In this document: positions 1 to 40,887 of the stretch, piece by piece
Numbering within the stretch: position 1 is the stretch's first letter
Layout: each line of letters opens with the position of its first letter
Virus record (IMG/VR): IMGVR_UViG_3300033997_000571
Span: 1-40,887 of that record
Strand: one strand, 5' to 3'
DNA length: 40,887 nucleotides
Origin: a virus
Notes under the pieces: model-generated
The model's database searches: none
Told to the model about the DNA's origin: nothing
What the model saw: the letters and a program-made list of their open reading frames with translations, nothing else
Made by a program: the position numbers and the translations under genes

Positions 1-714
1 ATCGCGGCCGGCCCGAACGGCAGCGTGATCGCCGCCTGGACCGAGTACGACGGCGCGCTGTGGCTGGCGCGCTCGCGCAACAAGGGCGGCAGCTTCATGG
101 CGCCCCAGCGGATCGCGGGCACGGCCTCTTCTCCGGCGCGCGGCCCGGCGCTCGCCGTCGGCGACGGGGGCCTGGTCTACCTTGCCTGGACCGTTGGCGA
201 AGATGCGGACGCCGACATCCGCGTCGCCCTGTCGCGCGACGGCGGCGCCACCTTTGCGCCACCGGTCCTGACGGGCGCGCCGGGGGCGCGTGCGGATGCG
301 CCGCGCCTGGCGCTCGACCACGGCGGAGGGCTGCACCTGGCCTACATGGAACAAGCCGGCAAGGATGCGGCAGTGATCCGCTACGCGCGCGCCGGCAAGG
401 ACCTGCGCACGCTGTCCACGCCTGGGCGCGGCGCGACGGCGCCACAACTTGCCATCGACGGGCGGGATCGCGTGCATGTCACCTGGGAGGGCGCGGATCG
501 CAAGGGCATGTGGCACGTGGTCGACGCGGGCGCCGGCTTCGGCCGCCCTTCCTTCATCCCCGGCAGCGCAGAAGCGCAGGGACGCAGCGGCAGCCAGCAG
601 GGCATCCTGGGCAGCAAGCTGGCGGTGAACGTGGAGGGGCGCGTTGCGGTGGTCAACAGCAGCCTGGATCAGGGGCGCGGCAGCCGGGTATGGCTGGTGC
701 GTGGGAGGCCTTGA
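1..714 (+). CDS. Sialidase/BNR-repeat-like protein, 3' part (host gene)
   Basis: The open frame enters from the left edge in frame 1 and stops at 712-714, so only about 237 C-terminal residues are visible and the start lies outside. The protein is a run of short beta-strand-like repeats. One segment, ALSRDGGATFAPP, is a good Asp-box (S-x-D-x-G-x-T-F/W), the hallmark of BNR/sialidase-type beta propellers, and weaker copies flank it. An exo-sialidase-like or other propeller function is inferred; no catalytic residues can be assigned from this fragment. It lies outside the predicted prophage, ending nine bases before the tRNA-Gly remnant, and is taken as flanking chromosome. Confidence 0.75.
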   Translation: MAAGPNGSVIAAWTEYDGALWLARSRNKGGSFMAPQRIAGTASSPARGPALAVGDGGLVYLAWTVGEDADADIRVALSRDGGATFAPPVLTGAPGARADAPRLALDHGGGLHLAYMEQAGKDAAVIRYARAGKDLRTLSTPGRGATAPQLAIDGRDRVHVTWEGADRKGMWHVVDAGAGFGRPSFIPGSAEAQGRSGSQQGILGSKLAVNVEGRVAVVNSSLDQGRGSRVWLVRGRP

Positions 715-722
715 AGGAAGAC

Positions 723-767
723 TGGAGCGGGTGAAGGGGATCGAACCCTCGTCTTAAGCTTGGGAAG
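723..767 (-). other. attL: 3' 45 nt of tRNA-Gly(CCC)
   Basis: Read on the minus strand, this stretch starts in the anticodon arm (CTTCCCAAG, anticodon CCC). It continues through the T-arm (GAGGG-TTCGATC-CCCTT) and ends CACCCGC-T-CCA, the acceptor 3' strand, discriminator and CCA of a tRNA-Gly. The expected 5' half, beginning GCGGGTG, is absent upstream (768 onward), so the tRNA is cut in its anticodon arm. Tyrosine-integrase prophages typically insert here, leaving a 3' fragment at one end and an intact tRNA at the other. The integrase lies at the far end of the window (38255-39292), which fits. The exact crossover cannot be fixed without attR. Confidence 0.8.
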
Positions 768-913
768 TTGCACGGAGAATCCGTCAACCATGCGGCCTCG
801 CGGGTGATTTCCGCTCCACAAAATCCTTCCAGAAGCGCGCTTAAACATCAGTATTCATGCGGCGCTCAGCAACTTTGTGGAGCGGCGAAATCGGAACGAT
901 CGCTACCGCTCCA
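723..913. repeat. Four TGGAGCGG octamers around attL, including a 12-bp inverted repeat
   Basis: The octamer TGGAGCGG occurs at 723-730 (+), 811-818 (-), 878-885 (+) and 906-913 (-, inside the end of the next gene). The middle two extend to a perfect 12-bp inverted repeat, CCGCTCCACAAA (811-822) and TTTGTGGAGCGG (874-885), with 51 bases between. The first and second frame the tRNA remnant as an inverted pair. A direct repeat GCGGGTGA also occurs at 727-734 and 800-807. Beyond these repeats, the gene-free stretch 715-902 shows nothing coding. Integrase arm-type sites or a long hairpin are possible roles; both are inference. Confidence 0.6.
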
Positions 914-1196
914 CCATCACTGACCACTCCTGGATGTAGGCTGGGCCGGCGTCGCCCTGGGGCCTCTCCTCGCCCTTGAAGAGCATCCCGGTGCCGTGCA
1001 TGCTGACCAACTTGGCGTCGTACAGCGCCGGCAGCAGAGGATCGCCGACCTGGGAATCTGGTTTGCTAACGCTGGCCACGATGGCGCCGGCCAGGCCGTA
1101 CACGCGTACCTCGCCCTCGACGTAGCCAGCGCGCTGGATATCGTGCGTAGAGAGGCGCTTGCCGCCGCGCCGTAGCTGTTTCACTTTTCCGAACAT
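903..1196 (-). CDS. Small phage protein of unknown function, 97 aa
   Basis: The frame is open further upstream, but the ATG at 1196 (MFGKVKQLRRGG) is the first sensible start because it lies six bases after an extended -10 element (TGCTACACT). The protein has a basic N-terminus and no membrane segment, cysteines or recognised motif. I do not recognise the family. It is the outermost gene of the prophage on this side, separate from the lysis operon and with its own promoter-like sequence, the usual position of a moron or lysogenic-conversion gene. No function can be assigned. Confidence 0.6.
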   Translation of the reverse strand: MFGKVKQLRRGGKRLSTHDIQRAGYVEGEVRVYGLAGAIVASVSKPDSQVGDPLLPALYDAKLVSMHGTGMLFKGEERPQGDAGPAYIQEWSVMVER

Positions 1197-1261
1197 GGGT
1201 GGAGTGTAGCAGCGTTGATCTGGCTCAAGTCGGGCGGCCGAGGTGCTGCTACCCTGCCGCG
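1197..1261. promoter_or_regulatory. Divergent pair of extended -10 promoters, apparently leaderless
   Basis: The 65-bp gap between two divergent genes holds TGCTACACT reading left (minus strand, 1211-1203) and TGCTACCCT reading right (plus, 1247-1255). Both fit the extended -10 form TG-N-TAnnnT. Each hexamer is followed by only six bases and then the ATG of its gene (1196 and 1262), so a transcript would begin at or next to the start codon. No good -35 lies at 17 bp on either side. The arrangement is visible; promoter activity is inferred. Confidence 0.5.
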
Positions 1262-1501
1262 ATGCACACACGAACCGACCGCCGCACTGCAGTCCTCGTC
1301 GACCTAGCCGTGAACGTGGCTGCGTCCCACGGCGCCGCCGCCGGCGCCAATGTGCTGTTCCGCCTTGGCCTGCCGCTCGAGCTGGCCCGGCGCGTGCTGC
1401 TTAACCCAGAGGCGAGGCGTGGAGTAAAGCGGCCAAGTCCCGGCGCAACGCCGCCAGCTCGGCCTCAGCAGCCTGCAGGCGCGTCAACTCCTGCCGGCTG
1501 A
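1262..1501 (+). CDS. Small phage protein of unknown function, 79 aa
   Basis: The ATG at 1262 gives MHTRTDRRTAVLVDLAVNV, a basic start followed by an Ala/Val-rich helix and an LPLELARRVL segment. Small single-helix proteins of this look are common as lone morons beside phage lysis genes, but I assign no family. The gene runs opposite to its neighbours, and its Pro-rich 3' end overlaps the end of the minus-strand gene at 1401-1589 by about 100 bases. No Shine-Dalgarno is visible; the start sits six bases after an extended -10. The C-terminal third could be read-through sequence of little importance. Confidence 0.5.
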   Translation: MHTRTDRRTAVLVDLAVNVAASHGAAAGANVLFRLGLPLELARRVLLNPEARRGVKRPSPGATPPARPQQPAGASTPAG

Positions 1502-1589
1502 TCATCTGCAGTGGCGAGAGGTCGTCCGGAGCGCGATGGACGTCGCACACGTGCGCGACACCCTTGTCGGTGATGGCATGGAATTCCAC
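1401..1589 (-). CDS. Small coiled-coil protein at end of lysis operon, 62 aa
   Basis: Translation probably begins at the GTG at 1589, two bases after the TGA of the DUF1353 gene, although the frame is open further upstream. The N-terminal half is mixed (EFHAITDKGVAHVCDVHR). The C-terminal half is a charged heptad-like helix (ELTRLQAAEAELAALRRDL) that would form a coiled coil. It is the last gene of the minus-strand lysis unit. There is no signal peptide or membrane segment, so it is not an obvious Rz-type spanin. Function unknown. Confidence 0.55.
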   Translation of the reverse strand: MEFHAITDKGVAHVCDVHRAPDDLSPLQMISRQELTRLQAAEAELAALRRDLAALLHASPLG

Positions 1590-1591
1590 AG

Positions 1592-2011
1592 TCAGCCCGC
1601 CGCGACGTAGTGGCCCGCGCCCGCGACGCGCACCCCCAGCCACATGGCCGCGCGGCGCACCGAGAACCAGCCGCTGGCAACAGCCTTGGTGATTCCCGAC
1701 TTGCCGGTAGTGCTGGCGTCATCCAGGGCGGCGAGGGCCTCGCGGAAGAGGGCGTCGGCCTGCTCCCGGCTGATCGACTCCTTCCCGCTGTAGGCGTAGT
1801 CATGAACAACCGCCGCCGCGTCGCCCACCCCACCGAACAGCAGGTAGGCCAGCGGAAGGCGCGGCACGCTACCTAAGTCCGTCTCGAACCCGGCCGGCAC
1901 AGTGATAACGCGGCCCAGACTCTCCGATTCGAACTCCAGCGGGTGAGCCAGGCGCTTGAGGCTATCGCTCACGTGAATGAGAACGAGCGCGGTGAGGAAC
2001 CGGCTTTTCAT
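1592..2011 (-). CDS. DUF1353 family phage protein, 139 aa
   Basis: The ATG at 2011 (MKSRFLTALVLIHV) overlaps the TGA of the preceding lipoprotein gene as ATGA, so I prefer it to upstream starts. The pattern VITVPAGFETDLGSVPR, then AVVHDYAYSG and REQADALFREAL matches the DUF1353 family, small proteins common in phage lysis/tail-end regions. The VPAGF-TDLGSVP and VHD-Y motifs are the conserved ones. Biochemical function is unknown. It is part of the lysis transcription unit and translationally coupled to its neighbour. Confidence 0.8.
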   Translation of the reverse strand: MKSRFLTALVLIHVSDSLKRLAHPLEFESESLGRVITVPAGFETDLGSVPRLPLAYLLFGGVGDAAAVVHDYAYSGKESISREQADALFREALAALDDASTTGKSGITKAVASGWFSVRRAAMWLGVRVAGAGHYVAAG

Positions 2012-2133
2012 TTTTCGGCAGCCTTCAGGTCCGCTGCCAGGTTGTCGGTCTTGTAGCTGGCCTTCCACTCGAACTTCAGGTTCGCGCAGCCGGCAAGCGT
2101 GACAAGCAGGGCGAGTGCGAGGATCTTCTTCAC
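2008..2133 (-). CDS. Small lipoprotein in lysis cassette, possible outer-membrane spanin subunit, 41 aa
   Basis: A GTG at 2133 follows a strong ribosome binding site (AAAGGAG, seven bases upstream) and encodes MKKILALALLVTLAGCANL, a classic lipoprotein signal with lipobox LAGC and mature Cys16. The remaining 25 residues are charged (FEWKASYKTDNLAADLKAAEK). Its stop overlaps the next ATG (ATGA). Size, lipobox and the position directly after the endolysin fit an o-spanin/Rz1-like role, but no matching inner-membrane Rz partner is visible nearby, so the spanin label is inference. Confidence 0.75.
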   Translation of the reverse strand: MKKILALALLVTLAGCANLKFEWKASYKTDNLAADLKAAEK

Positions 2134-2135
2134 GG

Positions 2136-2594
2136 TCAAGCTCCTTTAAGGTTGTCGTACTGGGACATGGTCCGGCCGCGCATGATCGCGATCAGCAGCT
2201 CGGCATACTTGGGATCGGTGGCGTAACCGGCCTTCGTCGCGGCGCACGCCCAGCCTTCCCCCGTCTTCTCCTGGAAGCAGGCGGCGTAGCGCGGATTGGC
2301 CTTGAAGAACGCGGCGTAGTCAGCCATACAGGCCTCCAGCGTCGCGTAGGCGCGGAACTTGTCGTCCACCTTCGTGCGCACGCCTTTGATGAATTCGTGC
2401 GTGGTGACGGTGACGGTCGGGCCTTTCCACTTCGGGCCCGGCTTGATGCCGAACAGGTTGTTGCCCGGCGCGCGGGCGCCCCAGCCGGACTCCAGCGCGG
2501 CCTGGGCCAGGATGAAGCTCGCGGGGATGCCCGTGGCGCGGTGCGTGGCTTGGGCGGCCGGCAGCAGCATGGCAATGAAGGCGCTGGGCGGCAT
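2136..2594 (-). CDS. Endolysin, FlgJ-type glucosaminidase (GH73), 152 aa
   Basis: The protein reads as a compact glucosaminidase domain: PASFILAQAALESGWGAR carries the catalytic Glu35 (A-x-x-E-S-G-W-G), followed by NNLFGIKPGPKWKG and later FRAYATLEACMADYAAFF and YATDPKYAELL, the order seen in FlgJ/GH73 muramidase-type enzymes. It would cleave the glycan backbone of peptidoglycan at lysis. There is no signal peptide, so export should depend on the holin gene just upstream. Start at 2594, three bases after the holin stop; the lipoprotein gene follows two bases after its own stop. Confidence 0.88.
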   Translation of the reverse strand: MPPSAFIAMLLPAAQATHRATGIPASFILAQAALESGWGARAPGNNLFGIKPGPKWKGPTVTVTTHEFIKGVRTKVDDKFRAYATLEACMADYAAFFKANPRYAACFQEKTGEGWACAATKAGYATDPKYAELLIAIMRGRTMSQYDNLKGA

Positions 2595-2597
2595 GAG

Positions 2598-2843
2598 TCA
2601 GCCCTTCCAGTGCGATGCCAACCAGGTCAGAAAGCCGCCCAAGGAACCGGCCGCTCCGCCAACGACCATCAGAGTGCGCCATCCGCCCTGTGCCTCATGC
2701 ATGGTGCGCAGTACTTCGTCCAGCTTGTCGTGCAGCTGCGCATTCGTATCGCGAAGATCCGCAACAGCAGCTTTCAGGTGTGCGACTTCGACCTGGATTG
2801 TCGCGACCGCGATGGAGTTCTGTTGCTCAGTGGTAGGGCCCAT
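2598..2843 (-). CDS. Holin-like membrane protein, 81 aa
   Basis: Residues 10-50 form a long amphipathic helix (IQVEVAHLKAAVADLRDTN). A single hydrophobic segment follows (about 55-77, TLMVVGGAAGSLGGFLTWLAS) and a short basic tail, the architecture of XhlA-like one-TM holins and holin accessory proteins. The gene starts the lysis cassette, just ahead of the endolysin. The ATG at 2843 is preceded by GAAAGG. Its promoter is probably the dyad element at 2885-2926. A holin role is inferred from topology and context. Confidence 0.75.
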   Translation of the reverse strand: MGPTTEQQNSIAVATIQVEVAHLKAAVADLRDTNAQLHDKLDEVLRTMHEAQGGWRTLMVVGGAAGSLGGFLTWLASHWKG

Positions 2844-2884
2844 GGAACCTTTCAGGGAAAATCGAGAGGGTGCTAGAAGCTCAC

Positions 2885-2926
2885 AGTTTCCTGTTGTGCC
2901 CGTCTCATTTCCAGGAAAGTTGAGAC
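2885..2926 (-). promoter_or_regulatory. Late promoter site 1 (lysis unit): 25-bp dyad plus -10
   Basis: The dyad at 2902-2926 has outer arms GTCTCA and TGAGAC and matches two other sites at 15408-15432 and 21105-21129 in length and arm sequence. On the minus strand it ends 11 bases before GAAACT (2890-2885), which occupies the -10 position. The dyad would cover the -35 region, as for Mor/C-type activators. It lies just downstream of a terminator and 59 bases upstream of the holin ATG, so it should start the lysis transcript. This copy is the most degenerate of the three. Confidence 0.65.
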
Positions 2927-2940
2927 TATTTCGATGGACG

Positions 2941-2964
2941 CAAAAAAGCCTGCCGAAGCGGGCT
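2941..2964 (-). terminator. Rho-independent terminator of the tail unit
   Basis: On the minus strand AGCCCGC-TTCG-GCAGGCT forms a seven-pair stem with one C-A mismatch and a stable UUCG loop, followed by six T (2947-2942). It lies 22 bases after the stop of the last tail gene (2986) and before the lysis promoter element. Confidence 0.85.
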
Positions 2965-2985
2965 GGATGGTGAGGCCGAATGCAG

Positions 2986-3456
2986 TCAGGCCGCCGGGGC
3001 GAACGGCCCGGAATACTCGATGCCGAGCTCGGGCAGCTCGGCGATCAGTTCTTCGTGCGTCGGCGCCGGCCGGGTACCAGCCTTCACGGCGGCCAGCATC
3101 GCCTCGCAGGTTGCCCAGCACGCGGAGCGCCACGCGCGGAAGGCCTGGCCCTCGGCCTGGTAGCGGGCCACGGCCGGCTCTTCGGCGTAGGTGATGACGC
3201 TGATCAGGTTGTCGTAGCCGAACGAGATTGCGCGGGCATCCATGTGCCGCTGCACGGCGGCCATATAGGCGGCAACGATCTGCGCCTCGGTCGGCTCGAC
3301 AGGCTCCGTCGGCGCCGGGATAATCTGCTCTCCGTCCCATAGGTCGCCGATCGATGCGCCTCCCGCGTCAACCAACTGCACCCCGGGGAGCGCATCCAGC
3401 GCCTCGATTTCGATGATGTTGTCGACCGTGCCGTCGACGATGATTGCTGCACGCAT
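2986..3456 (-). CDS. Tail-fibre-associated protein (assembly chaperone candidate), 156 aa
   Basis: The start at 3456 is set by an excellent ribosome binding site (AAAGGAGG, six bases upstream). The N-terminus (MRAAIIVDGTVDNIIEIEAL) and a middle block rich in Pro, Glu and Ala, followed by YMAAVQRHMDARAISFGYDN, resemble small proteins found directly after phage tail fibre genes that assist fibre folding or cap the fibre tip (XkdW/DUF4376-like style). The resemblance is by pattern only. It directly follows the Gly-rich fibre gene and closes the tail transcription unit before a terminator. Confidence 0.6.
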   Translation of the reverse strand: MRAAIIVDGTVDNIIEIEALDALPGVQLVDAGGASIGDLWDGEQIIPAPTEPVEPTEAQIVAAYMAAVQRHMDARAISFGYDNLISVITYAEEPAVARYQAEGQAFRAWRSACWATCEAMLAAVKAGTRPAPTHEELIAELPELGIEYSGPFAPAA

Positions 3457-3466
3457 AGCGCCTCCT

Positions 3467-4462
3467 TTAGTACTCAACGATGACTGCGCCAGCAGCGCCG
3501 GGCGAGCCACCAGAGTTGGCCCCGCCATATGGACCGCCCTGGCCCGGAGCAGTCACTGGCATTCCAGATGAGGTGAACGACATGGTTCTCGCGTACAGCG
3601 AGTCCCCCAACCTACCACCAGGAACGGTCAAATCCCCGTTTGCAGTAGTCAACGTCGTCAGCCCAGCACCGCTCACCGTCGAACTTCCGCCCAGACCGCC
3701 GAGTTGGTTTGACGACTCGCTCCCTCCGACGCCGCCGCCGCCGACAGTCAAGGTGTAGGCAACGCCCGGCGTAACTGCGCGAATTGAAATGCTCGCGTCT
3801 CCACCGATCCCAGGGTCCAACGAATCATAAGCAGCACCACGGCCACCATTGATGACCGTGAACTTCGCCTTCGTAATCCCTGCCGGCGCAGTCCAGATTT
3901 GCGTGGTACGCGCAACCACCATGTTCGAGAATCCATTCGCTCCCGTGTCCCCCTTGTCACCGTTTCGCGTGAACGACAACAGCACCAAGTCTTCGGCGAC
4001 AAACGCAGCACCGCTCGACTGGATGCATGCGACCGTGAGCTGGCGATAGCCCGCCGGAGTGGCCAGCGCGCTGACGCTGAACAGGAGGAACTGGGTGGGA
4101 TCGCCCAGCTTCTCCACGCGCAGATTGCCGCGGACAGCGCTGGTCGATGCGACGAACGTGCCGATCAGGGAGGTGTAGTCGACCGTGTCGGCGCCGAGCA
4201 CATCCAGAGCGATCGCCGTCGCCGCGCTTTGCGCAGCTGCGTTGAGACGCAGGTAACCTGGCGCCGGATCTGCCATCGTCGTGCTGCTGGCGAAGCGGTA
4301 GATCATCTTGTTCGCGCTGCCTGCGGCGATGGCACCCATTTGACCCGCCAGGGCATTTGCCTCGGTGGCGAACTTCTGGATGCCGCCTGCGAACAGAGCA
4401 TCGACATCGCCCTTGAACGTCGGCGAGGTGCGGTCAAGCTGGGGTATGAGGCTAATTGCCAT
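3467..4462 (-). CDS. Tail fibre protein with glycine-rich tip, 331 aa
   Basis: The N-terminal third (MAISLIPQLDRTSPTFKGDV) looks like a virion-attachment region. A short collagen-like stretch (GDKGDTGANG, near residue 170) leads into a C-terminal domain packed with glycine blocks (GGGGVGG, GGLGGSS, GQGGPYGGANSGGSPGAAG) and ending AVIVEY. Gly-rich C-termini ending in a beta strand are typical of receptor-contacting fibre tips. It is coupled to the gene upstream (shared base at 4462) and followed by its likely accessory protein. Confidence 0.7.
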   Translation of the reverse strand: MAISLIPQLDRTSPTFKGDVDALFAGGIQKFATEANALAGQMGAIAAGSANKMIYRFASSTTMADPAPGYLRLNAAAQSAATAIALDVLGADTVDYTSLIGTFVASTSAVRGNLRVEKLGDPTQFLLFSVSALATPAGYRQLTVACIQSSGAAFVAEDLVLLSFTRNGDKGDTGANGFSNMVVARTTQIWTAPAGITKAKFTVINGGRGAAYDSLDPGIGGDASISIRAVTPGVAYTLTVGGGGVGGSESSNQLGGLGGSSTVSGAGLTTLTTANGDLTVPGGRLGDSLYARTMSFTSSGMPVTAPGQGGPYGGANSGGSPGAAGAVIVEY

Positions 4463-5373
4463 CAGTCGAGTCCTTCAATTTCAATGGTGAGCAAATGGTG
4501 ATTGGGGTACGGCACCGCGATGCCGAAGTCTTTGTAGAAGCCGTAGGTAATCATCGGTTCATAGCCGACCTGGTCCGAGCCGATGTAGATGCATGGGGTC
4601 GCCCTCAGCGCCGCCAGGGTTCGATAGATTCTGTTGAAGCTCGCCGTCTCCGTGTACACCTGGAGATTGCTTCGTTTGCTATAGCTGCGCTCGAGCACAT
4701 CCATGTTGCCGAAAGCATCTCGCTCCTTCCGGCTGTTGTCGATGATCCCGACCGAGGCGCCGTATTGTGTGTGCCCTACCTCGATCACTTTCCCCACCTG
4801 AAGCACGCCGATGCCCACGCCGCTGGTACCGGCCAGGCGAATCGTCAGCTCTCCAGTCAGGAAGTGATCAGGAAGCGTGGTCATCACCGAGTCGCTCAGT
4901 TGCTCGTAGTCAGCGAAGAACCAGTCGTAGACGCTTCCGATCGTGGTACCGTCGAGAGAAACCGTCTTGGCGAAGACAACGGTTCCGCCCGGGGCATCCC
5001 GCAACGTGACCTCCAGCTGTCGGCCGGTCAGTTCCAGGGCGCCCAGCCCGGACACGGCGCCAGGCCGCAGGGCCACCGTAATTTCCGTTGCCGCAGTGGT
5101 CATGGTGCCGACCTTCCGGTCGAACATCGCCCAGCGATTCGTCGGGCCGATGTCGAGCCAATTGGTCGAGTCGTTCTCGGGCGCCGTCGAGGAAGTGCCA
5201 GCGATGAGGCGCTCGTACTTTCGATGTGTCGAGGTGCGAATCGCCACAGCCCCTTTCGCATAAGACTTGGTCGACACCCACACCTCTTCGCCTGCAGCCG
5301 GCTCCGGGACCGAACTACTGACCAGCATCGCGGCCGTGATGACGGTCGGCTTGATGATCTTCATGCCGCTCAT
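4462..5373 (-). CDS. Distal tail protein candidate, 303 aa
   Basis: It follows the tape measure with an ATGA overlap (5373/5370), the place where distal-tail or baseplate proteins are encoded. The sequence is beta-rich. It has a segment (EEVWVSTKSYAKGAVAIR, then YERLIAGTSSTAPENDSTNWLDIG) that resembles carbohydrate-binding-like modules of tail proteins, and a long C-terminal region. I do not recognise an exact family. Lambda M, L, K, I and J homologues are not visible in this prophage, so this protein may take over part of the tail-tip role; that is inference. Confidence 0.55.
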   Translation of the reverse strand: MSGMKIIKPTVITAAMLVSSSVPEPAAGEEVWVSTKSYAKGAVAIRTSTHRKYERLIAGTSSTAPENDSTNWLDIGPTNRWAMFDRKVGTMTTAATEITVALRPGAVSGLGALELTGRQLEVTLRDAPGGTVVFAKTVSLDGTTIGSVYDWFFADYEQLSDSVMTTLPDHFLTGELTIRLAGTSGVGIGVLQVGKVIEVGHTQYGASVGIIDNSRKERDAFGNMDVLERSYSKRSNLQVYTETASFNRIYRTLAALRATPCIYIGSDQVGYEPMITYGFYKDFGIAVPYPNHHLLTIEIEGLD

Positions 5374-8300
5374 TGAGGCTCCATCGATACGTTGAGAACG
5401 TCTTCCTTGATGACGCGCGACAGCAGGCGCGCGGTCTTTTCGCCATGCGTTGCCGTTGCCCTCGTCTCGGCACGCAGCCCTTCCAGCTCGGTGCGCAGCG
5501 CCTTGACTTCAGCGACCAGGGCCGCATTGTTTTCGGTCTGGCCCGCGAGTTGACGCATCAGCTCGCCGCTGGCGACCGCCGGGCTGATGGGCGTACTATC
5601 AAAGTTGAGTGACGCCTTGGGCTGCACATATTTCGTTTCGGCTGCAATGCCGTGAAGCTGCTTGTATTCGTCGCTGCCCATCATCGCGTTTCGGATGGTG
5701 CTCAGCGTTACGCCTTCAGCGATGCGGTCCTTGTAGAACTCGAGGCCCGAGGTATCAGGAGCTCGGCCCAGCAGCTCCTGATAAACCTTGGCGAGGCTCC
5801 CGCCAGCGCTCGCCATCGGATCCGCCTTCGCAGCTCCGACCGCCCGGCCGAACGCGCTCATTACGTCGACGAGCGTGAGGGCCGTAGTGTCCAACCCCTT
5901 GAGGGCATCGACCTGCCGCTGCGCACTTTCGAGAATCCCGTCCAGAGCTTTCAAGGACTGCTCCTCGACGCTCAGCTTTGCATCGGTCAAACCAGCCAGG
6001 CCGGCGATATCGTTCTGGGTCGAGTAGAAATCTCTGAGGTAGTCTTGTTTCGTTGCAAACATCGCTGACGCGTCCTTGCCCAGGACCGACAAAGCGCCCT
6101 TTAGGCTGTCCACATCAGGCAGCACACCGCTCACTTTTGCGATCGCGAGGGCGGTCTTCAACTCTGCCTGCGCGGTGGCGCGGTCCTCACGCTCCCGTCC
6201 GCTTACGCCCATGCTATCCAGCGTCCCGTGAAGTGCAGAAGAAAGCGCCTGGTGTTCGCTGGTCAGTTCCTGCAGCGCCGCTTTTTCGCGGCCAACCACT
6301 TTCTGCAGCGCCGAATATGCGCTGTCCACGCCCGACAGCAGTGCGGCCCCGCGGTCCTTCGCCGTCTGGGTAGCCGCTTTCTGTGCCAACGCCTGCTCCT
6401 CGAGCACGGCCGCCGCCTTGGTGGCCGCCTGCACCTGGTCGAACAGTGCGCGGTTGCTCTCGTCCAGCGCGTCCCGCTGTTTGGCCAGCAGCTGCGCCGA
6501 TGTCATCGTCAGCTCGTCCAGCTGCTCCTGCAGTCCTTTGCGCTCCTCGAGCACGGCCGCCGCCTTGGTGGCCGCCTGCACCTGGTCGAACAGCGCCCGG
6601 TTGTTCTCGTCCAGAGCATCCCGCTGTTTCGCCAGCAGCTGCGCCGACGACATCGTCAGCTCATCCAGCTGGGCCTGCAGGTCCTTGCGCTCGTCGTAGA
6701 TGTACTGCTCGGCGTCTGCAATCTGCTTGAGGGCCGGGGCAATTTTGCTCAGCTCGGCGAAGGCCTCGGCGCCGGCCTCGGTGGAAGGATCGACCTTTAC
6801 CAGGTAATCACGGAAGTTCTTGGTAGCATCTTCGCCGGAAGCGGACAGGCCATACTGGCCGAGGATCGGCTGGATCCGCGATTTCAAGGCCGCGGCCTGC
6901 TCCTGCTCGGTGAAGAAGTCCTTCAAGAACTGCTCGCTGCTCTGTACGAACTTTTCCAGTCCGCCGGACAGATCTAGCAGACGCTGCCGCGCCGCGATGG
7001 AATCGGTGCCGATCATGCCGAAGGTCATGCCCATCGACTGCATGACGACATCAACCGACTGGTAACCCTGCGCAATGCGCACCAAGGTTTCCATGTAGCC
7101 CTCTCCAACCTCCTGGAACTGCTCGAGGCCACCGACCGCGAACTGGGCCATGTCGTCGCCCAGCTTCGAAAATACCGCCTGCAGGGTTTTCTCGATCTCG
7201 TCGGCCTTCATGTCCTTGAAGCTGATCTTGCCGATATCGACAACGAAAGCGTCGAGCTTGTCGGTGAAGGTATCGGCAGGCAGGCCGAGGGCAAGACCGG
7301 CCTCGTGCACGCTGTCGGACAGGGAAAGCAACACTTTGGCGATCTGGCGGTTGGCGTCCTCGCCCAGGCCATTCGTCTGGGTGCTGGTTTTGTCCTTGCG
7401 GAACCAGCCACCATCCTTCTTGATCTCGGCGTAGCTCATGGCATTCAGCCCTCCGCTGGCGATGGCTCCCAGCGTGGTCTTGTCGGCTGTGAAGCCGCTG
7501 TCCTCCAGCGTGGTCTTGCCGCCGAAGATCGCGCCCATGATCTTCCCGGTAGTCTTGCTCAGCCAGCCGCCGGTGATCTTGTCGAGAGCCACGCCGAGCA
7601 AGCCGCCCTGCAGGAAGCTGGCCTTGTCCGAGCTCCAGAACTCCTCGGCGCTGCCCTGCCCCAGGCCGGCGACCGGGGCATTGCCGGTGATGTTGGTGTC
7701 GCGCACGACGAGCGCCGAGAAAGAGCCGATGTTGTTCTTGATTGACGTGAGGGCGCTCAGCATGCCCATGCTGATGGCCAGTCCCTGATACGTGTTGTCC
7801 TCGACACGCTCAAGAGAGCGTGCGATGGATTCCGACTTGGCGCCGGAATCGCCGAAGACGCTGCCCGTGCCTTGGGATTCCTGGCGCGACTGCGACAAGC
7901 TGATTCCCGAGCCGCCGACACTGCCCGCCAGCTTCGCGCCGACCGCCACGACGGCGGCCATGGTCGCCGCGCCGGCCGCCAAGTTCAGCGGGAACGGGAG
8001 CGAGGCGATCGCCTTGACTACGGCGGTAATGCCCCAGGCGCTCGCCTCTGTGCCGGCCAGAGCGGTCGACGCTGCGGTCGTGGCCGCCTCGCCGGATAGC
8101 TTGGTCGCGTTCAAGGTGGTGTGCGCCGCCACCTCCGCTTCTTTGAAGAAGAGCTTCTTACCCAAGCTTTCGGCGGCCATTACTAGTTCGTAAGCGCGGA
8201 ACGCCTTTTCGGCGGTCTCCAGAGTCCGGTATCCCTTGCTGCCTTCGGAGAAGAATCCCTTGGCGGCAGTGGCCATGTCACCGTATGCGGTGACGCGGCT

Positions 8301-10298
8301 GCGTAGCTCGCGGCGCGAGATTGCTTCCGACGCCGCGGCGTATCCTGTCGAGTCGTTCGCGAACCGCATGGCCGCATCTTTGCGTGCTTTGTCGACCTCC
8401 GCCTGGCGGATGCTGTATGCGTCGAGGTTGCTGACGAGCTGGGTCAGCGAGTCGCCCGCCGCACCGAAGGCGCCCTTGAGCGCCTCGCCAAAGGTCTGGG
8501 CCTTGGTCGGATCGAGGAACTTGTCCAGGTCCTCGCCTGCTTTCTTGGCTGCTTCAGCAGCATCGACCGAGACTAAAGCCACTGCGCTGCGCTCTTTCGC
8601 AGCAATCAGCTTGTGTAGATTCTCGACTTCCTCCTGACTCAGTTTGAGGGAGTCGCGTTGGGCAAGCTGATCCTTGAGACGCGCAAGCTCAACTTGCTCG
8701 ATAGCGCCTTTGGTCATTCCAAAGGTATTCGCAAGCGCCTCATTTCGCATGGCCTCTTCAGTTGAATCAGACAGCGCCTTCGCATTCGCATCAAGCTGCT
8801 TTTGGCGGATTTCAGCAGCTCGCTTGTTCGACTCGATCACCGCGTTGCTGGCCTCCAGTTCCTGCAGCAAGCCGTCGACGACTGCGCGTTGCATGGGACC
8901 GAGCTTCAGCTTGCCAGTAGCAAGTTGCTCACCCAGGCGAATTTGTTCCTGCTGAGCAGCAGTAGCCGCCTTCCCGGTAATTGCCTCAATGCGGGACTGA
9001 GCAATCTTCGCCTTGATCGACTCGACAAGATTGCGGTATGCCTCGGCTGCTTTTTCGGCGCCTTCAGCGTCGCTGTCCTTCCCCGAGGAATAGTCCGCGG
9101 GGGGTTTATCATTCCCGGGTGGCGTTGGCAGATCCGCTGCGCCCTTGCGGTTAGAAAGCCGCTTAAGCACTGCCTGCTCAAACTGATTTGCGGGCTGATT
9201 CCAAAGCCGGTCGTACTGCGCGTTCGCGTCTTCAACTATTTTATTGCGGTCGCCGAGTGCCTTTCTAATGTTTGCAAGTGGGTCATTCCCCTTAGCAAAT
9301 TCGAAGGCTACATTTGCTGGGTTTTTGAGTTTTGCCACCTCGACAGCGGCGGTAGCTACATACTCGATATCCGCGCCCACCGCTTTGAAGCTGCTGCCGA
9401 CAGCAGACATGATGCGCGGAATCAACACCACGACATCAATGAGGCGGGCCGCGCCTACTGCCATGTCTTCTGCCCAACTAGATGCATCACTGGCAACAAG
9501 GTCTTGCTGTGCCTTCATTACATCCGAAATGCCATCTGCCAAATCTGTCATGGCGGGCAGACCGGACACCACGATGCCGGCGAAAAGCTCGTCCGAGCGT
9601 TCTCGCATTTTTCCCCACTGGTCCTGCAGAGCGGTAGCTTGCGCGACAGCTTCGTTAGAAGTCGCGGAGAAATCGTCGATGGACTCCGACACATCGCCCA
9701 TGAACGGAAGGAGCTCGCGCCCCGACTTTCCGAACAGGTCGTTGGCAAGCGCGGCTTTGCCCGCACCATCCTCGTAATTCTGGAGACGCTTGGCGACCTC
9801 GATCATCAGTTCGCCTGGCTCGCGTAGCTTGCCTGCGCTATCGCGCGCCGAGACGCCCAGGAATGCCAACGCCTTCCGGGCTTTGTTGGACTCATCGTCT
9901 GCGCCGGACAGGCCCTTGTTCAGATTTGCCAGCGCGCCGCCAACCGTGCTGAAGTCGGCTCCAAACACTGAAGCCACTTTCTGCAGCCGGGACAGGTTTT
10001 CAATGCTAGCCCCTGTCCGCTGCGCCATGTCGTCCAGGTCGCCGAATTTGTCGAGCGTCGCGCCGATCTTGTCGCTGAGGGAGGTGAATCCTCGTAGGGC
10101 GATGTCGGCAACAATGAAGCTGCCAATAGTCGACCGGATGCTTCCGATTCGGTCGTTCAGGGCGCCGAGCTGGCCAGAAACCCGCTCGAGCGATTCCGCG
10201 TTCATGCGCCGCATTGCATCCGCAACGCTGTCGATGCTGCGCCGGCTCTCAGGCGCGCCATCGACACCGACGGTGATAGTTGCACGTGTTCCAGCCAT
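5370..10298 (-). CDS. Tail length tape measure protein, 1642 aa
   Basis: The ATG at 10298 (MAGTRATITVGVDGAPESRR) is preceded by AGGTAGGG and lies eight bases after the upstream stop, so it is preferred to the in-frame start 33 bases earlier. The product is a long, helical, Ala/Lys/Glu/Asp-rich protein. Hydrophobic stretches lie in the middle (SLPFPLNLAAGAATMAAVVA). A 49-residue tandem duplication sits at about residues 1203-1300. A DUF4214-like block lies near the C-terminus (VYQELLGRAPDTSGLEFYKD, about 1500-1545). It sets tail length and probably helps DNA entry. It follows the G/T chaperones, as in lambda. Confidence 0.9.
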   Translation of the reverse strand: MAGTRATITVGVDGAPESRRSIDSVADAMRRMNAESLERVSGQLGALNDRIGSIRSTIGSFIVADIALRGFTSLSDKIGATLDKFGDLDDMAQRTGASIENLSRLQKVASVFGADFSTVGGALANLNKGLSGADDESNKARKALAFLGVSARDSAGKLREPGELMIEVAKRLQNYEDGAGKAALANDLFGKSGRELLPFMGDVSESIDDFSATSNEAVAQATALQDQWGKMRERSDELFAGIVVSGLPAMTDLADGISDVMKAQQDLVASDASSWAEDMAVGAARLIDVVVLIPRIMSAVGSSFKAVGADIEYVATAAVEVAKLKNPANVAFEFAKGNDPLANIRKALGDRNKIVEDANAQYDRLWNQPANQFEQAVLKRLSNRKGAADLPTPPGNDKPPADYSSGKDSDAEGAEKAAEAYRNLVESIKAKIAQSRIEAITGKAATAAQQEQIRLGEQLATGKLKLGPMQRAVVDGLLQELEASNAVIESNKRAAEIRQKQLDANAKALSDSTEEAMRNEALANTFGMTKGAIEQVELARLKDQLAQRDSLKLSQEEVENLHKLIAAKERSAVALVSVDAAEAAKKAGEDLDKFLDPTKAQTFGEALKGAFGAAGDSLTQLVSNLDAYSIRQAEVDKARKDAAMRFANDSTGYAAASEAISRRELRSRVTAYGDMATAAKGFFSEGSKGYRTLETAEKAFRAYELVMAAESLGKKLFFKEAEVAAHTTLNATKLSGEAATTAASTALAGTEASAWGITAVVKAIASLPFPLNLAAGAATMAAVVAVGAKLAGSVGGSGISLSQSRQESQGTGSVFGDSGAKSESIARSLERVEDNTYQGLAISMGMLSALTSIKNNIGSFSALVVRDTNITGNAPVAGLGQGSAEEFWSSDKASFLQGGLLGVALDKITGGWLSKTTGKIMGAIFGGKTTLEDSGFTADKTTLGAIASGGLNAMSYAEIKKDGGWFRKDKTSTQTNGLGEDANRQIAKVLLSLSDSVHEAGLALGLPADTFTDKLDAFVVDIGKISFKDMKADEIEKTLQAVFSKLGDDMAQFAVGGLEQFQEVGEGYMETLVRIAQGYQSVDVVMQSMGMTFGMIGTDSIAARQRLLDLSGGLEKFVQSSEQFLKDFFTEQEQAAALKSRIQPILGQYGLSASGEDATKNFRDYLVKVDPSTEAGAEAFAELSKIAPALKQIADAEQYIYDERKDLQAQLDELTMSSAQLLAKQRDALDENNRALFDQVQAATKAAAVLEERKGLQEQLDELTMTSAQLLAKQRDALDESNRALFDQVQAATKAAAVLEEQALAQKAATQTAKDRGAALLSGVDSAYSALQKVVGREKAALQELTSEHQALSSALHGTLDSMGVSGREREDRATAQAELKTALAIAKVSGVLPDVDSLKGALSVLGKDASAMFATKQDYLRDFYSTQNDIAGLAGLTDAKLSVEEQSLKALDGILESAQRQVDALKGLDTTALTLVDVMSAFGRAVGAAKADPMASAGGSLAKVYQELLGRAPDTSGLEFYKDRIAEGVTLSTIRNAMMGSDEYKQLHGIAAETKYVQPKASLNFDSTPISPAVASGELMRQLAGQTENNAALVAEVKALRTELEGLRAETRATATHGEKTARLLSRVIKEDVLNVSMEPQ
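6397..6690. repeat. 147-bp tandem duplication inside tape measure gene
   Basis: Two adjacent units, 6397-6543 and 6544-6690, encode near-identical 49-residue coiled-coil blocks differing at a handful of residues. The core QLDELTM-S/T-SAQLLAKQR and ALFDQVQAATKAAAVLE are shared. The offset is exactly 49 codons, so the frame is kept. Because tape measure length sets tail length, the duplication should lengthen the tail by one unit of helix. Confidence 0.9.
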
Positions 10299-10306
10299 CG
10301 CCCTAC

Positions 10307-10717
10307 CTAGCCTTTCCGTTTCTCTGCCCACTCTTCAAGGCATGCTTGTTCCATCAGCTGCACCATCGCGAACAGCTTGACTCGCTTCTTCCGACCGAAG
10401 TCGCGCAAGCGCATGCACGTCTCAACGCCTTGGTAGTTCAAGCCGAAGGCGCCGGCCATGCCAACATTCCACTGGGTTTGCAGGCCCACCCACAGGTGGA
10501 AGGCCTCTTCGTTCTCGGGCCACAGCCAGTAATCGTCCTGATCGAGCACCTGGTCATCGACGGCGTACAGGCCAAAAGCGGCGAGCGCCTTGTTGACGTG
10601 CCGCTCAGCCTTGTTCGCCTCTTCGCCGAAGCGAAGCTCGCCGCGCGCCATCAGGCGCACGGCCTTGATCAGTTTTTTGCAGTGGCCGCGATCTGCTTCA
10701 TGTAGCTGGTAAAGCAC
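10307..10717 (-). CDS. Tail assembly chaperone T part (made by -1 frameshift)
   Basis: This frame overlaps the end of the upstream chaperone gene by 49 bases and lies in the -1 frame relative to it, as in the lambda G/T pair. It is unlikely to be translated alone. From position 10672 it would supply the last 121 residues of a 231-residue G-T fusion. The sequence is helical and charged, with Trp-rich segments (DDYWLWPENEEAFHLWVGLQ). In the family, the fusion binds the tape measure and the tail tube to start assembly. The tape measure gene begins eight bases after its stop. Confidence 0.75.
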   Translation of the reverse strand: MLYQLHEADRGHCKKLIKAVRLMARGELRFGEEANKAERHVNKALAAFGLYAVDDQVLDQDDYWLWPENEEAFHLWVGLQTQWNVGMAGAFGLNYQGVETCMRLRDFGRKKRVKLFAMVQLMEQACLEEWAEKRKG

Positions 10718-11001
10718 AGCATGGGCATGCCAGCGATGCTCAGCAGCTCGTTCAGGCCTTCAAGGCTGAAGATTGCGACTGCGCCGCTTTCATCCTTGAC
10801 GTCCTGCCAGCCCTCCGTGTTGGTGCGCACGAAGTCCTTGACCGAACCGTCCTTGTCGGATTGCACGGCTTCGATCTCATCCTGCGAAAGACGCTTGCAG
10901 TGCAGGGTGAAGTCGAACTCGACAGGCTTGCCATCCTCGCCCGTCAGCGTGCCTTTGACGCGGACCGGGAGCTTGTTCAGTTTTTTCAGTACGAATGCCA
11001 T
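10669..11001 (-). CDS. Tail assembly chaperone G part, 110 aa
   Basis: The protein (MAFVLKKLNKLPVRVKGTLT, then a beta-rich core and LEGLNELLSIAGMP) has the size, composition and place of lambda gpG-type chaperones, between the tail tube gene and the tape measure. Its last codons are GCA AAA AAC TGA, so the stop directly follows a slippery heptamer. Slippage there extends the product into the T frame. The two products would be made in a fixed ratio; the minor fusion recruits tape measure. Confidence 0.8.
   Translation of the reverse strand: MAFVLKKLNKLPVRVKGTLTGEDGKPVEFDFTLHCKRLSQDEIEAVQSDKDGSVKDFVRTNTEGWQDVKDESGAVAIFSLEGLNELLSIAGMPMLCFTSYMKQIAATAKN
10672..10678 (-). promoter_or_regulatory. 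Programmed -1 frameshift slippery site A AAA AAC
   Basis: On the minus strand the G frame reads GC(A AAA AAC) TGA. A AAA AAC fits the X XXY YYZ rule in the zero-frame register. A -1 slip continues as CTG ATC AAG GCC, which is exactly the T frame (LIKA). The zero-frame stop follows at once. Tail chaperone frameshifting at this place is well established in lambda-like phages. Confidence 0.85.
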
Positions 11002-11035
11002 GTGGTGGTTCCTAGCAATTGAGTTTAGGGATTGG

Positions 11036-11998
11036 TTACAGCACGACGATGCGCCACTCGTCGTTACCGTTGACCGGGACCAGGCGCAGGTCGTAGCCGA
11101 TCAAGCGCTTGCCGTTCAGCTCGGACTTGCGCGGGTTGGTCAGCTGGGCGGCCGGCGCGAACACGATGATCTTGTTGCCAGCGACGGTGCCGATGGTCAG
11201 GGCCACGCTCTTCGTGAGGTTGGCCTTGACGTCCGCCATCAGCGCGACTTCCTGCTCGGCGGTGAGCTCCATCTCGAGCGTAGCGGTCGATTCGCGGTCG
11301 GTGATGTCCACGGTCTCGGTGCCCAGCATCGGGGTGAAGTTGACCGTGTTCCCGAAGTTGAGCTCCAGGCCGGTACTGTTGTAGGTCGTGCCGCCGGTCA
11401 GCGCGCCGGCGGCGTAGGTCGCGCCGAAGGTGACATCGACCACGTTGGCCTTCGTCATGGCCACCGGCTTCTTCCACGCGGTCAGGGTCGGCGTGACATT
11501 CGGCACGGCAGCGACACCGCCATCCAGGGCGGTCCATTCGAAGCGCAGCACGGGGCGATCGCCGACCTTGGCCGACAGGGTGCAGTTGCCCATCGACGCC
11601 AGCGCCTTGTGCAGGACGCCGTCGTCGTAGTAATACTGGGTCAGGGACTTCAGGCCGGTCGACACCGGCATGTATTCAACGCGCGCCGGGCTCGCCAGCA
11701 CGCCTTCGGCCACGGCGCAGCCCTGCAGCAGTTGGCCCCACGCAGGCGCGGTGCCGGCGGTGCCGGAACCTGCCAGCTCGACCGTGTACGATATCTTGAC
11801 ACTGCTCGGACCGACCAGCTGCTCGCTGCCGCCGAAGTAGCCGCGGATCAGATTGCGGCCGATAGCCTGCGCTTCCAGAGGCGTGATACTTACGTCCGAT
11901 ACCAGCACCGCGTTCTCGGCGCCCGTCGGCGAGGCATCCACGCCTGCGGTGGCTTCCACCTTGGCGGTGACGATGGTGTTCTTGATGCTGCGTGCCAT
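11036..11998 (-). CDS. Major tail tube protein, 320 aa
   Basis: The protein begins MARSIKNTIVTAKVEATAGV and is beta-rich with Thr/Gly/Val blocks, including LRGYFGG-type and TATLEMELTAEQEVALMADV segments. It fits the phage tail tube fold and lies two genes after the head-tail completion genes and directly before the tail chaperones, the standard place. It would polymerise as rings around the tape measure. The family call rests on length, style and order; the upstream 62-aa gene ends three bases before it. Confidence 0.8.
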   Translation of the reverse strand: MARSIKNTIVTAKVEATAGVDASPTGAENAVLVSDVSITPLEAQAIGRNLIRGYFGGSEQLVGPSSVKISYTVELAGSGTAGTAPAWGQLLQGCAVAEGVLASPARVEYMPVSTGLKSLTQYYYDDGVLHKALASMGNCTLSAKVGDRPVLRFEWTALDGGVAAVPNVTPTLTAWKKPVAMTKANVVDVTFGATYAAGALTGGTTYNSTGLELNFGNTVNFTPMLGTETVDITDRESTATLEMELTAEQEVALMADVKANLTKSVALTIGTVAGNKIIVFAPAAQLTNPRKSELNGKRLIGYDLRLVPVNGNDEWRIVVL

Positions 11999-12001
11999 GA
12001 G

Positions 12002-12190
12002 TTACTCCTGGTGGATGGCCGAGGCGGCGGCCGGTTCGTTGGCTGCATCGACCTTGGTGGCCGTGACAGGGGCTTGGGCAGGAGCTGGATCGTTCGGGAT
12101 CCACGCCCACTGGTCTTCGTCGAAAGTCCACGAGCCGCCGCCGGGCATTGGCGGAATGGCACGCTTGTTTAGGGTGTTCGTTGCGTTCAT
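12002..12190 (-). CDS. Small phage protein, 62 aa, unknown function
   Basis: A short frame fits exactly between the tail completion gene and the tail tube gene, with one base before it and three after. The sequence (PPMPGGGSWTFDEDQWAWIP, then a Pro/Ala-rich tail) is mostly disordered with a Trp-rich centre. Tight packing in the tail operon supports it as real. It could be a small tail-associated peptide; no function can be assigned. Confidence 0.6.
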   Translation of the reverse strand: MNATNTLNKRAIPPMPGGGSWTFDEDQWAWIPNDPAPAQAPVTATKVDAANEPAAASAIHQE

Positions 12191-12191
12191 G

Positions 12192-12623
12192 TCAGCTCAA
12201 AAGTAAGTTTTCGGTACGGTGCTCAGCGATATAGGTCAGGCGAACCCAACCTGTCTTCTTGCCGTCCACCGTGTTCTCCGCCTCGATGCCGGCGATGACC
12301 AGGTCATCAACCATGCCGCCGAGGGTTGTATCGGCAGCCAGGCGCTCGTACACTTTCTCGAGCAGCGGATCAACGGCCACGTCGCCAGACTCGCGCGTGC
12401 TGCGCGCATAGCAGTCGACGCTGATCCGGGTCTGCCAGTCGACCGGTGCGCCAGTGATGACACCCGCCCTGGGCAAGCCTTGGTCCCACTGCACGCTGAT
12501 GGCCTCATCGTCTTGGTCTGGAATCGCCGTGGCGCGGGCGCGGTAAATAGCCTTGCACACGGCGGGACTGGTCGACAGGGCCGCCATGACAGCGCTGACC
12601 ACTTTCGAAAATGCGGTGCTCAT
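12192..12623 (-). CDS. Tail completion / minor tail protein (gpU/DUF3168-like), 143 aa
   Basis: The ATG at 12623 overlaps the TGA of the preceding gene (ATGA), making it the likely start. The protein (MSTAFSKVVSAVMAALSTSP, QVQWDQGLPR-like centre, RISVDCYARSTRESGD, WVRLTYIAEHRTENLLL) has the length and pattern of tail terminator/completion proteins with a beta-alpha fold that act at the head-proximal tail end. Its place between the head-tail joining gene and the tail tube agrees. Family call by style and synteny. Confidence 0.65.
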   Translation of the reverse strand: MSTAFSKVVSAVMAALSTSPAVCKAIYRARATAIPDQDDEAISVQWDQGLPRAGVITGAPVDWQTRISVDCYARSTRESGDVAVDPLLEKVYERLAADTTLGGMVDDLVIAGIEAENTVDGKKTGWVRLTYIAEHRTENLLLS

Positions 12624-12916
12624 TGCGCACGCTCCACGGTCAGGACGGTCAGGCCAGTGCCGTCGGGCGCACTGGTGCCGATCACGTAAGGGATGCCGGC
12701 AATCTCGATGGTCTTGTCGGCTGGCTCGGCCATTACTGCGCTTGATGCGACAGTCAGGGTCGGGCTGGTATCGGCTGCTCCGCTCCCCAGCTGGGCCACG
12801 CTCGAAGGGTTCCGGAAGATTCCGGGCACCAACGCCCCGTCGATCGCCACCTGGACGTTTGCCAGGTGGTTCAAGACGGAGGCGTTGGCAACCGCTTCGA
12901 GTTTGGCGAACTGCAC
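12620..12916 (-). CDS. Head-tail joining protein, FII-like, 98 aa
   Basis: Residues 1-50 contain the phrase VQVAIDGALVPGIFRNPSS, and later ADKTIEIAGIPYVIGTSAPD and TVLTVERAQ. This is the pattern of small beta-barrel head-tail attachment proteins of the lambda FII type. It follows the DUF2190 gene and is coupled to the tail completion gene, the expected order of connector components. Confidence 0.7.
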   Translation of the reverse strand: MQFAKLEAVANASVLNHLANVQVAIDGALVPGIFRNPSSVAQLGSGAADTSPTLTVASSAVMAEPADKTIEIAGIPYVIGTSAPDGTGLTVLTVERAQ

Positions 12917-12927
12917 GGTGGGCCGGA

Positions 12928-13260
12928 TTAGCGGATGACGCCGTCGAGCAGGACGCGGGCGGTGGTGTCGCCGTTGGACTTCGCCTCGGTAACACAGCCG
13001 ACGAGCGTGTTGTTGGTTGCAGTGGTGGTCAGCTTGCGGGCAGTGTTGTCCCAGTAGATCTTGGCGCCCTGGGCTGCCGTGTCGGCCGTGACCGCCGCCA
13101 GGTCGAACACATCCTTACGCACGATCTCGACCGCCGCGCCTTGCGCCGCGTTGTGGGCAGCGACGCCGAACAGTGCGCCGACCAGCACGCCCTGGCCGCT
13201 GGACACGAGGTACGGCGCGATCACGCTGACCGTGTTGCCCATCTGGACATAGTTTTTCAT
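12928..13260 (-). CDS. Capsid decoration-type protein, DUF2190, 110 aa
   Basis: The protein MKNYVQMGNTVSVIAPYLVS, then GQGVLVGALFGVAAHNAAQG, KIYWDNTARKLTTTAT and ARVLLDGVIR matches DUF2190 proteins, which sit directly after the capsid gene in many phages and are thought to decorate or stabilise the head. It starts 44 bases after the capsid stop. A structural role on the capsid is inferred from the family. Confidence 0.85.
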   Translation of the reverse strand: MKNYVQMGNTVSVIAPYLVSSGQGVLVGALFGVAAHNAAQGAAVEIVRKDVFDLAAVTADTAAQGAKIYWDNTARKLTTTATNNTLVGCVTEAKSNGDTTARVLLDGVIR

Positions 13261-13304
13261 TTGTTCTGGTTCCTATCGTTCGTGGAGACGGAAGGCGAAA
13301 GCGC

Positions 13305-15383
13305 TTACGCGCCGGCGCCCTTGTACAGGCCGCGGTGGTCGACCGCCTTGGCTGCGAAGTCCAGGCGGCACTTCCAGGTGACGCCATCGACTTCGAAGCC
13401 GTTCTGGCTGTCGATGACCGGGCCTTCCGCGCCGTCCAGGTAGCAGTACTCGACGGTATCGATCTGGCTGTTGTTGCTGGCCAGGTACCATTCCTTGTCG
13501 CTCACGCTGTCGAGGATCGGCTCGACGATCGGCTCGACCGCAGTGCGGCCGCCGCTGCGGAATTCGTTCACGTCGCCCTGCTTGGCCGGAACATAGTTCG
13601 AACTGGTCAGCTGGTAAGCGTCCTGCTCCAAGGAGGCGGGGACGATCAGGAAGTTCGGCGACAGGTTCAGCTCTTCGTTCTGCAGGCCCTTCTGGACACG
13701 CATCGCGGTGCGGCCGGCCTTCAGGGCGGACAGCTGCAGGGCCGAGCCGGCGCCGGTGCCGAGGTTCTTGTGGTCCGAGTGGAACAGGACGGTGCCGTCA
13801 CCCATGGTCGGGTTCGAGGTCAGCTGGCTGTACACCAGGCGATTCTCCAGGCGACTGGAACTTGCACCGAATGCCGACACGAGGCGCTCGAAGGCACGCA
13901 GGTCGTCGTTCACGATGGCCTGGCGGGTCAGCGACACCATGCGGCCGTAGGTCACCAGCGCATAGCTCACGCCGGCGTCCTTCATCGTGCCGTACTTGAA
14001 CTCGCCGTGTTCGTTGGTCTGCAGCAGCTCCGGGGCGCCCGACAGCTGCACGATGCTGATGTTCTTGAAGTCCGGCGCGTTCGGCGCGCGGCGTGCCCAC
14101 TGGGTGTAGGTGCCGGCGTTCTCGGCGTATGCATCGCGCAGACGCTTGCTCGCCACGTTCTGGAACAGGGCAGCGAAATCGCTCGTGCCGTGCATGCCGG
14201 AGCGGTAGTGCAGCATCTCCTGCGCGAGGGTCATGCGGTCCATGCCGCGGGTGTTGACGCCCCGCGCTTCCAGGAAGTCACGGCCGATTTCGAGCAGGCT
14301 CATGCCGCGGTACTGGCGCCCGTTGTCGGTCAGTTTCGTACCGGCGTGGATGCGATGCATCACTGCTTCTTCGATGCCGGCGATGCGGGTCTGGTGCTCG
14401 TCGCTGACGGTCACAATACGGCCGACGTTGTTGTGGCCACCGCGGGCGGCGTCGTTGCGGGCCAGCTCTTCCAGCACGGCAGCGCGTGCCTGGTCGACGG
14501 TGCCGCCACTGCGGATCAGACCAGCGGCCAGGTTAGTCACGCCGTGGCGGACGCACAGTTCGGTAATGTCCGCCGAGCGGGTGGCGGCTTCGGCGGCTGC
14601 GCGGGCAGCAGCGTCGTCCGGTGCTGGCGCGGCAGCAGGTGCCGGCGTAGCAGGAGCCGCGGCCGGAGGAGTTGCCGAGCGGGCGGCGTCGACAGGCGCG
14701 GTGTTCTGGGCGCCCGGTTGGGTAGCAGTTGGCATGTTGTCTTCCTGGTTGGATGGAGCGGAATGGGCGGGCGCCCGGGTGATGAACTCGCACTGGACAC
14801 CGTTCGACGGCTGGCTGCGCGTGCTCGCGTCAGCGTCAGCTGGGACGGTGACAAAACTGATTTCATAAGGCTGCCAGGCGACGGCGCGGTACAGCGGCAT
14901 GGTGCCGCCGTCGGTGCGATCGATGGTGCGAGTGATCTCGTACCTGCTGACGCTGTAGCCGACGCTGATGGCGCGGATGATGCCAGCCTTGATGTCGGCG
15001 ACGATCTCGGCAATATCGGCGCGCTTGGAAAGACGCAGAGTGGCCCTGCCCTCGCCGTTCTCAATGCTGCCGCGGATGGCAACACCGAGAATAGACCCGA
15101 TGCCGCCATAGGTGCGATGGTTGTCGAACACCTGAACAGTGCCAGCGGCGAAGCGCGACATGTCGACTGCTTCAGGCGTGACAGCCAGCTCTTCCTCGTA
15201 GCTGGTCTCGGTCCACCAGTCGTAGCGCCGGACGCGCGCGCCAGTGGTCCAAACCACCTCGACGGTGTTGTCGGCATCGTTAAATGTGGCGGGGACCAGC
15301 TCAGCCGAGCGGCTGAGCATGGGCATCGTGCGCGGATCGGTCTCGGCCCGGGCTTGGGAGGTCGCAGGAGTTGGCGTCGTCAT
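13305..15383 (-). CDS. Prohead protease / major capsid protein fusion, 692 aa
   Basis: The N-terminal part (about 25-190) is an HK97/S78-type prohead protease, with likely catalytic His89 (VFDNHR) and Ser140 (IRAISVGYS). An Ala/Pro-rich linker spans about 210-265, then a scaffold-like helical region, then a Mu gpT-like major capsid domain (about 370-692: MSLLEIGRDFLEARG, LVTYGRMVSLTRQAIVNDDL, NFLIVPASLEQDA). Self-cleavage would free the capsid subunit. ATG 15383 is preferred to an in-frame ATG at 15401, because the promoter element ends at 15391, seven bases before it. MPTATQPG at residue 217 is a possible internal start for a shorter form. Confidence 0.88.
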   Translation of the reverse strand: MTTPTPATSQARAETDPRTMPMLSRSAELVPATFNDADNTVEVVWTTGARVRRYDWWTETSYEEELAVTPEAVDMSRFAAGTVQVFDNHRTYGGIGSILGVAIRGSIENGEGRATLRLSKRADIAEIVADIKAGIIRAISVGYSVSRYEITRTIDRTDGGTMPLYRAVAWQPYEISFVTVPADADASTRSQPSNGVQCEFITRAPAHSAPSNQEDNMPTATQPGAQNTAPVDAARSATPPAAAPATPAPAAAPAPDDAAARAAAEAATRSADITELCVRHGVTNLAAGLIRSGGTVDQARAAVLEELARNDAARGGHNNVGRIVTVSDEHQTRIAGIEEAVMHRIHAGTKLTDNGRQYRGMSLLEIGRDFLEARGVNTRGMDRMTLAQEMLHYRSGMHGTSDFAALFQNVASKRLRDAYAENAGTYTQWARRAPNAPDFKNISIVQLSGAPELLQTNEHGEFKYGTMKDAGVSYALVTYGRMVSLTRQAIVNDDLRAFERLVSAFGASSSRLENRLVYSQLTSNPTMGDGTVLFHSDHKNLGTGAGSALQLSALKAGRTAMRVQKGLQNEELNLSPNFLIVPASLEQDAYQLTSSNYVPAKQGDVNEFRSGGRTAVEPIVEPILDSVSDKEWYLASNNSQIDTVEYCYLDGAEGPVIDSQNGFEVDGVTWKCRLDFAAKAVDHRGLYKGAGA

Positions 15384-15390
15384 GCAGCCC

Positions 15391-15435
15391 ATTCTGCGCA
15401 TTGCACTGTCTCAATTCTCGGAAAATTGAGACAGT
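15391..15435 (-). promoter_or_regulatory. Late promoter site 2 (capsid/tail unit): dyad plus -10
   Basis: A perfect 12-bp inverted repeat (ACTGTCTCAATT, 15405-15416; AATTGAGACAGT, 15424-15435) with a seven-base centre fills the gap between the 63-aa gene and the capsid gene. The shared 25-bp core is 15408-15432. On the minus strand the core ends 11 bases before CAGAAT (15396-15391), and seven bases later is the capsid ATG. The dyad could also fold as an RNA hairpin, but it has no following T-run on the minus strand and recurs only at unit starts. Confidence 0.75.
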
Positions 15436-15445
15436 TTTTCGAAAG

Positions 15446-15637
15446 CTAGTTTTCAACGCCTTCGACTCGGTATCGGCCATCAACTAGTTCAAGCTTCATT
15501 GAAGGGTAAGCGGCGATCGCTCCCGCCGCGCCCGAATCCCGAGCAGGGTCTTCACTCACGAGGTCCGGCGGATCCGTCGTCTTACTCGCTGCAGCCATTT
15601 GTTGGAGCACTGCTGGGTTGTCGGCAATGCTGATCAT
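15446..15637 (-). CDS. Small phage protein, 63 aa, unknown function
   Basis: The ATG at 15637 shares a base with the stop of the preceding gene (TAATG), so the two are translationally coupled. The sequence is hydrophilic (AVLQQMAAASKTTDPPDLVS, ending LVDGRYRVEGVEN). It is the last gene of the unit starting with gpW. No family is recognised; the context suggests a virion or fibre-linked peptide. Confidence 0.6.
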   Translation of the reverse strand: MISIADNPAVLQQMAAASKTTDPPDLVSEDPARDSGAAGAIAAYPSMKLELVDGRYRVEGVEN

Positions 15638-16167
15638 TAAGTATCCAGCCTGTTGAAATGCGTCGTCTTGTCGAAGCGTTCGCCGTTCGCACAGCGTACA
15701 CGAGCGGTCCAGAACCAGTCCGATGGAGGCTCGCCCTCAACCCCGCCGAGGAATACCACGACGAACGTCCGTGTCACGCCCGCCACTACCGCCGTCTGAA
15801 TCGCTGGGTCGGACAGCTTCGTAACTCCGTTGAGCAAGATCTCCGGCTGACCTGGGACTGGACTGGTGTTGCGGGAAGTCAGCTCGTCGGTGATGTCGGC
15901 GGCATAGTAGCTTTCCTCATCCGGGTCGCGGTCGGTAACCCACTTATCACCTCTTTTGTAGGGTAATTTTGCGCTCATCTGTTCAAACCTCACTCTTGGT
16001 CCACTACTTTCAAAAATCACAATACGGCTGCGGCTCGCTTCGAACACGACTATGCGCTCAGCGGACAGCAGTGCGATGTCGACCGTGCCGCCAGGATCAG
16101 GCTGCGAGCCGACCTCGTTCGGCAGCTCGCCCAGGGCCAGCTCGCCGATTGCTGCGAATCCGAGCAT
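15637..16167 (-). CDS. Phage structural/fibre-associated protein, 176 aa
   Basis: The N-terminus MLGFAAIGELALGELPNE matches a short beta motif common at the start of phage fibre-linked proteins. The C-terminal half (TNTSPVPGQ-type loop, then VTRTFVVVFLGGVEG, WFWTARVRCANGERFDKTTHF) resembles small immunoglobulin-like virion modules. It lies one base after the esterase gene in the inserted host-interaction cassette. A second possible start is MSAKLPYKRGDKWV. Function not assigned. Confidence 0.55.
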   Translation of the reverse strand: MLGFAAIGELALGELPNEVGSQPDPGGTVDIALLSAERIVVFEASRSRIVIFESSGPRVRFEQMSAKLPYKRGDKWVTDRDPDEESYYAADITDELTSRNTSPVPGQPEILLNGVTKLSDPAIQTAVVAGVTRTFVVVFLGGVEGEPPSDWFWTARVRCANGERFDKTTHFNRLDT

Positions 16168-16168
16168 G

Positions 16169-17818
16169 TCAGGTCACCGTAATCGGTGTTGGGGTTGGAA
16201 ACAGCGGCAGACCGATACGAACGTCTGTGCCGCTAAATATATTGCCACCCGATCCGTCGTCAAAAAACGGGTATTCGACCGGCTCGTAAAGCAAATTCGT
16301 GATATCCGAGTTCGCGCTCGCCTGAGTGCCGACCAAGCCGCCGCAGTGCTTCACGTAGAACGTCGACGGTGCGCCCGCTACGGTGATCTGCACCGCGCCC
16401 GCGATTGGCGTCACATTGGTGACGGCCAGGTCGGTGCCACTGAAATCGGCGGCGGTGTTCGCATACCAGCCCGTAATGGTCCCGGCGTTCTTCGCGGCCA
16501 GGGTCTTGCCGCCGGCAACGGGTAGCGCTACGACATCGCCCGACCGCGTCGCGGTGCCGACCAGGCGCGGCCCTGAGCAATCGAAGCGCGCGCGCACGGG
16601 GTCAAGGCGGTATAGCCGCGACTGGACGAGGCGACGAACGCTCTTGTGCTTGTCTTCGCCCTGGAAATGCAGGGTATTCTCCGGAGGCCCGAGGCAGTCG
16701 AGGGTCGTCCAGCCCGCACGCATGCGGACCCAGCCGTTCGCCTCGGCATGCTGCTGGAAGTCGAGCACGCCTTGCCTCAGGTACTCCACGTGGCGCACGC
16801 CGGCCGAGAACACGCCTAGTACGGCCGGCATGAAAGAAAGAGTCTGGTGCGTGCGGCCCTTGGCAGCGAAGAACCCGACCTGCATATCGACGTACTGCAC
16901 CATGTAGCCCTTGTACACGGCGGCGGTGTTCGTGTTGTTCGCTTCGCCCTGGTGAAAACCGAGGGCCTCCACGTCACCCGACCACACACGGTATGGCGAG
17001 GCGAAGCCGCACGCGCCGATGTCTGCGCCGCTATTCGTGAATAAAACGCGGTTTCCCGGCTTCGTACTCGGGTCATCGGGCAAGAAAGTTTGAATCGCTT
17101 GACTGTCGATCGCCCATAGCACCAGGCCAACCGGGATCTTCTTGCCGTGCTTCGCCTCCAGCGCCTTGGCCAGCATGCGCATGTAGATGAACCGGCCGAC
17201 CAGGCCCGAAGAGGTCGGCTCGCCCCATCCGTCTACCGTGAACACGTTCGCGATCAGGGCGTTGCTGCGAATGTAGTTCCATTCGGACTGGGACGTGCCT
17301 TGCACGATATCCGTGCTCACGCCTGCGCCCATCGTGCTGAGCATGTTCGACTGGCCGCCCATCTCGTCTACGACAGCTACGCCCCACGCAACGGCGCCAT
17401 TCGACCGAGTGGCCGTGTTCGCCGGCTGGTTGCCGTCGCGGATCTGGAGCAGGTATTTGCCGCCCGCGGTGACGTTTTGCAGAATCCCCACGCCTGCGCC
17501 GTTGGCGGCCGTTTGCCCGGTCAGCGGCGTCCAGTCCTTCACGACGGTGGTCGGCGCGTCCTTGAGCACGACACGCGCCTGCACCAGCGGCACACCGCCG
17601 CTATAGGTGAAACCAACCTCGATATCCGCGTGGCCGCCGTCCGGGTCGTTCTCGGTGCCCGCCTTGCGCTGCGCCATGTAGACGCCGTTCGCGTTGGCGA
17701 CGTAGAAATCGACCAGCAACAGCGAGGTCGCTAGATCGGCCGCGGGCGCCTCTGCCGCAGGCGCCAACAGCAAGCGCCCGCCCACGGATATGAGCTTTCC
17801 ATTGTTGGTTAGGATCAT
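16169..17818 (-). CDS. SGNH / sialate O-acetylesterase-like virion enzyme, 549 aa
   Basis: After a beta-rich N-terminal part (1-145) comes an SGNH hydrolase region: GGQSNM (154-159, nucleophile Ser157), GFHQGEAN (287-294) and a C-terminal block with CLGPPENTLHFQGEDKH (His383 or His391 as the catalytic His). These blocks are characteristic of the sialate O-acetylesterase (CE6/SASA) group. The enzyme would remove acetyl groups from host surface polysaccharide. A last beta-rich region (about 430-549) may bind carbohydrate. The ATG overlaps the stop of the FnIII fibre gene (ATGA), so the pair is made together. It probably sits on the tail or head surface. Confidence 0.8.
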   Translation of the reverse strand: MILTNNGKLISVGGRLLLAPAAEAPAADLATSLLLVDFYVANANGVYMAQRKAGTENDPDGGHADIEVGFTYSGGVPLVQARVVLKDAPTTVVKDWTPLTGQTAANGAGVGILQNVTAGGKYLLQIRDGNQPANTATRSNGAVAWGVAVVDEMGGQSNMLSTMGAGVSTDIVQGTSQSEWNYIRSNALIANVFTVDGWGEPTSSGLVGRFIYMRMLAKALEAKHGKKIPVGLVLWAIDSQAIQTFLPDDPSTKPGNRVLFTNSGADIGACGFASPYRVWSGDVEALGFHQGEANNTNTAAVYKGYMVQYVDMQVGFFAAKGRTHQTLSFMPAVLGVFSAGVRHVEYLRQGVLDFQQHAEANGWVRMRAGWTTLDCLGPPENTLHFQGEDKHKSVRRLVQSRLYRLDPVRARFDCSGPRLVGTATRSGDVVALPVAGGKTLAAKNAGTITGWYANTAADFSGTDLAVTNVTPIAGAVQITVAGAPSTFYVKHCGGLVGTQASANSDITNLLYEPVEYPFFDDGSGGNIFSGTDVRIGLPLFPTPTPITVT

Positions 17819-19383
17819 GGCATCGCGATGTTGAACAGCAGCGGCGTGCCGGTGCCATTGGTGTAGTAGATCGGGTCCGCTTGGCCTTCAATCCAGATTT
17901 CCAGACAGCGAGACTCGGCAGCCAGACCCGTGGCCGAACGCCAAGCAAACAAGCTCCCGCTGATACCAAACACGCCGTAATACTGCTGACTGGTCGCGCC
18001 GCCAGCCGTCCAACTACCGTAACGAGAGGCATTGGCAAGGCCGCTTGCTACGGCGTTTGTATTGCCAGTCGCGCCTGCCGCTAGCGTGGTCGAATCGTAG
18101 CTCATGCCTGCGGAGCGGATCGGATTGCCGCTACCGTCCACGCGGGCCCAAACGAACTTGACGTTAGGCGCAGCGTTGCCGCTGCCATCGAGCACTTGCA
18201 CGCGAATCGAAGATCCAGCGGACGCATAGCGGTCGCCGCTCGCCCCTTGCCATACGGCGGTGGTCGAAGGGGTCCAAGTGGCGCCGGAGATCGCTACACC
18301 CTGCGCGGTAGTCACGCGAGCTGTGTACGGGTTCGGCGCTACTGCGCTTGTCGTGACGGTCGCGGTCAGTACGTTCGAGATGTTGCCAGCGGCATCGTGT
18401 GCACGCAAACGCAGCTGATCTGTCGTGCTCGCCGGCCGTCCGGTGACGGTGCGACTCGTGACGTTCGCGGCGTGCACAGTCCATGTCGCGCCCCCGTCGA
18501 TGCTCGACTCGTAGTGGTCGACGCCCACGTTATCGGTCGCAGTCGGCCACGTCATGCTGTAGCCGCTGGTGGTGACGGCGCTGGTGCTGAGGCTGCCAGC
18601 TAGCCAGGTCGGCGCCTGCGTGTCCGGCTCACTCGAAGCTGCCGCCGTGGTGACGTTCACCGTCGCGACGGTCGAGACGTTGCCCGAGGTGTCCACGGTG
18701 CGCACGCGGACGGTGTAGGTCGTGCCTGCGGTGCGGCCGGTGACGTTGAAAGTGTTGCCGCTGGCGATCTGCGTCCAGCTCGTGCCGTCCAGGCTCCACT
18801 CGTGACGTTGCACGCCGACATTGTCTGTGCCGGCGGTGAAACTGACCGTGAAGCTCGTTTGCGTGACGCTGGACGACGCCAAGTTCGTGGGTGCACTCGG
18901 CACGGTGCTATCGGCCGGTCCCGCCGCGCCGCCGGTGTAAGACTTCAGCAAGCTGGCAGCAATCGTGCCCAACTCGCCGGCCGTACTGATTCCCAAGATG
19001 CGCACCGCGTCGGTCACAGTGGTCAGCGCCGGCAGATCGATCACCTCGACGGCATCCGCGATGCTCACTAGCTCCGACAGCCATTTGCTATCCGGCATAT
19101 TGGTGGCGACGGCGCCGCTCGGGAAGGTCTCCGCGCTGCCAGCGTTCGAGCTCCCACGCACCTCGACCCGCGTCAGCGTGCCCGGGCTCACGATCTCGAA
19201 CAGGGAGAATTCCCAGTTGCCCAAGGTGTCGCGCACCATGAACGTGGTCCTGTCGCCCACGGCCAGCTCATTTTCAGCGATCACCTGCGTTAGCGTGCGA
19301 AACCCGGTGACGGCCGACGTCAGCGTGAGCGTGGCAGTGTTCGTGCTGCTGGTGTTCTGCTTGAGGAGGTCGGCGAATTTCAT
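17815..19383 (-). CDS. Tail fibre / host-recognition protein with two FnIII domains, 522 aa
   Basis: The N-terminal 145 residues (MKFADLLKQNTSSTNTATLT, TTFMVRDTLGNWEFSLFEIV) resemble virion-anchoring domains of phage fibres. Two fibronectin type III domains follow (about 161-247 and 257-346, each with a DNVGV and a D-x-x-GN-x-S motif). The C-terminal part (350-522) is beta-rich, with a WRSATGLAAESRCLEIWIEG segment suited to ligand binding. It lies 17 bases after the portal gene and is coupled to the esterase. Its place inside the head module is unusual. Confidence 0.75.
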   Translation of the reverse strand: MKFADLLKQNTSSTNTATLTLTSAVTGFRTLTQVIAENELAVGDRTTFMVRDTLGNWEFSLFEIVSPGTLTRVEVRGSSNAGSAETFPSGAVATNMPDSKWLSELVSIADAVEVIDLPALTTVTDAVRILGISTAGELGTIAASLLKSYTGGAAGPADSTVPSAPTNLASSSVTQTSFTVSFTAGTDNVGVQRHEWSLDGTSWTQIASGNTFNVTGRTAGTTYTVRVRTVDTSGNVSTVATVNVTTAAASSEPDTQAPTWLAGSLSTSAVTTSGYSMTWPTATDNVGVDHYESSIDGGATWTVHAANVTSRTVTGRPASTTDQLRLRAHDAAGNISNVLTATVTTSAVAPNPYTARVTTAQGVAISGATWTPSTTAVWQGASGDRYASAGSSIRVQVLDGSGNAAPNVKFVWARVDGSGNPIRSAGMSYDSTTLAAGATGNTNAVASGLANASRYGSWTAGGATSQQYYGVFGISGSLFAWRSATGLAAESRCLEIWIEGQADPIYYTNGTGTPLLFNIAMP

Positions 19384-19400
19384 TGAAGCCCTATTTCAAA

Positions 19401-20870
19401 CTAAGTTTTGGATTCGGCAGAACCCTGCGTCGGTAGATTCCCCCGCTGCAAGAACAGCAGCACGTCCAGGATGCCTAGCTCGCGGAGCTTGTCAATGTCA
19501 CCCTTCAGCTCATTGAATACGACGTCGGGGTCGTAGCCACGCTGGCGGAGCTTCTCGCTGATGCTTGCTAGGCCGCCGCCAATCTCGGCGAGGTCCGCTT
19601 TGACGTCTTGCTCCGGGTTTACGTAGTCCCACTTCGGCGGGCTAAAGTCCACCGACTTGTCACGAGCTTTGATCTTCCCGGCTAAGAACGCGTGCTCGAC
19701 GAAAGCGTCGTGGATCGGCACCAGCAGCTTTGGGATTAGCACCAGCCATTGCATTGCCTGCACCGCGCGGCGGAAGTCCAGCAGTCGCACGCGAGCGCTG
19801 CTGAAATTCGTGTCTTTCATGTCGCCGGTCACCATCTCGTATGGCACGTCCATGCCAGTAGCAATGATGTGCAGCTGGAACTTCACATACTCCACATAGC
19901 CAGGCGCTGCCTTCGGCTCGACGACTGTGAAGTTCATCCCTGCCGGCATGCCGAAGATGTTGCCCCCGCCTAGCTCGCCCAGATCGCCCACGCCGTTTCC
20001 CTGGCCCGCTCCATCGCCGCCCATGGCGGCCGGGTTGTCCATGGTGGACATGTCGCCGCTGGCCAGCACGGACAGGCGGGTCTCCAGGTTCTTGCGTGAC
20101 AGCTCCGCGTCCTCGTACAGCTGCAGGTCGCGCACGCGGGTGATCACCGAGGCCAGGCGGGTGAAGCCGCGTCCCTGCCCCGGGCGCTCCGGGTTGAACA
20201 GGTGGATAATGTCCTTGGCCGGCACGCGCTGACTTTGGGCCCGACCGCGGGCGACAGCGATGTCGCCGGGGTGCCGATCCCACAGGTAGTAGGCGGCGAC
20301 GGCACCGAGCATGTCGTACTCAATGCCGTTGATGATCGTGTTCCCGTTGTGCGTCCCGCTTCGGGCGCTGTCGAGCCAATCGATTTCGAGCAGTTGCAGT
20401 TGCAGCGGGACCGGCAGACCATCGGTCGGGCGACGGGTGCGCAGGCGCACCAGCACCTCGCCGTCCTGCTCCATCGCAAAGTACGCTGCCCTCATCAGGC
20501 CGTAGTAGTCGAAGCGGCCATCGGCATCGCATACCTTGGACCATTCCTTGAACAGCTTGTTGATGATGTCCTTGTCCACGCCCGTGGCACGGGGAATAAT
20601 GCCCGTGCCGACAGTTGCCGTGGCGAGCCCCTTTAACGCCGCACTGATGTACGGGACGTTCTGCACCAAAGCGCGCGCCTTGACTCGCAGGGTGCGCGCG
20701 TCCGCCTGGTGGTCGGCATTTGCGCTTGCACCGGCACGGCGTGGACGCCAGGAGTCGCGTGGACTAGCCGCCTCGTATGCCCGCTCCAACTGACGGCGGG
20801 CGAAGTGGCGGCTGATGCCAGCATGCGGACTGACCCAGCCAACAATGCGATCGAGAATGTTCGGCATCAA
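19401..20870 (-). CDS. Portal protein, lambda gpB family, 489 aa
   Basis: The protein has the order typical of lambda-family portals: an N-terminal Arg-rich region (PRDSWRPRRAGASANADHQA), RVKARALVQNVPYISAALKG, DADGRFDYYGLMRAAYFAME, LQLLEIDWLDSARSGTHNGN and a C-terminal helical crown. It forms the dodecameric DNA channel at one capsid vertex, to which terminase and connector bind. It overlaps the gpW gene by four bases (ATGA) and follows the terminase block, the standard order. Confidence 0.9.
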   Translation of the reverse strand: MMPNILDRIVGWVSPHAGISRHFARRQLERAYEAASPRDSWRPRRAGASANADHQADARTLRVKARALVQNVPYISAALKGLATATVGTGIIPRATGVDKDIINKLFKEWSKVCDADGRFDYYGLMRAAYFAMEQDGEVLVRLRTRRPTDGLPVPLQLQLLEIDWLDSARSGTHNGNTIINGIEYDMLGAVAAYYLWDRHPGDIAVARGRAQSQRVPAKDIIHLFNPERPGQGRGFTRLASVITRVRDLQLYEDAELSRKNLETRLSVLASGDMSTMDNPAAMGGDGAGQGNGVGDLGELGGGNIFGMPAGMNFTVVEPKAAPGYVEYVKFQLHIIATGMDVPYEMVTGDMKDTNFSSARVRLLDFRRAVQAMQWLVLIPKLLVPIHDAFVEHAFLAGKIKARDKSVDFSPPKWDYVNPEQDVKADLAEIGGGLASISEKLRQRGYDPDVVFNELKGDIDKLRELGILDVLLFLQRGNLPTQGSAESKT

Positions 20871-21079
20871 TCACCCCGGTTCGTCGTAAAACGAAACCCG
20901 AAGACGCGCGGGCCGCGGTTCTGCAAGCCGCCGTTGAGCACCTTGGCGGTGTGCTCCCGGGCGGCGATCATCTGCGCGGTGTTCTGATAGGTGATGCTGC
21001 GCCCGTCGAAGACCACCGAAGTGGCACCGGAGGCGATTGCCGCGTCGAGGGCGTCGAGGTCTGCTTGGGAGATAGCCAT
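20867..21079 (-). CDS. Head-tail joining protein gpW-like, 70 aa
   Basis: Small, with MAISQADLDALDAAIASGAT, SVVFDGRSITYQNTAQMIAA and a basic C-terminus: the size and helix-hairpin-helix pattern of lambda gpW, which closes the portal. The portal gene follows with a four-base overlap. The ATG at 21079 lies seven bases after a -10-like TACCCT and has no clear Shine-Dalgarno, so the first mRNA of this unit may be nearly leaderless. Confidence 0.85.
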   Translation of the reverse strand: MAISQADLDALDAAIASGATSVVFDGRSITYQNTAQMIAAREHTAKVLNGGLQNRGPRVFGFRFTTNRGD

Positions 21080-21087
21080 GCCACTGA

Positions 21088-21129
21088 GGGTAGCGGTGAC
21101 GCTGTCTCAGTTCTCGGAAAACTGAGACA
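21088..21129 (-). promoter_or_regulatory. Late promoter site 3 (head unit): dyad plus -10
   Basis: The 25-bp dyad at 21105-21129 has arms GTCTCAGTT and AACTGAGAC and differs from site 2 at only two paired positions. It begins right at the stop of the Mor-like gene and ends 11 bases before TACCCT (21093-21088) on the minus strand, which is seven bases before the gpW ATG. No TTGACA-like -35 is visible; the dyad covers that position. It therefore looks like an activator-dependent promoter for the gpW-portal-fibre unit. Confidence 0.75.
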
Positions 21130-21423
21130 TTATTTCTTGCTGCCCTCTTGCTTAATGATGCGGTACACGGTAGCGCGCCCAATCCCCAAGCGCCGCGCCA
21201 CCTCCGCGGCGTTCCGACCATTGAACACCCGGAGCACCTCGGCAGTGATGCGCTCCCGCTCGGCCACCGAGCGACGCGGTATATAGATCTCGATCCCGCT
21301 GAACTCGCGCCGCACCTCTTCTTTCAGGACCGCAGTGCGCGACGCCATGTCAGGAAACTCAGTTTCGATGAAGGCGAAGATTGCATCGACCAGGTCGGGG
21401 TTGTCAAAGATTTCGGTGCTCAC
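21130..21423 (-). CDS. Mor/C-family transcription activator, 97 aa
   Basis: The GTG at 21423 overlaps the terminase TGA (GTGA) and follows GGGAG by six bases, so it is preferred to an in-frame ATG at 21489. The domain order fits Mu Mor/C: an N-terminal dimer region (DNPDLVDAIFAFIETEFPDM), a beta hinge (SGIEIYIPRR) and a C-terminal HTH (residues 70-92, NAAEVARRLGIGRATVYRII). Mor/C proteins bind dyads over the -35 region of middle/late promoters. Three matching dyads lie at the heads of the late units, one immediately after this gene. The regulatory link is inference from that match. Confidence 0.8.
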   Translation of the reverse strand: MSTEIFDNPDLVDAIFAFIETEFPDMASRTAVLKEEVRREFSGIEIYIPRRSVAERERITAEVLRVFNGRNAAEVARRLGIGRATVYRIIKQEGSKK

Positions 21424-23420
21424 CACTGTCTCCCGACGGGCCGGCGCGGCTGGCTGGATGGTAAGGACTGCTTCGTGGTCGGCTGCCATTGTTCGGCTCT
21501 CGTGGGGTTTGCTGGGATTGAGTTGGTTTCTGCTGCCTGCTCAACTAACTTGGATTCGCCCGACGTTCCGTCGGGAGCCGGCGGCTGTTCGAACAAGTCC
21601 GGGGTATCCGGGTCAACGAAATCGCGGAGCGCCTTCCACTGTGCTGCGGTCTTCTTATGCAGCCACAGGTAGTAGGCGCAGGCCAGGCCGTAGACCATCA
21701 GGTCGCCCGCCTCGTTACGGTCATTCTTTTTCTTTTCCCAGACGCGAATCTTCCTACCCCGCTTGTACACGCTCACGCAGTACTCGGCGGTGAGCTGCTC
21801 GTAATAATCGAGCGGGAGGTTCGCCGGGAAGTGGATTGCGCCCGGGCCGTCGACCAGGCGGTAACGCACTGCCAGGTAGTCCTTTGCCGTATCGGTACCG
21901 ATCAGCCACAGCTTGGCGCCGTGCGGGATGCTCTTGCCTTGCCAGTTCACGTCGACCAGCGACGGCTTCGTCGCCAGGATTGGCTTGCCGTAGCGCGACT
22001 CCCCCTTGATCGCGTAGACGTGGCGGTGCTGCCTGGTGCGGGTGAAGTTGTAGACGTCGTGGGTATTCGCACCGCCGGAATCGATGAAGGCCGCGGCGAT
22101 CGACAGCATCCGTCCGCTCACATGCTGGTAGCGGCCGAGCAACAGCTTGTCGAGCCGGTCCTGCGTGTCCTGGTCGGACGGCGAACCGGAAACCACCTGA
22201 TAGTCCACGATCCAGCATTCGAGGCCCTCACCCCACGCGATCACCTTCAGCTCGAAACGGTCCGGCTGCGTGTCGACGGTGGCCGTCAGGATCAGGCCGC
22301 CCTTCGGAACGGTGCCCAGCTTGTACGCTTCGGCACGCGCCTGCAGCTCGCTCGCCTTGGTCTGCTCCTTCTTGCGCTCCCAGCTGCGCGCCAGGCGGGT
22401 GTTGTAGAAGGTAATCATCTTCTCTTCGCTACCCTCTTCCAGCTTCGCCTTGGCCGCCTTGTACTCCTTCAGCAGGCCGGCCCAGGAGAACCAGCCATAG
22501 GGCAGGAACATGCCGTTGATGGTGAAGCTGATCGTCTCGCCGTCGCCGGCCACGCCTTCAGTCCAGGCGCCGCGTTCGAACATCTTCGTCTTGTCGGTCT
22601 CGTACATGAAGCAGCCGCACTCGATGCAGGGGTACATCGCGCGGCCGGCCTCGTCCTCCTGCAGGCGCTCGAAGACCAGCGTCTGAGGGTGACCGCAGTG
22701 TACGCAGTCGGCAAGCGCCTCCTGTTGCGTGCCCTTCTGGTACAGCGCCTCGATCGCCGAAGCATCCTTCTCGGTTGGCGAGCTGGGGTAGTAGGACTTG
22801 CGGTTGCGCTCATAGGTGGTCTGGCGCGCCTCTGCCAGGGCAACGGTATCGCCCTCACCGTCCACGTTGGCATCGGCGCGGTCGACCTCGTCGTACAGGA
22901 CGTAGCGGCAGGACAGCTCGGACAGGTTGGCCGCGGCTCCCGATGTGACGATGGTCAGCGCACCACCGGTGTATTCCTTGGTGTCCATCGTGTTGATCGA
23001 GTCGCGGGGGCGCGGCACCGCAACGCGCTCGCGCAGCACCGGCACCGCCTCGATGGTCTTGTCGATACGCTTGCTTGCGCGCTTGGCCAGCTTGCCGGTC
23101 GGGAGAATCCACAGGAAGTTCGACGGCGCCTGGGCCACGGTCGAGCCGAACCAGTTCAAACCCACCTGGGTCTTCAGCATCTGCGACGCACCCATCACCA
23201 CGACGCGTTTGCACGGATGGTGCGGCGACAGCGCGCGCATGACCTGGCGTGCGTGCGGAGTGCGACTGGTGCGGTACTTGCCGTACTCGCTGGCTCCCCC
23301 GCTTTTCGGAATGATCATGTGCTGGTCGGCCCATTCGTCTACCGGCAGGTTCGGATCCGGCTGCAGGCCGCGGCCGATTGCAGCGCGCACGACGCTGGAG
23401 GCTGGAGCAAGGCGCATCAC
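21420..23420 (-). CDS. Terminase large subunit, gpA family, 666 aa
   Basis: An N-terminal ATPase region has a Walker-A-like GASQMLKT (77-84) and Walker B VLYDEVDRAD (about 174-183). A zinc-ribbon-like insert follows (ADCVHCGHPQ ... YPCIECGCFM, CxxC-CxxC). A nuclease region comes later (AAFIDSGGANTHDVYNF). This is the lambda gpA/GpA-type motor that cuts concatemers and pumps DNA through the portal. The last 80 residues are low-complexity. It overlaps the small subunit gene by four bases, as usual for a terminase pair. Confidence 0.92.
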   Translation of the reverse strand: MMRLAPASSVVRAAIGRGLQPDPNLPVDEWADQHMIIPKSGGASEYGKYRTSRTPHARQVMRALSPHHPCKRVVVMGASQMLKTQVGLNWFGSTVAQAPSNFLWILPTGKLAKRASKRIDKTIEAVPVLRERVAVPRPRDSINTMDTKEYTGGALTIVTSGAAANLSELSCRYVLYDEVDRADANVDGEGDTVALAEARQTTYERNRKSYYPSSPTEKDASAIEALYQKGTQQEALADCVHCGHPQTLVFERLQEDEAGRAMYPCIECGCFMYETDKTKMFERGAWTEGVAGDGETISFTINGMFLPYGWFSWAGLLKEYKAAKAKLEEGSEEKMITFYNTRLARSWERKKEQTKASELQARAEAYKLGTVPKGGLILTATVDTQPDRFELKVIAWGEGLECWIVDYQVVSGSPSDQDTQDRLDKLLLGRYQHVSGRMLSIAAAFIDSGGANTHDVYNFTRTRQHRHVYAIKGESRYGKPILATKPSLVDVNWQGKSIPHGAKLWLIGTDTAKDYLAVRYRLVDGPGAIHFPANLPLDYYEQLTAEYCVSVYKRGRKIRVWEKKKNDRNEAGDLMVYGLACAYYLWLHKKTAAQWKALRDFVDPDTPDLFEQPPAPDGTSGESKLVEQAAETNSIPANPTRAEQWQPTTKQSLPSSQPRRPVGRQW

Positions 23421-23983
23421 TCGACCGCCTCGGCGGTGTCGATGCCCAGCTCGGACTGCAGCATGTGGGCCATGCTCGCAAGCAGCGCCTGCAGCTCACG
23501 CTCGATCACGTCCTCGCATGCTTCCGGCCTATCGAGCGCCGCGACCTCCGCCGCGATCCGGCGCGCGCAGTTGCTGAGCCCATCACGCAGCCCACGCGCC
23601 ACCTCAAACATCGAGGCTTCGACGTCCGCCTTGAGCAGGAACTTCCCGGCCATCTCGGCCAACTTGATCTCTGCCGCCTCAGCCTCCGCCGCCTCCCGAC
23701 GCGCCCGGCTTGTATCGTAGCCAGGCACCTTCACCGGCGACTCCGGACCTCCCGCCCCTCCCGCACCCGCTGCCGCCCCGGGCTGCGCCCCGTTTGCCAG
23801 TTGGTCAGAGCGGTGGCCGTTTGCGCGCTGGCGGGTGTGCTTTGCGTACAGGTGCGACGCATAGTCCGGATCGACCTTGCCATCGGTGACCGGGATCTCG
23901 CAGCGCTTCACCGCATCGTATGCGGACTGGCGGGAAATCCCCACGGTCTTGGCCCACTCGGCGATGGTTGTCAGGTTCGGCAT
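23417..23983 (-). CDS. Terminase small subunit, Nu1-like, 188 aa
   Basis: The N-terminus contains a winged-helix/HTH (TTIAEWAKTVGISRQSAYDA, residues 5-24) suited to recognising the packaging site. A flexible Gly/Ala/Pro-rich linker (about 68-85) and a long helical C-terminal region follow, probably for large-subunit contact. It overlaps the large subunit gene (ATGA). Three copies of CCTGACAA lie around its start and could be its DNA target; that is inference. Confidence 0.8.
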   Translation of the reverse strand: MPNLTTIAEWAKTVGISRQSAYDAVKRCEIPVTDGKVDPDYASHLYAKHTRQRANGHRSDQLANGAQPGAAAGAGGAGGPESPVKVPGYDTSRARREAAEAEAAEIKLAEMAGKFLLKADVEASMFEVARGLRDGLSNCARRIAAEVAALDRPEACEDVIERELQALLASMAHMLQSELGIDTAEAVE

Positions 23984-24099
23984 GTGTTTCGATACGTTGT
24001 CAGGATGTTTGTCAGGAAATGTTTTCGGGTCCGGCTAGTGCGCTGACGGGGCCTGAATTACCCTTGCCAGCCATACCCCGGGAAGAACCTAACCCGGGG
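23968..24099. other. Repeat and hairpin region upstream of terS, candidate packaging (cos/pac) site
   Basis: TTGTCAGG (CCTGACAA on the minus strand) occurs at 23968-23975, 23997-24004 and 24009-24016; the last two are 12 bases apart. Further upstream a GC-rich inverted repeat, CCCCGGG (24076-24082) and CCCGGGG (24093-24099), flanks a ten-base loop. Lambda-type phages keep cos just upstream of the small subunit gene, exactly here. No overhang sequence can be named from one integrated copy. The hairpin might equally end transcription of the gene at 24109. Confidence 0.4.
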
Positions 24100-24108
24100 G
24101 AGGGGGCG

Positions 24109-24864
24109 CTACCGGATGCGCGCTGTCCTCAGCGCCTTCTCCGTTTCGGCCTCGAAGTGCAGCGGGAAGCGAGCAGCCACCGTGGCCTCGGCGACCTCAT
24201 GGAAGCGCAGGCGGGTCTGGTACTGCACCTGCGACACGAAGACGAACACCGGGCGGATCGCTGTGCCATGGCCGAATCGGCGCTTCAGGTACACACCAGG
24301 CGGCAGGCCGCGGTTCCCGTTCGGCAGTGCGAAGTAGGTCACGCCCTGGCGCGCGATGGTGCGGTTCGAACGCTGGCTGCCGGTGGCGCGGGATTCGTGG
24401 CCTGCGCCGCGCTGCACCTTTAGCTGCGACAGGATCTGGGTGATCTGGTTGCGACGGATGTTGCCGTTGGCGTCCAGCTGGGCGCCCGCCGCCGGCACCA
24501 GGAACCAGCCGGCAGGCATCAAGCCATTGGCCTGGAGCAGGCGCTCAGCGCCCTTGTGGCGGCGACCACCGCCGAAGATCTGCGGCGACAGGAAGCGGTC
24601 GGCCGGCACACCCTTGCCGAAAGGGTCATCCTTGACCCAAACACGCGCCTCGAGGTTGGTCTTCGTCGCACGTTTCAGGTACGTGCCGTTCACGGCGTAT
24701 GCGGTCGGACGATCGAAGGAGGCGCGCATCTCGTCCTTGATGGCAGCCTGGACGTCCTGGGCGGTGCGGGTCAGCGAGACCGCGGCCACGAACGGCCCTT
24801 GCCTGCCCAGCTCGGCGATCCGGTCTGCCATGGCCGGGAAGGTCGTCTTCACATTCATCCGCAT
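24109..24864 (-). CDS. Conserved-looking phage protein of unknown function, 251 aa
   Basis: Although the frame is open for another 160 bases, the ATG at 24864 (MRMNVKTTFPAMADRIAEL) has a strong Shine-Dalgarno (GAGGAGAG, four bases upstream), and upstream sequence is repeat-rich. The protein is basic, with ALRTARIR at the end and an RRHKGAERLLQ block. It has the style of tail/minor virion proteins (HK97 gp10 style), but I do not recognise its family. It lies between the repeat field and the terminase genes, opening the late region. Confidence 0.6.
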   Translation of the reverse strand: MRMNVKTTFPAMADRIAELGRQGPFVAAVSLTRTAQDVQAAIKDEMRASFDRPTAYAVNGTYLKRATKTNLEARVWVKDDPFGKGVPADRFLSPQIFGGGRRHKGAERLLQANGLMPAGWFLVPAAGAQLDANGNIRRNQITQILSQLKVQRGAGHESRATGSQRSNRTIARQGVTYFALPNGNRGLPPGVYLKRRFGHGTAIRPVFVFVSQVQYQTRLRFHEVAEATVAARFPLHFEAETEKALRTARIR

Positions 24865-24906
24865 ACTGCTCTCCTCATTTCGCAGGCTTTGCAGCCCAAT
24901 CTCTAA

Positions 24907-25130
24907 ACCCTGCAAGTCTGTAACCCGCATGGATACTGACTCTTGGCAGGGTATGCAGGGATGCAGGGTTGTTTTTGATGTGGGCGTTAAAAAAAAGACC
25001 CACATCAGAACCACAGCAATTCGCACCTATGTGCGTAAAACCCTGCAAACCCTACCTACCCTGCTAGAACCCACTGTTCATGCGGGTTTCAGCCTTGCAG
25101 GGTTCATATGCAACCCTGCTCAACCCTGCA
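24907..25130. repeat. Iteron-like field of about ten ACCCTGCA/TGCAGGGT copies
   Basis: Copies of TGCAGGGT or its complement occur at 24907-24914, 24946-24953 (GGCAGGGT), 24954-24961 and 24962-24969 (adjacent), 25040-25047, 25057-25064, 25096-25103, 25112-25119 and 25122-25130, with degenerate copies at 24922-24929, 25048-25055 and 25081-25088. Both orientations are present. The field starts inside the last codons of the primase-helicase gene and fills the gap after it. Repeated short sites next to a replication gene suggest an origin or a regulator-binding array; this is inference. Confidence 0.65.
24977..25006. repeat. Inverted repeat with A-rich loop inside the iteron field
   Basis: GATGTGGG (24977-24984) and CCCACATC (24999-25006) are perfect complements around a 14-base loop containing eight consecutive A. 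A second, smaller hairpin (CGCAC-CTAT-GTGCG, 25022-25035) lies just beyond. An AT-rich core between iterons could be an easily opened element of an origin. As a minus-strand terminator it is poor, because the T-run is in the loop. Confidence 0.5.
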
Positions 25131-27870
25131 ATGCCCGGTCCGCACGAACGTCGCTCAGCTTCCTGAACTTGGCGATCTGCGCCTCCAGGTCTTCCGGATG
25201 GTCTGGGTTCTCGACCATGAACACCATCCGCGTCTTCTTATGCTTGCTCTCGACCGCCACACTCTTCTTGGCCTTGTGCTCCCGACTGGCGATCAAGCCC
25301 GAGAACTTGCACAAGGTGAGCGGTTTCTCCCCGCTCTTGTCGCACCACCGCTTATAGATGATGTACAGGTCCTCCGACAGGCAGGAGCAGTACGGCGCAT
25401 CCAGGTATCCGTCCTTCCACGCTCGGTGGAAGCTCATCCAGCCGGCCAGACCGAACTCGATCACGCGCTCTTTCGCCAGCGTCATCGGCGGCTTGGTGTG
25501 CTCATTGAAGTCGTCCAGCGGCAGGTTGAGCAGGAAGTGGTAGAAGGCCTCGATCCCGCCGGCTGCGATCGAGCGCTGCACCTCGGCGTAGAAGGTCGCG
25601 TCCTGCTTGCGCCTGGCCTCGATCACCATGAAGCGCCGGTCCTCCAGCTCGATCGGGATCGGCTGCGGCTCGTTCGACAGGAAGGCCGAGTTCATGTGGT
25701 TGCGCTCGTCCCGCTCCGGCAGGTTCTTCTGGTTGATGCTCATCGTCTTGCCGGTGATCATGTACTTGAGCGTGCCGTTGTGGCTGTACTTGTCATCGCG
25801 CGATAGCACCTCTTCGAACAGAACGAACAGCTTGCGGCTGCGCCAGGCCGTGAAGGTCGAGTCCAACTGGTGTTGGCTGGCCACCGTGCCATAGTCACCG
25901 TAGATCGGCAGCATCACGTCCTGGAAGAACAGAGACTTGCCGGTGCCCTGCTTCTCGCCGAACATCAGCAGCGCGGTCTGCATCTTGGCGCCCGGATGCT
26001 GCAGGGGGTAAGCCAGCCAGCGCAGGATCCACTCGACGCAGTCCTCGACCCGGTCTTCGGCGTCGCACAGCGAAGCAAGGAGCGCGAGGATCGGCTTGAT
26101 CAGCTCGCCGTCCTCCCGCGGCGACAGCGGCCAGCCGAGGAATATGTTCACATGGCTGACCGGGTCGGCCGTCTGGGTAGGATCGAACACCAGGTTACGG
26201 GCCTCGATCGTCTTGCGCTGCGCATGCTCCTGCCACTTCGACGTGAGTTCAGGCGTGTAGTCGGCCCGTACGGCGCCCAGCGACATGACCTGCTGGCCGA
26301 TCGCATCCCAGACCGTCTCGGTGCCGCGCAGCAGCGTCAGGCTGTCGAGCATCTCGCCGAGCTTGCCGCCGCCGGCCCCGCCCTCGACTGCCTTGCCACC
26401 GATGAGGGTGGGCAGGGAGTCGCGCAGGATGGTGCGCCGCTTCGGGTCTTTGTTCCAGGTCTCGGCCAATTCCTTGCCGACCCAGGCCGCGAACGCCGAC
26501 CGCTTCAACCGCTGCTTGCGCAGGCTATCCCAGACGTCGGTGGTCGGGTAGATGAGGCTGAAATGCGACAGCAGCACCTCCAAGGTTGGAATGCGCATCG
26601 CACCTGGTGCTTCGGTCTGCAGCTCGGCAGGTGGCGTATTCACAGGAGGCGCATCATCCAGGTAGGCTGGCGGTTCATCAGCCAAAGTAGACGGCGCTTG
26701 CGACTGGTCGGCAGCAAGCGCGCGGGACCGCGCGGCCAGCACCTGGTCGCGCACCACGTCGAGCGATTCGGCCAGGTACAGGTCGTTGAAGTCCGAATCC
26801 TTGCTGTCCGCTGCGCGGTCCGCGAATACCGGGACCACGACGGACGCGTTGCCAACTGCGCGGGCTGCAGCGCGCGAGCGCGACACGCCGGCGTTCTCGA
26901 ACTTGCGCATCTGGATCTGGCGGCCGGCGCGGATGTCGGCCTCGATGTAGTCCGTGCCGGTGCCGTCGCGGCGCCAGGTGGCACGAACGCGCACGATGTC
27001 ACCCGTCTTGGCCTCGACTTGGTGGTCGACGCCGTCGATCAACGGCTCCCATTCGGCCTCGAAGTCCTTGAGGAGGGCTTCGCGCAGGCGCGCCACGACG
27101 CGCGCGTCGTCGTCGGCCAGGAACAGGAGATGCGCATTCGGGAAGTCGCGACGCAGCTGCTGCGCGACCGCCATCAGGTTACCTGCATTGAAGGCGACCA
27201 TTACGGGCGTATCGAAGCCGGTGGCCATGCGCGACGTTTCGCAGGTGGCGTAGCCCTCCCCGATTTCGATCAGTGGCGTGTCCTGGTTGACCTTGCCGAG
27301 CAGGCAACAAGCGCCGATCATGTCCATGCCCGAGCTGAAGCGTTTGTTGCCGTCGGCTGTGATCTTCTGGAGGCCAGCGAGCACGGCACCCTCGATGCTG
27401 TACTTGCGCGCCGGGATCAGCAACTGGCCCTTTGCGTCGACGCGCGTGCCTTCGCACCCGACGCGCTTTCGCTCAAGGTAGGCGTGCAGCTCGACATCAG
27501 CGGCGCTATCCGCATCGCCCCATGCCATGCGTGCGCGGTTAGCGGCCATCTCGGCGTCGCGCTGCTTCTGCTCAGCCTCGGCGCGCTGGTACTCGACCTG
27601 CTTGCGCTCGGCCTCGGCGCGTTCTTCCGCCGTGATGCCGCCCCAGTCGATGGAGACCGGCACGGCGTTGTTGTCGTCGCCACGCCAGATGCCAAAGCTT
27701 CCGGTCAGAACACGCTTGCCGTTACGCAGATCCATCTCGCGCAGCACATACCACGCCTTCTTCTCGCGGCCGAATCGGTGGATTTTGCCGTCGACGACAG
27801 GATGGCCGGAAGGAAGCGGGGGAAGGCCCGCGCCGCCCATTTGGTCGATGATCTGCTCAAGCGTCGCCAT
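25120..27870 (-). CDS. Replicative primase-helicase (Toprim + SF3-type helicase), 916 aa
   Basis: The N-terminal 100 residues are followed by a Toprim-like domain with the acidic motifs IEIGEGYATCETS (about 201-213), LLFLADDDARV (248-258) and DSDFNDLYLAES (358-369). The C-terminal half is a helicase of the virus/plasmid D5/DUF5906 kind, with Walker A GEKQGTGKS (638-646), LFVLFEEVLSRDD further on and NLPERDERNHMN-AFLSNE with the sensor residues. It would prime and unwind phage DNA. The iteron field begins at its 3' end. It is coupled to a 57-aa gene upstream. Confidence 0.88.
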   Translation of the reverse strand: MATLEQIIDQMGGAGLPPLPSGHPVVDGKIHRFGREKKAWYVLREMDLRNGKRVLTGSFGIWRGDDNNAVPVSIDWGGITAEERAEAERKQVEYQRAEAEQKQRDAEMAANRARMAWGDADSAADVELHAYLERKRVGCEGTRVDAKGQLLIPARKYSIEGAVLAGLQKITADGNKRFSSGMDMIGACCLLGKVNQDTPLIEIGEGYATCETSRMATGFDTPVMVAFNAGNLMAVAQQLRRDFPNAHLLFLADDDARVVARLREALLKDFEAEWEPLIDGVDHQVEAKTGDIVRVRATWRRDGTGTDYIEADIRAGRQIQMRKFENAGVSRSRAAARAVGNASVVVPVFADRAADSKDSDFNDLYLAESLDVVRDQVLAARSRALAADQSQAPSTLADEPPAYLDDAPPVNTPPAELQTEAPGAMRIPTLEVLLSHFSLIYPTTDVWDSLRKQRLKRSAFAAWVGKELAETWNKDPKRRTILRDSLPTLIGGKAVEGGAGGGKLGEMLDSLTLLRGTETVWDAIGQQVMSLGAVRADYTPELTSKWQEHAQRKTIEARNLVFDPTQTADPVSHVNIFLGWPLSPREDGELIKPILALLASLCDAEDRVEDCVEWILRWLAYPLQHPGAKMQTALLMFGEKQGTGKSLFFQDVMLPIYGDYGTVASQHQLDSTFTAWRSRKLFVLFEEVLSRDDKYSHNGTLKYMITGKTMSINQKNLPERDERNHMNSAFLSNEPQPIPIELEDRRFMVIEARRKQDATFYAEVQRSIAAGGIEAFYHFLLNLPLDDFNEHTKPPMTLAKERVIEFGLAGWMSFHRAWKDGYLDAPYCSCLSEDLYIIYKRWCDKSGEKPLTLCKFSGLIASREHKAKKSVAVESKHKKTRMVFMVENPDHPEDLEAQIAKFRKLSDVRADRALQG

Positions 27871-28030
27871 GTGCTACCTCCTGACTTGCCTGGAGCTCGG
27901 CCAGCTGCGCGCGAAGATGCGCGAGGACGCGGCCCTTGTCGACTGGAGCCGGCGCTGGAGCGTCACGAAGCAAACGACGGCGGACCTGCAGTTCGGCCTG
28001 CATTGCGCGAGGCTTCACTTCAACGGCCAT
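27857..28030 (-). CDS. Short coupled gene upstream of the primase, 57 aa
   Basis: ATG at 28030 overlaps the end of the YmfL-like gene by 11 bases, and the TGA lies inside the fifth and sixth codons of the primase-helicase gene, so the frame links two real genes tightly. The product MAVEVKPRAMQAELQVRRRL is basic and helical, with a second amphipathic helix (RVLAHLRAQLAELQASQ). No family is recognised. It could be a small helicase partner or only a coupling peptide. Confidence 0.65.
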   Translation of the reverse strand: MAVEVKPRAMQAELQVRRRLLRDAPAPAPVDKGRVLAHLRAQLAELQASQEVAHGDA

Positions 28031-28496
28031 TGCCTGCTACTCCCTGTTCACCAGCCGTTGACGACCGGCAGTAAATTTGGAACATCAGGGCCATGAGCTC
28101 AGCCATGGTCTTGTGCATCTGCTGGCTGATCCCCTCGAGGTCATTGCGCTCGCGGGCATCGATCTCGCCATCCTTCACGGCTTTCGTATAGGTGGCCGAG
28201 AGATCACCCAGTTCGGAATACAGCTCGTGGAATTTTTCGTGTAACTCCTCGCCAGTCACGCCTTCGGCGTCTGGCAATTCCATGAAGACGCCGCCGGACG
28301 CGGCTGCGACAGCTTGGGCGAAGTGCGTCGTCCCTGCGTAGCTTTGGATCAGCAGCGCGGTGTCGACGCGCATACCCTGCCCTTTGACCTCGTACACGCG
28401 AGCCTCCAGCTGCGACTTCGTCATGCCGAGCGTTGCAGCGGTGCCGTTCCAGCCGTGCACCTTGATCATGTCTTGGTAGGCGGTCAACATTTCCAC
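28020..28496 (-). CDS. YmfL/CII-type phage regulatory protein
   Basis: The core HGWNGTAATLGMTKSQLEAR-VYEVKGQ, then ALLIQSYAGTTHFAQAVAAA-SGGVF and LHEKFHELYSELGDLSATYT, matches the YmfL family of phage regulators, small DNA-binding proteins located just after cro with a role like lambda CII. GTG at 28496 is preceded by GGAAGGAAA at ideal distance; alternative starts are ATG 28511 or an ATG near 28553, with a TTG at 28598. It leads the minus-strand replication genes. Function beyond DNA binding is inferred. Confidence 0.8.
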   Translation of the reverse strand: MEMLTAYQDMIKVHGWNGTAATLGMTKSQLEARVYEVKGQGMRVDTALLIQSYAGTTHFAQAVAAASGGVFMELPDAEGVTGEELHEKFHELYSELGDLSATYTKAVKDGEIDARERNDLEGISQQMHKTMAELMALMFQIYCRSSTAGEQGVAGNGR

Positions 28497-28719
28497 GGTC
28501 TTTCCTTCCATTCCTTGGGTACTGCTTTCGAAATCAGCGCGATAACATTTCATCGAATCAATTCCACCAATAACTAATTTCCTATGGGCAATTCTCAACG
28601 CGCACGAAAATCACGCTTGCTGTCGAGACTCCGGTGGGAGCGCAAACGAATCGCTCTGGTACTTCAGGTGACCTTGTTCGTTCGTTCAGGGCGCCTACTT
28701 ACCCTGTCAGCCACAACGG

Positions 28720-29055
28720 TCAACGGCCGAGTGATGTGGAGTTATGACCTTGCGCAAGTTGCCGGGCTTCACTCGAATGATCTTCAGGAAGATCACCTTT
28801 GCGCCGCGCACGGCAGGTCTGCATGGGACTGCAAGTGCTTGTAGATCGAATAAATGCCCAGTCGGCTTCAGGGCATAGCTCTTCGCAAACTAATGCCCGA
28901 CCACTCTCGCGCTCTAAATTGATTGCAAGCTTCTCGGTACAGGTGCGGTTGCCATAGCCGACCTGACGAAGGTAATCAAAAGAGGTTCCGCACCGAGCTG
29001 CAAAGGCTGCCCGGGCTTCCACCGGGATCGCGTTGAGGTAGTCGATGAGCTTCAT
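28720..29055 (-). CDS. Cro-like repressor (YdaS/Cro family), 111 aa
   Basis: Residues 1-70 (MKLIDYLNAIPVEARAAFAA, RCGTSFDYLRQVGYGNRTCT, REVSGRALVCEELCPEA-like end DWAFIR) are a typical phage Cro/YdaS helix-turn-helix protein, divergent from the repressor gene. The last 40 residues (CSPMQTCRARRKGDLPEDHS onward) look unlike the family, which usually ends about residue 70-75, so they may be a 3' extension by loss of the usual stop. Its promoter (TTGACT-N17-TACAGT) overlaps the 18-bp operator, and the ATG comes six bases after the -10. Confidence 0.82.
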   Translation of the reverse strand: MKLIDYLNAIPVEARAAFAARCGTSFDYLRQVGYGNRTCTEKLAINLERESGRALVCEELCPEADWAFIRSTSTCSPMQTCRARRKGDLPEDHSSEARQLAQGHNSTSLGR

Positions 29056-29061
29056 GCTCCA

Positions 29062-29108
29062 ACTGTATCAATTGATACAGCTGTAGTCAAGCGATTGATA
29101 ATTTATCA
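29062..29108. promoter_or_regulatory. Switch region: cro promoter with repressor operators
   Basis: A perfect 18-bp palindrome CTGTATCAATTGATACAG (29063-29080) lies in the spacer and -10 of the minus-strand promoter TTGACT (29090-29085) N17 TACAGT (29067-29062). A second, imperfect-centred palindrome TGATAATTTATCA lies at 29096-29108, and a half-site TGTATCA at 29144-29150 inside the repressor start. For the repressor gene a weak GATAAT at 29097-29102 could be its -10. CI and Cro would compete here; the roles are inferred from the lambda-like layout. Confidence 0.82.
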
Positions 29109-29136
29109 GATGCTAAAAATGCGCGACAATGTGAAA

Positions 29137-29856
29137 ATGAACATGTATCAACATCGCCGTGAACGGTTACTTGCCCTGATCGACCAGGAGTACGGAGGTC
29201 AGCGTGTCCGCTTTGGTGAGCGCGCCGGACTGAGCGACTCGCGCTTGGCGCAGCTGCTATCGAGTACCTACCGGGCCGGCACGGCCTTTACTGAGAAAAC
29301 CGCGCGCAAACTCGAGGAGCAGGCTGGGCTGCCTCCGCTTTACTTCGACCAGGGCGCGACTGCCAAAATCGACCCCGAATTCGGCTTGCGCGAGGGCACC
29401 TTCAAACGTGTACGCGTGGTCGAGGACGACGATCCTGCTCTAGTGCACATCCCTAAGGTGAAACTGCGTCTTTCTGCGGGTATTAACGGATTTGAGGTTG
29501 AACCAGAGCGTTATGACGGCGCCACCACTACCGTGCCAGCGGACTGGATAATGCGGAATGGCTACCACAAGGACAACTTAATTTCGATCCGCGTGAGGGG
29601 CGAAAGCATGGAGCCGACGCTCTATGAGGACGACCTCGTCGTGATCAACACTGCCGACAAGAAGATGGTCGACGGCGTCGTCTACGCCTTCAATTACGAG
29701 GGTGAGGCAGTTGTGAAGCGCCTAGAGCGTGATGGTGGTCAGTGGTATTTGAAGTCGGACAATCACGACCAGAGGAAATTCGGTAGGAAAACCTGCCGCG
29801 GCGACACCTGCATCATCATCGGGCGAGTGGTGCGAAAGGAAAGCGAAAGACTGTAA
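29137..29856 (+). CDS. CI-type repressor with S24 (LexA-like) self-cleavage domain, 239 aa
   Basis: An N-terminal helix-turn-helix (about 8-50, RFGERAGLSDSRLAQLLSST) is followed by a linker and an S24 peptidase domain. Ser157 lies in RGESMEPTLY and Lys194 in EAVVKRL. A likely cleavage point is Ala114-Gly115 (LSAGING). It keeps lysogeny and would be inactivated by RecA-dependent self-cleavage after DNA damage. Start ATG 29137 (MNMYQHRRER) is chosen as the first codon with the right HTH distance; ATG 29143 or 29110 are alternatives. Confidence 0.88.
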   Translation: MNMYQHRRERLLALIDQEYGGQRVRFGERAGLSDSRLAQLLSSTYRAGTAFTEKTARKLEEQAGLPPLYFDQGATAKIDPEFGLREGTFKRVRVVEDDDPALVHIPKVKLRLSAGINGFEVEPERYDGATTTVPADWIMRNGYHKDNLISIRVRGESMEPTLYEDDLVVINTADKKMVDGVVYAFNYEGEAVVKRLERDGGQWYLKSDNHDQRKFGRKTCRGDTCIIIGRVVRKESERL

Positions 29857-30125
29857 TGCATTATTCGGTTTTGCGCCTGCGTGATGTGCGCATGGCAGTA
29901 GTGTTGGTACAGGTAGGTCAGCTTCGTGATGACAGGATGCTTGCGCAGCTGCAGGCCAGGTTTGCGCTCCCTGTCATGCTCGTGGCACGCGACGACGGTG
30001 GATGGAGGGGCGTAAGAGCTTGGGCACAATTCGAGCCGGCGCCGTATCTAGCATCCTTGCTAGCACTCGAAGATATCGAGTGGATGGAGCTTCTTGAACC
30101 TGCTGAGCCCGAGCTGCCGTTTTAG
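29856..30125 (+). CDS. Small protein coupled to CI gene, 89 aa
   Basis: The ATG shares a base with the repressor stop (TAATG), so it is co-transcribed in the lysogen. The sequence MHYSVLRLRDVRMAVVLVQV, then ARFALPVMLVARDD, and an acidic end (ELLEPAEPELPF) looks soluble. No family is recognised. Expression together with CI suggests a lysogeny or exclusion role, but this is only inference from position. Confidence 0.65.
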   Translation: MHYSVLRLRDVRMAVVLVQVGQLRDDRMLAQLQARFALPVMLVARDDGGWRGVRAWAQFEPAPYLASLLALEDIEWMELLEPAEPELPF

Positions 30126-30215
30126 TTAGCCTCGCGTGACATTGGGTGAGTATTTTCCCTGGCTCAGCAGGTAGACTCAAGGTGCGAAACGGCACGCTTA
30201 GATGCCGCCCGAAAG

Positions 30216-30920
30216 ATGATTCCAATGGCAAAACTCGTCCTTCTGTCCATTTCGATAGGAGTGCTTATCCTGTCCGGCTGTAATAAGCAATCTCCACAAT
30301 CGCAGCCGGCCCCTCTGTCCGCTACAACGCCGACAGCTCAGCCGGCAACGCTCAAAGTACTCCCAGCGCCAAAGACCTATGACGGTCCGTTTGGCCTTGC
30401 CGGGTCAATGTCTGTCGAGGAACTTAAGAAGCTGGATTTCAAGCAAAGTGGATCTGATCCAGATATCTTTCGAGGAATGGTCCCGAAACACTTGGAAGGA
30501 GTAAGCACCTATGCAGTATTGGCCACGCCAAAGAGTGGCCTCTGTCGAGTTCGTGCCATGGTTACGGTGGAAACAGTGAACGGCTCAGGGGATCAACTTA
30601 GGCAGAAAGTTGATGAGCTTGCCGATATGATGAGTATCAAGTACGGGAAGCACAGTTCGAAGTCAACTTACATCGGTCAAGATGTCTATCGACGTAATCC
30701 GCAGTACTGGATGATGGGCTTGAAAGAAGAATCCGTCGAGTATGCGTACCGCTGGCAAGCTGGAAAAGCCTCACAGCTGCTGCCGACCGATCTCGAAGAT
30801 ATCGAGATCATGGCCGTTGGCTCATCAAGTGACAGTGGCTACGCTGCTATCCAGTACACGTTTAGGAACTTTGAAGACTGTATGAAAGAAATCGAGACCA
30901 GGAAGGCTGCAAACCTTTGA
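30216..30920 (+). CDS. Lipoprotein moron of unknown function, 234 aa
   Basis: An N-terminal signal (MIPMAKLVLLSISIGVLILS, then GC) has a lipobox LSGC. A Gln/Pro/Ser/Thr-rich linker (about 23-50) and a soluble domain with one more Cys pair (SGLCRVRAMV ... NFEDCMKEIE) follow. The gene stands alone, followed by a strong terminator at 31018-31042. Its base composition looks less GC-rich than neighbouring phage genes. These are marks of a lysogenic-conversion gene, possibly altering the host surface or excluding other phages. The family is unknown; start could also be MAKLVLL at 30225. Confidence 0.7.
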   Translation: MIPMAKLVLLSISIGVLILSGCNKQSPQSQPAPLSATTPTAQPATLKVLPAPKTYDGPFGLAGSMSVEELKKLDFKQSGSDPDIFRGMVPKHLEGVSTYAVLATPKSGLCRVRAMVTVETVNGSGDQLRQKVDELADMMSIKYGKHSSKSTYIGQDVYRRNPQYWMMGLKEESVEYAYRWQAGKASQLLPTDLEDIEIMAVGSSSDSGYAAIQYTFRNFEDCMKEIETRKAANL

Positions 30921-31017
30921 CTACACGAGCCAGCATTTTTAGGTAACCACTGCGCCTCTAGAGCTCCAGCCGGCTCAGCCGCCAGCGAAGTAAAGCACTA
31001 ATTAAGGTCAACGCCTA

Positions 31018-31042
31018 AGCCCGCCACGTGCGGGCTTTTTTT
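31018..31042 (+). terminator. Rho-independent terminator after the lipoprotein gene
   Basis: AGCCCGC-CACGT-GCGGGCT is a seven-pair perfect stem with a five-base loop, followed by seven T (31036-31042). It lies about 100 bases after the lipoprotein stop and ahead of the next promoter, separating the moron from the following operon. Confidence 0.92.
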
Positions 31043-31104
31043 CGACTTCAGCTGTAACAACAGGTGCATTCTGCATCATCTAATAAAGAATTCTCGCGTT
31101 TTCT

Positions 31105-31145
31105 TTATCAAGTGCTTGACTAATTGCTTTATCACTTGATACAGT
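31105..31145 (+). promoter_or_regulatory. Repressor-controlled promoter of the right operon
   Basis: TTGACT (31116-31121) N18 TACAGT (31140-31145) closely copies the cro promoter (TTGACT-N17-TACAGT). Between them TATCACTTGATA (31130-31141) differs by one base from the operator core TATCAATTGATA. Upstream, TCAAG-TG-CTTGA (31108-31119) overlaps the -35. The start codon follows about 32 bases later with GGAG. CI should therefore repress the operon running to the integrase; inference. Confidence 0.78.
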
Positions 31146-31177
31146 TACCCATCGACACAGCTTCCGATGGAGTGACC

Positions 31178-31330
31178 ATGAGCACCTTCCAAGTTACCGT
31201 CCAAACTAGCACTCAGCTTCACACCTACCCTGCCCTTGCTGCATCCGCAGGCCAAGCTGCTGAAGACGCTGCTGAGCGCTTTGCTGATGTCCCTTGCGGC
31301 ATCACCGTCACCAGTAGCGAGGTGCAGTGA
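31178..31330 (+). CDS. First gene of right operon, 50 aa, unknown function
   Basis: The ATG at 31178 follows GGAGTGACC and is 32 bases from the promoter -10, so it is preferred to in-frame starts upstream in the promoter itself. The product (MSTFQVTVQTSTQLHTYPAL, then AAEDAAERFADVP) is small and slightly acidic. Its stop overlaps the next gene (TGATG). No family recognised; as first gene it may be a small early regulator or anti-host peptide. Confidence 0.65.
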   Translation: MSTFQVTVQTSTQLHTYPALAASAGQAAEDAAERFADVPCGITVTSSEVQ

Positions 31331-31929
31331 TGCTCTTCCCAACCGTCAGCCGCTACTGCAACGGCATCTACCTCGAAGGACAACAGGTTGCCCTCCAGCT
31401 GCATCCGCTGGCGGAGGGAACGATCAGCGTGTCCATTCTGGGACTCCCATCGATCACCGGCTTCGACCGGAGGTGCACGCTGCTAAACGACGCAACACCG
31501 TCCTTTACGCCTTCCGAGATCAAGGTCGGCGACACGCGCATCGATTGCTTCGCCGTCGATCGCTTCGTTCCCGCGCTGCGCACCGGTTTTACCCTCGAAC
31601 TCGAACCGGGGATGGCGCAGGATCTGCGCGCCTGGTTGCCGAAGCTGGCGAATGTCGCCGTGGCGTCGAAAGCGGTCGCTGACGAGTTCACCAAGCACGT
31701 ACCGCCACCGATCTACCACATGTACGGCGCAATCACTTCCGTGGTGTCGCGGATCGTCCTCGACGGCTGGGCGCCTGATCACTCGGTGGCCTATGAGCGT
31801 GAACACGGCATCTGGGCGCGGGAGGAAGAATTTATGGCCCAGTTCGACACGGCCGAGGTGTCGCAGTACCTGAGCACACTTGGCGAGCGCAACTGCGCGG
31901 CTGAAAAAGAATTCGCGGTGGCAGGCTGA
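31330..31929 (+). CDS. Phage protein of unknown function, 199 aa
   Basis: ATG at 31330 overlaps the preceding stop; a GTG one codon earlier is an alternative. The protein (MLFPTVSRYCNGIYLEGQQV, PPIYHMYGAITSVVSRIVLD) has no evident membrane segments or metal motifs. It lies near the start of the early-type right operon, in the place of recombination or host-takeover genes, but no family is recognised. Confidence 0.65.
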   Translation: MLFPTVSRYCNGIYLEGQQVALQLHPLAEGTISVSILGLPSITGFDRRCTLLNDATPSFTPSEIKVGDTRIDCFAVDRFVPALRTGFTLELEPGMAQDLRAWLPKLANVAVASKAVADEFTKHVPPPIYHMYGAITSVVSRIVLDGWAPDHSVAYEREHGIWAREEEFMAQFDTAEVSQYLSTLGERNCAAEKEFAVAG

Positions 31930-31930
31930 C

Positions 31931-32029
31931 ATGACCTTCTTTGGCGCCTACCGCTACTACCGTTTCACCGGCCTCTCCCGCATCGAGTCGCTCCGCCGGG
32001 CCTACCGGCACAGCATGTACTGGTACTGA
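31931..32029 (+). CDS. Tiny gene, 32 aa, aromatic/basic
   Basis: ATG at 31931, one base after the stop of the previous gene, gives MTFFGAYRYYRFTGLSRIES and ends HSMYWY, followed by TGA at 32027-32029; the next ATG is at 32031. The exact fit between neighbours and an upstream GGCAGG support translation. It is rich in Tyr and Arg. The function is unknown. It may act as a coupling peptide for the next gene. Confidence 0.55.
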   Translation: MTFFGAYRYYRFTGLSRIESLRRAYRHSMYWY

Positions 32030-32030
32030 C

Positions 32031-32216
32031 ATGCAGCGCGTCGCTCCAGACCGGGCCGCCCTTGAAGTCGCACACACGATGTTGCGAACGGCGGAACCAC
32101 TGGACGACATGCTCCAACACCCCGCCCTCAAATTGATTTTGGAGGCCGTCGCACGCCGGCATATGCAGCGCCGCGCGCGGATCGACGTGAAGAAGCTGCA
32201 GGCCAACGACAAATAA
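32031..32216 (+). CDS. Small phage protein, 61 aa, unknown function
   Basis: ATG at 32031, one base after the preceding stop, encodes MQRVAPDRAALEVAHTMLRT and LQHPALKLILEAVARRHMQR, two amphipathic basic helices. The next gene starts two bases after its stop. No domain recognised; a small nucleic-acid-binding helix protein is possible from the charge, without further proof. Confidence 0.6.
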   Translation: MQRVAPDRAALEVAHTMLRTAEPLDDMLQHPALKLILEAVARRHMQRRARIDVKKLQANDK

Positions 32217-32218
32217 CT

Positions 32219-33088
32219 ATGGCATACGCGAACATGATGGCCTCCTTGAAGGCCGCAGCCGAAGACAAGAGCAATCCTGCCGTATCGAAGACAACTCAGT
32301 TTGCTATCGATCCGCGTGCGCTGGAGGTGGAAGAAGGCTTCAATGCCCGCCCGCTGAACCCCGACCACGTGGCCGAGATGTCGCTGGCCCTGCGCAACGG
32401 CGCGACCTTCCCGCCGCTGGACGTGCGCGTCGACGATGGCCGCATCCTGATCGTGGACGGCCACCACCGTCACGCCGCGGCCCTCGATGCGATCGAGAAG
32501 GGCTTCGAGATCAAGGCGCTCGACTGCCGCCAGTTCCGCGGAAACGACGCCGACCGGGTCGCCCACATGCTCAATAGCGCCTCCGGCCTGGCGCTCACGC
32601 CGCTGCAGCTGGGCGTCCAGTACCGCAAGCTGATCGGCTTCGGCTGGTCGGAAAAGCAGATCGCCGACCGTCGTGGCAAGTCCATCCAGCACGTGAAGGA
32701 CATGATCCTGCTCGCCGAATCGAACAGCGACGTGCACCAGGCGGTGAACGCCGGGCTGATTTCCGGTACCGCGGCGCTCAAGATGGTCAAACAGCACGGC
32801 AGCAAGGCCGGTGCGGTAATCCAGGAGGGACTGGAGGCAGCACAGGCGGCCGGCAAGACGAAGGTCACGCCGAAGGCGCTCGCGCGCACCAGCGGCCCGC
32901 GCAAGCCTGCCGACAAATTCATCCTCGCCTGGCTCGTCGCGAACGCACGCGTGGCGGACATCCCAGCGGTCGCTGGCTATACGCACCGCACGCTTAGCCT
33001 CGCCATCTCAATCCCGAAAGAGGTCGCCCACAGCGACGACCTGCACACGCTGCTTTCGAACGCAGCTTCCTATAACACCACCACCTGA
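32219..33088 (+). CDS. ParB/sulfiredoxin-domain protein, 289 aa
   Basis: Residues about 25-95 show a ParB N-terminal fold: FAIDPRALEVEEGFNARPLN, then PPLDVRVDDGRILIVDGHHR (GHHRHAAALDA, the GxHRxxA box, about 81-91). The middle (LGVQYRKLIGFGWSEKQIAD onward) is a helix-turn-helix like ParB. Such phage ParB-like proteins can be CTP-dependent clamps, nucleases or regulators; this one has no partner ParA nearby, so partition is unlikely. Role in DNA processing or regulation is inferred. Confidence 0.8.
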   Translation: MAYANMMASLKAAAEDKSNPAVSKTTQFAIDPRALEVEEGFNARPLNPDHVAEMSLALRNGATFPPLDVRVDDGRILIVDGHHRHAAALDAIEKGFEIKALDCRQFRGNDADRVAHMLNSASGLALTPLQLGVQYRKLIGFGWSEKQIADRRGKSIQHVKDMILLAESNSDVHQAVNAGLISGTAALKMVKQHGSKAGAVIQEGLEAAQAAGKTKVTPKALARTSGPRKPADKFILAWLVANARVADIPAVAGYTHRTLSLAISIPKEVAHSDDLHTLLSNAASYNTTT

Positions 33089-33098
33089 AAGGACCAGC

Positions 33099-33296
33099 AT
33101 GCAGCAGAACACCATCGGTCCCGGCAGCGCCGTCAAGTTCGACAGCGATGCTGGCCCCCAAACCGGCACCGTCCACGAGATCAAGACGGACATCACCAAT
33201 GGCGCCAAGGTCGCCTTGGTGCGCGTCGCCGGCACCCTCGACGGCGCGCCGTGGCGCGTTCCGGTCAACGAACTGTCGCACGCGGAGGCGGCATGA
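33099..33296 (+). CDS. Small phage protein, 65 aa, unknown function
   Basis: MQQNTIGPGSAVKFDSDAGP and QTGTVHEIKTDITNGAKVAL suggest a small beta-barrel (SH3/OB-like) domain: short strands with Gly turns, KVALVRV and PWRVPVNEL. It begins ten bases after the ParB gene, and its stop overlaps the next start (ATGA). Function unknown; the fold guess is by pattern only. Confidence 0.6.
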   Translation: MQQNTIGPGSAVKFDSDAGPQTGTVHEIKTDITNGAKVALVRVAGTLDGAPWRVPVNELSHAEAA

Positions 33297-33637
33297 GCGC
33301 CCAGGCATTCGCCGTCTTCCTCCAGGATCTGCGCGATGGCCGCGCCCACTCCGAACTGTCGGGCGGCCTCGCTGACCTCCTGGCAGCGGTCAAAGATACC
33401 GGCAAGGGCGGCACGCTGACCTTGCAACTGAAGGTCAAGCCGGGCGCCCGCGGCAAGGACGTGGACAAGGTGATCATCACCGACGTCGTCAAGGTCGACC
33501 TGCCGAAGCCCGAGCGCGGCGAGGACTTCTTCTGGGTCACCGACGACAACGAGCTCTCGCGCAAGCATCCCCGTCAGCAGTCCCTTGAACTCCGCGAAGC
33601 ACCTGCGGCCCAGCCACTCCAACTGAAAGAAGCGTAA
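33293..33637 (+). CDS. Phage protein, 114 aa, unknown function
   Basis: ATG at 33293 overlaps the preceding stop. The protein (MSAQAFAVFLQDLRDGRAHS, GGTLTLQLKVKPGARGKDVD, DLPKPERGEDFFWVTDDNEL) ends with Pro/Gln/Leu repeats. It sits directly upstream of, and coupled to, the DUF2303 gene (TAATG), a pairing often seen in early operons of such phages. Function unknown. Confidence 0.65.
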   Translation: MSAQAFAVFLQDLRDGRAHSELSGGLADLLAAVKDTGKGGTLTLQLKVKPGARGKDVDKVIITDVVKVDLPKPERGEDFFWVTDDNELSRKHPRQQSLELREAPAAQPLQLKEA

Positions 33638-34530
33638 TGAACGAATCCCAGAATACGGCAGCATCCGGCGTCGTCGCCGGCCAGCTGGCCCACGCATCCC
33701 TGCCCCAGGAACACCTGGACATCAGCAAGTCGACCATCGAGCAGCTCGGCGCTCTGACCGTGGCCGCTGCGAACGTCCGCTCGATCGGCGATGCGCACTT
33801 CCTCATCCTTCCGCCCGAGTATCGCCATCACGATGTCACCAAGGCGATCGAGGGCGCCCTGCCGGAACCACATCGCAAGAGTGGGACCGTCGTTCTGTCC
33901 GACCTGGCGAGCTTCCTCCGGTACGCGCAGGACCAAGCCGACACCGACGAGTGCTACATCTACGCACACCCGGACACGCGCACGTTGGTGGCAGTCCTGA
34001 ACGATCACCAGCAAGGCTTCCGGAGCATGCCAGGCTGGAAGGATTTCCGCGCTACCTATACCGCGGAGCTGAGCCGCGAGTTCGCCGGCTGGCACAAGAA
34101 CGACCGCAAAGTGATGGACCAGGAAGAATTCGCAGTCTTCCTCGAGGACAACGTGGCAGACATCAGCGAGCCGACCGGCGAGACCATGCTGCAGGTTGCA
34201 CTGACGCTGCAGGCCAAGACCGAAGTGTCCTTCAGCTCGCACCGCCGCCTCGACAACGGCCAGGTGCAGCTGTCGTACACCGAGAACATTGACGCCCGGG
34301 CTGGTGCCGGCGACGTCATGATCCCGCGCGAATTCGCGCTCGGCCTGCGCCTCTTCAAGGGCGGCGACGGCTACAAGGTGCGCGCGCGCTTAAAGTACCG
34401 CCTGGGCGCCAGCAAGGTGAAGTTCTGGTACGAGCTGGATCGTGTCGAGAACGCTATCGAAGACGCGTTCGCGGCATACGTGGACAAGGCTCGCGCGAGC
34501 GGCTTCACCGTCCTCATCGGCCGTCCGTAA
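33637..34530 (+). CDS. DUF2303 (YfdQ-like) family protein, 297 aa
   Basis: The sequence GDAHFLILPPEYRHHDVTKA, LSDLASFLRYAQDQADTDEC, MPGWKDFRATYTAELSREFA and VMIPREFALGLRLFKGGDGY corresponds to DUF2303, known from E. coli YfdQ in a defective prophage. Family members lie in phage early operons; biochemical function is unknown. Length (297) is typical. It follows a coupled 114-aa gene. Confidence 0.85.
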   Translation: MNESQNTAASGVVAGQLAHASLPQEHLDISKSTIEQLGALTVAAANVRSIGDAHFLILPPEYRHHDVTKAIEGALPEPHRKSGTVVLSDLASFLRYAQDQADTDECYIYAHPDTRTLVAVLNDHQQGFRSMPGWKDFRATYTAELSREFAGWHKNDRKVMDQEEFAVFLEDNVADISEPTGETMLQVALTLQAKTEVSFSSHRRLDNGQVQLSYTENIDARAGAGDVMIPREFALGLRLFKGGDGYKVRARLKYRLGASKVKFWYELDRVENAIEDAFAAYVDKARASGFTVLIGRP

Positions 34531-34544
34531 GCCGCGAGCCCGCC

Positions 34545-34955
34545 ATGCCCCGATTCCACCAGCGCGCCGCATTCCAGCCGAGGGCCAACGTGCCAATGGC
34601 GACGGAGAGCCGCGATCGCCTGGCCCTCGAACTGCGCATGGCGGGCGAATCCTTGATCGCCCGGCCTTCGATCGACGCGTATAACACGCTCTCGAAAATG
34701 CTGGCGGCTTTGAACCGCGCCGGCCTGCGGGAGCAGCTACTCGACCCGGGCACGACCGTGATCAACGGGATCTGCGATCGCTTTGAGCAGTCGGGACGCA
34801 TTACGGTGGAGCCCGAGGATGCGGAGCTGCTCCGCCAAGCGCTCGCCGATATCGATGCGGGCCTGCACCGCGTGCCGCTGCAGCGCCTGGCGCGCGCGGT
34901 GGCCGAGGTTGAGGCTTTCTTCGCCTTGGTCGACCCTTCCACCAAAGATAAGTAG
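34545..34955 (+). CDS. Phage protein, 136 aa, unknown function
   Basis: Starts at 34545 with MPRFHQRAAFQPRANVPMAT, then helical, leucine-rich sequence (LALELRMAGESLIARPSIDA, LLRQALADIDAGLHRVPLQR). It stops three bases before the methyltransferase ATG. No domain is recognised. The position suggests a helper of DNA-modification or early gene function, without direct evidence. Confidence 0.6.
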   Translation: MPRFHQRAAFQPRANVPMATESRDRLALELRMAGESLIARPSIDAYNTLSKMLAALNRAGLREQLLDPGTTVINGICDRFEQSGRITVEPEDAELLRQALADIDAGLHRVPLQRLARAVAEVEAFFALVDPSTKDK

Positions 34956-34958
34956 AAC

Positions 34959-36722
34959 ATGCCACGCGACGACTTCACCCTACCACTTGGCTTCGGTCAC
35001 GAACGCATCGCCGACAACTTCGCTGGCGGCGGCGGCGCTAGCGAAGCTATCCGCATGGCCTTCGGGCGGGATCCCGACTTGGCCCTTAACCACGATGGGC
35101 CGGCGCTCGCCATGCATGCGGCGAACCATCCAACGACCCGCCACTATCGCGAGGACGTGTTCCTGCTCGACATCGTGCGCGCAATCGGCGACGGCCCGCT
35201 CGGCGCGGCCTGGTTCTCGCCGACGTGCACGCACTTCTCGAAGGCCAAGGGCTTCAACATCCTCGACCAGAAGACGCGCGGTCTCGCCTGGGTCGTGTGC
35301 AAGTGGGGCGTGACTCTCGCGCCGCGCCTTATGTTCCTCGAGAACGTTGAGGAGTTCGAGGGCTGGGGTCCGCTCGGCGAGGCCGGGCGCCCGATCAAGG
35401 CACATAAGGGCCGCACCTTCAAGGCATTCATCGCCGCGCTGACGACTGGCCTGGCGCCAGACCATCCTGACGTTCCGGAGATCCGCCAGGTTCTGGGCGA
35501 CGATTTCCCAATGGAGCGCATCTTCGCCGGCCTGGGATACAAGGTCGAGTGGCGCGTACTGCGTGCATGCGACTACGGCGCCGGCACCATCCGCAAGCGG
35601 CTCTTCATGGTGATGCGCCGCGACCGCATTGCCATTCGCTGGCCAGTTCCCACCCACGGCGACCCAAAGTCGCGCGAGGTAAAGTCGGGCAAGCTGCTGC
35701 CGTTCGTGACCGCCGCCGACTGCATCGACTGGTCGATCCCCTGCCGCTCGATCTTCGAGCGCAAGAAGCCCCTGGCGGACGCCACACTGCGCCGAGTCGG
35801 GCGTGGATTCGAACGGTATGTGAAGGACGCAGCGCGTCCATTCATCGTGCCACTCACTCACCAGGGAAGCGATCGTGTCAATGACATCGACCAGCCGATG
35901 CCCACGGTTACTTGCGCGAATCGCGGCGAGCTGGCGTTGGTAGCGGCCTCGCTGGTCCAGTACTATAAGAGCGGCAGCCAGAACGTGCCGGCGGATCGGC
36001 CGATGCCCACCATCGTGACAAAGGATCGCGTGGGCGTTACCTGCGCCTACCTGGCGAAGCACTACAAGGGCGTGGTCGGAGCCAGCGTCGAGCAGCCGCT
36101 GCCGACCGTGACGACGTCGGACCATAGCTCGCTGATCACCGCGCACCTGGTTGGCATCGACAACAAGAGCAACGGCGACCGCGACACGTGGGACGTGGCC
36201 AAGCCCTTGGGCACGATCGTCACCGAGAACCGCCATGCGGTCGTGACCAGCAACCTGGTCAAGCTGCGTGGCACCAGCACCGCCGCGGCCGTCAATGACC
36301 CACTGGGCACCGTCACTGCCAGTGGCCAGCATCATGCAGAGATGCGCACCACGCTGGAACAGCCAGGCCAATCGTCCCCGCGCCGTGAACAGGTCCGCGC
36401 CTTCCTGCGCGAGTACTGCCCAAGCCTGCGAGAAGCCGAGCACCCTGAACTGGTGATGATCAACGGCGAGATGATGGAGGTGGTCGACATCGGCCTGCGT
36501 ATGCTGGTGCCGCGCGAGCTGGCCAACGCCCAAGGCTTCCGCCGGGATTACATCCTGGACCCGCTCTACACCTACACGAACAAGCGCGGCAAGACCGTCA
36601 CGAAGCGGCTGACCGGTAGCGACCAGGTCCGCATGATCGGCAACAGCGTGTCGCCGCTGCCGGCCGCTGCTCTCATCAGGGTGAACATCGAGCACGAGCA
36701 ACTGTTGGCGAGGGCGGCATGA
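34959..36722 (+). CDS. DNA cytosine-5 methyltransferase, 587 aa
   Basis: Motif I is FAGGGGASEA (21-30). Motif IV carries the catalytic Cys90 as SPTCTHFSKA, with P-T-C in place of the usual P-C. Motif VI is ENVEEF (128-133) and motif X GNSVSP (about 561-566). The target-recognition region (about 300-460) holds five repeats of D/E-x-P-x-(P/G)-T-(V/I)-T. No cognate restriction enzyme is nearby, so this is probably a solitary phage enzyme that protects DNA from host restriction or alters expression. Target site cannot be read from sequence. Confidence 0.9.
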   Translation: MPRDDFTLPLGFGHERIADNFAGGGGASEAIRMAFGRDPDLALNHDGPALAMHAANHPTTRHYREDVFLLDIVRAIGDGPLGAAWFSPTCTHFSKAKGFNILDQKTRGLAWVVCKWGVTLAPRLMFLENVEEFEGWGPLGEAGRPIKAHKGRTFKAFIAALTTGLAPDHPDVPEIRQVLGDDFPMERIFAGLGYKVEWRVLRACDYGAGTIRKRLFMVMRRDRIAIRWPVPTHGDPKSREVKSGKLLPFVTAADCIDWSIPCRSIFERKKPLADATLRRVGRGFERYVKDAARPFIVPLTHQGSDRVNDIDQPMPTVTCANRGELALVAASLVQYYKSGSQNVPADRPMPTIVTKDRVGVTCAYLAKHYKGVVGASVEQPLPTVTTSDHSSLITAHLVGIDNKSNGDRDTWDVAKPLGTIVTENRHAVVTSNLVKLRGTSTAAAVNDPLGTVTASGQHHAEMRTTLEQPGQSSPRREQVRAFLREYCPSLREAEHPELVMINGEMMEVVDIGLRMLVPRELANAQGFRRDYILDPLYTYTNKRGKTVTKRLTGSDQVRMIGNSVSPLPAAALIRVNIEHEQLLARAA

Positions 36723-36910
36723 GGTGGGGAACGCCGAGCCGCCTGAGCACAGAGCTCTACCGCGAGCAGACCGCTGCCAAGCCGCCGATCAGCCTGCGAC
36801 GAAAGCAGTGCGCATGCGGGAAGATCATCACCGCCAAGCAGCTGGTTCAGCAAGGCGGGTGTGATGCCTGCTGTCGCGCCGCTAAGCAGCTGGCCAAGGA
36901 AGCAGCATGA
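36719..36910 (+). CDS. Small Cys-rich (zinc-ribbon-like) protein, 63 aa
   Basis: Overlaps the methyltransferase stop (ATGA). CACGK and CDACC are two short Cys motifs (Cys-x-Cys, about 17 residues apart from Cys-x-x-Cys-Cys), giving a likely zinc site. The rest is basic (LRRKQCACGKIITAKQLVQQ). It could bind nucleic acid or a host protein. Function unknown; family not recognised. Confidence 0.65.
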   Translation: MRWGTPSRLSTELYREQTAAKPPISLRRKQCACGKIITAKQLVQQGGCDACCRAAKQLAKEAA

Positions 36911-37161
36911 CCGGCCCCGTACCGAACAACCAAGACACGCCGCTCGATGCAGCCGCATATCGCCATCAGATGCTGCTTCTCCGATCCGCCCACTGCGCGC
37001 GTCCCGTGCTGTACCAGGGCCGCAACCGCTTCATCAATAGCCTGACGCTATACCAGGACGGCGGACGGGTCTCCATGACGGTCTACCTGGCCGGCGCCAA
37101 GGAAGGCACCGACAGCAGCGAAGTCCAGATTAAACCAGCGAACCCGGGAGCAACCGAATGA
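36907..37161 (+). CDS. Phage protein, 84 aa, unknown function
   Basis: Coupled to the previous gene by an ATGA overlap. The sequence (MTGPVPNNQDTPLDAAAYRH, LLLRSAHCARPVLYQGRNRF, INSLTLYQDGGRVSMTVYLA) suggests a small mixed alpha/beta protein. No motif identifies it. Next gene again overlaps by four bases. Confidence 0.6.
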   Translation: MTGPVPNNQDTPLDAAAYRHQMLLLRSAHCARPVLYQGRNRFINSLTLYQDGGRVSMTVYLAGAKEGTDSSEVQIKPANPGATE

Positions 37162-37409
37162 TCAAGACCGAAACCACAAGCGGCGTGATGCTACGCGCGC
37201 TGCGCAACCTGATTGCCAACGACAGCTACGCCATGACGTTCCAGTCGATGGGCCAGTACCGCACCGCCCTGCTCGGCCACTTCGACAATCTGGTCGATAT
37301 GCCGAATCACAGCCCGGCCTTTCAGCCGCAAGCGGCGATGGTCACCCTCGACGCCAACCAGCAAGACGCCGCCCAGGTGGCATCGCTCGCAAAGCCTGGA
37401 GGCGCTTGA
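37158..37409 (+). CDS. Phage protein, 83 aa, unknown function
   Basis: Coupled by ATGA overlap on both sides. The text MIKTETTSGVMLRALRNLIA, NDSYAMTFQSMGQYRTALLG, then DNLVDMPNHSPAFQ shows an N-terminal helix and a loop-rich end. No domain recognised. Confidence 0.6.
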   Translation: MIKTETTSGVMLRALRNLIANDSYAMTFQSMGQYRTALLGHFDNLVDMPNHSPAFQPQAAMVTLDANQQDAAQVASLAKPGGA

Positions 37410-37543
37410 TGCGGTTTTCGTACATCACCCGCTCGCCGGCAGTATGCGTGCGTTGCAAACAACCCGAGGGTGCCAAGCACTTGCCGGCCTGCCCATTCCA
37501 ACGATTAACCGCCCTCGCCGGCGAGAAAAGCAACGCAACATGA
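37409..37543 (+). CDS. Tiny Cys-rich protein, 44 aa
   Basis: The ATG at 37409 shares a base with the preceding TGA, and the TGA at 37541-37543 overlaps the next ATG (37540), so it is an exact link in the chain of overlapping genes. MRFSYITRSPAVCVRCKQPE and HLPACPFQRL give Cys-x-x-Cys with one later Cys, an incomplete zinc-binding pattern. Function unknown. Confidence 0.6.
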   Translation: MRFSYITRSPAVCVRCKQPEGAKHLPACPFQRLTALAGEKSNAT

Positions 37544-37845
37544 TCCCGCTGATGACCGACCCGCTGGGGAAACATTGGGATCAGCCTGCGGACATCCGCC
37601 AGGCACCCATGGATGAAACGCATGTGCTGCTGACGCTGCGCCAAGTAAGCGACCTTCTGGAATATTCGAGCAGCTATCCGTCCGGCACCTATGACGGGAA
37701 GTGCTGGAAGCGCGAGGGCGAGGACTGCTGGTATTTGTGTTGGTACCAGCCGCACCCGATTCCGGGAAAGATCGGCATCGGCTACCGCATCATTCTCGAG
37801 GTCGCGAGCTCCAGACCTGTCACCAAGCAAGCGGGTGACACGTGA
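37540..37845 (+). CDS. Phage protein, 101 aa, unknown function
   Basis: The frame is open upstream, but ATG 37540 (MIPLMTDPLGKHWDQPADIR) overlaps the preceding stop by four bases, which fits the operon's coupling pattern. The protein has a Trp/Tyr/Cys-rich centre (DGKCWKREGEDCWYLCWYQP) and a beta-rich end. No family recognised; its stop overlaps the next GTG start. Confidence 0.6.
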   Translation: MIPLMTDPLGKHWDQPADIRQAPMDETHVLLTLRQVSDLLEYSSSYPSGTYDGKCWKREGEDCWYLCWYQPHPIPGKIGIGYRIILEVASSRPVTKQAGDT

Positions 37846-38045
37846 GCGCTCAGCAGTTGATGAAGCAGGCGACGCTATGGGACTACTTCGCGGCGAATGC
37901 GCTGGCAGGGGTAACCGGCAACGAGGCCAGCGGATGCAACTCCCCGCGCGACTTGGCGCACTGGGCCGCGTCGGTTGCGGATTCAATGATCTTGGAGCGC
38001 GATCGCCGCGCATCGAACAGACTCACCGAAGGGGCGGCAGTCTAG
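37842..38045 (+). CDS. Small phage protein, 67 aa, unknown function
   Basis: Starts with GTG at 37842 (GTGA overlap). MSAQQLMKQATLWDYFAANA, then LAHWAASVADSMILERDRRA: two helices with a polar loop. The DUF4224 gene starts ten bases after its stop. No family recognised. Confidence 0.6.
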   Translation: MSAQQLMKQATLWDYFAANALAGVTGNEASGCNSPRDLAHWAASVADSMILERDRRASNRLTEGAAV

Positions 38046-38055
38046 AGGAAGGATA

Positions 38056-38277
38056 ATGGAAACATTTTTGACAGCTGACGCCGTGGTGAGGCTGACCGGC
38101 CGGCGCCGAAAGTCCAAGCAGATCGAGGCGCTGCGCACGATGGGCCTGCCGTTCTGGGTCAACGCCATCGGCGAGCCGGTAATCGCACTCGCTGCAGTGG
38201 AAGGGCGCAAGGTCGCGCCAGAAGAAAAAGTATGGGTCATGCCGAGGCGGAGCGATGGGAAGAAGAAACACGCGTAA
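38056..38277 (+). CDS. DUF4224 protein, excisionase-like candidate, 73 aa
   Basis: METFLTADAVVRLTGRRRKS, then KQIEALRTMGLPFWVNAIGE and PVIALAAVEG match DUF4224, a small domain almost always encoded just upstream of a tyrosine integrase. Its MerR/excisionase-like shape (L-T-G-R-x-x-x-x-Q-I-x-x-L) suggests it directs excision or controls int. It overlaps the integrase start by 23 bases, so both are made from one mRNA. Confidence 0.8.
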   Translation: METFLTADAVVRLTGRRRKSKQIEALRTMGLPFWVNAIGEPVIALAAVEGRKVAPEEKVWVMPRRSDGKKKHA

Positions 38278-39292
38278 CCTGAACATGCCGCCGCACATGC
38301 ATCCCCGGACGCAGCGTAGCGGCAAGGTTTACTACTACATGTATCAGAAGGGCCCTGACGGGAAACGGAAGGAGATCGCCCTTGGCGCCGACTACTTCCT
38401 CGCATTGAAGAAGTACGCCGAGCTGAACGTCATCGTCACGCCAAGCGCCGGCGCGACCTTCGCTGACCTTGAGAAGCGCTATCTGGTGGACGTGGTGCCG
38501 AAGCTGGCCACCAGCTCGGCGCGCATGTACAAGTCGGATATCAAGCATCTCCTCAAGTCGTTTGCAGACGCGCCCCTCAGCCAGATCAAGCCGATGCACA
38601 TCAGGAACTTCCTTGAGGACCATGACGATAAGCCGACGACGGCGAACCGGTGCAAGCGCGTCTTCTCGACGATGTGGAACCACGCCAGGGGCTGGGGCTA
38701 TACCGACCTGCCGAACCCTTGCGAAGGCATCCAGGGCCATTCACTGAAGAAGCGGACGGTGTACATCAGCGACGCCGTCTACAAGGCCGTATGGGCATGC
38801 GCAAGCGCGCCGCTGCAGGATGCTATGGACCTTGCCTACTTGACTGGCCAGCGGCCGGCGGATGCGCTTAAGATGACCGCGCACGACATCGTCGACGGTC
38901 ATCTGATCGTTACCCAGGAGAAGACCAAACAGCCGTTGCGGATCAAGGTCGTTGGCCAGCTGGCCGAACTACTCAAGCGCATCGACACACGCAAGGCCGG
39001 CCACAAGGTGAAGACGGCAGCACTACTGGTGAACCACCACGGGAAACGCTTGACGGCACCTGCACTGCGATCGCAGTTCGATAAGGCCCGCCTGGCTGCG
39101 GCCGAAGCTGCGCCAACGCTTGCGAAGAGCATCAAGGACTTCAGGTTCTACGACTTGCGCGCTAAGGCGGCTGACGACACGGCCGATGGCCGCGGTGAGG
39201 AGGCTGCTCGCGATCTGCTTGGACATGAGAGCGTCAAAACGACGCAGCGACACTACCTGCGACGCGGGAAGATCGTCACGCCGACGAAGTGA
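38255..39292 (+). CDS. Tyrosine integrase, 345 aa
   Basis: The C-terminal catalytic domain shows Arg200 (LTGQRPADAL), Lys223-225 region (QEKTKQPL), YDLRAKA with Arg302 and Asp in place of the first His of the usual HxxR, His324 (LLGHES) and the nucleophile Tyr334 (QRHYLR). The N-terminal part (1-65) is basic and likely binds arm sites; residues 66-150 are a SAM-like core-binding domain. It should recombine attP with the tRNA-Gly(CCC) gene. GGAG lies just before ATG 38255. It is near the right end, as expected. Confidence 0.92.
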   Translation: MGRRNTRNLNMPPHMHPRTQRSGKVYYYMYQKGPDGKRKEIALGADYFLALKKYAELNVIVTPSAGATFADLEKRYLVDVVPKLATSSARMYKSDIKHLLKSFADAPLSQIKPMHIRNFLEDHDDKPTTANRCKRVFSTMWNHARGWGYTDLPNPCEGIQGHSLKKRTVYISDAVYKAVWACASAPLQDAMDLAYLTGQRPADALKMTAHDIVDGHLIVTQEKTKQPLRIKVVGQLAELLKRIDTRKAGHKVKTAALLVNHHGKRLTAPALRSQFDKARLAAAEAAPTLAKSIKDFRFYDLRAKAADDTADGRGEEAARDLLGHESVKTTQRHYLRRGKIVTPTK

Positions 39293-39311
39293 ATTAATGC
39301 ATCAGAAATGA

Positions 39312-39335
39312 AAATGCCCGCTTTCGCGGGCATTT
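39312..39335 (+). terminator. Strong terminator after integrase (possibly bidirectional)
   Basis: AAATGCCCGC-TTTC-GCGGGCATTT is a perfect ten-pair stem with a four-base loop, 19 bases after the integrase stop. The A and T flanks give a short T-run on either strand, so it may also end the minus-strand cassette that stops at 39351. Confidence 0.9.
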
Positions 39336-39350
39336 CTTACTCGAGGTACC

Positions 39351-39521
39351 TTAAGCAGCAACTCTAGACGGCAGCGCCGTCGACTGCCTCTGCTTTTGCA
39401 CCATCGTTGCGAATTCCCTCGACTTGTTCATCTGCTCCCTCTGGATTCGCTCCATCTCCGCCTTGGTTTCCTGCATGCTCTGGTGCTTGCTCGTCAGCAG
39501 TATTTTCATCAGCTCGGTCAT
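39351..39521 (-). CDS. Small coiled-coil protein overlapping protease gene 3' end, 56 aa
   Basis: ATG at 39521 has a very good Shine-Dalgarno (AAGGAG, six bases upstream) and encodes MTELMKILLTSKHQSMQETK and AEMERIQREQMNKSREF, a charged coiled coil with G/C-ending codons. It lies in another frame over the last 158 bases of the protease gene, whose own C-terminus there is low-complexity, and its strong start suggests this is the better gene in the overlap. It may be a protease partner or an antitoxin-like peptide; inference. Confidence 0.65.
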   Translation of the reverse strand: MTELMKILLTSKHQSMQETKAEMERIQREQMNKSREFATMVQKQRQSTALPSRVAA

Positions 39522-40383
39522 GTTGCTCTCCTTGGTGGGACTGGTTATTTCGAATAAAAATTGGGCCAATATTTGCTTGCTCGCAAAACATCTGGTCCCA
39601 AAATAGTTTTATGAATTCTCGCTCTTCACTGGTTGCGCGCTGAACTGACGTGAACAGGGTCGCAGCCTCTTTTCGGTCAATCACGAAACCATGAGCTGGG
39701 TAGCCCGCTACGAGCCGGCTCAGGGCACCGTGCTGCAACGATCGCGTCTGTTCGTTCAGTCGCTGACCGTAATCATGAGCAATTCGCATTGCCCGCTGCA
39801 TCTCCCCGAGCCGGTTCGGATCGATTTGATTATACAGAGGAGCAGTCAACCCGATCGCCACGTTAGCGGCAAATTCACCTGCCAATCTAGTGGATAGGCG
39901 GCTCGCCCGGCGCACTTCGATCAAGGTCTTCATGAATGCCTCACGAGCATGCACTTGAGCCGCTTCCATCGCCTCCATTATATCGAGGCCAGAACTCCGT
40001 TCTTCAAGCTCGGAATCCTTCCGAACTTGGATATCGAGAGGGCCAAGCTCCCCCAGGTCATCAATCGCAAGCTCATGTGCACCGATTGCAACAAGGGTGC
40101 CAGCACTCTTACAAAAGCTCGGGATCACCAGGCGAATATTCTCGTAGTTATGCTGCAGACAACGGGCCATTCGATAGCCGCCGTCAGGGTCCCCACCGTA
40201 GGTCGTCAGGAACACCGTGCACTTTTTGTTCTGCTTATGGAGCGCGATTTCTGACGAGAGCTGCCTATGAAGCAACCTGGAGATCGGTTGGCTGATCAAA
40301 ATTACGTCTCGGTCGGCTTGGCTCTGCAGCAGCCGAACGACCTCATCGGGCATTGGAGGAGCACCACTAGCGTCGCGCATCAT
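39364..40383 (-). CDS. SDH-type serine protease (ClpP fold), 339 aa
   Basis: The core VFLTTYGGDPDGGYRMARCL, IPSFCKSAGTLVAIGAHELA (nucleophile Ser in CKSAGT) and DDLGELGPLDIQVRKDSELE, and the end YPAHGFVIDRKEAATLF, follow the SDH_sah family of ClpP-like serine proteases. The acidic low-complexity C-terminus (about 50 residues) overlaps another gene and is unlike the family. ATG 40383 is chosen; ATG 40380 and GTG 40488 are alternatives. It lies in cargo beyond the integrase, possibly in defence or stress control. Confidence 0.75.
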   Translation of the reverse strand: MMRDASGAPPMPDEVVRLLQSQADRDVILISQPISRLLHRQLSSEIALHKQNKKCTVFLTTYGGDPDGGYRMARCLQHNYENIRLVIPSFCKSAGTLVAIGAHELAIDDLGELGPLDIQVRKDSELEERSSGLDIMEAMEAAQVHAREAFMKTLIEVRRASRLSTRLAGEFAANVAIGLTAPLYNQIDPNRLGEMQRAMRIAHDYGQRLNEQTRSLQHGALSRLVAGYPAHGFVIDRKEAATLFTSVQRATSEEREFIKLFWDQMFCEQANIGPIFIRNNQSHQGEQHDRADENTADEQAPEHAGNQGGDGANPEGADEQVEGIRNDGAKAEAVDGAAV

Positions 40384-40575
40384 TGTCCCAAGGAAAGAAT
40401 ACTGAGCAAAAACGAATCTGTGGGAGATTATCAGAAGCCTACGCCCAAGTACATTGCTAATTGCATCTGCATTGACCGAAAGCAACACTTTCCTAGCGCC
40501 TGCGCTGGTGACAAGTCAGATCGAATCCTCGCACCCAACCAGCCAGAATGCCTGGGCTGCCCCATCGGCAACAAC

Positions 40576-40887
40576 TCAAGACAAACCTAGTTTGCGCTTC
40601 GTCCAGTCCGCCACTGCGGCTTTTTGCATCTCCATCCACGACGGATAGGCGGTATTGGTTCGAATGTAGTTATCCCACTGCTCATCAGGGATTGCGGCAA
40701 AATCCGCTGCGCTGTCGATCTTGAACCCACTTGAGTCGAAGAGCTCTTGGATGCTGCCGAACTTCGAGCAACGAGACATAAACTCAGGAGACATTAGCTC
40801 GGGTAACGGCACGCTTTGCTTACCCTCGTCGCCAAGATCCTTCATTTTTTCCTGCAACTTCTTCAGTCCGTCAAATGACGATTTCAT
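40576..40887 (-). CDS. Protein of unknown function at window edge, 103 aa (start at edge)
   Basis: The frame reaches the last base of the window, where an ATG (MKSSFDGLKKLQEKMKDLGD) could be the true start; sequence upstream is not visible, so it may be longer. The N-terminal 25 residues form a charged amphipathic helix, followed by LPELMSPEFMSRCSKFGSIQ and SWMEMQKAAVADWTKRKLGL. It is upstream of, and in the same direction as, the protease gene. The 87-192 bases between them show no clear terminator. Probably one operon. Confidence 0.65.
   Translation of the reverse strand: MKSSFDGLKKLQEKMKDLGDEGKQSVPLPELMSPEFMSRCSKFGSIQELFDSSGFKIDSAADFAAIPDEQWDNYIRTNTAYPSWMEMQKAAVADWTKRKLGLS

Follow-up and report, generated by a model that had tools for sequence, protein, structure and literature searches.

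The window analysed here, that is, the whole stretch of 40,887 nt, belongs to a prophage whose hosts are soil and water bacteria. In minus-strand order it carries a CII-like gene, a primase, one further gene, the small and large terminase subunits, a putative activator and the promoter P1, followed by gpW, portal, cargo genes, P2, the capsid/protease gene and tail genes with the tape measure, and finally by P3, an 81-aa holin-like ORF and the endolysin (Table 1). A CI-like repressor and a tyrosine integrase are encoded by the other strand; with these and the CII-like gene, the tyrosine integrase and lambda-style repressor expected from the original prediction were found. The 81-aa protein, for which there is no PHROG match, is probably holin-like. 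The capsid gene most likely starts at ATG 15383, 7 nt past the P2 -10 hexamer. Its longest ORF begins at ATG 15401, inside the promoter and upstream of the -10, and automatic annotation would misplace the start.

Table 1. Genes and predicted promoter elements, in minus-strand order (positions are those of the window)
Feature	Position	Strand	Remarks
Terminase small subunit	23417..23983	-	phrog_57
Terminase large subunit	21420..23420	-	phrog_15 (1e-209); directly upstream of the activator gene
Mor/C-family gene (putative activator)	21130..21423	-	97 aa from GTG 21423; PF08765, phrog_532
P1 dyad GTCTCAGTTTTCCGAGAACTGAGAC	21104..21128	-	predicted activator site of the gpW/portal unit; about -48 to -24
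P1 -10 hexamer TACCCT	21087..21092	-	11 bp past the dyad
gpW-like head-tail adaptor	20867..21079	-	phrog_2545, profile match from residue 1
Portal protein	19401..20870	-	phrog_21
P2 dyad GTCTCAATTTTCCGAGAATTGAGAC	15408..15432	-	predicted activator site of the capsid/tail unit
P2 -10 hexamer CAGAAT	15391..15396	-	
Capsid/protease gene	13305..15383	-	phrog_4523 (E 7e-235)
P3 dyad GTCTCAACTTTCCTGGAAATGAGAC	2902..2926	-	predicted activator site of the lysis unit
P3 -10 hexamer GAAACT	2885..2890	-	41 nt to ATG 2843
81-aa protein	2598..2843	-	one likely membrane helix
Endolysin	2136..2594	-	phrog_3513 (3.6e-51)

The gene preceding the P1 dyad had been assigned to the Mor/C family from its sequence, and by the Pfam test it belongs there: PF08765 scores 36.9 bits against a cut-off of 24.9. 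The protein also matches PHROG 532, 'late transcriptional activator' (4.6e-10), and matches Mu Mor directly, though weakly (1rr7; phmmer E 0.0008). A C-terminal helix-turn-helix (HTH) with the NGRN...TVY motif is present, as seen in alignments including Mu Mor and in fold matches to 9l0y_M and 9l0x_G, and its recognition helix reads GRATVYRIIK. The fold match of the model to 9l0y_M has a Z of 6.6 over 48 residues at 2.9 A; the Z of 6.3-6.6 reached by the HTH against the Mor/C complexes 9L0Y and 9L0X is equalled by many other HTH proteins. AlphaFold gave a weak model (pLDDT 67): the N-terminal half, where members of the family have their dimerisation domain, is poor, with helices predicted at low confidence, and the Pfam match begins at residue 55. 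The protein has no cysteine. Its most likely start is GTG 21423, which forms a GTGA overlap with the terminase stop; if it began instead at ATG 21489, which is in frame, it would be 119 aa long. Residues are numbered here after this 119-aa form, in which positions 104, 105 and 106 are G, R and A. BLASTN of the region against named phages gave no match, and tblastn retrieved only remote Mor proteins of 24-35% identity.

The window contains three matches to GTCTCA-N13-TGAGAC and no more. Dinucleotide shuffling gives a chance expectation of 0.03 matches, and none of 100 shuffles reached three. The original prediction had named three dyads, and all are real; the one following the Mor-like gene lies at 21104-21128, so that its earlier placement at 21105-21129 was one base off. 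They had also been described as heading late units outside genes, on the minus strand exactly 11 nt before the hexamers GAAACT, CAGAAT and TACCCT, and as lacking a good -35, and each of these points holds at all three places. All sit in gaps between likely genes: the P3 dyad separates a 180-aa ORF from the 81-aa lysis ORF, the P2 dyad stands before the capsid gene, and the P1 dyad lies between the Mor-like gene and gpW. The best -35 matches at 15-19 bp spacing reach 4/6, 3/6 and 3/6.

Scans of IMG/VR and GTDB genomes yielded about 150 distinct relatives, whose named hosts are almost all Burkholderiales (Massilia, Undibacterium, Rhodoferax, Acidovorax, Variovorax and Curvibacter). Among them is a prophage of M. 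alkalitolerans, the activator homologue of which is 82% identical. Dyads were located by arm symmetry and a partial arm consensus, with no use of the downstream sequence. At the unique sites after the activator gene, A at position 13 and T at position 17 past the dyad are both invariant (135/135), and T is found at position 12 in 124. A -10 hexamer with A2 and T6 therefore stands exactly 11 bp past the dyad in 135/135, for dyads of 24-28 bp, and the distance is the same for dyads of 25, 26 and 27 bp. Since the -10 distance is constant across dyad lengths, the length varies in the centre only and the spacing of the proximal half-site is fixed. At secondary places A13/T17 are present in 82 of 87, on one strand only in 80; of the five exceptions one shows a one-base shift and the other four are apparently chance dyads. 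The layout is that of an activator-dependent promoter, with a dyad centred at about -36 in place of the -35.

The scan of relatives that had been proposed as a check returned the predicted arrangement: the dyad follows the Mor gene and recurs before the capsid and lysis genes. In nearly all relatives (about 140) a conserved dyad of 24-28 bp, corresponding to the P1 dyad, lies just past the Mor gene. In some it is shifted by roughly 0.3-2.2 kb of inserted sequence; L004, L005, L011, L024, L026 and L037 carry such extra sequence between the activator gene and P1, with promoter and gene intact. In most sufficiently long contigs the capsid gene is preceded by a second dyad, the counterpart of P2, at a distance of 1.8-5.4 kb from the first. 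A third, the counterpart of P3, is found at about 15-20 kb before the lysis genes in many near-complete phages; the third site was not found in some phages, partly because of incomplete contigs. Sites of the P3 type precede lysis genes even where the endolysins are seemingly unrelated (sequences read by eye). Lysis regulation thus appears to be kept while the lysis module is exchanged.

The original prediction tied the dyad to the Mor-like gene, and dyads without such a gene were looked for in whole genomes. Among 245 genomes of one host's bacterial family there are 15 occurrences of the promoter pattern, of which 14 are in five genomes with a Mor homologue adjoining and one is elsewhere. Of nine host genomes, seven have promoter matches, all of which were read as phage sites. 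In Pseudomonas phage Lodos the terminase is related (50% identity), no Mor gene lies behind it, and the promoter site is absent from the 14 kb checked. Promoter-first scans covered all 2.9 million IMG/VR contigs. With GTCTCA arms, PF08765 was over its cut-off in 16 of 30 contigs, and in 14 of the 16 tested that exceed 20 kb. Of the two long contigs without PF08765, one has capsid and tail genes and the other the tape-measure gene; portal, gpW and terminase are seen in neither, so that the place of an activator gene may fall outside the piece.

Residues 104 and 106 of the recognition helix covary with positions 3 and 4 of the half-site. The helices GRAT and SRAT go with GTCTCA arms, GRTT with GTNCCA, SRRT with GTGNCA, HRAT with GTCGCA and SRVT with GTTTCA. 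Positions 3-4 are CT in 89 of 90 arms with G104-A106 and in all 120 with S104-A106. With G104-T106, position 4 is C in 25 of 26 arms and position 3 is free; with S104-R106, position 3 is G in 12/12 and position 4 is A or C. H104 combined with A, S or T at 106 goes with G at position 4 (14/14). S104-V106 has TT at positions 3-4; L281, which has V106 and stands outside the filtered count, shows T at position 3 in both arms by eye. When all protein columns were scanned for information on positions 3-4, column 106 came first and 104 second, and in the control with an inner base neither was among the top columns. The tree and column tests exclude three relatives for which the automated pass had returned wrong dyads (L011, L091, L131), and the remote homologues L491 and L492, from two genomes, were not part of the code test; no recognisable dyad is present in L491 (helix DRATLYR). 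Secondary sites within the same phages obey the same residue code. Departures are one arm each in L183 and L109; in the GRTT phages the proximal P3 arm has T at position 4, off the code, and S106 goes with T or C according to residue 104. In L292 (helix SLASVYR), where leucine stands in place of R105, both half-sites have T instead of G as their outer base (TTCTCA); this single case suggests that R105 may read position 1. The covariation ties the protein to its dyads through sequence comparison.

Shared ancestry was considered with a protein tree built with residues 104 and 106 masked. Among phylogenetically independent pairs on all branches of the best tree, A106 gave 14.3 contrasts in the same direction and 0.1 in the opposite one (median p 1e-4). 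The corresponding values are 7.7 and 0 for T106, 12 and 0 for {A,S,P}106 versus C3, 3 and 0 for R106, and 5 and 0 for H104. The controls, 104 G versus the rest and 107 S versus T, show no comparable link. On well-supported branches only, there are five A106 contrasts (3.4 same, 0.2 opposite), which are too few and not significant. With sequences this short the tree is not firm; the weight of the promoter-first scans and of the secondary sites does not depend on it. The scan for GTGNCA promoters yielded five stretches, each in a contig with an R106 activator. That for GTCGCA promoters yielded 53; all six with a Mor gene have H104, one of them being new, and most of the stretches have no Mor gene within reach and are presumably due to chance.

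We consider it very probable that the 97-aa protein is a late-gene activator and that the dyads replace the -35 of three promoters. The activator would be made from the minus-strand early operon, as the position of its gene near the operon end behind the terminase genes suggests. Probably as a dimer, it would bind the 25-bp dyads, whose half-sites lie near -46 and -27; in each half-site, positions 3 and 4 would be read by HTH residues 104 and 106. By replacing the -35 it would recruit or position the host RNA polymerase at the -10 exactly 11 bp on, and so would turn on the gpW/portal unit from P1, the capsid/tail unit from P2 and the lysis unit from P3. That one Mor-like protein may serve three late units, as the original prediction held, is supported by the gene-linked sites, the scan of relatives and the covariation of arms and helix.

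Binding and covariation alone cannot separate activation from repression, and dyads at -48 to -24 could block the polymerase. The protein might therefore be a repressor or autoregulator at the dyads, the true promoters being activated by something else. We regard this as improbable: a usable -35 is absent from all three sites, the -10 lies at a fixed 11 bp in every site, and the studied relatives Mu Mor and Mu C activate such promoters (PMC4390567, PMC4461284). Still less probable is that the dyads are RNA hairpins, either terminators or processing sites, and not protein sites. They are indeed near-perfect inverted repeats between operons, and one is followed by a T run on the plus strand. In the direction of late transcription, however, the U run is absent, the arms track protein residues with a -10 at a fixed distance, and the arms of GRTT phages mismatch each other, yet each fits the half-site code of the protein. 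The missing downstream U run and the mismatched GRTT arms led us to reject the hairpin reading. Recombination sites of a resolvase-like protein, which the likeness of the HTH to Tn3 resolvase in sequence and fold might bring to mind, are scarcely credible, as HTH_7 scores 23.3, under its cut-off of 23.8, whereas Mor is above its own, the sites face late genes with a -10 behind them, and a serine resolvase or invertase was rejected for want of a catalytic domain in the 119 aa.

In the window the ATGs of gpW and capsid lie 7 nt past the -10 (P1 21079-21092, P2 15383-15396). P3 differs, and an SD-like AAAGG stands between its -10 and ATG 2843. Among relatives the ATG is 6-8 nt past the -10 at P1 in 94 of 143 phages, and at 74 of 83 secondary sites, which mostly precede the capsid gene; a simple motif test found no Shine-Dalgarno sequence in these 94 and 74 cases. 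An in-frame stop bars an earlier start in 62 P1 and 30 secondary-site cases. The PHROG profile matches gpW from residue 1, in agreement with this start, and codon-position variability starts at the second codon. Sigma-70 transcripts normally start about 6-8 nt past the -10. With the ATG at this same distance, leaders should be 0-2 nt, and transcription from P1 and P2 would start at the start codon or 1-2 nt before it. The P1 and P2 head mRNAs are therefore predicted to be leaderless.

In phages P2 and P4, one small activator (Ogr or Delta) serves several late operons of an integrase phage through dyads upstream of -35-less promoters. The system predicted here resembles them in all these respects: an integrase phage, several late operons, one small activator, dyads and no -35. 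Ogr, however, is a zinc-finger protein (Cys4), whereas the present protein is cysteine-free and of the Mor family, and the site position differs. A second parallel is Mu C, of the same protein family, where one activator likewise serves several late promoters with a non-consensus -35. Mu C turns on Plys, PI, PP and Pmom, from a site that overlaps the -35 or sits just upstream (PMC4461284). Unlike the transposable Mu, the present phage has a tyrosine integrase and a CI-like repressor; its dyad is 24-28 bp long with 6-bp outer arms and a fixed 11 bp to the -10, and its head promoters run directly into start codons. The system would work like Mu C, differing in phage type, site architecture, promoter-to-gene fusion and the visible code.

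Mu Mor, the middle activator of Pm, shares the family, the HTH fold and a promoter without a -35. Its binding element in Pm is 16 bp long, contains 5-bp repeats, has its centre at -43.5 and takes the place of the -35 (PMC4390567). The structure of Mu Mor (1RR7) and RNA polymerase complexes of Mor (9L0Y) and C (9L0X) have been solved. The present dyads do not have the Pm-type layout of a 16-bp site with two 5-bp repeats centred at -43.5: the site is 24-28 bp long (25 bp here), the half-sites are about 19 bp apart and the centre is at about -36. Mor serves one promoter in Mu, compared with two or three in the present phages. The elements of a Mor/C promoter (a -10, no -35 and a dyad near -35) are present at the sequence level only.

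It seems somewhat likely to us that, in these integrase phages, a Mor-type two-residue code sets the promoter letters and gives rise to parallel, non-interfering late regulons, with leaderless head mRNAs late in infection. Within a literature search of limited coverage, which is not proof of absence, neither the present regulon nor a recognition code for Mor/C proteins was found described. Sequence alone connects about 140 putative phage activators here with their promoters. The Mor/C family has solved structures and no specificity code was found for it; the covariation offers it a testable two-residue DNA-recognition code, together with natural promoter/activator pairs that differ in specificity. 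Late promoters would become predictable for many Burkholderiales phages, which form a large group that is unstudied. Moreover, the leaderless mRNAs predicted here belong to genes that are among those expressed most strongly by phages and would be expected to have a ribosome binding site.

Three cargo genes (15446-19383) lie between portal and P2 and encode proteins of 522 aa (weak fn3 match), 549 aa (weak carbohydrate-esterase match) and 176 aa (unassigned). In phages without such cargo the distance from P1 to P2 is only about 1.75 kb, and the positions immediately ahead of P1 and P2 therefore resemble insertion spots. Outside the head operon and beyond the integrase, a 374-aa protein (39364-40488) has a weak match to ClpP-like serine proteases. 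Finally, a 289-aa protein with KorB/ParB-type HTH domains is encoded at 32219-33088, in the early region of this integrase phage.
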